From: Puccinia triticina
Taxonomy: Eukaryota; Basidiomycota; Pucciniomycetes; Pucciniales; Pucciniaceae
DNA: 64,000 nucleotides
Reading direction: 5' to 3'
Assembly (NCBI RefSeq): GCF_026914185.1
Contig: NC_070573.1
Location: 3,713,501-3,777,500, forward strand
In this document: in pieces, positions 1 to 64,000 of the stretch
Layout of the letters: each line of letters opens with the position of its first letter
Numbering within the stretch: the first letter of the stretch is position 1
Translations under genes and position numbers: made by a program
Notes under the pieces: model-generated
The model's input: the letters and a program-made list of their open reading frames with translations, nothing else
The model's database searches: none
What the model was told of the DNA's origin: nothing

Positions 1-2
1 GG

Positions 3-956
3 AGCTGCGAGCCCTGTCAGAAGAAAGACCTCAGGCGGCCCCAAGAGCTGCGCTACCCGACGGGCGAATCCACAATCTTCGGGCGGGTATCCATGGATGT
101 GGTCCATCTCAAAGCCAGCGGAGCCAAGTATCTAATTGTTGCCCGTGATGATTTTTCAGGATGGGTCGAGGCTAAGATCTTAAATAACCTCACTGCTGAA
201 GCCGTGGCTGCCTTTCTCCAGGAAAATTGGACGATGCGCTATGGATTGGCGCGCTCGTACTCCACCGACGAAGGGTCCGAGTTTGGCGGCGCGCTGGCGG
301 ATATGTTGCGCGATCTTCCCGGCCAGCATCGAGTTTCGACCCCTTATTACCCCGAGGGCCAAGGGATGGTTGAGCGCGGTCACGGCCCCCTTAAAGCTGC
401 ATTGGTCAAGCTAGCGGGAGAGAGTGGCAAGAACTGCCGGAAGTTTCTCCCGTTGGTCCTGTTTTCCGACCGAATCTCGACCAAGCGGACCACCGGCTAT
501 TCCCCTTACGAGTTGGTGTTCGGGCAACGCGCTGTGCTTCCGCTGGATCTGGAAATTGAGTCATACCTCGGCGTGGACTGGGACGCAGTGGAGACCACAG
601 CTGACCTTCTTGTGGCACACTCCATTCAGCTGGAGCGCAGCGAGGAGACCCGTGGGATCGCTTACCGAAAGATGATGGATGTGCGAGGCGATTCCATGCG
701 CTACTGGGAGGAGAAGCATGCGTCCAGAATCCGGGAGCCTCTCAAGCCCGGCGATCAGGTGCTTGCGTACAATCGGTCTCTGGAGACGCAGTGGGGGCAG
801 TTATTTGCTCATCGGTGGAACGGCCCCTACCGCGTCGTGAAGCAGGTATCTGGCGGCTCCTATGTCCTCGAGGAGTTGGATGGTACGGAGTTGAAGCGAA
901 GGTTCGCCGCGGATCAGGTGAAAAGGTTTTTTCCCCGTGGAGGCACAGAGGAGTAA
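3..956 (+). CDS. Ty3/Gypsy integrase, C-terminal part of pol (cut by window edge)
   Basis: The frame is open from base 3, so the first ATG (93) is internal and the gene begins outside the window. It starts in the zinc-binding region (SCEPCQKK, the CC of the HHCC finger). The DDE core follows: first Asp in MDVVHL, second Asp in YSTDEGSEF, and Glu in GMVERGHG about 35 residues later, so the catalytic triad looks complete. A basic C-terminal tail (RFAADQVKRF) ends the protein. Family knowledge: integrase inserts the retrotransposon cDNA into nuclear DNA. A second copy lies on the opposite strand at 60109-62154 and is nearly the same protein, but there the catalytic Glu is Lys. The stop is followed two bases later by a GTAAGT-headed repeat and then a probable LTR. 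Confidence 0.9.
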   Translation, partial: SCEPCQKKDLRRPQELRYPTGESTIFGRVSMDVVHLKASGAKYLIVARDDFSGWVEAKILNNLTAEAVAAFLQENWTMRYGLARSYSTDEGSEFGGALADMLRDLPGQHRVSTPYYPEGQGMVERGHGPLKAALVKLAGESGKNCRKFLPLVLFSDRISTKRTTGYSPYELVFGQRAVLPLDLEIESYLGVDWDAVETTADLLVAHSIQLERSEETRGIAYRKMMDVRGDSMRYWEEKHASRIREPLKPGDQVLAYNRSLETQWGQLFAHRWNGPYRVVKQVSGGSYVLEELDGTELKRRFAADQVKRFFPRGGTEE

Positions 957-958
957 AA

Positions 959-1081
959 GTAAGTCCCCTCCAGTTGTGCACCTCCAGGGTATTTTCTACC
1001 GTTGTCGGAACCCTACTTTATGCCACATTCGTGAGCACGGCGGAGGCCCTTGGTTCTTTTTTCCTGTCGTCGGATCTCTAG
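959..1081 (+). other. Intron-like repeat after the pol stop (copy 1 of 5)
   Basis: The segment starts with a perfect GTAAGT donor and can end at CTCTAG (1076-1081). Its first 30 bases and an internal block (a GTAGGGTT-like core followed by CCACA..CGTGAGC) recur at 51839-51727, 60112-59995, 63375-63267 and 63783-63674. Splicing is inferred from these signals, not shown. Confidence 0.45.
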
Positions 1082-1153
1082 GCGCGGATGTTCAACTCTC
1101 TTGGCGATGGTGCACGCGCAGTCTAGGGACAGACTGCAAGCGTGGTGGAGATG

Positions 1154-1902
1154 TGGTGTTCTGATTTGGCGCGGATTTTTCCCTTCCTTTCCCCAGTTTC
1201 TCTTCCTCAGTTCTTTCTCCCTTTTCTTTTCCCTTCTCTCAGGCTCTACTGTGGTTGTTGTTCCCTTTTCTTGGTCCTAACACAGATCTTCTGTGGGTTT
1301 GTTTTTGCTCTCGTTGGCTTGGTTTCTCTTCTTTTCTTTTCTTTCTTTCTCTTTTTCTCTCAAGCGCGCGTTGGAAGGTTTTGGAGGGGTGGGTTGGTTG
1401 TTTGATTTGTTGTGTTGTCTGTTTTCTTTCTCTATCTCTTGTGGTGGTTGTGTGCGCGGTGGGCGCAGGTGCAGGATGACTCTTTCCAGAAGTGTCACGG
1501 ATCCCGGAGTTTGAGTTCAGTCCGAACTCAGGCAATGGGACGGCACGGAATTCGCCTGAACCATAATTTTAGCTTCTCAGATCATTCTTAGTCACTGGAA
1601 ATCTTATCCTTCCTTGTTGATCATCAGAAGTTTTCGGAGCAAGAGGCTTGCAACCGTCAAACCCCGCATCAAGAACAGCTGCCGTGATCACTCAAGGAGT
1701 TCTTCAGGCGCTTATTCTCAACAAAACCTCACCACCACCGCCGACGAGTATCATCACTCGTCGTCTCAGAATAAATCCCCCCCCCCATTCTCGCTAATTT
1801 TCCTACATCACCGGCCAATCCTTAGACCATCCGTGAAGGCAGCGCTGACGCGCAATTCTCCCTTCCCACTAACTGCCTACCGCCTAGCACGGTAGGAGTT
1901 CC
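1154..1902 (+). repeat. Probable 3' LTR of the left Gypsy element
   Basis: The right end (GTAGGAGTTCCATA) matches the end of the LTR in the opposite-strand sister copy (GTCGGAGTTCCACA at 58931). Several interior blocks are shared, for example the AACACAG block near 1278 and the stretch near 1500-1590. The left end is placed at TGTTCTG, just after a purine-rich tract (GGTGGAGATGTGG) that could be the polypurine tract. The sequence is pyrimidine-rich at 1170-1440. The terminal CA has become TA, and the exact left edge is inferred. Confidence 0.55.
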
Positions 1903-1989
1903 ATACCGGTCCCAGTGTGAGCATATGCGCCGGGTATGCGCTGCGTGGATGAGCCAATGGAGAGTTAACCTTGTGCAGTGCCCCATTAT

Positions 1990-2436
1990 CTATAACCACA
2001 GAAATAGCTTACCTTGTACGCACACCCGGCGGCCAAGGGGATCAATCCCCCATTGGGATCCACCTGCTTGTCTGCGGAACTCCGCCGCCTCGCTGTAGGA
2101 ACGCTCAAGGTAAAAGATCCACAGGCATATCTCTACCGAGGTATATGATCCGTCAGAAATGGAAGCGACGATGGGATAGACCAATTTGTACATACCTGAG
2201 ACCTTTCGATTGTGAATGCCATTGAGGGCCAAATCATCGATGACCTTGCGCGCAATGGCCGGCTTGGATGCCTGGGTATCAAGTACGTGCCAACGTTCAT
2301 AATTGGTGGCAAGCCAATCAATGAGGACCATCATGCTTGATGGGCCACCTTCATGGCCATTGGAGCCCCAGGGGATTCCTCGGATTAGCGTCATTTTATC
2401 GACCTTGAAGATGATGTGATGAGAGGTTTGGCGCAA
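1990..2436 (-). CDS. SANT/Myb-like DNA-binding protein of a Harbinger unit
   Basis: The translation contains GPSSMMVLIDWLATNYERW, then a K-rich helix and a segment ending in GIHNRKVSG. This tryptophan-spaced three-helix pattern recalls the SANT/Myb-like partner proteins of PIF/Harbinger transposons. A 63-nt in-frame intron is possible (GTATGT donor at 2195, TAG acceptor ending 2133); it would join the domain to a helix beginning LERSYSEAAEF. In known Harbingers the partner protein helps bring the transposase to the element ends. The gene lies next to the transposase (3283-4664) and points away from the coiled-coil gene at 2608. The C-terminus after 2050 may be out of frame or degraded. Recognition is from memory of the pattern, so moderate confidence only. 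Confidence 0.5.
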   Translation of the reverse strand: MRQTSHHIIFKVDKMTLIRGIPWGSNGHEGGPSSMMVLIDWLATNYERWHVLDTQASKPAIARKVIDDLALNGIHNRKVSGMYKLVYPIVASISDGSYTSVEICLWIFYLERSYSEAAEFRRQAGGSQWGIDPLGRRVCVQGKLFLWL

Positions 2437-2607
2437 TTGTAGGGAATTTGGTTGGTTCTGGTTGACTATTACAAAGCTGCTTGTTGGCCCGAGGCAATAG
2501 TCGGACCAAAAGTAGACAGTAGGGCTTTCAGAAGGCCCCAGCCCGTTTCAGATTGCCACGTGGATCATGCTGGCTTGGCCGGCGGGCCATCAAGATAATC
2601 TTTTACC

Positions 2608-3229
2608 ATGCCACCAACACCTGGCAGCAAATCCCGGACACCTGAGCTCATCAGCAACCAACCTATCCACCTGGCAGGCGAACCAAACGTCGAAAACCGT
2701 CGGTTTCACCCTGCAAACGACCCTGATATCCCGGACTCAAATGAGGACGAGACTGTGGCCCTGCATGCCCAAATACATGGGGCCACACGGGCGAATCCTG
2801 AGGATGACAGTGTTAGTACGCACCTATAAAGTAAATTCCTTGTCTGTGGGGGTGGCCGGCCAATGCTGATGTTGTGATGTCCCCCCGAAGATCACATCTT
2901 CAGCGGATTTTATGACATCCGAAAACTCAGAGCGCACAACAGTGCTATACTCCTCCGATACTGTGGTCGGCATCCACGACTACGAGTCGTTGGCATCTAG
3001 GGAAGCCACCTATTCTTCGGATGGGTACATGAGTCCAGCGGAGGTACATACACGCGCGGAGGCATGCATGGATTGACTTGCCCGCGATGCAGTCATTGCA
3101 TTGGAAGCCCAGCAAGCCCGGTCTCATGAGGCGCAGAGACGTGCTGAGGCATGTAGGGCTCGCCTCTCCTGTGATGCTTCAATTGTCCGCAACGCTGCTC
3201 GGCAAAATGCCGAACACGGCAATAGATGA
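2608..3229 (+). pseudogene. Coiled-coil accessory gene of the Harbinger unit, broken by one TGA
   Basis: Exon 1 (2608-2811, 68 codons, starts MPPTPGSKSRT) ends at a GTTAGT donor. A 79-nt intron ends at AAG (2890), and exon 2 resumes in phase and runs to TGA at 3227-3229. Exon 2 is acidic and Ser-rich, then changes to an Ala/Arg/Glu-rich helical stretch (ALEAQQARSHEAQRRAEA), a likely coiled coil. One in-frame TGA at 3074-3076 interrupts it, immediately before LARDAV. The frame on both sides is otherwise open and coding-like, so this is probably a single nonsense change. The position between the SANT-like gene and the transposase suggests one Harbinger cargo gene. I do not know its function. 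Confidence 0.45.
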
Positions 3230-3282
3230 TTTAGGATGCGATTACACATATCAAAAGCAATCAACACTACACACAAGATCAT

Positions 3283-4664
3283 CTAACTACATAAATGATG
3301 ACGGAGCCGATCCCTGATGGAGGCCATAGATTGTAGATCGAGGTTTCCCAGGCCTGCGCCTTCAACGGCATCGGGGGCTCCGAGCTCTGCAAATGCGGCC
3401 TCGTGACTGCTCCGCTTGTCCCAGACTTGCAGATAAAGCGCGCCTCGTTTGTTCAGTAGGTTGTGCAAAATGATACAAGCAAACATGTTGTTCCTTGCTC
3501 GGACGGGCTTTTCCTTCTGTGCGGTGAGGAGGATCCGGAAACAATTCTTCAACTTCCCAAACACCATTTCAACAACCATGCGAGTCGAAGAGTGGATGAA
3601 GTTGAAGTCCACGTTATCGGGCCGCGAGATTGATGGATAAGGTACCAGGATCCTGACATTTCCCGGATATCCTGCATCCCCAATAAGGTATGATCCCTTG
3701 GGGATCATTGGTGCTGCCGGGGTTGCTGGAGACAGACTATGGCCAAGCTGAGATCGCCAAAAGAGTCTGCTGTCGTGCATGGAACCTGGTGCACCGCCGC
3801 TGACCTACTTCCAAATAGAGAGTGAGCCAAGCTTGAGGAAGCATGAATGAGAAAGTAAGAATATGTACATTACGGAAGTTCCCTTCTCCGTCAACGACGC
3901 ATTGGAAGACAATCGATGCCCAAATTTTCCGGTTGACGTAACCTTTCCAGCAATCCTCGGGCGGCATAGCCAAAGGGATGTGGGTCTCATCAATTGCTCC
4001 AACAATCCCTGGGATACCATGCTTCATCTCAAAGGACTGCTTGATTTCATCCCATTGGCTAGTATTTTCGAGTCAAGGGAAGCTGATGTACCCAATGTCA
4101 GAGTACATTCACATAAGACAATTTGGATAACCAAACTAACCTGACTGTATCGATCCGGAAGAGCTCGAGTAAAGCAAGAACAAATCGCTCCAATGCTTTG
4201 TCCGCGGTTTCTTTGCCAATGTTGAACACATGGCCGATTGTAACGTAGCAAGAGCCGTGGCCAAGCCTATAAAGCCCAACTGCTACCTGAGCCTCCACGG
4301 ATAGAGGGTCTCCACGCCGTAAGAGATCCAGCTGAAGGTTGTCTCGCAGGCTGTCCGCAAGCCAACGGAAATCGGCCAGCGACATGCGGAAGTATTCGAT
4401 GAATTGCATGTGAGGAATGTTGGGGTCGTTCCAAGGCTCCCATCTGGGGGGACGCTTATATGCTTGGCGTGTTGCACGGATGTATACTTCTTCCGGTGGG
4501 TTATTCTGTTCTTTCAAAAGCCAGATGGCAAGGAGCTGGTTGGTCGGGTCGATGAGTGGGAGGGGGATCATGGCGAGTAGTGATGCGGTGTGCGGATTCT
4601 GGTTCAGCCAGCCGAGGCGGAACACTTCAGCTGTATTGATATCCAGCTGGCCCGTGTCACACAC
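3283..4664 (-). pseudogene. PIF/Harbinger DDE transposase (DDE_Tnp_4 type), three exons, one TGA
   Basis: Exon 1 (4664-4141) encodes the N-terminal helical region; a GTTAGT donor at 4140 and CAG acceptor at 4083 give a 57-nt intron. Exon 2 (4082-3869) holds GAIDETHIPL with the first catalytic Asp. A 64-nt intron (3868-3805, GTACAT...TAG) is followed by exon 3 (3804-3283) with GSMHDSRLF, the second Asp in IGDAGYP and the Glu in VEMVFGKLKN. All three DDE residues are visible and the length is normal for the family, a cut-and-paste transposase. Exon 2 carries an in-frame TGA at 4075-4073, six bases after the splice site, where Arg would fit. This copy is therefore probably inactive unless a different acceptor is used. 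Confidence 0.8.
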
Positions 4665-5417
4665 AGACAGCTTGCACCTGCCTACTCTGGCAAGCTACTT
4701 GGTGAGGGATGCACATATGTTTATATGTGCACCCTGTTGTTTGAAGTTTGCGCAAGAGATTTTTGAAATCAAAAATCTTCCATTTTGATTTCTTTTTCGT
4801 TTCAAAATTGTTTTCAAATACTTTCGAAATAAAACTCGAAATTTCGTTTATAATTGGGGCCTGACTCATCAAAAAAAGCCTTTTTACTTCTCTCAAACAT
4901 CAACAAAAAAGACAGTTTGATTTGTCTGACTGCTCACCGTGATGAAACTTTCACTGGACCAGTTTTTGTCTTTCCGGCTCACCAAGTTGCAATTGATTTG
5001 ACAAAGCCAAATGGTATATGTTGGATTGTATTTGATGCAGGAAAGTTCAAGCACTGTACTCATAATGCCCAGCCTTGTCATAAAACACTCACAGTGTCCG
5101 GTTTTTCATTACAAATAACCAAGTCTTGTGTAGACACAATCAAGCGCATCTGTAGTGGCTATTACATAAATAAAACTCATCTGCTGGGTCCAAAATTTCA
5201 TGTTTCCGACAACACTCAGTTACTCGGAAAAATATCTCAAAGCAGTTTGTAAGTGATTTTTAGTTTGAAGTTTTTTTCTCTCTTTATTCAATGAATTCCA
5301 CTCTTTCCAAACATGAATATCATTGATATTTTCCTATTGGTCTCTTTTTTCTGAAGTTTGAATTTTCCAAAGACCTTGATGCACATTTGTTTGCTCTAGC
5401 CGCTTCACAATGGGGTT
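4665..5417. other. No assignable gene; one open frame of unknown meaning
   Basis: AT-rich stretch. A 132-codon open frame at 4854-5252 (+) has no motif I recognise and may be chance. I could not identify Harbinger terminal repeats here with confidence. Confidence 0.3.
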
Positions 5418-5620
5418 GACACCTTGAAATTACTGATTTCCACCTTGTAATTGTTGGTTGACACCTTGCAAATATTGGTTTACACATTTTAATTGTTCAT
5501 TTGGACCTTTTAAATGCTGGTTTACACCTTCTCAATGGTAGTTTAGACCTGGAATATGTTGGTTTACATGGGTTTAACTTAGGTTTATGTCTTTTAAACT
5601 TGGGTTTACACATGTGGTGA
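5418..5620 (+). repeat. Degenerate tandem repeat with a GGTTTACACCTT core
   Basis: About seven diverged units of roughly 30 bases follow one another, each with a version of TTGGTTTACACCTT followed by an A/T-rich spacer. The drift between units suggests an old array. Confidence 0.6.
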
Positions 5621-6538
5621 TACATCATGGTAGCAGACTAACAGACAAATCAATATGTAGAACCAGTAAACAATTTCTTAAGGATTTGGGATAGGCCTTT
5701 GCGGCCTGGTCATATACTGGAAGCTTGATCTTATTTTTCCTGCAGGACATTGTGTAATTGATTTTGGACTTGTGCTTGTTGCCATTGACACATTTGCCAG
5801 CCCAGTGTAAGGCACCGCAGGACGCGCAAATTCAATTACACAGGCCAATGTTATGCAGTATGCTTACAAAGTCAAAACCAAGAATCTTTTTTTCTGTGTT
5901 TTGGGATGGGTGATCTACAACCTTATTTTATCGACAAACAGTGTGTCATTGTTGATGACGGACTCCACTGGGACGAAGGCCGACGAGTTGTCCTCAGCGG
6001 ATATTTGCAGGGTGTCAGCGTAGTGACGGGAAAATTAACAGTCAGGGTAAGTCAATGTTTCATCTGTTTGTGTCTTGACATCAAGTTAACCTCATAGAAG
6101 CCAGGTTACGGGGGCTAATTGGTGTCAAAGATAGCCCAACCTGATAACAGAAAGACACCAATCCCCAAGCTCTAGCTGCATAACACACGTGTCATACTTA
6201 ACGTGTGTCCCACATTCTCCCCTTGGCTTTGCAAATAATGTTGTCACAGATCCCCCCAATTATTACCCCCAGGGGAATTACTTGCCAATGTGGCTTAAAG
6301 CACGTCCTTTGCCAACTAACATAACCGCACCGGTAGAAGGCCAAGTGAATTTTGGCCTGACCTGGTAGTCCTCTCAAGCATAATGCAAGTTTATGAGAAT
6401 CAACAGACGGCATTCCTATCCTGGTCAAGGATTGGAAAGGATGATCTACTAAATATTAGGATCACACAAGACACCCCAAATCCCATAGAGATTCAAGCCA
6501 TCGACATTAATCAGTCGATGCATTTTAATCTCAAGGCG
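5621..6538. other. Unassigned stretch with a possible exon
   Basis: A short plus-strand frame at 5906-6046 (starts MGDLQPYFIDKQ, includes GLHWDEGRRVVLSG) runs into a GTAAGT at 6047, so it could be a first exon; I could not find its continuation. No other feature is supported. Confidence 0.2.
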
Positions 6539-6842
6539 TCATGTTGGACTGAGGTTACAGATTGAGGCACCCGTCTTGCATTTAATTCTTTCTGGGGTGA
6601 CAATCACCCAAAATTCACTTGTGCCTGTCAACATACTTCCAAATCGGCGCCGTTTTCTTGCCTGCGCGTTCTCCTGGGACAAATTAGAGTCAAAATGAAT
6701 GACAGTGGGTCCTTGGCGCCATAACCTGATCAATACTACATTCAATACAATCATCTCCGTCGCGCAGATGCACATAAACAGTGCCTTCAATAAGTTTATG
6801 TAATGGGCTGTTGTAAGTGGCTAGTGGTGCGCTGTACGCCAT
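6539..6842 (-). CDS. Small two-exon gene, 83 aa, function unknown
   Basis: Exon 1 (6842-6726, 39 codons, starts MAYSAPLATY) and exon 2 (6673-6539, stop TGA) are joined across a 52-nt intron with GTTATG donor and CCCAG acceptor. Phase is kept and both exons are open throughout. Exon 1 has a hydrophobic strand pattern (GTVYVHLRDGDDCIEC). Exon 2 begins with a basic cluster (ARKRRRF), then alternates strand-like segments. I do not recognise the family. It lies on the same strand as the genes at 7181-7543 and 9155-10385, so the three may be a local group, but I see no shared domain I can prove. It could be a fragment of a longer gene. Confidence 0.4.
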
Positions 6843-7180
6843 GCCACAGCGGGAAAATCCAAACCCATCTCAAGCATCCTGGGCACCGCCGCGCACCCCG
6901 CATGGCCAGGGACAACCCACCTGGATTGTACCCATTCTCAAGTTGACTGCGATCTTAAAACACTAAATGATGGCTCATTTAAGTCTATCAAAATCTCATG
7001 ATGATCAATTGCGGTGCTGCATCCTGGCACTTGGGACACACGCTTCGGAAGGATGCATGTAGTATAGACATAACGGCGCTTCCGGAGTCACCCCTGTTAA
7101 CTGGGTTATGCTCCAAGCATTAGTACATAGCTAACAAATCAAATATTTGCGGATCCAATGGTGGATAAACATATTGCGTT
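6843..7180. other. Spacer, nothing recognised
   Basis: No convincing coding region, tRNA or repeat is visible in this interval between two small minus-strand genes. Confidence 0.3.
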
Positions 7181-7543
7181 CTAGTTGGGGACAATTTGAC
7201 CGGTATAAGGAGCAATGTTGCCGGAGATAGTGTACGTCATGTTTCCTTTGATGAATGGCAAAGTGGCCCGATTAGCGTGGAGGTCGACCCCGTATATTCC
7301 ACCACCAGGCATATGCAATCCCAAACCCTTCTGGATTGTCCTCACGAATCTCTCCGTGGCACCGGTCTCCACGTTAATGGAAATAACAGGCTGCGCAGTC
7401 ACAGAATTTCAGCTCTAAGTAGTATGAGCGTTGGGGCAAGAACGCACCTTTGCAATTGTCATGAAATCGCCACAAAATAGGACCTGATCAGTTTTGGGGA
7501 GTTGGTGGGGCTCTCCCAAGACTACAGCGGTTGTAGGAGACAT
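7181..7543 (-). CDS. Small two-exon gene, 101 aa, function unknown
   Basis: Exon 1 (7543-7448, 32 codons, starts MSPTTAVVLGEP) ends in a GTGCGT donor. A 57-nt intron ends in GCGCAG, and exon 2 (7390-7181, 70 codons) stops at TAG. Frame and phase are intact. Exon 2 has a Gly-rich turn (HMPGGGIYGVDLH) followed by two strand-like segments (LPFIKGNMTYTISGNI), which suggest a beta-rich fold. No catalytic motif, signal peptide or membrane segment is seen. I do not recognise the family. The pattern TYTISGNI resembles SYYLSGKL in the neighbour at 9155-10385, which hints at but does not prove kinship. Confidence 0.4.
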
Positions 7544-9154
7544 TTGAAATTGTAAGGACAGGATGACCGCAACTGGAAATGATTTTTGGCTTGTTAATAA
7601 TAATCAAGCAATGTGAGTTGAACAGGAAGTTTGATCACAAATACGTATGTTTGATGGTGAGGCTCAGTCATAGGGTAGAGGGAGAACATCACCTGTGAAA
7701 CTAATTATCGCGGTTTGAAGGGCGTTGGCAGCTTCCTTCATCAATTGGCTTGAGGCATGTGCTCATACCAGCCGCCGCCATGAGCCTGCAACTTAGCCAG
7801 AACTGACAAGGGATCAATTGATTATCTTGGTGAAGATTGACCAAGCCATCAAATAGCCTGGGGTTGACCCAAATGTAAAAACTTTGTATACGCCAATTGC
7901 AAAGCATATGGCCTGTTGCAATTTAAAGATACGTCATAACAATATGCCGCAAGCATGCGCATGATGAACCGCAATGCTTAGCATTCATGCCAATACGGAC
8001 AAGTGAGGCCGCACGACTGTGCTTAGTCAAGTTGAATTTAGATGTCATTATCATGAGAGTTGTGCTCAATCTACCTGCAAATCAATCACAAACAATATCA
8101 TAAGCATAAACTGTTAATTTGGGAACATGGGGGCTCGGCGATTCTCATATGTTTGATTCAGGTTAACATGAGTCTAAGATTCTCGTGCAGTTTACGTAAA
8201 AGTAATTGCTGCCCTGGCAGGTCAAATCGCATTATGCGCAAGGTCGCAAGAACAGGAAGAGAGTTATTGGGTCAACGGATTGAACCAAGGAGGTTTATGT
8301 TACCATATGCATTGCCTGTGAAGTGAAGCCAGGGTTGGCTGTTGAAGTCGGAGGTTCATGTTACCATATGCATTGCTTGTGAAGTGACAAGCCTCTTCTT
8401 GTTGTGTACGGGCAGGGAGAACTAAATTATCAGCGGAGGAATTGGCTGATTTTGCGGTTGCTCATCATGGACTGTGTCCATGAAAGCCAGGGTTGGCTGT
8501 TGAAGTCGTGATCAACAAAGGCAGGAGGGCAATAAATTCTGCACTGCCTGTTTTTTTGTATTTTTAATTTTAAGCAGATCAAGCATAGCTTAAGACTGTT
8601 CCTCCAAAAGTCACGGGGAGCCTGATTAGGTTTGGAGCGGGCTGCGGCATGTGCGCTTCAAAGGGGGTGGTAAGAATTTCAACAGTAAGGCAAAAGATTT
8701 CAATGCGTTAGTCACGCCTCATTGAAGCAGCCGGGAATATACTACGTGGAAACAAGGGATACAAGATGAACAACTCCAGGCTCGAGATTGGGACGGCAAC
8801 GTTTCAAATAAACAGATCTCAATAGGTTCAGTAGAAAAGTAATGGAGGGCATTGCGGTAAAATAAGCTGATCAATCAAAAACCTATGGACAGGAAAAAGA
8901 TTTTTTTTGAGTTTGAACGGACATAGAGCTAATTCGAGGGGTTTCACAAGAAGTTACGGTATACAAATTGACGTAGAAGTAGAAATCAACCATAAAGGTG
9001 AAAATGGTTTTGCACAAAAGATCAAAGTCATCCATCAAGGATTGAACAAAACGTATCTATTGGGTGGGGATTGATTGGCTGCTTGAGATGGTGACTGTGA
9101 TCACTGAAGCCAATCAAGATTGCAAAAAGTAAATCTGGGTCCAGGAGGTAGTGC
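7544..9154. other. Intergenic stretch with short dispersed repeats
   Basis: No gene is supported. Near-identical blocks recur at 8290-8385 (a GTTACCATATGCATTGC block twice) and GCCAGGGTTGGCTGTTGA occurs at about 8328 and 8485. The rest is AT-rich with no recognisable signals. Confidence 0.35.
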
Positions 9155-10385
9155 TCAGGAGCGCTTCATGCTCTTTGCAGCCTCTTTCAGAACCTGCTTG
9201 CGGGGTCGGCCCCAAGGCTTTGGTTTGGCTTTGTGATCCGACTTGAGTTCAATGTTGGAATCCTCAGACTGAGACGTGTTGCCTTCACCTTTGGATTGCG
9301 GGTCTGCTTTAGCTTTGCCTTTCTTCAACGGAGTTCCTCCTCCTTGGTTGATCGTAGCTCAAGGTTTGGATCTTGATGGCGTAGGCAAGGCCCCTACCTG
9401 AACGGGTCTTGCTGGGGTAAACTTTGTCCTGTAACAGGGGTGGAGCCCAATATGAGTGAGTTCGAACAATGGGGATTGATGCGAACTTACAGTTGTTGCC
9501 TGGCCTTTGTATGAGGAGAAGTGGAGTTTGAGGTAGAGGCGATAAGGTTACCTTTCCCAATTTGGTGGCTGCTGGTAACGGCGACGGAGCTCACCTAACA
9601 TTGCAAGTTAGCGAGGTGATCATAAGTACTGACAAGCTCACTTGGGCTTACAAGTACCACAGCCATGTTCCTTTCCATGTTGAAGTCGACTAATTGGCCA
9701 ATGATTTTGACCTCACATCCGATAATGTAAAGGTTATGGGTCTTTGCGTACAACTTTGATCCAGGAACAATATACGTGATTTGGAAACGACAATGACATC
9801 GCTCCTGTTTTGGCGGATAAGTTAATAATTTCGGATTAGAGAAAATGAAATTGGGCTTTCCTGTGCATCCCAATCGTTGTGCGCTACAACAACTTTGAGG
9901 TGGGTCTTGCCAGTGTCCCCTGGTGCAATGACCTCTTTGCGAAAGACCACAATACCAAGGCTGTCAACTATTGCTTTGTTTGTGAACAAAAGAGGGTTGT
10001 CAGATGTGGAACCCGCGGGGGCAACCGAATCTTGCGTATAAGTCAAAACTGGTGTGGATCCGTCGTTGAGCGCAATTAGTTTTCCACTGAGGTAATAGGA
10101 GCTTTTGGGTTTGAGGACGTTGTTGAGCGCAATATTTGTGATGAGTGTGAGGTTGAAATCTTCTTGCTTGTTGTTGTACACACTGGCGCACTGTACGTAA
10201 CTGGGGGTTGTGATATTCCCATACATGTTGCCCCTGACAGCTTCAGGGATAGACTATATGGATGTCAGGTGGTGGTCAGCTTGGTTATTACGAGTTGAAA
10301 CGTAATGAAGGAAGCTTACTTCACTGAGGGGTTCAAACAGGCCAGTCATGCCTGCGGGGTGGTTGGGAACTTGAATTCCAGCCAT
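9155..10385 (-). pseudogene. Five-exon gene with OB-like beta region and C-terminal AT-hook, disabled
   Basis: Exon 1 is 10385-10320 (starts MAGIQVPNHPAG), exon 2 is 10253-9861, exon 3 is 9804-9652, exon 4 is 9594-9491 and exon 5 is 9428-9155. Introns of 66, 57 and 62 nt have good GTAAGC/GTAAGT donors. The 56-nt intron between exons 2 and 3 starts with GAAAGC, as if GTAAGC had lost its T. Exons 2-3 read as a beta-strand-rich domain (SYYLSGKLIAL, then ITYIVPGSK and IIGQLVDFNM), possibly an OB fold of the single-strand-binding type; that is a guess. Exon 5 has an in-frame TGA at 9361-9359, then a Lys-rich tail with KPWGRPRKQ, an AT-hook core. The donor change and the nonsense codon point to a recently dead copy of a family I cannot name. 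Confidence 0.5.
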
Positions 10386-10410
10386 TCTTTGTTGGATAAT
10401 TGATATAAGT

Positions 10411-10634
10411 TGCGGCGTGAGAGGATCAACCGGTTGTTCAGGGGCTCGGGAGATGTGTAGATTTGTGTTGAAGACAATGGGCGGGCTGCTTGTTACTGTA
10501 GTGCAATGTTAGGAGTGGTGAGGTTGCGGCGTGAGAGGATGGAGCGGTTCTTCAAGGGCGCGGAAGAGGTATAGCTTTGTGTTGAAGGCAATGGGCGGGT
10601 TGCTTGTTACTGTAGTGCAATGTTAGGAGTGGTG
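10411..10634. repeat. Tandem duplication, two copies of about 112 bp
   Basis: The block starting TGCGGCGTGAGAGGAT at 10411 recurs at 10525, and both copies end in GCAATGTTAGGAGTGGTGAG. It lies upstream of the five-exon gene. Confidence 0.75.
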
Positions 10635-10820
10635 AGCTGCCTGGAATGATGTAGAAGGGGAGGCTATTTACAGTGTTTGGTGAGGATTGCAGTACATTTG
10701 TGGGGTGAGTCAAGTAGTGGTGACTGATAGGGTTGGAGGGGCCCTACAACGGGCCAGATGGGGCTGGGATTAGGGGCTGGACGGAGGCGTGGCAACAGTT
10801 GAGCCTAGCGCTGAATGAGG

Positions 10821-11186
10821 TGGTTGGACTGATTGCAATTAAAAACATTGAGCTGGGCCGGGCTGAGCAAGAAACGAGCGGGCATCACAAAAGATGAAGG
10901 GCCAACATGTGGCTTGCCAACAAGCGCATTTGTGTTGTCATTCTATGCAGTTGGGGAGAACTGCTTGGTAGGGATTAGACGTGGCCACGGTGAAGCGCAG
11001 GGAACGTACTGGAGGAGCTGGTTGGGCTGGTTGCAATTTACAGGTCGGGCTGGGCCAGGCTGAGCGGAAAACGAGCAGGCCAAAAAGCGCGGTTGTGTCC
11101 TGATTGTATGGGTTTGGGAAGAACTCGGCATTAGGGATGAGACCAGGCCACGATGAAGTGCAGGGAACGTGATTGAGCTGAGCCAC
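10821..11186. repeat. Tandem duplication, two diverged copies of about 198 bp
   Basis: The units start near 10821 and 11019. They share GGCTGAGC..AAACGAGC and end blocks with GTGGCCACGGTGAAG / AGGCCACGATGAAG followed by CAGGGAACGT. No coding sense is evident. Confidence 0.65.
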
Positions 11187-11845
11187 GGCGGAGTTTGAAT
11201 TTTATCTGATTGCAGCGACTAATGGTTTTGGCGACGTAGGACAAGGGCTGGACAATACGGGTGTGGTGTGCGGGTGCTTGTAGATAAGGGTCCAATTAAG
11301 CCGTGTGCGTTGATAAGGATCAGGAGAGGCGTTGGGTGATTGCGTGATGGGTGTTACATACTTTGAGGCAAGCGGATGGGGGGTATACCTGAGGGCGGTT
11401 GCACGATGTCGTTTGTCCCCCTGTTGAGTCAACCGTCCAGTAATTTCATGACCTACTGCACTTGCATAGGCGTGGCTTGCTTATTAGCCCCTCTGGATCT
11501 CAGTACTTCCTGATGAAAGGGGGGTTCACCGGCCTCTTTTTGCCTGTTGCTTACGCACCGGCTGGGGGGTCAATCCAAGGCACTTTGGTGTTTGGGGGTT
11601 ATTTTTTGAAGTGCCCTCTCCAGCCAACATAGCGGAGTTGAAAGTTTTTTGAATAAACCACAGGCCAAAACCATGAACCCAGTTTTGGTGAATCTGTGTT
11701 TTTAATAAACTGGAATATAATGAATATATTCTGAAATAGTCAATATGAAGCCTAAGCTCAGTACAGTAGATTTGTATACTTTCATGTGTGTCCTAAATGT
11801 GTTTCTCTTTTTGTAATTGATTTTTTTTTTTTTCATTTTCAGATT
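11187..11845. other. Unassigned; possible old Helitron 5' end at about 11690-11714
   Basis: Read on the minus strand, 11714-11690 gives TCCAGTTTATTAAAAACACA, close to the 5' terminus of the Helitrons described below. No matching 3' end was found to the left, so this would be a decayed copy. Nothing else is recognised. Confidence 0.25.
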
Positions 11846-12730
11846 GGGGCAGGCTAAATCCACACCAAAAAATTACCTCATCCACTCCAAAAATGGAGTG
11901 AACAGTAGTTCACTCCAACTTTCATTGGAGTGAACCATAGTCTACTCCAAATTTTGTTGGAGTGAACAAAATTACACTCCAAAAAAGCCTGTTTTTTGGA
12001 GTGTAATCATGATGCACTCCAAAAATTTTGGAGTAAACCCAATTTCACTCCAAAAATATTTTATCCAACCAACATTTTTTTCATTTTTTTTTTTTGGAGT
12101 GATGTTCATTCCAAATTTATTGGAGCGGATTAAGGTTTCTCAAATTTAAAAAAATGCAATTTCAAATCTGTACAATTAAAACTTGCATGTAACTTTGAAA
12201 AATGTATATTCTAAGTTCTTGGGGTGGAGTACCAGGAAAACTTTAGGGCAGTAGTAGGCAGGTGACATGAACCAACCAAGTTTAATCCCCTTTAATTGAT
12301 TTCTGGTTCAGGTTTTAGTCATTGTAGAAACTGAAAACATTTTACATACATTATTTTTGATGTATTTTTAAATACACATATGATGCTGACATAAGGTTTC
12401 ATTCCTCTTTAAGAACCCTGACTTATTTTACTGCAATACTGTTGAAAACCACTCCAATAAATTTGGAGTGAAAATCTGTGCACTCCAAAAAAATGAATCA
12501 TTTTACCTTGGAGAAAATATTTTTGGAGTGGAATTGGGTTTACTCCAAAATTCTTGGAGTGCATCATGGGTACACTCCAAAAAACAGGCTTTTTTGGAGT
12601 GTAATTTTGTTCACTCCAACAAAATTTGGAGTAGACTATGGTTCACTCCAATGAAAGTTGGAGTGGACTACTGTTCAATCCATTTTTGGAGTGGATGTAG
12701 TAATTTTTTGGTGTGGACTCAGCCTGCCCC
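11846..12730. mobile_element. Mutator-type non-autonomous element 1 (885 bp, 9-bp TSD)
   Basis: Flanked by a perfect 9-bp target duplication TTTCAGATT (11837-11845 and 12731-12739). Ends are GGGGCAGGCT and AGCCTGCCCC. Terminal inverted repeats extend over about 200 bases each and are built from many CACTCCA / TGGAGTG pairs. Nine-base duplications with long inverted repeats are the hallmark of Mutator-like elements. There is no transposase inside. A second member of equal length lies at 17481-21828. Confidence 0.85.
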
Positions 12731-12739
12731 TTTCAGATT

Positions 12740-13022
12740 ATCACTAATCTGTATCTAATCTCCTTTGTTTTGCCTCCCATTTTGTTTATCTTTGAAATCA
12801 GTCTCTCCTTTTTGTTCCTTCTCATTTCTCATGTTGTTCCTTTCAGTTTTGAACCCTTAGCACTCAGGTTTTTATTGGCTCTGTGATTCCTAATGTTGAT
12901 AGTGGTTGGAAAAATAAATAGAAATTTTGGCTTGCGGGGATGACATCTTGCCATACTTATGAATTCACACAGGATGAATTTTGCTGCAAATTTCAGGTGT
13001 CCTTGGGGGTGTGAAGCCTGCA
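12740..13022. other. Sequence left of a Helitron 3' end, otherwise featureless
   Basis: AT-rich; probably the body of the Helitron that ends at 13047 and into which the Mutator-type element was inserted. No gene is seen. Confidence 0.25.
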
Positions 13023-13047
13023 GCAGCAAAGCCGCCTTTGCCTCTAG
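13023..13047 (+). mobile_element. Helitron 3' terminus (diverged)
   Basis: A weakened hairpin (AGCAGCAAAGCCGCC) is followed by TTTGCCTCTAG and then T, matching the Helitron ends at 13487, 17358 and 42401. Helitrons end in CTRR a few bases after a hairpin and insert between A and T. The 5' end of this copy was not found. Confidence 0.6.
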
Positions 13048-13486
13048 TTCCTATAATAGTCAAAACAAATCATTCTCACCTCTTCTTCCTTCATCATTAC
13101 ATTCTCCTCTTCTTTTTCTCTCTCCTTCTCTTTTTTTTTTATCTAAAATATTTAAAAATACAAAAAAAAAAACATTAATCATACTTGTCAGCTGAATCTG
13201 TAGATACAGTGGTCAATTTGGTTGGGGATCCAATTCTGGAAATCAGGCCTCTCTCCTTTGATTCATTTTCCCCAAAAATTCTATGTAATGCTTTTTGAAA
13301 ACTATTCTATCACATAAGTTTCATGATTGTGAGCCACCACCACCAATTAAAGATTCTGAGGATGAAGCCTTGGAGAATTAACAAATCCCAAGAAGCTCAA
13401 AATATTTTCAATAGGGGGTATCAAATATGAGCAAATCCACCATCATGTATTTGACTGGTTTGAAAAAACTCACCATTTTTAAAACA
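13048..13486. other. AT-rich sequence between two Helitron ends
   Basis: Contains a T-rich run (13090-13180). No gene or RNA is recognised. Confidence 0.3.
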
Positions 13487-16400
13487 CTAGAGGCCAAGGC
13501 GGCTTTGCCGCTGCAGATTCCTGGTCCCATTTCTCCTACTTCCTTGATCCCTCCTTCAAAATGTCACAATCAACCTGTCAGCATCACACCTCACTTATGT
13601 TCATTCCAATTCCCAAAGTACTGGTGGCAATATGTTTTCTGTCCTGTTGGCCAAGTTGTAGATCCAACCCAAATGATGTGTCTACCACTTCAAAATTGGC
13701 ACAATTTATCTACAAAGCATTATGTTGACAAAAGAATTCTGCAGATCTTCACATGTGGTAAAGTCCACATCAGGCAAGTAAACTTGGGTGTAGTCAAGTT
13801 TGATGATGAATGTAGCCCAGAATAGTAGATATATCCCATATTTTTGACATATTCTCTCCCACATTTTTACAAGACCATACCAGAAACTTTGTTTAAATTC
13901 CACCCCTGAAAAAAAAATTCATCAACAGGGTAAATTAAACTGCAAATTTGATTTTTTTCAGCCGTTTGTTTTTGTATTGGAAAAAATATACATCACCATG
14001 AAAAAATTGATGTGAATAGGTGTCAGGTGACATTCAGTCACATATGCTGAAATTCCAGTGGTAATCCAACATTACTCCCCTTGAAAGACAATGGCCCCTT
14101 TGTCATCATCAGGGGGTTCTACCCCTTGTCCATAATTTTATGGTTAAAGTTAAGGCTGGAGTTGGCTTCACATCACCTACCACCTAGTACCCTCAGTTTT
14201 TTCATGGTGCATCTAGGTTAGTTTGTGTGGAAGAGTGTACAATGCATAATTTTAGATAGAATTATTTTTCATCACCATGTTGCCAGTTGGGAAGATAATT
14301 TGTCACAACAAGAAGTCAAAAATCTGTCATTTTCTTCTCATTTTCTTCCATCATCATTCTTCAACCCATTCCTTTCCCTCCTATATCCCTTTTTTATCTC
14401 ATTCCTTCCTATGTCCTTTTTTTCCCATCATTGTAAATTATGTGTAGTCTTTTTTCAAAACTTGTTAACAAAAATTACAAACATCATAATGGTGACCTTT
14501 TTTTGCAGTCATAAGGAAAGGAAATTTTTTTGCCATTTGGCAAGGCACATTGTTCCACTGGTGTCTCCTTGTTCTCTTTTCCCCATTGGAATGAAGTGAT
14601 CATGATAAACATCCCAATTGGGTTACTTTCTACAGTTTCAACATCATATGCATCAATGAAACAGGAGAGAATACTGATGTATGTTGCAAGCTTGATCGGC
14701 CTGTCCAAAAACCACCGGACAAAAGAGGGAGGTGGATCCCATGTGGTCAATTGTAGTAAGAAAACAAGGGCACCGCAATTGTTTGGTTGGTCAAGTCCAA
14801 GAGAAGTGAAAGGGGTGATGTTGGCGTCATAAGCGGCCCATGAGTCAGAGCTTGCCTTGTGGGTTGCTTGATTGCTTGGGGAGGTCTGAGGGCGTTCGGA
14901 GGTGTTCTAAAGAGTTTGGTTAACATTCGGAGGCCGTTCAGCGGTCATTGGGTTGATCGGAGGTCGCGGAGGGAGAGGAGGCTTGAAGCAGGTCGTTGGG
15001 CTGTCTCTGTAGCCTGCAGGGTGTTGTCGGGAAGGCCGGTAGCGAGGGTCTTTTGTTGTTGATTGGTCAGGGAGAGCGTGAGGGAGATGGGAAAGAGAGA
15101 GGGGACATCGGCCACTCACCAACCTGCTATCATTTTGAGTCATGAAAAAAAGAAGAGGGGGGCGATTGTTTGGCTTCTCCATTTGAGATCTCGCCTGAGG
15201 TCAATCTTTGCAGCCCAAAAAAAAGCTTTGAGGAGGGGGGGGTGCAATCAAACTGGTTGAGCGATTGATCGAGTTTGTGTAGACCAAAAAAACGAAGGCC
15301 GGCGTTGATTGTTCGCCCGGTCGTCTATCTGCGCTGCAGGAAGGGGGGACCGTGTTCTGGAGAGTGAAATTGAGAGGGGGCCGGAGTCGTTTTTTGGTGG
15401 TCCTTTGCCGCATCGAATCCAAAAGGGGTCGGGGACATCGTGCAATCAACGGCCATCATGGACCAGGTCCCCAGTAGCTGCTGGCGCGGACCGAAGCACG
15501 AATGTCTCGAACTGCTGGGGCAGGCTTCCGGACGCGCGGCAACACAACTGGTGGTCAGCTTGAGCCAGGGCTTCAAGAGGGCGAGCTGATGGATATGCAA
15601 GAGATAGACCCAGAACCCGTTCGTCTCTGCCAATGAGCCCTCCGGCTTCCTCGGTTGCTGTCTCATTCCGACTTGTTGTTGAGTTGTTTCCGGCCGGCTC
15701 GGGCAGGCAAAGCACGCTCAATACGGCCGCACACCATCCTGGAAGGTCGTAGGAGATCGAGGTGGAGCTTGCGCCACCATAATGGCTCGCAGCACTGCTT
15801 CCGTCGCCACTATTCTGAGTGGTCAAGCTCGGTCTACAGGGGATCAAAGTGAAGAATTCAGGGGGGGGGGCGTAGTCAAAGCTGCGGTCGGGGCTGATGC
15901 CAATCTTGCCCTGAGTGATCCTGCCGAGCCCGGTAGCAAGGGTGTTGAAGGCGCTTGCGGGGCTACTGAAATTGTTCTTAGGGGGGCGAGGGCGGTGTTG
16001 AGGAGGCTGCAGAGGACAAAATCGTTACCAAACTCAACCAGCTGTTGTTCTCCGATCTCAGCGATAATTTTCTTATTCCGTTGGTCAGCCAATTGGATTT
16101 CTTCATCACCTCGATGACCTTGTATCAAACCTTCCTAGGAGAAAGAACTTGAGGCGAGATGCAATGGTTGCGTGGGCCCAGCCTCCAGGTGATCAAAGGC
16201 TGTTGAGTTGTAGTCGGTGCCGCGCAGGTCAGACATACATACATCAGCGTGGAGGTGGCATTGTTGCCAAGGATATGAGGCATGCAGGGCGAAGTCGAGG
16301 GGAGTTGAGGCGAGCTTGCTGGTGGAGCATGCATATAAGAGGGGGTGCTCTTGTGTGTTTGGATAATCCCCAGGGCGTCCTCTGCCGCTGTAATTCCAGC

Positions 16401-16805
16401 GGACGGTTTGCCCTCACCCCCTCCGCTGTTGCACTTGCACAGTCTGAGGGGCTAAAGAGTGGGCCCCCCACTGGTCACAGCCTTTGCTGCGGGCCGGGGG
16501 CCTTCATGTCCATCACTTTTGACCCGTGCACTTGGCACGGGCTGGGTGTTGCGCCTGTGGGCACAGCTTTGCTGATGTTGGAAGGCTGGTTGAGGTTTGC
16601 ATGTGATCACTTTTGTTATTTTTGTATTAGATCAGCTTATTTTTGTATGTATGTTTATTGGGAGGTGAATTTGTGGTCTTTTTTTTACCCTTTTGTAACT
16701 TGGGCAAACCCTTGATTTTTTTTTTTGATTTTGTGTTTTTGCAGGGGGAACCCTTGATCTTGATTTTTTTAATTTTGGCAAAACTGTGTCTTTAATAAAC
16801 TTGGA
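13487..16805 (-). mobile_element. Helitron A (3.3 kb, minus orientation, non-autonomous)
   Basis: On the minus strand it begins TCCAAGTTTATTAAAGACAC at 16805 and ends with a hairpin (GCGGCAAAGCCGC), then CTTGGCCTCTAG at 13487. Flanking bases are A (13486) and T (16806) on the plus strand, as expected for A|T insertion. No Rep/helicase gene is present. The interior changes character: AT-rich at 13.5-14.8 kb, then GC-richer at 14.85-16.1 kb with frames full of Ser/Pro/Ala that could be captured gene pieces I cannot identify. The block 16149-16600 (TATA-like CATATAAGAGG at 16332) recurs in the Helitron at 18226-21683. Confidence 0.8.
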
Positions 16806-17322
16806 TTCTGTTCCTCCACCTACCCCATTTTTGGATGCACTGGTGACAAATTTCACTTCAGGACAATTGACTGGTTTCTAATTGTGGATTCCTTATATTT
16901 GATACCCCCAAAGATAAAGGCTTGTGATCTATTTCCTCTGTTGAATCACATGTGGAGAAGAGTTAATCTCAAAACCATACCATTTTGTGTTAAAGCATGA
17001 TAAGTTAATTCAAACTCATTTTTTTGATCCGCCACCAGCCACTTTGTTCCTAAGACAAGGCCCAAGTACTCTCTTGATTACCGTTAATGATTTCACTCAT
17101 TTTGAGCAATTTTTGGTCATATGAAAGGCAATAAGCATTAAAATATACCTGTTGGCCTATAAGGAAATTCATGAGAAATGAATTTGATCACTGTTTGTTT
17201 GGTTTAAATTTCTTCTAGAAGTATTGAAACTCCCTATTCCACCCTTACAAATCAAATAATTTTATGCTCTTCATTCAAATGTGTGCTTTTCACCCAAATT
17301 TTTGAGGCAAATAGGCTAAAAA
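16806..17322. other. AT-rich spacer, no gene seen
   Basis: No coding region or structured RNA is recognised. Its last part (from about 17290) is related on the opposite strand to 24843-25230, which provides empty sites for the 36-bp insert that follows. Confidence 0.3.
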
Positions 17323-17358
17323 TTGGTTTTGCAGCGGCGAAGCCGCCTTGGCCTCTAG
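17323..17358 (+). mobile_element. 36-bp insertion consisting only of a Helitron 3' tail
   Basis: The segment holds the hairpin GCGGCGAAGCCGC and ends GCCTCTAG, followed by T. The flanks (AAATAGGCTAAAAA and TTCATCTAAAATCC) are joined without it in two related copies read on the minus strand near 24915 and 25130 (AAATAGGCTTAAAATTCATC). The insert is thus only the tail. Confidence 0.7.
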
Positions 17359-19644
17359 TTCATCTAAAATCCTGAGAAGAATGATGATGCATTCAAAATT
17401 CCAAAAAAGAAACTTTAAATGATTTAATTAATTTTTTGCATACCCCCTTTTCCCAAGGGTGTACTAAGGGAATATCTTTTGGGGCCAGCTTTATGCACTC
17501 CAAATATTTACTACATGCACTCCAAAAAAGGAGTGAACTTGTGTCTACTCCAACAAATGTTGGAGTGAACAAAGGTTCACTCCAAAAGTGGGTTAAATTG
17601 GAGTGTTCAGAAGTTCACTCCAATAAATATTTGGAGTGAACCTTTGTTCACTCCAAAAGTGGGCTAAATTGGAGTGTTCAGAAGTTCACTCCAATATTTA
17701 TTGGAGTGGAAACTTTTCCACTCCTCCAGTCTTGATACTTGGTATGTTTCAAGATTTGAGTGTACTACTACACTCCAATAAATACTGCAGTGTAATACTG
17801 TACACTCCAATACTTACTGGAGTTGAAACCTATTTTAAATACATGCATGCACTCCAAGCAACTCCTCCAGATCAACAAAGTCATGCTTTGACCCTTGGAG
17901 ACCCTGCCTCTCCCCTACAGACAAACTTTCTTCACCCTCAAATTCCTCTCCTTAAGACTAGGCCCCAAAGATTCCAGTGAGTCTGAGCCTATCTATCCAC
18001 TCTCTTTCAATGGGAATCACTGTCCCCACTTTTTTGGAGTGCCCAGTGGTCCACACTCCAAAAGAAAACATGGAGTGGGTTTAACTCCACTCCACAGTTT
18101 GAGTGCCTAATTTTATACTCCATTTTTGGAGTGCACAAGTTTCACTCCAATAAATATTGGAGTGAACTTCTGAACACTCCAATTTAGCCCACTTTTGGAG
18201 TGAAAAAAGTTTCACTCCAAATATAATAGAGGCCAAGGCGGCTTCACCGCTGCAAACCTCAAGGGCAAATCACTGTGCTGCAGTACAAAAATCACACACT
18301 TTAGAGAAGTACAGCTGACAGCACTATTTTGCTACAGCACCAGGTCCATTAGACAAATTGCTAGTGGCTGGGTGCTGCAGTATGCACTAATGCTAAAAGT
18401 AGCAAACCCCCACTGTTTCTGAAAAGCCAAAGTGTGGTGCAGAAACTTTGCACTAAATAATACTGTGCTATTAAAAAAACCTGGTTACCACTTTTCTTAC
18501 TCTTGTACTGGATTTTAATGGAATTTCATTCTCTTCTGCTTACTTACACCAAAATCACTCTTACTTAGCTGTCAATTGCATTTAAATAGTTAAAATCATC
18601 AAGCAAGTTCTTTCAGATGATCTGATAGCAGGCCACCAAATTTTTCAAAAATCTCCTCAGGATCACTTCATTGAATTTTTGAGGTCCCTCAATCTTTTCT
18701 TCTGATTTTGATCCCCTCTTTTTCATGCTTCCTCCCGTCAAATAACTAATGTGACTTGTATCCAACAGACTTCATTTTTTTTGGCTATAGTAATATATTA
18801 ATCCATCATGTTGAAATTTTTTTAACCCTTCACTGACCAAATTTGAGGTTGCTTGATCAGTATATAACTCTGCAAGAGGTTCAACTTCAATGCTCCACAG
18901 ATGAGCTGCCCAGGAACATCGACACAAACTGGTGCAGACCAGATTTTCTAATGGATGCAAAGAAAAGCAGTCTCATAGCCGGCTGTGTAAGCTACACAAA
19001 GCTCAGACTGGCCGTCATCAGGGCGCGTACCACACACAGGCAGCCCTGCGCAAGCTCATGAAAGCTGGCAAGCTCATGAAAGCTGGCCAGAGAGATTGGG
19101 CCGGGATTGGCAGTACAATCACACACATATTCATGGGAGCACTGTCAGAGAGGCGATGAATGGGACATGTATTTCAGGAGAAGCAAGCAGTAAGCTGATT
19201 CTTGCCTCCCACTCCAGATGGTAATTGCAGGGCTTCCAGCACAACCAAGCACAACTGGAAACTCGTGGGGAGTGTGCCTGCAGCATAGGGTGAGGGCCCT
19301 GATGGCCAAGGTGTTTACAATCAGCAAGTCACCAGAGCACCGGTTTGTAGCCCTTGATCCGCCCCGGATCATCCTTGAACTCCTGCACCCAGCGGCTGAA
19401 CCCGCCCTCAACAACCAGCACTTCCTGGGCCTCCCCTCACATCTGGAAGGCGTCTCAAACAGTGGTGTTGACTTCACCAAGCCCTCCAGCAGAAGCCAGT
19501 CATCAAATGGAGTGCATACACACTCCACCAATGGCTGGTCAGTAGGTTCTTCACTTGCAATGGCCGGCAAAGACTGTTCATTGATAGGAGTACACTCCCT
19601 CCTTGATGCCCGGTCCGTACCTGCCATCAATAGTCACTTGCCCA

Positions 19645-20360
19645 ATTCTTGATGACCGGCTTGTTCCGGTCATCAAGAGGAGTATGTACTTCCCAAGATG
19701 ACCGGAAAAAGCCGGTCATCAAGAGGAATATGTACTGATGAAGATGACCGGTTCGTTCCGGTCATCAAGGAAGTATGCACTCCTCCCAATGACCGGAACG
19801 AACCGGTCATCTAGAGGTAGATGTGATGACCTGTTTGTTCCGGTCATCTTGGGGAGTACACCCTCCTCTCCACCACCGGTTTCTTCCAGTCATCTTGGGG
19901 AGTACACCCTCCTATCAATGACTGGTTTGTTCCGGTCATCGGGAGGAGTGCATACTCCCTTGATGACCGGAACAAACTGGTCATCAAGTGGAAGAGTACT
20001 CCTCAAGATGACCGCAACGAACCGGTCATCTTGAGGAGTAGATACTCTGATAATCTTGAGGAGTAGATACTCCTCTTGATGACCAGTTTGTTCCGGTCAT
20101 CCAGGGAATATGCACTCCTCCAAATGACTGAAACGACCCGGTCATCGAGGGGAGTGATTACTCCTGCGGTCATCAAGAGGAGTACTCACTTCCCTGGATG
20201 ACCAGTTCATTTTGGCCATCTGGAGGAGTACATACTCCTCTCAATGACCCACAGAACATTGAGGGGAGCTCTTGATGATCAAACGGAGCTACCATTGAGG
20301 GGAATATGCTCCCAATGGCCGGTGTGTACTGCTCTGGCTGACCGGTCAGCACCGGTACCA
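19645..20360. repeat. Array of palindromes with a GATGACCGG...CCGGTCATC core
   Basis: About a dozen units of 40-60 bases, each able to fold on itself (for example AATGACCGGAACGAACCGGT). They are joined by GAGGAGTA/CACTCC spacers. Related but distinct arrays flank the satellite domain at 26730-27090 and 44490-45000. Confidence 0.8.
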
Positions 20361-21041
20361 AGGAGTTGATTAATCTGTGGTCTCGTGGTACACATTGTGG
20401 ACAAATCAGGGAAACCGTACAGGGAAAATAATCCCAACAAACCGGTATTTTTGGGGGCTTGGAATCCGAGCTCCTGATCCGCAGAAAGCTATGGTACAGG
20501 CCCTAAGTTGACAAGAGCCTGAACTGATCCAAATCATCAACTATGCTAGCAGTGGTCTCAACCTTGATGTGTTGAGTGAATGCAAAAAGTGGCCGGTTTG
20601 ACTCAGCAGATGTGATGGTTGCGTGGGCCGTGTTGTTGATTTGTATGTAGTCAGTGCCACGCAGGTTAAATATACATCAGCGTCCTGGCAGTGGTGTTGT
20701 TGTCAAGGACATGTACCATTCAGAGTTGATGGGAGCTTGCTGGTGGATCGCGTATAAAAGGGGGTGCCCTCATGGTCCAATAATCCCCAGGGCTTCCTCT
20801 GCCGCTGTACTTCCAGCATGCGGTGTCAAGATTTCAACTCAAGGTGATGAGGCAATGGAGATGAGGGGTGGTGAAAGAGGAGCGTGTGCTGGGGGACACA
20901 GGTGGGTCAGGTTGGTTAAGGCTCAAACTCAATGATTAATTTCTTATCCGAGGAGCGGACACGTATACACAACTAGAGAGCCCCCTGCACAAGATCCAGA
21001 GGGGGCCTAAGAGCATGTAACACAAGACAACAGGAACACAA

Positions 21042-21215
21042 CATGTACTGGAACTGGAACTGTGACATGGACAGGAAGTGGGGACTGGAACTGGGGACAG
21101 GAACAGGAACTGGAACAGGGACTGGAACTAGGGACAAGAACTGGAGACAGGAACAGGAACAGGAACTGGGAACAGGAACAGGAACTGGGACTGGAACATG
21201 GACTGGGGACAGGAC
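21042..21215 (+). repeat. GGAACT/GGAACA hexamer microsatellite
   Basis: Runs of GGAACTGGAACAGGGAC-type hexamers with interruptions, inside Helitron B. Confidence 0.85.
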
Positions 21216-21849
21216 CATAAGATAAAGAAAGTGAGCGGACTGACAAGCTCAAATTCTGACATGTGATTCATCCTCAACCCCTCCGCTGTCGCGCTTGCAC
21301 AGTTTGAGGGGCTAAAGAGTGGGCCCCCCACGGGTCTGTAGCCTTTGCTGCGGGCCGGTGGCCTTCACCTCCATCACTTTTGACCCGCGCACTTGACGCG
21401 GGCTAGGTGTTGAGCCTGTGGGCACGGCTTTGCCAATGTTGGAAGGCTGATTGAGTTTTTCTTGTCCATTATGAAATTGTGTTTTTCTTATGTAACCCTC
21501 TTTTATGTATCCTGGTTTTTGTAGTGGGAAAACTCCACCTGTTTTTTTTTTTTTTTTTTTAAAAAAAATTTGTTGATGGGGAAACCCTTGAATTTTTTTT
21601 TCCCATTTTGTATAATTGTAAGGGGGAACCCTTGATCTTAATTTTTACAATTGTGGCAAAACTGTGTCTTTAATAAACTTGGATATTGGAGTAAACTTCT
21701 GAACACTCCAATTTAGCCCACTTTTGGAGTGAACCTTTGCTCACTCCAACATTTATTGGAGTAGACACAAGTTCACTCCTTTTTTGGAGTGCATGTAGTA
21801 AATATTTGGAGTGCATAAAGCCAGCCCCATATCTTTTTTGTTATATGTA

Positions 21850-22692
21850 CCAGTGTTCCAAAAAATTGGGGGAACATTTAAACATGCATTTGAAGCTTCC
21901 TTTGAAATCTTTGAGAGAAAAAAATAGGTAAGTGGCAGGTATGTGGTGTGCTTAGTAGAAAAATGACTGCTACCTGTATAGCTTTTTTGTTACACATTTA
22001 AAGAGTCTAAAAATTTCAGAAATGTTTCTATGGTGTATATTCTGTGCACCATTAAATCTATAGCAATGGGGTAAACACCAAACATGAGATATAGGGGGGC
22101 CGGGCAGCCTCAATAGGAACAATCTGGCTAATTGAATATTTTTTTTGATAATTTTCCCAGAAGTCTAAGGACTGCAGGGGTTATATAATTATGCATACTC
22201 TCTGCGCTCTGAAAATTTTGGCAATATTGGTACCTCAGAACATCAAATATAAGGGGTGCGCAGTAAGGCAATATGACTACCACACACCCCTTATATTTCA
22301 TGTTCTGAGGTAGAAATATTGCCAAATATTTCAGAGCGCAGAGAATATTCATTGTTTTATAACCCCTTAGGTCCTTAGACTTCTGGGAAATTTATCAAAA
22401 AAAATATTCAATTAGCCAGATTGTTCCTATTGAGGCTGCCCGGCCCCTATATCTCATGTTCGGTGTTTACCCAATTGCTATAAATTAAATGGCACACAGA
22501 ATATACACCATAGAAACATTTCTGACATTTTTAGACTCTTTAAATGTGTAACAAAAAAGTTATACAGGTAGCAGTCATTTTTCTACTAAGCACACCACAT
22601 ACCTGCCACCTACCTATTTTTTTCTATCAAAAATTTCAAAGGAAGCTTCAAATGCATGTTTAAATGTTCCCTCAATTTTTGTGGAACCCTGA
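21850..22692. mobile_element. Foldback palindrome, two arms of about 410 bp
   Basis: The left arm (21850-22258) is repeated inverted on the right (22270-22692) around a centre near 22262, with only scattered differences. Ends are CAGTGTTCC and GGAACCCTG. The inverted symmetry continues beyond it: the flank of the left arm around 17430-17480 (before the Mutator insertion) matches 23025-23090 inverted. Related single-arm sequences lie at 23470-23690. No coding frame is seen, and I found no clean target duplication. Confidence 0.75.
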
Positions 22693-22695
22693 TAC

Positions 22696-23023
22696 TTTAA
22701 ACCCCCCTCCTCCTCTGGGGTTCACAAGGTGTCACCAATGGACACCTGCCCTTTCACAGACTTGTAGATAGCCCGTTCCTCCTCCTTCCTTGGCTCAGCA
22801 GAGAACTGACATGCAGTCTCTCTGAGCCAGGAAAGCTCCCTTCCTTTTGTCTCTCTTCTTTTCCCTCTTCTTCCTCTCAGCAGAGAACTGACATGCAGTC
22901 TCTCTGAGCCAGCCTTGCAATCCAAAGCCCCCCCCCCCCAGTTTGGTCCTAGAACATCCTCCCTGCGCCCGTTCCGCTGCTCATCCACCACCAACTCCAG
23001 TGAAGGGATTCAACCCTTACAGA
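22696..23023. mobile_element. Insertion in the right palindrome arm, origin unknown
   Basis: The arm homology breaks here and resumes at about 23025. GATAC occurs on both sides (about 22691-22695 and 23019-23024), a possible 5-bp duplication. Inside, a 34-base block with AGAGAACTGACATGCAGTC occurs twice. No gene is identified. Confidence 0.35.
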
Positions 23024-23098
23024 TACATGTAACAAAAAGATATTCCCTTAGTACACACTTGGGAACAGGGGGTATGCAAAAAAATTAATTAAAACATT

Positions 23099-24842
23099 GG
23101 CCCTACTTTGCGCACTGCAAAAAACTCTTTTCGCACTGTGGGGGTTGTCGTCTCAACGTCCCGCCCCCAGTGCGCGCTTCCGCCATGGCTCTTTGCGCAC
23201 TGTGCATTCCCCCAAAAGAACGGCTTACCTTTCTGGAGATATTTCTTGATGAGTCAATAAAACAACCTTTTATGACCCCTGCAAAAAATAATCAAGTCAT
23301 TTGGTGGTCTCCTTGAGCCTAGAGACAATTGAGATGAAATAATCATATTTCAATGCGGCAGGGACCTGTAATATCGCTTCCTGTACCCCAGTAGCCCCAA
23401 AATTTTCACAGTATCATGGTACATGTGCAAATTCATGATCTGATAATTTTTGGAATTTTTCCCATCCCACAGATATAAGGGGGCGCGGCAGGCTTAGTAG
23501 GAAAATTACTGCTAACTGTATAGTTTTTTTGTTACACACCCAAACAGTCCCAAAATTTCAGAAATGTTTTCATTGTGGATATTCTCCGCGCCATAAATTC
23601 CTTGGCAATAGTGTGTCAAGATAACATGAGATATAAGGGGTGTGCGGCGGGCTTAGTATGAAAATGGCTGCTACAGGTATAGATTTTTTTCTCTAGGCTC
23701 AAGGAGACCACCAAATGACTTGATTATTTTTTGTGGGGGTCATAAAAGGTTGTTCTATTGACTCATCGAAAAGTCTCTCCCGAAAGGTAAGCCGTTTTTT
23801 TGGGGGAATGCATAGTGCGCGAAGAGCCGTGGCGGTGTGGAACTCCTAAAAGATCAGGAAAGAGCTGTGAGGGGAAATAGTCAACTACACTACTAATAAT
23901 GTAGAAGAGGCTACAGGTGCTGCTGAGGCTGCCCTCTTGACTAATGCTGATGGAGAGAGGGTTACACTAAGAAAAAGAAAAGGGTGTGGCTGAAGATTCT
24001 CTTTGACTTAGATGACTTTAACACTTTATGAGTTTGAGGTGTATCAATCCTACTGAGTGAGAGAGGAGAAGTGAGATGGGGAGAAAAGCAGAAGCTCTTG
24101 GGGAGTCACTCTGAGATGGGTAATGAGATATATGCTGGGGGATATATTTCTATGGTGATGAAAGTGTATCTAAGCGTGATGAAAAGGTGCTACAGAGGGG
24201 ATGTAGTAGAAAGTGCATATAAGGGTGATGTTAAAAGGTGCTACAGAGGGGATGTAGTAGAAAGTGCATGATGGGGATACAACATCTAGAGGGGTGTTTA
24301 TATATGTGAGAAGTACTACAGGGGGGTGATACATGATGAACACATAGTAACAATATCTGAAGATGAGCAGTAATGATGAAGGTGCAATGACCAAGCAGTT
24401 TACATGAAAGGTAACTATGTAGAAGATAAAATAATGATGAGCATTTGATAATAACTACAAGAGCTATGAAGGAATGTACTGCTGATATCATATGAAGGGT
24501 AAAATGAGTAATGAAGTTATGTAAGATCTGCAGTCCTATGTAGCTATGATACTAATGAATGATGTATGTACTAATGCTAAGGATATGTAAGAATAAAATA
24601 CCTGCCAAAACTATACATGCCAATAACTGCTGATCCATTTGGAAATCCTAGGTAAAATGAGTGTGTGACTAGGGGTAAAATGGGGTGTAGAATCTGAATA
24701 TGAAGTAATAATGAGGTATTTATGAGGGGTTTAGGTGATATGAAGTGGTGGTATGAACAGGAACGGGGTTACCACAGCGGAAGCGCGCACTGGTTGCGGG
24801 ACATCGAGACAACAACCCCCACAGTGCGCAAAGTAGGTCCAT
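23099..24842. mobile_element. Inverted-repeat element with TTTGCGCACTG ends, split by a solo LTR
   Basis: Arms 23101-23330 and 23690-24838 mirror each other (CCTACTTTGCGCACTG / CAGTGCGCAAAGTAGG ends). AAAACATT on both sides (23091-23098, 24843-24850) is a candidate 8-bp duplication. The right arm is interrupted exactly by the LTR at 23836-24776. Without it the element is about 0.8 kb. Confidence 0.65.
23836..24776. mobile_element. Solo LTR (941 bp, 4-bp TSD)
   Basis: Starts TGTGGAACTC and ends GGTTACCACA, with GCGG on both sides (23832-23835, 24777-24780). The interrupted inverted repeat shows the uninterrupted order GCGGAAGCGCGC in its other arm (about 23170-23185, opposite strand). A 51-base block with GGTGCTACAGAGGGGATGTA is duplicated inside at 24185-24270. 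Its strand is not determined. Confidence 0.85.
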
Positions 24843-24850
24843 AAAACATT

Positions 24851-25235
24851 TAAAGGTGCTTTTTTTAAAATTTTGAATGCATCATAATTCTTTTCAGGAT
24901 TTTAGATGAATTTCAAGCCTATTTGCGCTGCCTAGAAATGAGTAGAAAAATACCAGGTACGTACGCGGAAACGCAAAAACCGGGTACAGACACGGAAAAA
25001 CCGGGTACAGACACGGAAAAACCGGGTACGTTTATTAATCCCCAAAATTAATTAAATCATTTAAAGTTGCTTTTTTGGAATTCTGAATGCATCATAGTTC
25101 TTTTCAGGATTTTAGATGAATTTTAAGCCTATTTGCGTTGCGTAGAAATGAGTAGAAAAAACCGGGTACGCAAGTGGAAAAGGGGGTACGCAAAAACCGG
25201 GTAAAAACACGCAAATACCCAGGTACGTTTATTAA
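24851..25235. repeat. Direct duplication of about 200 bp with an ACCGGGTAC minisatellite
   Basis: Units at 24851-25040 and 25060-25235 share GAATGCATCAT..TTCTTTTCAGGA and the motif GAGTAGAAAAA. Each ends in short repeats of AAACCGGGTACG. Confidence 0.75.
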
Positions 25236-25299
25236 CCCCCTAATAAAAATCTTCACCAAATATAAAAATAGTAATGAAAAAAATTAGAACTCACCATCA

Positions 25300-25980
25300 G
25301 CTTTAATCCTTTCCACTTCCTCATCAACTCTACACCCATCCTCTTCTTCTTCCACTTCAGCCCTGGCCCTTAATAACCCCAGCACTTTTTTCTGCTCAGT
25401 TTCTTCCACCATGGTCAGTATAATGGTGCGCATATCCAACTACAAACAAAACAAACACCTTAGTATTTCTTCCCTTTCTGTTATTATTCTTTTCTATTCA
25501 TAAAATGCTGTCTGACATATGTGGGTAAAAGCTTCCTGGAACCTGTTGTACAGTTGTAGGTGGGCGGTGCGTGCAGAAGACGGGTTTGGTCTGCTTGAGC
25601 AAAGGAAAGCAGCCCTTCTTGAAGGAAATACCTTAGCGCCTCAACCTCTTCCAGTTTGCAGCTATCTCTCATGCATGGAACGTAGGCCTGGACGTTATTT
25701 ACAGCAGAATGCACTAGGAAGCTTGTGACTAGGACGGATAACGGACTTTTTGTCAAGCACAGATGACAAGAAAGAGGTATGAGGTGGGTAATCTAACAAA
25801 GAATTGAGGTCATTTGTTGGCAACGACGGTGTGGAGTTGGCGTTGGAGGAATTCATCATGATTGTACGGGAGCAAACATAGTTTTCCGCTGGGCAATGGC
25901 CGGAGGACCTTATAGGATCTTTTTCAACATTCAATGAAATAATTATTGACACCTTTCCTTCTTCAGAAAGAATCATTGCG
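25300..25980 (-). pseudogene. Unrecognised gene remnant
   Basis: Three minus-strand open stretches look coding but are in different frames: 25976-25700, 25756-25484 (contains RDSCKLEEVEALRYFLQEG) and 25440-25310 (contains RARAEVEEEEDGCR, acidic). The last begins after a plausible acceptor TTTGTAG. I cannot connect them with good donors, so this is more likely a decayed than a live gene. Family unknown. Confidence 0.3.
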
Positions 25981-26289
25981 GTCTTTCTTTCATTGCAAAC
26001 TTTGACTCTGGCGTTTGACCCAGTTTAATTCAGTTTGGATCCCTTTTTGGAGCGCAAAACCCTTCCCATTGGATTGGCCAGACTCAGGAACTGATTTGGA
26101 TAGCTCCTTGGCAGTACCTTGGGAGTATTTCATTATTTACTCATTAATTTTTTCAATTACTCTGTGGCAGAAACCGCAAAAACCGTCATATATATGTACT
26201 TATGCCCGTATTTGGGAAGTGGATCCCAAAATATGGGCTGTGAACAAAAAAAAAATGGCTGGACCAAATTGGTTGCCACTTGAGATTTG

Positions 26290-26690
26290 GAATCTACACA
26301 CTCTTTAGACTCCAAAAATATACTCTGTTAGAGTGCTGGACCCCCAATCCAGTTGGGCTTTCAAATTTTGGGGGTAGCTCTGTACAGTAGAATTTTGCAC
26401 AGAAGTGTAGATGTACATTTGAATTGATTTCAAATTAATTTTCTCTGAATTTAAAGTAGGATAAGCCTAAATGTACTTCAAACTTTTACTAATTTTTGGC
26501 TTTGGAGGAGGTGGGTTAGGAATATGGTACTCCAAAAAATCTGGAGGGCCTATTTTACTCTTAACTCCATGTTTGTTGGAGCACATGCCTGGGCACTCCA
26601 AAATACACCAAAATGGGATGCACTCCACCCTAATTTTGGCTTTGCACTCCATTGTGCCAATATGAAGCGGAGTGCCCACAGTAGTCATCA
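26290..26690. repeat. Diverged CACTCCA-type repeat, possible old Mutator-type end
   Basis: ACTCCA / TGGAGTG pairs recur (26310, 26532, 26575, 26597, 26620, 26648) in the manner of the Mutator-type elements, but no boundaries or duplication could be fixed. Confidence 0.35.
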
Positions 26691-26729
26691 AGCAGGGCAC
26701 ACCCCACTTGATGACAAGCTAATGTGCAA

Positions 26730-27090
26730 CTCTTCTCAATAATCAGTACAGACCAGTCATTGATAGGTGTGAGACCCCTCAAGGGCTGGTACAGATCAGT
26801 CTTTGGGAGGTGTGAGACCCCGCAATAGCCGGTCCAACCGGTAATTGGGAGGTGAGAGATCAATGGCTGGCACGCAACCGGTCATTGTACTGTGGAGCCC
26901 CCCTGATGACCCCTCAAAGGCCAGTCCGACCAGTCATTGAGAGGTGTGAAACCCCTCAATGGCCAGTCCGACTGGTCATTGAGAGGTGTGAGACCCCTCA
27001 ATGGCTGGTCAAACCGCTCATTGGGAGGTGAGGGACCCCTTGATGGCTGGTCCTACCGCTCATTGGGAGGTGAGGGACCCCTTGATGGCC
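26730..27090. repeat. Palindromic repeat array (AATGGCCGGTCC...GACCAGTCATTGAG)
   Basis: Seven to eight units of about 50 bases, each pairing a CAATGGCCAGTCC-type half with a GGTCATTGAGAGG-type half and separated by TGTGAGACCCCTC. Present inverted at 44490-45000, at the far end of the satellite domain. Confidence 0.8.
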
Positions 27091-27428
27091 AGGACCGATT
27101 CACTACCAAGATGGATGAATTTGCGATGTCGTATATTGATCAATATAGCGTATATTGATCAATTTTTTTTTATTCCTCTTGTTACCTTTGTCTGTATTTC
27201 ATGTCTCCTTAATACTCTTCTATGATCTCTCTCCTTCCCCCTGTATTTGCTGCAAGCCACAGGAATCTTTTTTTTTATCTGATAACATTCATAAATTTCT
27301 ACATACACCATTCAATCCTTCATGAAAAAAGAACATTGCAAGTTTTAGAATTAATCCAGAGTGGCTGAGGGGTCTCAATTTTTTTTTCTTTTTTTTTTAC
27401 TTCAACAATTGAGGTTATCAGAAGTTTC

Positions 27429-27461
<33 letters not shown>

Positions 27462-27755
27462 CAAAAAAGGAAAAACATTGACCCCTCACCTCTCTCATGA
27501 TACCATCCTGCACACATTGTTAATTTGGTTGGTTGAACTTCCTGAAGATATTGCAAATCATACTTGAAGTGCTACATGCATAGAAGGTGTTTTTGAAATT
27601 AGTTTACCATGGTTTAGATATATTTTTTTCAGATTCTTTTCTTTATCTACTTTTTGTCAACCACAAATTAATGAGGAATATTTCCACATAAAATTTCATC
27701 AGACAATTGTTCTGCATAGAAATCCCAGAAATATTGTGTTTATGGTCACATCCAT
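27091..27755. repeat. Conserved subterminal region of the satellite domain (copy 1)
   Basis: About 660 bases starting near a TATATTGATCAATA repeat and containing long T runs (27370-27460). It recurs inverted at 43856-44490 and 48126-48765. It ends at TCCAT, where the 9.6-kb Gypsy element is inserted; the satellite continues on the other side at 37349. Confidence 0.8.
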
Positions 27756-28296
27756 TGTCAGGGTGCGTCTCTTTAGTGACACAGCTCTGAATAAAACAAG
27801 AGAATATAGCAATCACGACTCAGGGGTTGGAGCTCTACTTGACCGCCTCTGCGGGAGGATATAACCACGCCTCCGGAGGAGGGGCTGTTGACTTTTGTCA
27901 ACCTGAGGCTAGAGGCGCTCCTTAGGAGGATGGGTGAGGAAATAAGGGAAGAGGAGACTCAAGCTTACCCTTTATCAGCGAGGTTGAGTCGGAGAGTTTG
28001 GAAGTTGGAGAGATAAGAAGAAGAGAGATTGATTCAAAAGCCCCAATTGCAGTATTTGAGTGATGTCAAAAACTACAAAGTAGCGGGCTTGGTAAATCTG
28101 AATCTGAGGAACTCTCCGCTTTGGAGGATTCCTCTACTTGTACTTATGTCGATCTGTAGATCCTTTATTGCGGCTGCGCAGTATTGCTTCACGCGCACGG
28201 GAGGCGCGTCACTTATTAGTGACATATCTCAGAGAATCTCTGTCTCTAGCTGCTTTGTCCGCTAGCTGCGCTGTTTGGACTAGTAGCTGGCTGACA
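27756..28296 (-). repeat. 3' LTR of the 9.6-kb Gypsy element
   Basis: Reads TGTCAGGGTG...GGCTGACA on the plus strand. It is preceded, in element orientation, by a G-rich tract (GGGGGGGCAAG) that could serve as polypurine tract. Confidence 0.93.
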
Positions 28297-28444
28297 CTTG
28301 CCCCCCCAAAAAGGAAGGCTCTGATAGGAGTTGTTGTGTTACTCCTCTTGGACGCTCTGAACTTAGACAACAGAGCATCCGCATGCTGAATTTGGTTCTT
28401 CCTTAGCCACCTGTCAAAGTCAGGAGCTTTATTCTTGAAGTGTT

Positions 28445-29680
28445 TCAGTAAAGGCGGGAATCTTGCCCTTTCACTCTGGTCAGCTTCTCGTCTAAGATCT
28501 TAGATGCTACTAGACCTTCAAGCGGGTCCTCAAGGTCCAGAACCACTGGTGGGGGCTGCTCTCTATGATCACCTGGCACAACGTACTTCTTAAGAAGGCT
28601 TACCGGGAAAGTAGGGTGTTTGAGATCATAACTTTCTGTCAAAACCACCTCCACCGCATTCTGGCAGTGAAGCGCTTTCACAAAGAAGGGACCTACAAAC
28701 ACGTCATTGAGCTTCCTGTTCCCACCAAGATTCTGGAAGTTAACCGTGGATACAAAGACTCTGTCACCCACTTGGACGTCATGCTCCCTGTGCGTCTTAT
28801 CCCAACGCTCCTTATTGTACTGCACCGCCTCAGTTAGACATCTACTTGCGTGTTTCTCCATTTGTAAAATCATTTCTTGAGACCTTTCTGCTGACGGATG
28901 AAGGGTAACTGCTTTGCTAAGCAGCAAGTTCCTAGGCATGTAAGGTATCCAAACTCTCTCCAGCTCAAAAGGAGTTTTTCCAGTCGTTGCCTGTATGCTT
29001 GAGTTATACGCATATTCAAGTGCCGGTAGCAACAAAACCCAATCATGCCTATAACCTTTGGCATTCTTAAACTGGAGCCCAAAGGCGCAATAGCGCCTAA
29101 TCATGTCCTCTAAAGTTTGTATCATCCTCTTGGCTAGGCCGTTGGTCTGAGGATGATATGCAGTGGAAAAGGAAAGCTTGGATCCTAGCAGCTGAAAGAG
29201 ACTTTGCCAAAACTCCAATGTGAATTTTGGGTCTCAATACGTGATTATAACCTTTGGACATCCCACGTCATTGATGATGGAGTTCCAGAACAGTAAAGCT
29301 ACATCCAGAGCTGTGCTATCCTTATAGCACGGCAGAAATCAAGCTTGCTTCAAAAAACGGTCCACCACAACCAATACCGCATGAAAACTGTCTTTACCTG
29401 CTGTTGGTAAAGCCGTAACAAAGTCCATATTGATTATTTCCCAGCGCTGTTTGGGTTCTTCAATTGTCTGAAGTAATCCAAACTGTTTAACTGTTGCTCT
29501 GTTTGCTTTCTGGCAGCAATCACAGCTATTGCAATAATGCGCTACTCTTGTGGTCCAGCCTGGCCACCAGGCTAAAACCCTAAAGCGTTCAATAGTCCTT
29601 TCTTTGTAGAAATGACCCACTGCCACATTGTCATGGCATTTGTGCAACATTGTATAGATGTGGTCTTCTTTTATCAGCAC
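28445..29680 (-). pseudogene. Gypsy integrase of the 9.6-kb element
   Basis: The HHCC finger (LHKCHDNVAVGHF ... CNSCDCCQK) and the first catalytic Asp (INMDFVTALP) are present. Two in-frame TGA codons (29341-29339 and 29236-29234) stand where Arg would fit. Just before the second, the codon of the expected catalytic Asp (the D in a typical SDRDPKF) is TAT, Tyr. The expected Glu is Lys (GLAKRMIQ, codon 29131-29129). The C-terminal part from 29218 is open and keeps the usual SH3/chromo-like tail region ([11 protein letters not shown]). At least four independent lesions make this a dead integrase. Family role: insertion of cDNA into the genome. Confidence 0.88.
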
Positions 29681-31361
29681 CAGTGCACAATGATTACCAC
29701 TTAGGTGGTATAGTAGTCAATCTAGGAGGACAAATCTCCCTGCTGTGAAGTTAGCCTTCCAAGGCTCTTTGAGTTGGCTGACTAGATCCGGTTGTGAAGG
29801 CTTGGACTTAAGGATCTGCACTAAGGCTGCGGTGTTCCTGTCATCAATGTAGCTTTGTTCCACTGAATCCCAGAACTCCATAGACAATCCGCTAACGCTG
29901 ATTGCCATGATTGGCACCTCCCTTGTCACTTCCTCTTCATCCGCCGCAGGGTTATCCTTGTCATTGGGCAGAGCCCACCGTGATAAGCCGTCCGCATTCT
30001 TATGGATGAGACCAACTCTATGGGTGATGGCCATGGAGCCCCGCCACTCCTGGATGGAGATCTGCCATCTCATTGTATGTCTACTTGGCGTCTTCATGTT
30101 CAAGAGCAACTTCAAAGCTACGCAGTCCGTTATCAGCTCAAAAACACACCCATCAAGATAGTAGTATAACTTCTCTAATGCCCAAACTAAGCACAAACAC
30201 TCCAACTGAGACGCCCCATACTTCTTCTTGGACTCCTTCAGCTGTCTGGACATGAAGCAAATCGGGCCTTGCACTTCCCTGTCTCCGATCATCTGGATCT
30301 GATGAAGGGCTGCTCCAAGACCTTCCATGCAAGCATCCACGTATAGTTTGAATGGCCTCTTAGGGTCCAGGTGAAACAGCAAAGGAGCCGAGGTGAGCGC
30401 CACTCTCAAAGCTTTATACGCTTCAACTCTTTCCTGTGTCATTTCAAATGCAACATTAGGACTGCAAATCTTGTAAAGCACCGACACTATCATGTTAAAG
30501 TCTTTTATATGTAGCCTGTAATAACCGGCAAACCCCAGAAACAACTGTAACTCCTTGACTGTTGACGGTTTAGGTTTTAGCAACACTGCTGCTACCCGGT
30601 GCTGATCTACCGCCAGTGACAACCTGTTAACAATATGCCCCAGTGCCTTCAAATCAGAAAAGGCAAACAAGAATTTAGTCAAAGAGATCTTCATGTTCAT
30701 GTCTTGAATCCTTCCTAAGACAATAGCTAACTTATCAACACCAGGAAAAAAAAATAGTCACTTGATGACAAGTGACATCATGCCAGCTTTAGCGGGCTAC
30801 CCACCATCTACCCACCATCTACCCATCATCTACCCACCATCTACCCACCATCTAACCACTTTAAGAATTTCCACAGGAGATCCTCAGTTTTTGCTGGGCA
30901 CCACTGATCCCCATTTCTGGTCAGCTGATACTCAGCTTTAGCTCCCAGCTTATGCTCAGCTTTGGTGCCCAGCTCATGCTCAGCTTTGTTGCCCAGATCA
31001 GAACCAGTCCTGGCCCATCTTATTTTCAGCTTTATTCCAGTCATGGCTCAGCTTAGACTCAGATTAGGACTATCATTGGCCCAGCCAATGCTCAGCTTTG
31101 GACCAGTATTGGCTCAGCTGATTTTCAGCTTTGGGTAAATCTTGGTCCAGCCAATTCTCAGATTCTGAGTCTGACCACTCCTGTAACAGCTTATGCTCAT
31201 CTGTGGACCAGCCTTGGCTCAGCTGATGCTCAGCTGTGGACCAACCTTGGCTAAGACAATGCTCAGCTGTGGACCAGCCTTGGCTCAGCTGATGCTCAGC
31301 AGTGGACAAGCCTTGGCTCAGCTGATTGTAGAGGTAGTATATGTTGGTACACCTCACACCT

Positions 31362-31433
31362 GTGGATATAGCTCAATGGTAGAGCAACCCAGCATGCATC
31401 GGGGAGATGCGGGTTCGATTCCCCCTGTCCGCA
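31362..31433 (+). tRNA. tRNA-like sequence in the left LTR (not a normal tRNA gene)
   Basis: The 72 nt fold as a tRNA: a 7-bp acceptor stem (GTGGATA with TGTCCGC, two G-T pairs), a D stem GCTC/GAGC, a T loop TTCGATT with one C-C mismatch in its stem. The A box (TAGCTCAATGG) and B box (GGTTCGATTCC) match consensus, and TTTT follows at 31441. The anticodon arm is poor: the loop reads CATGCAT, with A in place of the invariant U33, so decoding is doubtful. The likely role is a Pol III promoter within the LTR. Confidence 0.65.
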
Positions 31434-31456
31434 CTATTCCTTTTACTCGCTCTACA

Positions 31457-31478
31457 GGTTATGAGCCCAGCGCTATAG
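31457..31478 (+). promoter_or_regulatory. Primer-binding site candidate for an initiator tRNA-Met half
   Basis: Directly after the left LTR lies GGTTATGAGCCCAGCGC. Its complement GCGCTGGGCTCATAACC is an anticodon arm with loop CTCATAA (anticodon CAT), as in fungal initiator tRNA-Met. Copia-type elements are primed by such an internally cut tRNA-Met fragment. Confidence 0.75.
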
Positions 31479-31586
31479 GCAGCTGCGTACCTGGGATGAG
31501 CCTCTGGGAGGATTAGTGGGCTCTGTCACCGGTGTAGGTGTACAGGGGGTGTGTAGAGGTAGTATATGTTGGTACACCTCACACCT

Positions 31587-31658
31587 GTGGATATAGCTCA
31601 ATGGTAGAGCAACCCAGCATGCATCGGGGAGATGCGGGTTCGATTCCCCCTGTCCGCA
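31587..31658 (+). tRNA. tRNA-like sequence in the right LTR
   Basis: Identical to the copy at 31362-31433, as expected for the second LTR. The same A box, B box, degenerate anticodon loop and downstream TTTT are present. Confidence 0.65.
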
Positions 31659-33402
31659 CTATTCCTTTTACTCGCTCTACACTGATGCTCAGCTGTGGAC
31701 CAGCCTTTGCTCAGCTGTGGAACAGCCTTGGCTCAGGTGATATTAATCTTTTTAATAGTCTCAAAAAATCTGATACTCAGCTTTGGAACAACCTTGGCTC
31801 AGCTAATGCTCAGCTTTGTACCAGCATTGGCTCAGCCAATGCTCAGCTTTTGAAAATTTTTGGCCCAGCTGGTGTTAATCTTTGGAACAGTATTGTCCCA
31901 GCTGATCCTAAGCTCTGCACAAGCCTTTTCCAAGATGATGCTCAGCTTTGGACCATTGTTGGCTAAGCTGATGCTCCGATTTGGAATATTCTTGGTCCAG
32001 CTGACACTTGGATTTGCTTCAGGCTTGGAATATCCAATGCTCAGCTGTGGCCCAGGCTCAGCCAATGCTCAGCTTTGGCCCAGGCTCAGTCAATGCCTAC
32101 TGCTCAGCTTATGATGAGCATCAGCTGTTCCTGGGAAAAAATTAGGATCAGCTGACTGTGCCACATTGAGTGCTCTGGTGCAGTCCTGCAAGCTCTACAA
32201 GTGCTGGTGGAGCAGACTTGGAGCAGCGCTGGAGTAGATCTGGAGCAGAAACCAAAGCTGCATCATGTCACTTGCCATCAAGTGACTATTTTTTTTTCCT
32301 GGTGCAAGGTGTTCCTCCCGAGTACTAATGAATACTATAATATCATCAATGTATATGATTAACCACAGTTCATTAAGCTCCCTCCTAAATTCACTGTCCA
32401 TCATGCGCTGGAAATGGGAGGGTGCATTTTTGATGCCAAACGCCATACGTAGGTATTTGTGGATCCCCATATGTGAGATGATCCGGAGGAACTTCCTGCT
32501 ATTGGGTGCCACTTGGTTGTGATGAAAACCTTTCAACATGTCCATGCACATAATGTACTTGGCTCCGTGTAGCTTAGTAAGAGACTCCGTTATCTTTGGC
32601 ATAGGGTATCTGTCAGGAGTTGTATAGGTGTTCAGAGCCCTAAAATCTCCCACCAGCCTGGATTTATTGTTATGCCATGCGATTATGACCGGTGTAGTAA
32701 TGTCAACTCCCTCGTTTGATCCTACTTTCCTCAAAATCCCCATTTTAGTAAGCAAAGCTATATGCTGTTCTATAGCCTCTCTATTTTGCGGACTGGCAGG
32801 ATAAGGAGATTTCCACAGAGCTAGAGGATACAGCTTATCCACCGTTAGGGTGATCTTGACTTTATGTCTTTGAATAGAGCCGAAAGGCTGGTCCGGCGTC
32901 GCAAACGCAGCTTTGAATTGTTTTAACACTGTTAACAGACTTGCTACTCTATCAGCTGGGAGATCCATGTTGACCTTGGTGTCCCATTGTACCTCTTCTT
33001 CAAAAGGCACCACTTTGTGGGCTCCTTGCGACACCGCATTGATGGATTTGTCAAACTCGAATACTCTCTTGCCAATAGTGAATTTCCTCTTTTCCTCATT
33101 AAGCAGTGAATTCTTATAGTGCGCTAGATAATCATTTCCTAGTAGGAAGTACTTAGCTGTCATATCGTCCATTACAACAAACTTAACTACCAATTTGACA
33201 TTCTCCATGACTAGCTTGATGTTGACAACTCCTATTGGCAGCAAGGTTCCTGACGCGCTGTGAAATTTACCTGGAGCTAGCGGCAGTATGAATTTAGGCC
33301 AGCTCGGGCAAAATTTAGATATATAATCTTTGCTTACTACTGACCTGACTGCTCCACTGCCGAGAAAGACCAAACAATCTTTGTTGAAGCACTTCATCTG
33401 GA

Positions 33403-34404
33403 CTAGATTATTGCGGCCAGACTGTGCTCAATGACAAAGGTTCCATTTGAACTCCCCCCTATGACAGGTTCGTCCGGGTCAATCTCACTTCCCATTTCCT
33501 GCTCAGGATCTATCCCTTGGCTCTTGTCTACACAATTGAAATTTTTTGGACATTTGCGCAACGTATGCCCTGGCTCCTTACAAGTATAGCATCTTATGTC
33601 TGTCTGATTTGCCCTTGGTTTCTCAGAGCTTGCCTGTGACATGGTAGGTTTAACATTGGACGCAGTTGCTGCTTTTGCTGCAAACCACCGCCTACCAAGG
33701 CGAGTCTTGTCACAAATATCTTCTAAGATATCAATGAATGGGCTCATGTCTGCATCGGTACTCTTCATCGCATTCTTAGCTGCATATTCGACTTAATTTT
33801 CCATCAGAACAACTAGTTTGAAGTTGATCGACTCTATGTCAGTGGTTGGTGCAAAACAGTTCAAGTGGTCATACTTACAGGTCACCCACTGCGCTGGCGT
33901 ATTCTCCCCGGGGACAAACTTATCAGCCTCAAAGGCTTTTTGCTTCTTGCGTTTCCACACCAAATTACCAAACTTCTTGCAAATTTTGGCTCTCCAAAAG
34001 CTCCAACTAGCTTCTTCATGGGTCAGTCTCATTGTTGAGTACCATGACAGCGCTGTCCCCGTAAACAAAGTGATCAGCTTAAGCACAATGACCTCGTCAT
34101 CTATATGGCCGTCTTTCTTTGCTGTGTCTATCCATTGCACAAAGCGCATATGATCGTACTCCCCCTCACCGGAAAATGTAGGCCAGTCAGACTTGGCTAT
34201 TGCATTGTTAAGCATTTTCTTCAGTTCAGGATCAATACCCATGGAGGCTAGATTAGTGCTTGGTTGAGCTCTGCTTGTACGATCAAAATGATTAAAGCCA
34301 TGTAGAGTAGGACCTGATTGTTGCTTCAACAATTGAACTGTCCCAGTCAAGGATGCTATCTCTTCTCTCAGCCTTGCTCCTTCTGACCGGTACTGGCTCA
34401 TCAT
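33403..34404 (-). pseudogene. Gypsy gag, capsid and zinc-knuckle part
   Basis: The frame 34404-33793 opens with a coiled-coil helix (LREEIASLTGTVQLLK). It then has the capsid-like region typical of retrotransposon gag (WPTFSGEGEYDHMRFVQW, ALSWYSTM). It stops at TAA (33795-33793), a codon that would be Gln; the same frame continues to 33403 and contains the zinc knuckle CYTCKEPGHTLRKC (CX2CX4HX4C). Gag forms the virus-like particle and packages RNA. The protease frame starts six bases downstream in another frame, which may be a natural frameshift junction. One nonsense change makes this copy defective. Confidence 0.82.
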
Positions 34405-36067
34405 TGAGATTTAGAAAGTCAATGCGCTGAGCTTCACTCTGTTCCTTCAGCTTTCCCTCTATCTCCGGACAAACACTACGCTCATCTATGGAGGGGTGCC
34501 CCTTGCAAATCTCATTCATCATTTTCAGCTCTAAAGCTGAAAAATGGTCATGCAACTTCTCTCCTAACTCAATGGATATATGCTCCACCGCATCTGTTTC
34601 TAAATCTGCACTCGGCTGATCCAACCATTGGGACAAACCTTGTTCCAGATGAAAAACTCTTGCACTAAGCTCTTGAATCTCAGCAATGAGTTTGGGGTCA
34701 CTTTGTTCTAGGCTCAACAATTTCACCGTAGATAACTCAATGGATTCCCTAATTAAATGCTTTAAGTTATTCTCTAACTCACTCAGCATTGTCCCTTTGG
34801 GATCGTTACTCACAGACTCACTCTTCAATGGCACATCAAAAGATTTCAATTTTCCATTCAACTTGTCCATAATGTCTTTCAGATTGCCGATAGAAGTGAC
34901 TAAGCTATTACAGACTGAAGAAATACCACTTAAAGAAAATTTAACAGACTTGAAATTTTCGCCAACAAGATCCTTAATTAAATGAAAGTTGTTAGACATG
35001 GGTGCGGTGAGATCTTTCTGCATATACTTAGAGAGAGCTGTTTGGAAGTTGTCCGTCTGGGACATTATCTGTTTTGAGTTTCTGTCAACAATCACCTTGA
35101 TTTTGGTAAACATTTGTCTTAAGATCCCAGTGGCATTGGCTAGCGTCAATGGTTCCAGTTCCCTTGATTTTGGGAACAGGACTGTTTGATTGACTGGTAA
35201 CTCCCCTGCAGTGTGCGTCCCACCCTGAACACCTTGTTGTAGATCGACCGCCTGAAGACCTGGCAACGTCACATCCTCGAGTTTTGGCCGGGTTGCCCTT
35301 GCCGCTCTTGCGTCTGATTTGCTGGAGGATCTCTCTCCTGGTTGACCGCCGGTCTGGCGTAATTTTGGTGTCAATGCTGCCTGCGCGGTTGAGGAGCTGG
35401 TTGGCGATTTGCTGGTTGATGCTGAGTTCTGCGGTTACGCTGGGGCATGTTGTGAGGATTCCAGCCCTCCGTTTCCACTCTTAAGATATTCGAGCCGATC
35501 ATCCGCTCTAGCCTGTTGTGAGTGGTGATTGCCTGCTCCCTCAGGATTGCCATTTCCTTTTGATTGCTCCCCGCCTGAGCCTCCAAGTAAGCCCTCTTGA
35601 AGTTGAGGTGGGTTTGCAAAATGAGCACCGTCGTTTGACCCCACGATCTTCTTGCTTCCTCCACGTTTAAATTTGCCGGGGGGACAAAGCGGTGGTTTTT
35701 CTGACCCAGTGGATGAGGATTGTGAACCTACATCAGATTCTGTCTTCTTAGGTGGAGACATACTAAAGAGAAAGGAAGAAAAGAAATAAAGAAAAGAATA
35801 CAGACCAGTACCGGTGATCTCAATACTTGAGTCTGAGTCTGACAAGCCCAGTCTTCTGACTGTGTTATTATCCCCGGCTACTGTGTCGGGTCTATCGTTG
35901 CCTGTTAAGATTTGCTCCACTCCAATCGTGGACGGTCCTGGCCTAGTGAAACGTCTTTGGATATCTACTGTTGACGCTCCGTTGCTAGCTACGGACTCTC
36001 TACATCTAATGTCCGCGATCAAGCACTGAATGAGATCTACAAGTTGGGCCTGATAACACTGGATCAA
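34292..36067 (-). pseudogene. Gypsy gag, N-terminal part in shifted frames
   Basis: Translation probably starts at the ATG near 35761 (MSPPKKTESDVGSQ). Three overlapping frames look coding: 35761-35435 (Ser/Gly/Lys-rich), 35664-35371 (helical, AILREQAITTHNRLERMIG) and 35374-34292. The last is a long alpha-helical region with heptad-like Leu spacing (ELENNLKHLIRESIELSTVK), probably a coiled coil. It overlaps the capsid frame at 34404. Single-base indels most simply explain the frame changes. The order N-terminal disordered, coiled coil, capsid, zinc knuckle fits a large Gypsy gag. The disordered start has no diagnostic motif. Confidence 0.6.
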
Positions 36068-36807
36068 TCGCTGGGTTGATGTCAGGATTGGTTAGAGCAG
36101 GTTCTATAAGCGTTGTAGGGGATATACCGGCTTGACTCGCTTGATTTTGAACTGCTGGTCTACTACTAGCTGTATCAACTGTTGCAGCAGGATGAGTATC
36201 AGCTGTATTACCTGTACGACAAAACAGGCTGTCAAACAGGTCCGCTACACCGTTGTTTGTAGGCTCTGAGTTCCGTCTAGCTCAATCTGTCCTAGAGGTT
36301 TGAGGGTTAATCGGGCGGTCTGCCTGAAAAAATTGCGCAGCAATTTTTGCCTGGACAACACCAGTAGGGTACTCCACTTAGTCTGAATAGTATCAGTATG
36401 ATACTGAAGACAATAAAGGAGCAGCTTACTACTGGTATAGCCAAGTAGTATCGATTAACGTATCTCTCGTGACAATCACCTGGACAGTGTAGCCGATTGT
36501 ACTATCTTTATCCTATGCGATACGCAATAAGATCACCACGATATCTAAGCTGATAAGGCAGAGATTATTATGTAAGCAAGATGAAAGCTAACTGTAAGCT
36601 TTGGAGGATGCAGAAGATATGGGGAATAGTATGCAGGGATGATTGGCCTGGATACTGAAGATAGTTCTTGGGTAGAGTATATTGTATACGACTTGGCCAA
36701 GGTCAAGCCAAAAAAAGACAAGGGTAGATGAAATAACTTTAGTCCGTGGGAATCTGTTCTCAAAGCAATGCTTGGATCTTGGGACAAATGACAATGAGGC
36801 CCCCAAA
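36068..36807 (-). other. Leader between 5' LTR and gag
   Basis: No coding region is convincing. The minus-strand bases just after the 5' LTR (TTTGGGGGCCTC) should contain the primer site; no tRNA match is recognised. Confidence 0.5.
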
Positions 36808-37348
36808 TGTCAGGGCGCGTCTCTTTAGTGACGCAGCTCTGAATAAAACAAGAGACTAAAGCAATCACAACTCAGGGGTCAGAGCTCTACTTGACCGCCT
36901 CTGCAGGAGGATATAACCACGCCTCCGTAGGAGGGGCTGTTGACTTCTGTCAACCGGAGGCTAGAGGCGCTCCTTAGGAGGATGGGTGAGGAAATAAGGG
37001 AAGAGGAGACTCAAGCTTACCCTTTATCAGCAAGGTCGAGTCGGAGAGTTGGAAAGTTGGAAAGATAAGAAGAAAAGAGATTGATTCAAAAGCCCCAATT
37101 GCAGTATTCGAGTGATGTCAAAAACTACAAAGTAGCGGGCTTGGTAAATCTGAATCTGAGGAACTCTCCGCTTTGGAGGATTCCTCTACTTGTACTTATG
37201 TCAATCTGTAGATCCTTTACTGCGGCTGCGCAGTATTGCTTCACGCGCGCAGGAGGCGCGTCACTTATTAGTGACATATCTCAGAGGCTCTCTGTCTCTG
37301 ACTGCTTTGTCCGCTAGCTGCGCTGTTTGGACTAGCAGCTGACTAACA
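36808..37348 (-). repeat. 5' LTR of the 9.6-kb Gypsy element
   Basis: 541 bp, starting TGTCAGGGCG on the plus strand and ending GACTAACA. It is alignable base by base with 27756-28296, with scattered substitutions, so insertion is not very recent. Confidence 0.93.
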
Positions 37349-37353
37349 TCCAT

Positions 37354-38774
37354 TATGCAGCAGCTACAATATGATCAGTTGCAAAATATCACTACTTTGG
37401 TAGTTTCTTGGTGTTTCTGCCACTATATCTAAACCCGGCTTGGGAATTCTTCCAAGATATTCTTACCAAATTTGTTGAGAAGCGCCCAAAGTTTCATTAG
37501 GTACCTTTACTGACCACAAAACACCCAAATGTAGCAGCTACAGTCTGATCGGTTTCCAAATATCACCACTTTGGTAGTTTCTTGGTGTTTCTGCCACTAT
37601 ATCTCATGCCAGCGTGGGAAGCCAGCTTCTGCCATATGGTTACCAAAATGTTTACAAGCCCCCAAAATATCATTATGTACATTTGATGACCACAAAACCC
37701 CCAAATGTAGCAACTACAGTCTGATCGGTTCCCAAATATCACTACTTTGGTAGTTTCTTGGTGTTTCCACCACTATATCTCATCCCAGCGTGGGAATCTT
37801 TCTGCCAAATGGTCATCAAAATGTTTACAGGACCCCCAAGATTCATTATGTACCTTTAATGACCACAAAACCTCCAAATGTAGCAGCTACAGTCTGATCA
37901 GTTTCCAAATATCACTACTTTGGTAGTTTATTGGTTTTTCTGCCACTATACCTCATCCCAGCGTGGGAATCCTTCTGCCATATGGTTACCAAAATGTAAA
38001 GAAGCCCCCAAAGCTTCATTATGTCCCTTTACTGACCACCAAAACTCCAAATGTAGCAGCTACAGTCTGATTAGTTCCCAAATATCACTACTTTGGTAGT
38101 TTCTTGGTGTTTCTGCCACTATATCTCATCCCAGGGTGAGAATCCTTCTGCCATATGGTTAAAAAAATGTTTAGAGGCCAAAAAGTTTCATTATGTACCT
38201 TTACTGACCACAAAACCTCCAAATGTAGAAGCTACAGTCTGATCAGTTCCCAAATATCACCACTTTGGTAGTTTCTTGGTGTTTCTGCCACTACATTTCA
38301 TCCCAGCGTGGGAATCCCTCTGTAATATGGTTGCCAAAATTTATGGAGGCCCTCAAAGATTCATCACATACCTTTCATGACCACAAAACCCCTAAATGTA
38401 GAAGCTACAGTCTGATCAGTTCCCAAATATCATGACTTTGGTAGTTTCTTGGTGTTTCTGCCACTATTTCTCATCCCAGAGTGAGAATCCTTCTGCCATA
38501 TGGTTAATACAATTTTCATAGGCCCCCAAAGATTTATTACGTACCTTTACTGACCACAAAACCTCCAAATGTAGAAGCTACAGTCTGATCAGTTCCCAAA
38601 TCTCAACACTTTGGTAGTTTCTTGGTGTTTCTGCCACTATATCTCATCCCAGCTTGGGAATCCTTCTGCCATATGTTTACCAAAATGTTTACAAAGCCCC
38701 CAAAGATTCATTATGTACCTTTAAGGACCAAAAAACCCCCAAATGTAGCAGCTACACTCTGATCTGTTCCCAAA
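37354..38774 (+). repeat. Satellite array, eight units of about 173 bp
   Basis: The block CTACAGTCTGATC recurs at 37541, 37717, 37890, 38063, 38235, 38408, 38581 and 38755, spaced 172-176 bases. Each unit includes CTTTGGTAGTTTCTTGG, CTGCCACTATATCTCATCCC and CATTATGTACC. The same satellite occurs at 42402-43850 and 45713-48125, partly in the opposite direction. Confidence 0.95.
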
Positions 38775-39949
38775 TACAAGTTTATCAAAGCCTCTGAATC
38801 ACGAAACAAAACTTCAAGGGTTTCCCCTACAAATCTTCAAAAATCACAAAAAAAAATCAAGGGTTTCCCCTTTACAACCTCCAGGAAAAAAAGATGAAGG
38901 GTTTTCCCTTTACAAATGCCAAAATGAACAAAAAGACCACAATATCACAACAACCAAAAACAGAGCAACAATCTGCACCCAGCCACCTAACATCAGCAAG
39001 CTGATGCACCATGGCCCACCATCCATCCCTGTCTAGCAGGGTTAAAAAATGGTGAGAGGATGACCCCCAGCGCGCCGCATTGAAGGCATTATGCAAAGGG
39101 GGGTCAACAAGTGTAGCCCCTCAAACTGCGCAAGTGCAACAGCGGAGGGGGTGAGGACGAACCGCACGCTGCAAGTACAGCGGCAGAGGACGCCCTGGGG
39201 ATTATCCGAACACAAAAGCACACCTTTTATATTCATCACCCAAGATCTACCATTGGTTAGCCCAATCTACATAGGCTTAATCTTCCGCCTTGACCAGCCT
39301 CAACCCGTGTCAGCAGCACTTGGCCTTGACAATGGCGCCACCGCCATGTCCCTATGACACCAGCACCACACCTGCCCCATGTCGCTATCAATACCAGGAA
39401 GACTCTTATTGGTGGGCCCTCAAACGACAGCAAACAGTCTTACAACCAGACCACATGTATTTTGTGTAGTGGGTTCTACTTGCAGGTTACTGTCTTGGAT
39501 CAGGCTGAAAATTCAGCCACAACGTTGGCAAGGCAATCTGCCAATTCTGGTACGTTGCCTCTCCTCTGAGTCTCCTCCTCCGCGCGCGTACCTGACACTG
39601 ACAGCCTTGGCCCTTCTCTCTCTCTGTGTCTGGGTCCAGCTGACCGTACACTCCCGAGCATCCCGTATCCTCCCCCTCACCGTACCACTGAGCATCTTCT
39701 GCCGCTGCCGCTGTTACCCTTGAAGCACAGCCGTTCTGAGGGCTCCAGCCAGCCTGACCTATCCCTCCATCAATGGAAGACAATCCTGATCTCATTAAGC
39801 CCAAAGAATGGACATCCAGCACCAAAGCGCAGCCACTTCCACCCCTGACTCATCTCTTTCGGACACACAAACATCCACTCAGCCTCCTCCCCTCTCTGGC
39901 CGACAAAATCATACCCACACCATTCTTCAAGTCCTCCAGAAGACCCCCT

Positions 39950-40190
39950 TAGTTCATTTATCGGGAAGACCCAAACCATGATTTCCAAGCACATGAGCAG
40001 ATACCATTCAAGCGCGAAAACAAAAAGTATGTCAAGGAGGAGGCCCACGTGGAGGTCAACAACACTGCCAGCAAGCAGGACGAGCCGGCACTGCTCGAGC
40101 GGATGAAGTCCAAGAACCCAAGTCTGCACCCCATCCAGCCCGAGATCCTCCGCTCCCGCAACTCACTCACCCACAATATGGCCGCCAGGC
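39950..40190 (+). pseudogene. Captured coding fragment, family not recognised
   Basis: The plus frame through this stretch is open and has strong codon-like composition (YREDPNHDFQAHEQIPF, then HVEVNNTASKQDEPALLERM). It ends near HNMAARQLSPHG without clear splice sites. Its GC content is higher than the surrounding repeats and like the CBS gene fragment downstream. It looks like one or two exons of a host protein. I cannot name it. Confidence 0.4.
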
Positions 40191-40939
40191 AGCTTTCCCC
40201 TCATGGGAGAGGCTGCAACTTCGACCAGGCGGAGGGCCTCGGCAATTGACTCCAGAGATACAACACAGTGGTTGATCCGGCTTGGAAACCTGCAGCTCGC
40301 CTTTGGCGGCACGTTTGGCCAGCACGGCCACCATCGCCCGCGGGGCGCGATGATGACGGGCAGCAGCACGCTCAGCCGGCCCGCCAGCCTCGCCAAGTGC
40401 ATCTCCATCTTCCTCCACTCGCACACTCACAGCCCTGCCGAGAAACCCAGCAAACCGGCGCCCTCTGAGCCTCCTCCTCCTACCCAGCCTTTCCCCGACT
40501 CCCCGCTCGTTGGAATACTTGACCCCCAAATCAACTCTCAGGACAAAATCCAGGAAATCACATCCACCCATCACCACCCTTCTTCTCCTTTGCCGCCCTC
40601 TCCATGAGATATCTTTCCCCCTCTACTTTTCTTGACCAACCCTCCCACCATCCTTGACCTCCTCCTTCTGTCACTCTCTCCACTAACACCCTCACGAAGA
40701 TCTTCCTTCTCACAACCCTTTTTCAATCATTCTTTCGCTTCTTTTATGGGGTCGGTCGTCGTTTGTGCTGTGAATTATATATACGCTGCAGCGGAAGCAA
40801 CCCGGCCAGAAACGGACGACCAGCCATCAGGCCGGTGGCGGCACGCGCGGACCGAGACCAAAACGACAGGCCGGCACAGTATCAGCATTACGACTGCTAC
40901 CAGCCCTCACAGTGCCCGACAACATCACAGGTTGGAAAA

Positions 40940-41890
40940 CCCCGACTCGCTCGGTCTCTGTCTGGTGGCCTAGCTAATCCCTACATTCTGCACCCAATCA
41001 CGGTCGTAGATGAATCTCAGCTCTGTGCAGCTAAACGGACCGATTGCGTCCTGGTAGTCAACGAGGACGAGCATCTACGCAGGATCTTTACTGCCAAGGA
41101 CCTGGCATTCAGGGTCAATCTTCCCATTCCGATCCGATCCAGCCCGCCAAACTGAGCTTTCTCTCCTATCTATTTGTCTCGCAGGTGATTGGAGATGGAA
41201 TGGATCCCCACACGACCCCTGTCTCGGCGATCATGACCCGCAATCCAATGGTCACCATCGACACCACCTTGGCCACCGAAGCACTCACAACAATGGTCAC
41301 CAGAGGATTCAGGCACTTGGTATTCCACCCCATCTCTCACCAGGAAGAGAGAAAGACAAGAAAAATCTAACGTGTTTCGGTCATCCAGCCGGTCTGTCAC
41401 GATGAAGGAGACGTGATCGGACTGTTGGATATCACCAAAGTATTCCCCAAGTTGCTCGAGAAGCTCGAACGGGCCTGCTGCTCCTCGGAAAAGCTCTACG
41501 ATCCAATTGAGGGGGTCCAGTCAGAGTTTGGCAACGGGACGCGCGGGGCGACGCCGGGGGCAGTGAACCCGCTGATGGTGTACGTCAAGGCGCTCCGGAA
41601 CAAGATTTCCTTCCCCGATCTGGGCTTGATCCTCGATGCCCGGAAAAGCGCGGCAACGGTGGGCGTGAAGACGAGCGTCAAGGAGGCCACCATCCTCATG
41701 CGCATACCACACCACCGCCGTCTGTGTGATGGAGAACGACGGCAGGTGGATCACTGGGATGTTCACCAGCAAGGATATCGTCCTCCGCGTCATTGCCGCC
41801 GGGTTTGATGCCCACACCTGCAGCGTCGTCCGCGTCATGACCCTTCACCCGAGACGGCCCTTCCAAGCCTGAGCATCCTCTGCGCAAAAT
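40940..41890 (+). pseudogene. Truncated CBS-domain protein gene (Mug70-like), captured in Helitron C
   Basis: Exon 1 (to 41113) encodes a CBS repeat start (ESQLCAAKRTDCVLVV, IFTAKDLAFR). A 71-nt intron (41114-41184) leads to exon 2 (41185-41319, PVSAIMTRNPMVT). A 69-nt intron (41320-41388) leads to exon 3 (from 41389, DVIGLLDITKVF). These are typical paired CBS repeats, as in fungal proteins with CBS plus PB1 domains, which bind adenosine ligands or act in signalling. In exon 3 the frame shifts near 41705: HTTAVCVMEND and FTSKDIVLRVIAAG continue in another frame. It shifts again near 41850. The fourth CBS repeat and the PB1 domain are missing, so this is a 5'-derived fragment, not a working gene. 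Confidence 0.75.
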
Positions 41891-42401
41891 GTGTCTCTCT
41901 CTCCGCCCTATAATCTGTCATTATTTTTGTTTGTGTTGTTGTTTCTGTGGTGTGGTGTGAGCGCTTCTGTGCTTTATGTACTATTTTGTGTCCTCTTTTG
42001 GCGCCAATCCCCCCCCTCCGACCTTCCCACCTCCCAAAAAAGCACCCTTAATTCTCTCTTTGATCTTATTACATTTACTGCCGCTTTGTTATGCTCATTC
42101 CTTCTTTTTTTTTGGTGATCAAGTGCCTGACACCACACATTCCCCACATCTTTTTTCTCTCTCTATTTTATTTCTGGTCGTTTTCCTGTCATGATTCATT
42201 GCATGGACCGCGCGCATTAAAATTTATTGTGTCTTACTGTCACCATCACTTTTGGTAAAGGCTACCAAGGAATACACTTGAGGCAAGTCCCTTTGGGGGT
42301 GCATGAGGGGCCATGCTAGGAAATATAGCTGGTTGATGGGGATGGCAAGGGGTCAGACAAACACCCTGAACTTGCAGCGGCGTAGCCGCCTTGGACTCTA
42401 G

Positions 42402-43855
42402 TATCACTAATTTGATATTTTCTTGGTGTTTCTGCCACTATATCTCATCCCAGCATGGGAATCCTTCTGCCAGATGGTTTTCCAAATGTTGAAATGCCCC
42501 CAAAGATTCATTATGTACCTTTACTTACCACCAAACCCCAAATGTAGCAGCTACAGTCTGATCAGTTTCCAAATATCACTACTTTGGTAGTTTCTTGGTG
42601 TTTCTGCCACTATATCTCATCCCAGCTTGGGAATCCTTCTGCCATATGGTTACCAAAATGTTAACCAGCCCCCAAAGATTCATCTTGTACCTTTACTGAA
42701 CACAAAACCCCCAAATGTAGCAGCTACAGTCCGACCAGTTTCCAAATATCACTACTTTGGTAGTTTATTGGTGTTCCTGCAACTATATCTCATCCCGGTG
42801 TGAAAATCCTTCTTCCATATGGTTACTAAAATGTTCACAAGCCCCCAAAGATTCATTATGTACCTTTACTGACCACAAAACCTCCAAATGTAGAAGCCAC
42901 AGTCTGATCAGTTCCCAAATATCTCTACTTTGGTAGATTCTTGGTGTTTCTGGCAATATATCTCATCCCAGAGTGGGAACACTTCTTCCAGATGGTGATC
43001 AAAATGTTGACAAGCCCCCAAAGCTTTTTTATGTTCCTTTACTCACCACAAAAGCCCCACATGCCGCAGACACAGTCTGATCAGTTCCCAAATATCAGTA
43101 AGTTTTTAGTTTCTTGGGGTTTCTACCACTATATCTCATCCCAGGGTGGGAATTCTCCTGCCATATAGTCACCAAAATGTTTACATGTAGCTTTAATGAA
43201 CATGAAACCCCCAAATGTAATATTGCAGGAGAATTCCCACGTTACAATGAGATATAGATTAGTGGCAGAAACACCAAGGAACTACCAAAGTAGTGATATT
43301 TCCAAGCTGATCAGACTGTAGCTGCTACATTTGTGGTTTTTGTGGTCATGCAAAGGTACACAATGAAACTTTGGGGGCTTTTCAACATTTTGGTAACCAT
43401 ATGGCAGAAGAATTCCCATGCTGGAATGAAATATAGTGGCAGAAACACCAAGAATCTACCAAAGTAGAGATATTTGGGAACTGATCAGACTGTGGCTTCT
43501 ACATTTGGAGGTTTTGTGGTCAGTATTAAAGGTACATGATGAATCTTTGGGGGCTGTTTAACATTTTGGTAATAATATTGCAGAAGGATTACCATGCTGG
43601 GATGAGATATAGTGGCAGAGACACCGAGAAACTACCAAAGTAGTGATATTTGGGAACTGATCAGACTGCAGCTGCTACATTTGGGGTTTTTGTGGTCATT
43701 AAAGGTACACAATGAATCTTTGGGGGCCTTTAAACATTTTGATAACCATATGGCAGAAGAATTCCCACACTGGGATGAGATATAGTGGCAGAAACACCAA
43801 GAAACTACCAAAGTAGTGATATTTGGCAACTCATCAGATTATAGCAGCTGCATAA
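42402..43855. repeat. Satellite array with a head-to-head inversion
   Basis: About four 173-bp units run forward to 43220, then about four run inverted (GATATTTGGGAACTGATCAG at 43466 and 43646). The switch lies near 43220-43235 (AATGTAATATTGCAGG). It is the same family as 37354-38774. Confidence 0.9.
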
Positions 43856-44489
43856 TGGGTGTGACCCCAAACACCATATTTCTGGGTTTTAAATGCAGAA
43901 CAATTTTCCAATGAAATTTTATGTGGAAATATTCCTCATTAATCCGTGGCTGAAAACAAAAGTAGATAAAAAAAAGAACCTGACAAAAATATGCTAAACC
44001 ATGGTAAACTAATTTCAAAAAGGCCTTCTTTGCATGTAGCACTTCAAGTATGATGTGCAATATCTTCAGGAAGTTCAACCAACCAAATTAACAATGTGTG
44101 CAGGATGGTGTCATGAAAGTGGTCAGGGGTCAATGTTTTTCCTTTTTTGAAAAAAAGTAGGTTTGGAGACTTCTGATAACATCAATTGTTGAAGTAAAAA
44201 AAAAGAAAAAATAATTGAGACCCCTCAGCCACCCACGATTAATCCTAAAGCTTGCAATGTCTTTTTTCATGAAGAATTGAATGGTGTATGTAGAAATTTC
44301 TGAATGTTATCAGGCAAAAAAAAAAAAAAATCCTGTGGCTTGAAGCTAACATAGGGGGAAGGAGTGAGATTATAGAAGAGTATTAAGGAGACATGGAACA
44401 GAGACAAAGGTATCAAGAGGAATAAAAAAAAATGATCAATATAAATTGATCAATATACAACATTGCAAATTCATCCATCTTGGTAGTGA
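43856..44489. repeat. Conserved subterminal region (copy 2, inverted)
   Basis: Matches 27091-27755 in reverse, including the T/A runs, the GACCCCTCAGCCACCC block and the TTGATCAATATACAA end. Confidence 0.85.
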
Positions 44490-45000
44490 TTGGTCATTGA
44501 GGTGTACTGTAATGTGGAGTCCCCTCAATGACCGGTACCGACTGGCCATTGAGGAGTCTCATACCTCTCACCCCTTGATGGCCGGTCCAACCAGTTGTTG
44601 AGAGGTTGAAGACCCCTCAATGGGTGGTCCGACCAGTCATTGAGAGATATGAGACCCCTCAATGGCCGGTGCAACCAGTCATTGAGAGGTATGAGACCCC
44701 TTGATGACTGGTCGGACTGACCATTGAGGGGTAATGTACTGTGGAGTCCCCTCAATGACCGGTTCAGACCGGCCATCAAGAGGTATAAATCTTCTCAATG
44801 CCGGGCTGTTCCGGTAATCAAGAAGTGTTACCTCCCTTGATGACTGCACAGACTGGTCATCAAGAGCTATGACTCCTCTCAATGACTGGCACAGACCAGT
44901 CATCGGAGAGGAGGAGTGAATCTGCTTGAGTCCGGTCTGTACGGGTCATCAAGGGGACTCCACAGTACATTTTCCCTTGATGGTTGTGTGAATCCCCCCG
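44490..45000. repeat. Palindromic repeat array, right side
   Basis: Units of CAATGACCGGT...ACTGGCCATTGAGG and variants, about ten in all, mirror the array at 26730-27090. Confidence 0.8.
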
Positions 45001-45712
45001 ATACCACTACAGATTGGCATCAAGACAAGATGGAGACCTTGGGGAGGATGCCTCCCCGTCAAGTTTCCTTGGATCCAGAACATGTCTGGATGACCCTGAC
45101 TGGTCATCTTGAGGATTCAAGCTCTCAAGCTGACCTGTAAACACTGAGATGAGTGTGTACAGGCCAGCATTGTGTCTACCCAGGTGCAGGGCCCTGACAA
45201 CCAAAAGTTTTGGTTTGAAGGATGTCAGGGCCCAGGGTGTGTGAGCTTGGTCGGATACTTGAAGGGCTGGGGGGAGCTGTTTGTCCCCTCAGGGGATCTG
45301 GTTTGTCCACCCCTCCCTGAAGGCCCCCAATTTCATTTAAGTAGGCCCCTTCTTGATTTCAAAAATCAAAAATTCCAAACCCAAACAAAACTTTAAAATC
45401 ACACAAAATAAGAAAATTTAAACTTTGAACTCACACAACACAAACAAATTTAAACTTTGAACTCACACAAAAAAAAAAAAACATTTGAACACAATCCAAA
45501 CACACAAAAACATAACATAAAATCACACAAAAACAATAATTATATAAACTGAAACAAACCATAAACTCTGTAATGAAAAAAATACTTAATCTTTTTGAAC
45601 TTAAGGAACAAAAATTTCGAAATTTTAATTCCTTCTGCCTGCATTTTCAATGAAATGCAGCATGAACCCATGAAGTCAGTTTCTGTGAAACTGTGGTTTT
45701 AATAAACTTGGA
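45001..45712 (-). mobile_element. Helitron 5' part (minus orientation), 3' end not found
   Basis: On the minus strand it starts TCCAAGTTTATTAAAACCAC at 45712, and the next plus base is T in satellite. This is the Helitron 5' terminus shared with copies A-C. The interior is A-rich with ACACAA repeats (45400-45560). No CTAG-ended hairpin was found to the left, so the copy is truncated or rearranged. 45000-45350 shows no gene. Confidence 0.5.
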
Positions 45713-46132
45713 TCAGACTGTAGCTGCTACATTTGGTGGTTTTGTGGTCAGTAAAGTTACATAATGAAACTTTGGAGGCTTTTCAACATTTTGGTAACAA
45801 TATTGCAGAAGAATCTCCATGCTGGGATGAGATGTAGTGGCAGAAACACAAAGAAACTACCAACTTAGTGATATTTGGAAACTGATCAGACTGCAGCTGC
45901 TACATTTGGGGGTTTTGTGGTCAGTATTAAAGGTAAGTGATGCAACTTTGGGGGCTTGTAAACATTTTGGTAACCATATGGCACAAGAATTCCCATGCTG
46001 GGATTAGATATAGTGGTAGAAACACCAAGAAACTACCAAAGTAGTGATATTCAGAAACTGATCAGACTGTAGCTGCTACATTTGTGAGTTTTGTGGTCAG
46101 TAAAGGTACATAATGAATTTTTGGGGGCAATT

Positions 46133-46829
46133 CACTGCCAGCATGTTTGGCTGGGATGATGTCATCCCAGTTTAACTGGGATGCACTCAGCCAATTTAAA
46201 ATGGGTTGATCTCATCCAATGAAATATAAAATCAAGGGGGGTACCTGTGAAGTCTTGCAGGTTTCTGGAAAACGGAGATGTGCGAGAGAATTAAGTTGGG
46301 GTTGTATTGCTGGGCACAAGGCCGCCTTTTATAGGCAAGAAGTCTACAGAGTAGCATAATGAGGCGGTCGAGTAGCACGAGAGGGAAGAGATATGTCCCA
46401 TTGGATGGGACGGTACAAGATAAGAGTAAGAGACGGATAAGGACAAGATGGATGGCCGGACTTGTGGAAGTCCGGTAGTAACTATGTAACTAATATACAG
46501 GCTCAACATATATATAATAGGCGAGAGCGCCAAATAAAGTAAGGGAATACAACCTAGATGATAGAGGGATGCCGGTCTTGGTTACGACCGGTTCTGTAGA
46601 TGCAAGGAAGAATCTCCGAGAGTGGCGGAATAAGGTTGAGAGCCCAAGAGCAGGCAGAAGAGAGGCCATCAGATGGCCGAAAATACCGTACCGGATAAGG
46701 CGAAGACAGCAGGGTCTTCACATACCTTGGATTTATATTTCATCAGTTGAGATCAACTAAGTTTAAATTGGTTGAGTTCATCCCAGTTTAACTGGGATAA
46801 CCTCAACCCAGCCAATTATGCTGGCAGTG
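46133..46829. mobile_element. Inverted-repeat element (697 bp) with CACTGCCAGCAT ends
   Basis: Ends CACTGCCAGCAT and ATGCTGGCAGTG lead into further inverted blocks, including the palindrome CCCAGTTTAACTGGG near both ends. The satellite is broken at GGGGGC / CTTTTAAAC. No exact target duplication could be read. Its interior has no recognised gene. Confidence 0.7.
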
Positions 46830-47021
46830 CTTTTAAACGTTTAGGTAACAATATTGCAGAAGAATTACTACTCTGGGATGAGATATAGTGGCAGAAACAC
46901 CAAGAAACTATCAAAGTAGTGATATTTGGAAACTGATCAGACTGCAGCCGCTACATTTGGGGGTTTTGTGGTCAGTAAACGTACAGGATGAAACTGTGCG
47001 GGCTTTTAAACATTTGGGTAG

Positions 47022-48013
47022 TGTGGAACTCTCACGCAAGGCGTAAGCAGAGCTTGGAGGGGATATGCAAAATATCAAGGATTTGACAGTTTACACGGGT
47101 GCTTGAAGGGCTGCCCTCCTGCAATTAAGCTCTAGGAGATACACTATTAATTTAGTGTGGCGCAATCTTCCTGAATTTAGCTATGTAAAACTTGTTACTA
47201 TTTAAACCTTGTAATATGTAATTTGGATGTAATGTTATAATTTAGAAGAGTTTGGCGTGATGAGTACTCTGGGAGATTCCTGAACTTAAATTAATAAGTC
47301 AGATTTTCGAGTCAAGTGAGAAGTTGAGGCAACATTTGATAAGGGGGCAATTTTATAAGGCAATGTTGGAAGGGGGCAATTTTTGAAGTGATGTCTGCTG
47401 AATGATATCAATTTTCATTCACTAATGCAAGCATGAGGGGGAAAAGAAAACAAGAAGGGTCAAAAGAGGCCTCCTTTTATAGGAAAAATCACGTCTGAGA
47501 GTGATTTACAATGTAGTGAAATAAATGTACTAATGGGGAAAGCTGTTCAATGTAATGTGAAATAATTGTACCAATTGGGAAAGATTTACATATGTAATGA
47601 AAACAATTTCCCCTTTTGGGTTATGATCACTTGGCTTGGACTAATTAGGAAGGAAAATTACGTCTAAGAAGTTATTTGCTACATGTGATTGAAGATCAAA
47701 GTGGGGAAATTTCTTATTGGGGAAAATATGACCTAATTCAGGTGATTGCCAAGATATGAGTGGTTTTTAAGTGAACTTGTGATAAAATAAACACCATGTG
47801 AAAATAAAATTGTGTACATGTGATTTCAAGGGTGTTCAGCGCTTTTGAGCGCTTTAAGATGAACAGTTCTTATGTAATTTGTATGTAAAAGCCTTATGAA
47901 TTGTAAACTAAATTCTTCCACGCTTTTTGACGGTATGTACATAAATTTAATGTATGTGAAATGTATTTTTAACCTATTTTCAAAGATTTTTGGTTTTGAT
48001 TGGTCTTACCACA
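47022..48013. mobile_element. Solo LTR (992 bp, 4-bp TSD)
   Basis: TGTGGAACTC...GTCTTACCACA with GTAG on both sides (47018-47021, 48014-48017), inserted in the satellite. Termini match the solo LTR at 23836-24776, so they are likely relatives; the interiors differ widely. Confidence 0.88.
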
Positions 48014-48125
48014 GTAGCAATATCTTGGAATACTTCCCACGCTGGGATGAGATATAGGGGCAGAAACACCAAGAAACTACCAAAGTAGTGATATTTGGCA
48101 ACTGATCAGATTGGAGCTGCTGCAT

Positions 48126-48765
48126 AATTGATGTGACCCCAAATACAATATGTCTCGGTTTTATATGCAGAAAAATTTTCTAATGAAAATTTATGTGGAA
48201 ATATTCCTCATTAATTTGTGGTTGATAACAAAAGTAGACAAAAAAAAAGAACCTGACAAAAATATGCTAAACCGTGGTAAACTAATTTGAAAACGGCCTT
48301 CTAACTTCAGGTATGATATGCAATATCTTCAGGAAGTTCAACCAACCAAATCAAAAATGTGTTCAGGATGATATCATGACAGAGGTCAGGGGTCAATGTT
48401 TTTCCTTTTTTTGAAAAAAAGTAGATTTGGAGACTTCTGATAACATCAATTGTTGAAGTAAAAAAAAAAAGAAAAAAAAATGCTGAGAACCCTTAGCCAC
48501 CCTGGATTAATCCTAAAACTTGAAATGTTTTTTTTTCAAGAAGAATTGAATGGTTTATGTAGGAATTTTTGAATGTTTTTAGGTAAAAAAGAAGGAAAGA
48601 TTCCTGTGGCTTCAAGCTAACACAGGAGGAAGGAGAGAGATTATAGAAGAGTATTAAAGAGACATGAACACAGACAAAGGTATCAAGAGGCATAATATAA
48701 AAAAAATTGATCAATACACACTATATTGATCAATATACAACATTGAAAATCCATCCATTTTGGTA
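48126..48765. repeat. Conserved subterminal region (copy 3, inverted)
   Basis: Closely follows 43856-44490 and the reverse of 27091-27755. Ends with TTGATCAATAT repeats and CATCCATTTTGGTAGTG. Confidence 0.85.
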
Positions 48766-48776
48766 GTGTGAACAGG

Positions 48777-49048
48777 TCCGGCTCATTGTCCATGTCTTTG
48801 ACGTCAGATTCAGCAGGGCCCTTTGACGTTTTCTGCGCAGGTTTCTACCCACCCGTGGGCAGAACCAGAGGGGCCTCGTAAGGTTTTGGAACTTCATGCT
48901 TCTTTTGAGCCGGGTCAGCCTTGTAGGTTCCAGAGAAGGATTGAGATGAAATGGCCGGAGGGTACCAGGGATTAAGTGCGCCGCAAGTAGTGCAAAACTT
49001 TGAAGCTGCCACCACCACCGTGGCTTTAGGCTGAAAGGATGCAACCAT
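48777..49048 (-). pseudogene. Short coding-like fragment, possibly retroelement-derived
   Basis: A minus frame from 49048 (starts MVASFQPKATVVVAASK) has a Cys pair (FCTTCGALNPW) and a Lys/Glu/Pro-rich tail. It stops at 48845, but the next codons continue to look coding (acidic, ESDVKDMDNEPD). Both ends abut repeat DNA. Family not recognised. Confidence 0.3.
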
Positions 49049-49059
49049 GTCAGCTGGCT

Positions 49060-50635
49060 ACTATGGCAGAGCCACCGTCACATAAAAATATGCAAATAAA
49101 ATATAAAAAGTAGTTTTACATATGAAAGAGACATTATTACTCTTACATATGTAAAACTATGCAAAAACATTAAACACATATATAAATAATTAATCACTTC
49201 ACTTTGTGTAATTAATAATTCAAATATTATAGAAGATTCTGATTCTACGGGTAAAATAACCTAGGGTACCTCACTTACATGTAACCTTAATTATTATCCC
49301 TTCCTTGTGTCAACTAACTTTAAAGTTTAAGCAAGTGCATCACACCCCGTGTGAATGCACTTGTATGCTTACATATCTAAGTACATATGTATACACCCAG
49401 TTCCAGTGACGTAACTGAGGTGTTGTGTATAGTTTAGAAGATGGCTTTATTTGTTGCGTGGCGCACCCAAGCCCGTGTGCTCTGGTGCCTAGATCTCAAG
49501 CCCGCACGCTTGGTGTACATATATGCATAATGCATAAACTAGCCCACAACCAAAGCGCTTGTGCTACCAGTAAGAGAGAATGGGCCAGAATATGCCCCAA
49601 TAGCAATATTACATGTGTTATATGTCTTGTACACATGTAATTAATCACCAAACAAGATGTAATTACCACGTCATTCAATATGGAAACCTTCTAGACTGAA
49701 AAAGACTCTTGCAGCGTGCGCAGGAGAGACTAGAAAGCGCCCCAGCTTCTCCCAAGCCTCACTACACGTAAATTACAACTGTAGTAAATATGTAGAAGGG
49801 GTCAAATGAACTGGAGCATTTAATAAGCGCCTCCAGAACATGTATAAAGCACTGCTTGCATGTGTACAAGTTCACAGAAGCTAGTTCTAGTACCTTCTGT
49901 GGCACATTTCCACAGAAATGAGCGTCACAGAACCCCCAAACCAGCCCCTATGACCTGTAAAGCATGTGTAAAAACACGCAGAACCTCTGTAAATGGTCCA
50001 TAGCAACCCTTGTATCCAAGCCCCAAGGTTCCGCGACCAACAGCGCCTTCTAGCGCAACCAAATTGCCTCAGAATTGGCCCACAAGTGTCCCCCTGTCCC
50101 CTGGGCGCCCCTGGAGGCCTGCCTAGGCTATAAAAAGGGACCTTTCTCTGCACAAAAAGAGATTCCACAGCTTTGAATTACATATTACAACTTTACCCGC
50201 CTTCAACAGCCTCAATATCCTGTGATTTGCCAGGTAAAATACCTACTTTTGTGATTTTCAGACCTAATTTCCGCCTTGAAGCTGTCAAGTAACCACCCTG
50301 CCCTCAAGATTACCTCCTCTGAGTGCCTTCAACTGCCCAAATTCACGTCTGAAGAACCTCAAGTGACTCCAGGGTCTTAGACTGGTAAGTTGCATCCCCT
50401 TCTCTTGAGATTCTACACCATTTCTTTCTGGGATTTGAAACACCCCTGTTTACAGGCCCCAGTTCTTTGGTCTTGAGGGATTAAACAACCCTGATTTATC
50501 AGGCCCCTCTTAAAATTAATTATATCAATTTTATTACGTCTAATGGGCCCAAATTGCCCTATCTTTACACCATAATTCCCAACTTTTACGTTGGAATTAT
50601 CCCTTATAACTTTTTATTAGAGTTTTACAACTCTA
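49060..50635 (+). other. Unassigned block with a TATA box, possibly an LTR
   Basis: GGCTATAAAAAGGGACC (TATA at 50129) is preceded by GC-rich and followed by pyrimidine-rich DNA, which looks like a plus-strand promoter and leader. At 49090-49160 short TACATATG palindromes occur. The block ends where the gag pseudogene of the next element is cut off, so it may be an LTR inserted there. I found no matching second copy or duplication. Confidence 0.35.
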
Positions 50636-51720
50636 ATCTTTTGCTTTGCACCACATGTAGCTAGGAGGACAATATCCTTGGCATCACTTAGGCTGACAAA
50701 CCATGTGTCTGATGGGTCAAGAGGAATCAAACGGAATCAGGGCCCCGTTGGGCAGAAAGAAATTGTTCCCTTTCTGCTTGACTAAATTGGCCTCCTTATC
50801 TTTAACTAGCTCCATGCAGTGTCCTGTCTTGTGGCCCTCCCAATGGCAGTAGTAACAGACTAACAGTCCACAAGCCTTGCGGGGCCCTCCCTGAGTGGCA
50901 GATGTTCCCTTTGCAACAAACTTCTTTTCCAGTTCCTGTTCAAAGGATCCAAGCATCCTAGAGATATTGTCAACCATTGCAGGTACCTTGTCCAAAACAG
51001 GGGCGTCCTCAGGGCACGAATCATCCTCCATCTTTTGCATGATGTCGTTTGCCGCCTTGAATTTAGACTGGGGAACTGGGACCAGCTCTGTTTTGATCTG
51101 CTTGGAAGTGAATGCCACTTCCTCTTCCATCTCCAACTTGACTGCTGCCCGCAGCTTGCTGAGCACAGGAAGGCAATATCTCCGTCAAGATTTTTGACAA
51201 TCTTCTTTTCCTTGACTAGAAAGGATTTTATGCGCTGCTGGAACCCTGGGGAGAATGAAAAGAAAAAATGATCAACAGCTAGATCCTCCAAAGATAGGTG
51301 CTGATAGCAAATAAGGTAGGATAAGATGACATCAAACACGTATTTGAAGGAGCAGTATGCGTCCAGTGTAGAGATGCCGCCTTTGGCTGTCCACAAATCT
51401 TTAAGAGCTTGAAGGTCCACAACCGTGTAGTGAACTATATCCACCTGGCCCCAATGCTTGACCATCTGCTCATGCAGCGTTGCCTGAGACTTTGTTGCGT
51501 AGCCGCTCATGTCCCACACCGCGTCCTGGATGTCCTTGCTCCCAAGGAAAGAGGGAATCTGAAGGACCTTGTCCTTGTCCAACGCGCCATCAAGGTTGGC
51601 AGCCAGCTTGTACTTGCAAAGTGACACGTTGAAACGTGTGCCCGTAAATTTCAGATTACAATTTTGAGGCTTGATTTTGACCATTCTGCAAGATGGTGCC
51701 AAGTTCTGAGGTGTCTCCAT
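50636..51720 (-). pseudogene. Truncated retroelement gag with zinc knuckle
   Basis: The ATG at 51720 (METPQNLAPSC) follows directly on a 113-nt leader intron. The N-terminal part (FNVSLCKYKLAANLDG, SQATLHEQMVKHWG) is the capsid-like region. Near 51170 the frame shifts: the 5' frame runs on to 50860 without sense, while the sensible continuation (LSKLRAAVKLEMEEE to the zinc knuckle CYYCHWEGHKTGHC) is in the frame ending at 50717. A second shift near 50735 leads to a further readable stretch that is cut at about 50636. The protease domain is missing. The LTR and primer site upstream (51897-52530) show the element's orientation. It is a 5' fragment of an LTR element. Confidence 0.7.
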
Positions 51721-51726
51721 GGTGAT

Positions 51727-51839
51727 CTGGAAAAGACAAGAGGAAAAGACAATCAAGGAAGGCTCACGGCAGTGGCAATGTAATTTTTTTCAAAAAGGTA
51801 GCAGATAACCCTGGAGGTGCAACTATGGGAGGAACTTAC
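51727..51839 (-). other. Leader intron of the gag gene (repeat copy 2 of 5)
   Basis: GTAAGT at 51839-51834 and a pyrimidine-rich acceptor CTTTTCCAG ending at 51727, seven bases before the gag ATG. The first 27 bases are the same as in the segment at 63375, although the two elements are otherwise different. Confidence 0.6.
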
Positions 51840-51896
51840 TTTGATCCTCCTATGCCTCCGCTGCTGAACACTAAAAACAAGGAAGTCCAAAAATTG

Positions 51897-51947
51897 CCGA
51901 GACTGTAAATCTTGAGGTCACTGGTTTGATCCTGGCTTGGGGGACCA
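51897..51947 (-). promoter_or_regulatory. Primer-binding site copied from about 50 nt of tRNA-Tyr
   Basis: The plus strand reads, right to left from the LTR, a tRNA 3' end GGGGGACCA with CCA, a T arm (GGTTTGATCC) and the anticodon arm GAGACTGTAAATCTT, with loop CTGTAAA and anticodon GTA (Tyr). The element is on the minus strand, where the site reads TGGTCCCCCAAGCC. Presence of CCA and absence of an intron after the anticodon show it comes from mature tRNA. Confidence 0.8.
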
Positions 51948-51949
51948 AA

Positions 51950-52530
51950 TGTGGAACTCTGTCTGTGCGGGGGCCGGCGGCAGTTGTTGGGGGGATGGGT
52001 GTTCTTTGAGATGAATGCCCTCCGGGTTATTGGTGGGATAGAGCAATGAGGACCGCATTAGCAATGAGGTTTGGAAAGATTTTATGACGGCGTTGAGTGC
52101 GCCCCGGCGGCTTTGTTGTTAGAGGAAGGGAAAGAGGTTGGGAGAGGAGAATGAGAGGAGCTCAGAGGAAAGATCAATAAGATTCAGGATCACAATTTGG
52201 AGGGCGCCGGGTGAAGATCAGTAAACTCTGATGGATTTCCTAATGGGATCAGCTAGGTTCCATGCCCCCCTTCCAGTGAGTTTGTGGGCAAATTCAAAAC
52301 CAACCCTCCACACTGAGCCCATCCAAAACCCGCAGTAATGAAACTGGAAACAAAAAACAAAACACACAAAGAAAAGAAAAAAAAAACACACAAAGACAAC
52401 CAGCTGGAATACTGAAGGGGTCTTGAGGGTCTGCGCGCCGCGCCGCAAAGATCAAGATCTTGAGGAAGACTGGGACTTGGATCTTGATGTCTGGCTCCTA
52501 GGGGCTGCAACCAGCCGCACACCTGACAGG
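51950..52530 (-). repeat. 5' LTR of the truncated gag element (right edge uncertain)
   Basis: Its element-3' end is TTCCACA at 51950 (TGTGGAACTC on plus). It shares blocks with the LTR at 58931-59828 (GGGCCG.CGGCAGTT; GATCAATAA; TCCCATGCC/GTTCCATGCC). The other end lies somewhere before the MITE at 52562. Confidence 0.55.
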
Positions 52531-52561
52531 CAATAATGTGAACTGAGACTCCACGTGTACC

Positions 52562-53032
52562 AATGGTGGGCCAGCTACGCTAACCGTAGCGTTAGCGTGG
52601 CGTAGCGTAGCGGAATTCCGCTAAATTTAAGCGTAGCGTTAGCGGATTGTGCCTTCTCTGCGCTAACGCTACGCGCAAAGGGTGCGCAGCTAATTTAGCT
52701 GTTAGCGTAGCGTTAGCGCAGATGCGCGCAATTGCGCTAACACTACACACGCAGGGCGCAAAGGAGCGCGCGCTACGGTGCACCACAGTGCTTTTAGCTG
52801 AAAAAAAGGCCTTTTTTTCCGCTAAAAGCGCTGTAGCGTATTGACTCTAGCGGCGCTCTAACACTAACAAACAATTGGCACCCTGTTAGCGCTGCTGAAA
52901 TGTAGCGCAGCGTAGCGGCGCTAACAACGCGCTAACGCTACTCAAAATGGGCGGGCGCTTTTTGCCGCTACGCTAACACTAAGTGGCCCTGTAGCGTAGT
53001 GTAGCGTAGTGTAGCGTAGCGGCCCACCGTTG
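52562..53032. mobile_element. hAT-like MITE (471 bp) packed with GCTAACGCTACGC motifs
   Basis: CGTGTACC is duplicated on both sides (52554-52561, 53033-53040), an 8-bp duplication typical of hAT elements. Ends AATGGTGGGCC and GGCCCACCGTTG are inverted repeats. The interior consists of TAGCGTAGCG / CGCTAACGCTA repeats in both directions, allowing dense hairpins. No gene is present. Confidence 0.82.
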
Positions 53033-53403
53033 CGTGTACCATGCAGCACACCACACCGTGTTTCAGCTGCTTTTTCAAATGCCCAAGTCAATCTCTGGCC
53101 CCTCTGGAACTACATACAATCCTAATGTCTTTTTCAACATTCCCCAAACTACCTGTGTTCAGAATTATTAACAGTAGTCTGGAAGATTTTGGTGGTTCCT
53201 CAAATATAATACTCAGGAACTGTGTAACTAGCTTGGAGGACCATCAACACACGACCATACAGTTTCTGAAGAATAACAAGTCAACTGAATGTAATAGAAT
53301 TTACTAGCTGTGGAAATATCCTATCAACAATTGGATCCATCAAAGTTGCAACCCATCTGACCTACAGCTTGGGGAAATGGAAAAATAATCTAGCCCAGGA
53401 TCC

Positions 53404-54982
53404 CTACTTGCTGAGAATATGGGATTAGGAAAAATGTTAACCACACTGGCCCTGATTCTAGCTACCAGTCATTTAGCCAAGAAATCTCAGATTGACAGCA
53501 TCCAAAATCTCCCTGTTCAATTTGCTGCAACGCTTGTAATTTGTCCATTTTCCACCTTTTCAAACTGAGAAAACAAGCTCAAGATCCACTTTGTCAATGG
53601 AGCTTTGCCTTACTGTATGTTTCATGGACGGGAGTGAAGGCAGATTCAAAAGAAAGATCTCTTGTCCTCAATTGTTGTTCTGACAACCTATGACATTGTC
53701 AGAACCCCACTTCACACCAATCAAATAACAATTGAATTGCTTGATGTGTGTTGTTTAAGGATAGTCTTGGATGAGGCTCAGTAAGTTGCACTAAGCTTAT
53801 ATCACTTGTCATCAATTCATGTCATTCTGACTGTATAGAATATGTAGTATGATACACAATCCAACTGCCAACCAGACTGTCAACATTAAAAAACTTCAAT
53901 CAAAATACATCCTGTGTCTTAACAGCACCCCATCTCAGAACAGACTGGTGGATGTCCAGAGCTTGATCTTGTTGCTGAAGATTTCACCTTGGGACCAGGA
54001 ATGGGTCTGGAAGAAGCACCTTATCCCTGGAATGAATGTTGGTTTGCAGGATGCAATCACAACAATGAATAGGTTGATGGAAACTATATACTTGAGGCAA
54101 ACAAAGGATGTACTCTTGAACCTTCCTACCAAGGTAGAAAAAGTCATAATTGTGAGCTTGGGTGAACTGTGGGAGAATTTGTCTTGCTGATTTCACCAAA
54201 AATTCATTCAGTGCTTTGGAAGAATTCAATTGTCTGGCTAGCCTTGGGATTTGACAGAATTCTTCCAACAGCTGACCAAGATTTGGCAATTCTGTACGTA
54301 ATCACCCAATCTTTGCACGGCATGAAATTCATAATCCATGGAATTGGCAATGGCAAGACTCTGAAAAACTAGTGCATCTTGTGGAGAACCTGAATGAATT
54401 CTTGCAAGGCAAACAGGGTATTCAAAGACCCAAGGCAGTAGTATTCTCAAGCTTTGTTGCCTATCTTGAGATGTAAGTCTTACCCTATATTGTCTTGCAT
54501 TCAAACAGAAGAAACATAAAAATGATGACATGTATTTATGAATTAACCAAGAATTGAAAAAGCACTCCAAGAGAAACAGCTTGGTTCTACATGGCTTTTA
54601 GGCAGCTTGGATTTGGGAAGACAAGATGAAAACCTGGCTCAATTTCAATCTGATCCAAACTGCAACATCCTCCTTGGTTCAATACAAGCAGCCGGGGTAG
54701 GAATTGATTTGCAGTGTGCTCAGATTGTCTATGTGATGGTGAGCATAAGCATTTCCTGATATAGAATTACATGATCTGATGATAATTTTGATGTTGAAGG
54801 AACCAAATTGGAATCCAGCAATGGAGGCTCAAGCTGTGGATTGTCTTTATTGCCTTGGCCAAACCAGCAAGTTTTATTTCTACCAACACCATGTACAAGG
54901 AACACTGGAAATGAATTTAAACCAAGTTAAAAACAGGAAGGGGGAATTGACATTGTATGACTTTTTCTCTTGTCATAAATAG
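53404..54982 (+). pseudogene. SNF2-family ATPase/helicase, decayed
   Basis: The helicase motifs appear in order: motif I AENMGLGKMLTT (Met follows Lys where Thr is usual), VICPFSTFSN, VVLTTYDIV and the DEAH box, which is split by a 67-nt intron (53781-53847, GTAAGT...TGTAG; DEA before it, CA|T across it). Then come LLLKISPWDQEW and LRQTKDVLLNLP. After a damaged stretch (54175-54540) the C-terminal lobe follows: GSIQAAGVGIDLQCAQ, a 61-nt intron (54739-54799) and MEAQAVDCLYCLGQT, where two Cys replace the usual Arg residues. TGA codons at 53566 and 53635 break the N-terminal lobe. SNF2 enzymes remodel chromatin or act in repair; this copy cannot. Confidence 0.8.
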
Positions 54983-55322
54983 GGGTGAAGTTGTTGACTT
55001 ACTTTTTTTTTTGGTGGAATTTTGTTTTGATATTCAGGCTGAGTGTACCATCACATGGAAATGATGATTACCAGTTTGCACAGTTTCTAATGAGCAACAT
55101 GTTAAATTAGGGTGTCATGAGAAGATCATGTACTTACAGCAACCTTTAGCGAAAGACAATAACTTTGGAAAATATATTTCTGGCTTGGGATAAAGCACTT
55201 TTATGTTGACATCGGACAAGGTGGCTAGATATTTGACTGCATAACAGCTGCGTGGGAGGTGGCGTGGAAAACTGCAGAAAGGTGCTGCTGATGTTGAAGA
55301 TGTTGGTGAAGCACACTTTTTT

Positions 55323-55835
55323 TCAAGATTGAAGGAGTCTATAAATTGTTGTCCTTTGGTATTGTACATGGGTCCTGTGGATGTGAATGATATCAAGTTG
55401 ACGTGCCAGGGTGTTGAAATCTTCTGATTGCCAGGGTAGGGAGATTCTTTTGAGTGTCTTGTCTGGGAAAGCCTTGGTCTCAGAACAGCATTGGATGTTA
55501 TCAAAGAGCTCCATCTCAATTACTGATGGTGAGAGTTTTGAGAGGATGTCCTGTATGTGGTTCTGCAGCTTAAGATTAAAAAGAAAATTATGTTAAATTA
55601 CAGCGCAGGTCCAGTTGACCTTCAACAAATTCCTTACTTGTGATTGTAGCTTGCATTTATTTTCAGATTTCTTTTTCTTATTCCTTTGCAGTGCAAAAAA
55701 ACAGCCCAATTGAACACCTTCCAGGCAACCATGGAACCAGTGGTGTAAAATGCCAATCCAGAGGATCTCATCCAAGGAATTGTTAGGATCAATGTGGAAT
55801 TTTTTAAATGCTCCAGCGCAAGAGGTGTCCTGCAA
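55323..55835 (-). CDS. Two-exon gene or remnant, function unknown
   Basis: Exon 1 (55835-55638, 66 codons, starts MQDTSCAGAFKKFH) ends at a GTAAGG donor; a 69-nt intron ends in CTTAAG, and exon 2 (from 55568, LQNHIQDILSKLSPSVIEME) stays in frame to a TGA at 55323. Exon 1 has an aromatic segment (ILHHWFHGCLEGVQLGCFF) followed by a Lys cluster (RNKKKKSENKCK). A further coding-like frame (55300-55115, SFPRHLPRSCYAVKY) may be a third exon. No known domain is recognised. It may be a fragment, since upstream open sequence to 55924 exists in another frame. Confidence 0.35.
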
Positions 55836-56208
55836 ATGTTTGAGGATAAAATTTGAGAGGAGTTGGTTCCATTGGCTCGCCCAGGGTTGGTGCCAGGAAA
55901 AAGTAAAACCAGGAAAGTTGGCATGTTCTAGGTCTCAAAGTAATAACATAATCCTGTAGATTTGAGGACTCCTCTCTCATACTTTGGTAAGGGCAGTGGG
56001 TGGGACAGGGTCAATTGGGTTTGGCAAAATAGAGTTGGGGAGTGAATTGGCAATGTTGAGATGGTCTTGAGAGGGAGTCTGAATCCAACTATTGGATGAT
56101 ATTTTCAAATTCAGCTCAAATAGTGTCTGAGTTAAGGAATGTATACTATGGGAGGGAACCAGAGCGCAGCAAGGTCCCGTGGTCCATGGGCTAAGCCTGT
56201 AGTGACAA

Positions 56209-56702
56209 CACCAGGAAAAAAAGTAGTCACTTGATGGCAAGTGACATGATGCAGATTTTTTCTCAGCTCCAACACTGCTCCAATACTGCTCCTCTTTACC
56301 AGCACATCTAGGGCTCACATGACAGGTGTCAGGATCAAATCACTCAATGTGATAAAATCAGCTGCGCCAGGACTAGTACAAAGCTGAGCATCACCTGGGC
56401 AAGGACTTGTCAAAAGGCTTTATTCAAATTCTGAGAGTGAGCTGCGTGAAAAAGCTGAGTATGAGCTGAGCAAAAAAGCTGAGTTTGAGCTGGGTACCAA
56501 AGCTGAGTATCAGCTGGACAGAACTGAGAATCAGTTGGGCTCATCAAAAACTGAACAGGACCTCCTTGGTAAATTTTGGAAGTTGAGGAGATGGTTGGGA
56601 GATTGGGGTAGATAGTGAATAGATATTGGATAGATGGTGGGTAGCTAGCTGGAGCTGATGTGATGTCACATGTCATCAACTGAATATTTTATTTTCCTGG
56701 TG
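56209..56702. mobile_element. CACTA-like non-autonomous element, second copy (about 494 bp)
   Basis: Ends CACCAGGAAAA and TTTTCCTGGTG, followed by the subterminal block GTCACTTGATGGCAAGTGAC, match the element at 30739-32304. The interior has GAGCTGAGCAAAAAAGCTG-type repeats. CAA precedes it; on the right CAA lies two bases further out, so the duplication is imperfect. Confidence 0.7.
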
Positions 56703-57088
56703 TGCAAGTCCTGGCAAGCGTCACTAGCACCTCCCTTCCCCTAGGAAGAGGCAAGCCACGTGTAGTCTAGGGGACTGGCACACAGGCATTTGTGGGTGCC
56801 TCAACAGCTGTAGCTACAGCAACAGAGACGCCAGGCCTACGTGGCACGTGGCTGTGCTACCGGCCCAAGGACGGTCCCAATGGGACGAGGTTGGCGCAGA
56901 AGACATAAATAGAAGGTACCTCACAGGCCCTTCTTGTCTCTCCAGCTCCATCCTCTCCCATCAAACCTGAGCATCCAATTGTTTAAACTTTCCACTTTTT
57001 CCTTCTTTTTGGCAAACTCTTAAAGTGCAAATTTTTCAAAAAAGCATCCCTACAAACTCTATTGCTTTATTTAAAAACCTAAAGAACC
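56703..57088 (+). promoter_or_regulatory. Promoter-like leader before a gag-like start
   Basis: A TATA-like ATAAATAGAAGG at about 56907 is followed by pyrimidine-rich DNA with CTCTCC runs and then an A-rich leader. This resembles the promoter end of an LTR, but no LTR boundary was fixed. Confidence 0.35.
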
Positions 57089-57355
57089 ATGAACAACAGC
57101 ATCACCCAGTTAACCAAAAAATTCTGGGCAGCAGCCTCTGGCTCAGACCACAACGCCAGCAGTGCTGCTACAGCTCATGGCAGCAAGGTAAATCCAGACA
57201 AGAGAAACCCAACCCCAGACTCCCAGGAGCAGTTGGAAGACCAACGGCCAACCAATGGCCAGTCAGGCTCCCAGGATCTGGCCACAGGGAAAGGAGTGTT
57301 GAAATGTATGCTTCAAGCCGCATTTGAGTTATTGCACATGCATATGGAAGCATGA
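57089..57355 (+). pseudogene. Short gag-like N-terminus, truncated
   Basis: The frame starts MNNSITQLTKKFWAAASG and continues with a polar, Gln/Asp/Ser-rich stretch (QEQLEDQRPTNGQSGSQ) to a stop at 57355. The start resembles N-termini of retrotransposon gag proteins, but there is no capsid or zinc knuckle. It ends just before a tRNA-like sequence. The assignment is tentative. Confidence 0.3.
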
Positions 57356-57378
57356 ATATCAAGTATTCAAAAGAATTG

Positions 57379-57450
57379 TGTGTTGTGGGATTGGAAACCA
57401 AAACCTTCTACATTCATGAGAGCTGCTCTTATACCACTGAGCTAAACACA
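57379..57450 (-). tRNA. tRNA-like sequence, probably a pseudogene
   Basis: 72 nt on the minus strand begin TGTGTTTAGCTCAGTGGTA (A-box-like) and end AACACA, which pairs with TGTGTT. The D stem GCTC/GAGC is good. The B box (GGTTTCCAATCC) has an extra base and the anticodon arm does not pair well (loop region CTCATGA). It is not a normal tRNA; it may be another tRNA-derived retroelement part. Confidence 0.4.
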
Positions 57451-57499
57451 CAGTTGGTCTTACTGGTGCTACTTGTATATCTAAGTATATTAAATCCAC

Positions 57500-58930
57500 A
57501 CTTTTGTGGTTTTTTGGTTCATGGGTTTCCCCTACCCCTTTCTCAAATAGTCACAAAAGTGGCATTATAAGGGGAAACCCATCCCCAAAAGTGTGCCATT
57601 GATTTGCTAGATGTCCCCAAATTTGACTTTTCCCCCATCCCTTTTTTTCAGGCAGAAGTATGTTTGACTTTGCTGCCGTGAAAAATTCATTTTAAGTCCC
57701 CAAACATATATATGCCTTGGACTGGTCTCCCAATTCACAAACCGTGAATGTAAAGAGGCCGGCGTTATCCCCCTTGTCCTGTTGCAATTGCAAGGGGAGA
57801 GAGGGGGCAAATAGGATGCCAAATGGCAGATAAATATTTATGCAAATTAAATGCTCATCTTGCGCAAACTCGGCAGCGAGTTAAAAAAAAATTTTATGAG
57901 TTGTCTGAGCCTGTGCAACTGCCCCAGGTGAGCACAACACTTTTAACACCCGCTCGGGCCTATGCAAGTGCAAAAGGCGGAGGGGAACAATCAGCCTGCG
58001 CAAGTGCGGCAGGGGATCGAGAATCTAACTTGACCCTCTCGGGTCCCCGCAATTGCTCGGGACGGAGGGGGTTAAGGATGGGTTCAGCTCAGCCTCTGCA
58101 AGTGCCAGAGGGGAATTGGCCCGTGAGGGATATTTGCTGCACTAAGGTCCCTTCTCTTTATGCACTTCTGGCGACTTGTGCCCCCCTCAACGTCGTCACC
58201 CCCTCAGTTCTGAAACAACTAACCTGTTCTGTTTGGGTGGCATCAGACGCGAGGGGATTGTCCTGCTGAGGTTGCCCCTGGGTCTTCTGAAATTGAGGTC
58301 TTGCGCCACCTACCATGTTTCATGTTTGTGTTCGGCGTTCACCCGATTTGCTGATGTATGTAGTCTGGGCAAGGATTTTCTGACATGTCGCTATCTTTTC
58401 AACCAGCCGACGGGGGCCTCGGCAACAAACCTATTGTGTTACCCTGCGGTGACATCTTGCATTCCTCGGCATAAAGAATGCTGTCTCCAAGTGGGTGTTC
58501 CTTTTGCCCAACGCCGGAGGTTACGTTTCGCCCTCCCGTCCGCCTCCCAGCCTCTCTTGAGACCCACCCGCTCCGCCTTTCACGGCGGATTCCGCTTCAA
58601 TGCAATGGTCAATTAACCTCCGCACCAAACCTTCATGTCGCTCTGGGGATTCAATCGGGAAGGCGGTTTCATTTCAAACACGTCTCGAGTAAGATGGCAA
58701 GTGGCCTGACTACCTGAGATACAGGAAGACGCTCCGATTATGCTGAACGTGAAACACTCTCCGTATCTCGAGATTCATCACTGGCAGGCGCCTCTGCCCC
58801 CTCAAGTTGCCAGTCTCACCAAGGACTTGTACTGAGGCAAAACTCGCGCACTTTTTGCCCAATTACGTGTTTGGGTTTTGGCAAGCCCCTTTGTGGATTT
58901 TGTTGCTGGGCGGAACCGGCGAGTCGGTGT
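57500..58930. other. Unassigned stretch
   Basis: Several long open frames (57823-58269, 58176-58616, 58807-59253) lack recognisable motifs and probably reflect GC-rich composition. At 57960-58110 the motif GCAAGTGC..GGGGGT recurs, resembling a block in Helitrons A-C (CAAGTGCAACAGCGGAGGGG), so this may be part of a related repeat. Confidence 0.25.
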
Positions 58931-59828
58931 GGAACTCCGACCGGTGCTGGGCCGTCGGCAGTTACTGGAAGGGAATGTTGCGCTGTGCGCTGCCTTCGCG
59001 GTGGTCCGGGGGAGATTCTAGGATTCGAGAGATAGCGGAATTTTTGGGGGGGGGATTTTGGTTTGAGACGACGAGAGGTAGATTCCCGTCGGCGGTAGTT
59101 TGTTTGTTGAGAATCTGGGGAAAAACCGGCGAACTGGACCGGGGAACAGTGATCTTAAGAAGAGGAATCTGGAAAAGGATCGGCGCGGGGCTGAGAGGAG
59201 AAACTCAGAAGCTCCGCGAGTATATCGGTGAACAAGGATCAATAAACTTTTAGATTCGAGTTGATGAGATGATCTGACAAAGAAAATTTTTGGTTCAGAC
59301 AAAATCCCATGCCGCCCCATCGTCTGAGTTTGAACTGAACTCAGACTCCGGGGACTGCGACATGCTGCGGACAAGTCATCATACACCCGCGCGCACAAGC
59401 GCGCAACAACAACCAAGAGAAATAGGAGGAAAGAAAACAAACGCAGAAGTAAGGAAAACACAGTGATATGAGGCAGAAGGAAAGAAACTACAAGCAAAGA
59501 AAAGAAGAGGGTAAACAGAACACACAGACCAGAACAAACAGAGAGAACAACAAAAAAAACAAAACAAAAAAAAAGAAACAGTGGATAAAAACAGAGAGAT
59601 AAACCCACAGCAGGCGCTGTGTTAGGACCAAGAAAGGTGAAGAAATCTGGGGAACTGAGAGGGAGTAGGAATGAAAGGCTGATAATCTTGAAGATATTGA
59701 AGGGAAGTTGATTTATTGAAGCTTGGAAAACCAGGGAGAAGCTTGAGTCTTGATGATCTTGCGGTCACTGCGCCTGGAATAGGGAAATGATTGAAATCTA
59801 GGCGCGCCGCTGGCACCACAAGATTGAT
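58931..59828 (-). repeat. 3' LTR of the right Gypsy element
   Basis: On the minus strand it starts about 59828 (TGATCAATCTTGTGG, after the purine tract GGAGGAGATGTGG) and ends GGAGTTCCACA at 58931. Blocks match 1154-1902 in order. The 5' LTR would lie beyond the window. Confidence 0.65.
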
Positions 59829-59994
59829 CACCACATCTCCTCCACGATTGCAGTCTGTCCCTATACTGCGCGCGCTGCGCCGCGGACGAGAACAAGAGAG
59901 TTGAAAGGGAAGCAGGGATTCGATGATTGGACCTGGAGGACGGAAAGAAAATGGGGGGGGAAGAGAGGAAGAGAGAAGGAAGGAATCCGAGACC

Positions 59995-60112
59995 CTAAAG
60001 GAAAAAAAAACAAACGGCCACCACGGCGAGGCTCACAAGTGTGGCTGGAGTAGGGTTTTCGACACGTGACGGTAGTAACTACCCGGAGATGCATACCAGG
60101 AGAGGAACTTAC
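59995..60112 (-). other. Intron-like repeat at the pol stop (copy 3 of 5)
   Basis: GTAAGT at 60112-60107 overlaps the pol stop codon (TAA at 60111-60109); a pyrimidine-rich acceptor TTTCCTTTAG ends at 59995. It has the same layout as copy 1 at 959-1081. Confidence 0.45.
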
Positions 60113-63100
60113 TTCTGGTCAGGAAAGTCCTCGCGCGAATAAAACCTCTTAACCTGATCGGCCGCGAAACGCCGCTTCAATTCAGTGCCATCGAGTTCCG
60201 TCAGAACGTAAGAGCCGCCATCCACCTGTTTTACGACGCGGTAGGGCCCATTCCAGCAATGGGCGAACAATTGACCCCACTGCGTCTCCAGGGACCTATT
60301 GAAAGCAAGGACTTGATCTCCAGGCTTGAGCGGCTCACGAATTCGCGCCGAGTTCTTCTCCTCCCAGTATCGTAAGGAATCACCGCGAGCGTCCATCATC
60401 TTCCTGTAAGCAATCCCGCGCGTCTCCTCACTGCGTTCCAACTGAACGGAGCGCGCGACAAGAAGGTCCGCCGTAGTCTTCACGGCGTCCCAGTCGACAC
60501 CAAGGTAAGATTCGATCTCTAGATCCAAAGGAAGGACGGCTCGCTGGCCGAAAACTAGCTCGTAAGGGGAATAACCGGTCGTGCGTTTGGTGGAAATACG
60601 GTCGGAAAAGAGAACCAATGGCAAGTACTTGCGGCAGTTTTTCCCGCTCTCGCCAGCCAATTTAACCAGGGCAGACTTCAGGGGACCATGGCCGCGCTTG
60701 ACCATGCCTTGCCCTTCAGGGTAATAAGGCGTAGAGACTCTGTGCTGTCCCGGAAGCGCGCGCAGCATCTCTGCCAACGCGCCACCAAACTCGGATCTGC
60801 CGTCCGTTGAATACGAGCGCGCCAGCCCGTAGCGCATCGTCCAATTCTCCTGGAGGAAGGCCGCCACCGCCTCCGATGTGAGGTTATTCAGGATCTTGGC
60901 CTCCACCCAACCCAAGAAGTCATCGCGAGCCACAATGAGGTACTTTGCGCCGCTAGCCTTGAGGTGTACGGCGTCCATGGAAACGCGTCCAAAGACTGTT
61001 GACTCGCCGGAAGGGTAGCGCAGCTCCTGTGGTCGCCTAAGATCCTTCTTCTGGCAAGCTTCGCAACTCTGGCACCAACGCATGACGGATTGCTTGAGTG
61101 ATGGCCACCAGAAACGCTCGGAGACCCGACGATAGGTCTCAGCCGTGCCACAATGCCCCAGGCCTTTGTGTAGCTCTGCCAGAATTGATTCCTGTTTTGA
61201 CGGGATCGTGACAACGATTTGAGAGAGAGGACTGCCTCGCTTCATGAGACGGCCTGCTTGTAGAAAGAACCCCGCAGATCGACGCTTCAAGGCGCGAAAC
61301 TCGTCGTCGTCCGACCCTTCGGGCCTGGCCAGCGTAGCTAGGAAGATTTCCATACGGCACCAGAACCCTTCCTGGTAGCCGGAGTAGCCTGTTTTGGAGT
61401 TGATGGCAAAAGAGTAAAGCGGTTGGATTGCTGGAAAGTCCTCATCGAACTCAGAAGAAGGGGGATCCGATTCGTCCTCGCCTTGAGGGCGCCTTGAGAG
61501 ACCGTCCGGCATAGTGAAAGACTTGCCGGGCCGATGAACCACATCAAAAGAGAAGAGCTGGATGAACGCCACCCAGCGCGTCATAGGAGCGTTAGGGAGG
61601 CTCGGCGCGTTAATCATCTGGATAAGGGACTGCGCGTTGACCTGAAGCTCAAAATGCTGTCCCCACAAGGTAGTTTGCAGCTTCTTGAGGATTCTAGCGA
61701 CGCCACATAGTTCCAATTTTGACTGAGAGTAACGTGACTCAACGTCGGAAAACAATAACGACTCGTAGAGCGCGGGTCGGTCCAACCCGTTGGAATCTTC
61801 TTGAGTGAGGACCGCGCCAGCCGCGTGGAAACTAGAATCTACGGCGAGCTTGATCTTTCCCGCCTCTGGCCCGTAATCGATCTTGACCAGGACAATGTCC
61901 TTCCCGACGATCAGCTTTAGCTCCTCGAACGCATCCTCACAGTCCGGGGTCCAAACAAAATCCGCGTCCTTACGCGTCAGACGACGAAGTGGCAGGCAAA
62001 GCTGAGAGAGGGAGGGGATGAAAATCCTGACATACACGACCACGCCCAAAAACCCGCGGACCTCCGTCGCGTTAGCCGGCGTGGGCCAAGAGAGAATCTT
62101 GTTGACTTTGCTCTTCGCCATACAACGGCCTTCCTTGCAAACAACATGGCCCACTATTTCCAGGGCCGGAACGCATGCCGCCAGTTTAGTCGCAGAAACT
62201 GTAAGGCCGGACTCCTCAATACGGAAAAGAACTCACTCGAGCGTTTCGGCGTACTCCCAGATGAAACGGCGTATGGTGGGATGCCAATCCAGAACCTCGT
62301 CGTTGTAGTCAGAGACTGGGCCCTTGATGCCCCCATCATCTATGAAAATTCCCGCGTGATCCGGAATCTTGTCTTGAAGAATCCAGACCATCTGGGCCTG
62401 ATACACAGCAACAGAGTTTGTTGCGCCTTGAGGGAGTCTAGTCAGCTGGAAACGTCCGAGCGGCGTGTCAAAAGTCGTAAGAGGGCGAGAAATGGGATGC
62501 AGAGCGCGCTCGTCATAGCCACCCATAATATCCCCTAGCCCGTAGCACGCGCGTCCGGAAAATGACTCCACGAATTCTTCGGTCGCAGGGGGTACGCCCG
62601 CATCTCTGATCGTGACTTTGTTCAAGGGTTGCAGGTCATGAACGATCCGGAGCTTGCCATTACTTTTCAACACGCAGAAAACGGGGCTGGTGTAGCTCGA
62701 CGTCGACTGCTCATACAGGCCAGTCCGCACTCGCTCCCTTATGATCCGAGTGTATTCGTCCATCTTAGCCGCTGGGATGGGAATTTTCTTCTTCTGCCAG
62801 GGTTTGTGCTCGATGACCGGGATGATGTAGGGGAGGCCATAAGATTCTTTAAGAAGTCCGCACTGTGATTCATCGAAAGCTATTGCCAGACTACGCTCCG
62901 CCAGAACGTTTTTGATAAGATCCAGCTCAGCGGGACGCAGCCATCCTGGCGGCCCGAAGTTTACGTCTTGAAGGCTCTCGGCAGTGACTCGCCCACGCGG
63001 AACGAACGGGCCCGCAAGAGACCTAGGGAGTCCTCGATAAGGATCCCGCGACAAGGGTGGGCGCTGGAGCGGAGGGTTGAGTTCCTGGGGCATGGGTTGA

Positions 63101-63266
63101 TTCACCGGCCGTATCTTGCGCGCCACCGGTTTGTATTTAGCGGCAAAGACGAGGAAGTCGCCGTTTCGCCAGGAATCCGCGAGAGTTGCTTGAGCGCGCT
63201 GACTGAGGCTATGCTCCAACAAGAGTCCAGTTCGATGCTCCCTCTCGCTTTCGAACGCCGACTTTT

Positions 63267-63375
63267 CTGAGAAGGAGAAACCAAACAAAGACTTGTGGCT
63301 CACGAGTGTGGCTAAAGTAGGGCTTTCACAACGTGTAGAGATACCCTCGGAGGTGCAACTATGGGAGGAACTTAC
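63267..63375 (-). other. Intron-like repeat inside the pol frame (copy 4 of 5)
   Basis: 109 nt from GTAAGT (63375) to TCTCAG (63267). It is also open in the pol frame, so it may be translated (GELKVSSSHSCTS) or spliced; removal would shift the frame. Confidence 0.45.
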
Positions 63376-63673
63376 TTTTAGTTCTCCCAAGCACCACGAC
63401 GCACCGTATTCACCCTCCTCATTAACCCTAGCGAAGGGGTCCTTGACAAATAGTTTCACCTCATCACGGAGGATCATTAGTTTTACCTCGTCGCGGAGGC
63501 TTGGAAGTTTAGCCTCATTGCGGAGGGTCTCGAAAGACGGAATTAGATTACCCTCGTTGCGGAGGACCTCAATGGGTAGGACGAGTTTATTCTCTTTGCG
63601 GAGACGTGTTTTGGAAGGTAGTTTAGTCTTGTCTTGGAGACAAGCCAAATCGGGGCGCTGAGTTTGACCGTAA

Positions 63674-63783
63674 CTGAAAAAGGAACCAACAGGTTGCGGG
63701 TGGCTCACGAGTGTGGCGGAACGTAGAGCTTTTGACGAGAGAGTGGCATCCGGCCCGGAGGTGCATAATTGGGAGGAACTTAC
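63674..63783 (-). other. Intron-like repeat near the 5' end of pol (copy 5 of 5)
   Basis: 110 nt from GTAAGT (63783) to TTTTTCAG (63674). Upstream bases (GGGAGAACTAAAA) are the same as before copy 4, so the repeated unit includes about 13 bases of the exon side. It is also open in frame (GELKVSSSQLCTS). Bases 63829-64000 continue the same element; no boundary is visible. Confidence 0.45.
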
Positions 63784-64000
63784 TTTTAGTTCTCCCATCC
63801 TCCGCGGGGCACCTAAAATCTCCTCCACAATTGAACCAGAAAACTCGCACCCAGAAGACGCCGCCGCGCTTGAGTCGGCTCGAGAAAAACACGCAAAGCT
63901 TGCTGGCTGAGAAAATCTTGAGGCACGAGGAGTTGAAATGATTGAAAGGCTGAAACGTCCGGAAAGAGGATCAAAAGAAATGTTTTCTGAATTTGATTGA

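Follow-up and report, generated by a model that had tools for sequence, protein, structure and literature searches.

A Helenus-type TRIM with tRNA-like LTRs in Puccinia triticina and hybrid insertions that point to a Copia helper

Elements of the kind described here were published in 2024 as Helenus, which are TRIMs with a decayed tRNA in their LTRs. Helenus was named by Kojima (2024) and described in rust fungi with matching anatomy; in the available text of that paper (PMC10886601), most fungal Helenus families have a primer-binding site (PBS) to a tRNA anticodon loop, most commonly that of initiator tRNA-Met (iMet), and their dependence on Copia was inferred from similar PBSs, the length of the duplications and a single interior match linking two species. 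The same text attributes 133 of the 137 predicted tRNA-Ala-TGC genes in Puccinia triticina to one family, Helenus-4_PTrit. Among other TRIMs, Cassandra also has a small-RNA gene and a Pol III promoter in its LTR and forms tandem arrays (PMC7215508, available part), and it differs in carrying 5S rRNA rather than tRNA, in belonging to land plants and in its length of 565–860 bp (PMC10886601, available text). Going by a reference-list entry, recombination between Cassandra elements in pear is the subject of a further paper. Ajax is likewise a TRIM with a small-RNA promoter in its LTRs.

We analyzed a 355-bp LTR retroelement in a window of 64,000 nucleotides (the whole stretch of P. triticina DNA under study). 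Like Helenus, the element has tRNA-derived sequence in both LTRs, 5-bp duplications and a PBS to the spliced iMet anticodon loop. Its family is very probably Helenus-4_PTrit, a name that follows from the published description rather than from matching letters, because the element reads as tRNA-Ala(tgc) and Helenus-4_PTrit is the main tRNA-Ala-TGC source in this species. Compared by description with the available text of PMC10886601, the two agree in being fungal TRIMs with A and B boxes in tRNA-like LTRs, 5-bp duplications, an iMet PBS, Copia dependence and tRNA-Ala-TGC, with no difference found at that level. The evidence as a whole is best explained by a Helenus member, very probably Helenus-4_PTrit, that was moved by Copia and whose hybrids arose by strand transfer, and we put the probability of this reading at roughly 0.86.

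Element anatomy and the tRNA-like LTRs

The element occupies positions 31327..31681 of the window and, like all of its parts, lies on the + strand. Its two LTRs (31327..31456 and 31552..31681) are 130 bp long, run TG...CA and are identical at 130/130 positions, and CTGAT stands on both sides (31322..31326 and 31682..31686); direct reading and a script comparison thereby confirmed the terminal repeats and target-site duplication described in an earlier sequence-only reading. The 95-bp interior (31457..31551) opens directly 3′ of the 5′ LTR with the PBS GGTTATGAGCCCAGCGC (31457..31473) and closes with the polypurine tract ACAGGGGGTG (31542..31551, extent judged by eye). With a length of 355 bp (<1000 bp), LTRs, a PBS, a polypurine tract and no coding for mobility proteins, it has the make-up of a TRIM. 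The window copy can be regarded as young because its two LTRs are identical. Gypsy-like open frames, judged by eye, surround the element (window 28445-33397 and 60109-63828).

ARAGORN predicts tRNA-Ala(tgc) in each of the two LTRs, and Rfam also calls a tRNA in each copy, with 42.9 bits per LTR (cut-off 29). The folds lie at 31362..31433 and 31587..31658. The 72-nt length read earlier from the sequence holds in Rfam, whereas ARAGORN gives 73 nt (to 31434 and 31659), and the predicted anticodon TGC is an addition to that reading. Above the cut-off, Rfam reports tRNA alone in the window; 5S rRNA, the Cassandra trait, was not found there.

The A box, B box and TTTT claimed for each LTR could all be located in the window copy. 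In the 5′ LTR, the A box TAGCTCAATGG (31369..31379, assigned from its place within the tRNA-like fold) and the B box GGTTCGATTCC (31412..31422) are followed by TTTT at 31441..31444, with 7 bases between fold and TTTT; the TTTT of the 3′ LTR is at 31666..31669. We assign the two boxes by their standard motifs. Both are intact in the window copy, the A box reads TAGCTCAACGG in most listed copies, and the element agrees with the box pattern of Helenus (A box TRGCY...YGG, B box GGTTC).

A functional tRNA-Ala has U33 and the G3:U70 identity pair. Neither was found in the LTR unit: the loss of U33 noticed earlier is real, with A33 at that place in the fold, and the third acceptor pair is G-C. The anticodon stem further has an A.G mismatch, and one pair of the T stem is also mismatched. 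The tRNA calls by ARAGORN and Rfam would be expected if the units were real, expressed tRNA-Ala genes duplicated by chance, but these faults, together with the placement of the copies inside LTRs with 5-bp duplications, make such an origin highly improbable. Because it lies inside LTRs, has A33 in place of U33 and is without G3:U70, the unit does not, as far as its letters can tell, look like a functional tRNA gene, and a match to a functional multi-copy tRNA gene, which the sequence-only reading had named as the finding that would speak against it, was not obtained. Gene finders should not count Helenus copies as tRNA genes.

A genome-wide pattern search for an initiator-type tRNA-Met gave one match, a tRNA-Met(cat) gene with an 8-nt intron (L126:1476-1556, minus strand; 52.4 bits in Rfam), which we take to be of the initiator type by the A1:U72 rule. 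The PBS pairs with about positions 24-40 of the spliced form of this tRNA at 17/17 bases, vs 16/17 for the unspliced form, and the proposed complementarity to an initiator-type tRNA-Met half was thus borne out in the genome itself. Drosophila copia and yeast Ty5, which are autonomous and kilobases long, have initiator tRNA-Met as their primer, and to our knowledge neither has a tRNA-like LTR. Both are primed at the tRNA anticodon loop according to the available text of PMC10886601, and the PBS match of the window element fits half-tRNA priming of this kind.

For transcription, we propose that Pol III would start a short way 5′ of the tRNA-like fold. A run of four T is a weak Pol III stop in fungi, and some transcripts may pass the first TTTT and end at the TTTT of the 3′ LTR; R would then lie at about LTR positions 25-118, and the short RNA would have it at both ends. 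Alternatively, Pol II could transcribe from the LTRs, with the tRNA-like part a mere relic: the TTTT in each LTR could end Pol III early, and the related Copia LTRs, which by eye have no tRNA-like stretch, presumably use Pol II. The intact A and B boxes of the window copy and the retention of the box motifs in most Helenus LTRs (PMC10886601, available text) argue against Pol II, which we consider unlikely.

Copies, duplications and sequence change

The genome searched comprises 122,823,596 bases on 18 contigs. The 59-base tRNA-like core (≤3 mismatches) was found at 116 places, vs 0 for a backwards-pattern control, and the LTR gave at least 79 matches. With the 355-bp query, 43 of 44 matches span all 355 bases at 97–100% (a lower bound; matches on tandem copies overlap). 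Copies of the element are therefore many and dispersed, far above chance.

From 100 listed cores (of the 116) and 58 PBS sites (PBS plus TATAGG, up to 1 mismatch), we built 65 clusters and read each of them. They contain 73 units, namely 47 complete units, 14 solo LTRs and 12 partial or disturbed units; locus L021, which repeats copies in L022, was omitted from these counts. The 5-bp duplication recurs throughout, being perfect at 41/47 complete units and 10/14 solo LTRs. Among the six complete units without a perfect duplication, L069 and L094 have one mismatch, L085 has unmatched flanks, and three belong to compound insertions (L019 and both copies in L076) whose outer flanks match. Three of the four corresponding solo LTRs are likewise in compound insertions (one in L019, two in L101), and the fourth has one mismatch. 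The automatic test found no duplication for the 12 partial or disturbed units, four of which, including two hybrids described below, are without an LTR and fell outside that test.

The flanks of the window element are minisatellite-like. Joined with one CTGAT, they give an unbroken 27-base match in the adjoining minisatellite unit (31213..31239, + strand), a paralogous empty site of the sort that the sequence-only reading had proposed to look for. Such flanks would suit a simple tandem duplication of the 130-bp unit within the minisatellite, the other finding that the sequence-only reading had said would speak against it. The 355-bp unit, however, recurs at numerous places across many contigs and in most cases has a 5-bp duplication of its own, which refutes this explanation and leaves it a probability close to nil. 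Anatomy, copies and PBS match together support the earlier suggestion that the element is a fungal TRIM whose LTRs have a tRNA-derived part and whose priming is of the Copia half-tRNA type.

Two complete units, L059 and L077, have the tandem structure LTR-interior-LTR-interior-LTR, with one duplication each. At L076:1263-1972 (C8:7122277-7122986), two complete copies lie tail to tail with zero bases between them and AACCC as outer flanks, and this inverted dimer seems to have inserted as one unit. L101:1718-2002 (C18) consists of an LTR, 25 bp of interior including the PBS, and an inverted LTR, with AACAG at both outer ends. L019:1376-1877 (C17) consists of an inverted complete copy, a 17-bp inverted piece of the LTR start and a forward LTR, with GGACA at both outer ends.

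Unrelated sequence abuts the LTR in L058, L085, L087 and L089, at LTR positions 30, 30, 47 and 49, respectively, near the A box; in some of the loci read it forms a palindrome, and it may be another transposon. L058 and L085, which have LTR positions 30-130 only, might have marked where the RNA begins, but this use of them was dropped in view of the palindromic, transposon-like sequence joined to them. L119 (C2:1646957) is a decayed sister of the Helenus-type family, 81% alike in the interior and 89% alike over 84 LTR bases, with the B box region missing.

The LTR pairs of 42 gapless elements differ at 87/5460 sites, and their interiors differ from the window copy at 17/3990 sites; L088, L091 and L094, three of the 45 single complete elements, have gaps and were left out of these sums. 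Slower change in the interior than in the LTRs was considered and rejected because 47 of the 87 LTR changes are at CpG and the remainder is close to the interior rate: the 40 non-CpG changes amount to about 0.37% per LTR vs 0.43% for the interior, and the difference vanishes once CpG changes are set aside. Change at CpG sites seems to be more frequent in the LTRs than in the interior. Across 84 LTRs, the CpG in the B box (LTR positions 90-91, window 31416-31417) departs from the window copy 27 times; no other CpG of that copy's LTR does so as often, and some of these changes may be shared by descent. For the TTTT of the LTR, no change is listed among 84 LTRs, in which changes are too few overall to prove constraint.

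A Copia lineage as candidate helper

The half-iMet PBS GGTTATGAGCCCA, followed by bases that exclude the window element's family, occurs at 110 sites, of which 100 were listed and 99 compared, one mutated copy of the window element's family being omitted. At least 31 of these 99 sites have a same-strand RVT_2 match 0.5–6 kb downstream among the best 150 of 1760 RVT_2 candidates, against 0 for control placements, and the distance from the PBS is 2.45–3.05 kb in 27 of the 31. We read the PBS flanks at 16 of the 31 RVT_2-linked sites, at two further sites and in one more Copia.

One lineage stands close to the window element at the 3′ tip of the LTR. Over the last 12 LTR bases, L120 and L123 differ from the window element at 2, vs 5–9 for 16 other Copia pieces and 4 for the decayed sister L119. 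The L120/L123 lineage is Copia by RVT_2. L120 (C15:1536753) has the whole 17-nt PBS, and the surrounding L122 contains broken Copia domains (RVT_2 3.4e-30); L123, hereafter the C5 Copia (C5:613366-618474), has LTRs of 107–108 bp, TCAAA on both sides and an open RT piece (RVT_2 1.1e-43). Among eight pieces of this lineage read with their PBS, seven have GGTTATGAGCCTGCGC and only L120 has all 17 bases.

The likeness of the Helenus interior to the Copia leaders hardly extends beyond the PBS. An interior shared with an autonomous element was a candidate explanation for nine of the 65 clusters, which had the PBS without a listed core. Because all nine turned out to be of the window element's family, no longer element among the 58 places with PBS plus TATAGG shares the interior start in the assembly. 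Plant TRIMs have also been paired with larger, putatively autonomous partners by sequence likeness; their link is LTR and interior identity, whereas that of the window element is hybrid insertions (PMC4717578, available part, for the plant elements).

Hybrid insertions

The L122 LTR region, used as a query, matched two hybrids, L053 (C2:7564204-7564536) and L064 (C4:7356677-7357008), which had earlier been classed as partial Helenus copies. Both consist of a Copia-type 5′ LTR without the tRNA part (108 bp in L053, 107 bp in L064), a complete Helenus interior and a complete Helenus 3′ LTR, and in both the junction is at the PBS. Each whole hybrid is spanned by a perfect 5-bp duplication (CACGA/CACGA in L053 and TCCAG/TCCAG in L064), and no likeness between the flanks of the two was found at E 1e-3 (about 1.2 kb each side).

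Ordinary reverse transcription of one RNA yields two like LTRs. The hybrids are probably fossils of TRIM copying inside particles made by one specific Copia lineage, formed by transfer of helper plus-strand strong-stop DNA at the shared PBS. In the pathway we propose, Copia particles would take up the Helenus RNA, the 5′ half of spliced tRNA-iMet would prime its reverse transcription, and the Copia integrase would insert the element cDNA. For the hybrids, Copia plus-strand strong-stop DNA, ending in the PBS, would anneal to Helenus minus-strand DNA, and the product, to judge from its structure, would be inserted by integrase as one cDNA.

A different origin, through recombination of DNA or nesting of one insertion in another once the elements had integrated, rather than by reverse transcription, has a precedent in that most complex elements known earlier are products of recombination between neighbouring insertions (PMC1950507, available part). 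According to the same source, recombination between two inserted elements is expected to leave unmatched flanks, whereas each hybrid has a perfect 5-bp duplication across its whole length; moreover, the flanks of the two hybrids are unlike and both are joined at the PBS, and we regard a post-integration origin as distinctly improbable. The template-switch complexes of Triticeae (Sabot and Schulman 2007) resemble the P. triticina hybrids in being mixed elements with matching 5-bp duplications and co-packaged RNAs, but they are dimers with alike outer LTRs, whereas the hybrids have unlike outer LTRs and combine a helper-type element with a TRIM (PMC1950507, available part).

Together with the LTR 3′ tip and the PBS, the two hybrid insertions give a physical record that links the window element's family to one Copia lineage and would reflect movement in trans by Copia. 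The terms hybrid, chimer and template switch are absent from the main text of PMC10886601, and no description of helper–TRIM hybrids was found in the literature searched, which lay mostly outside subscription journals; insertions of this type are apparently previously unreported. Evidence on the identity of the helper is what this adds to the published class, and the hybrids merit further study: within one genome they connect a single Helenus family with a single Copia lineage, and they point to plus-strand transfer at the primer site as the step where both replications meet. If copying by strand transfer is true, a shared primer site and short LTR tips suffice for full parasitism, and a helper LTR can move onto its parasite in one step. 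Counts of such hybrids in further genomes would make it possible to test which features a TRIM and its helper need to have in common.

No Copia in the assembly could be identified as the exact donor of the hybrid LTR, the best match after the hybrids themselves being 91% (35/35 candidates scored). In L064, the 5′ LTR is identical over its first 71 bases to the 3′ LTR of the C5 Copia, and the end of the hybrid LTR fits another Copia member, L132, better. At interior position 19, L064 has T, as do 3 of the 45 single complete elements, and L053 has A. Allowing for a possible later change in one of them, the two hybrids are likely to be independent events, because their interiors carry different alleles.
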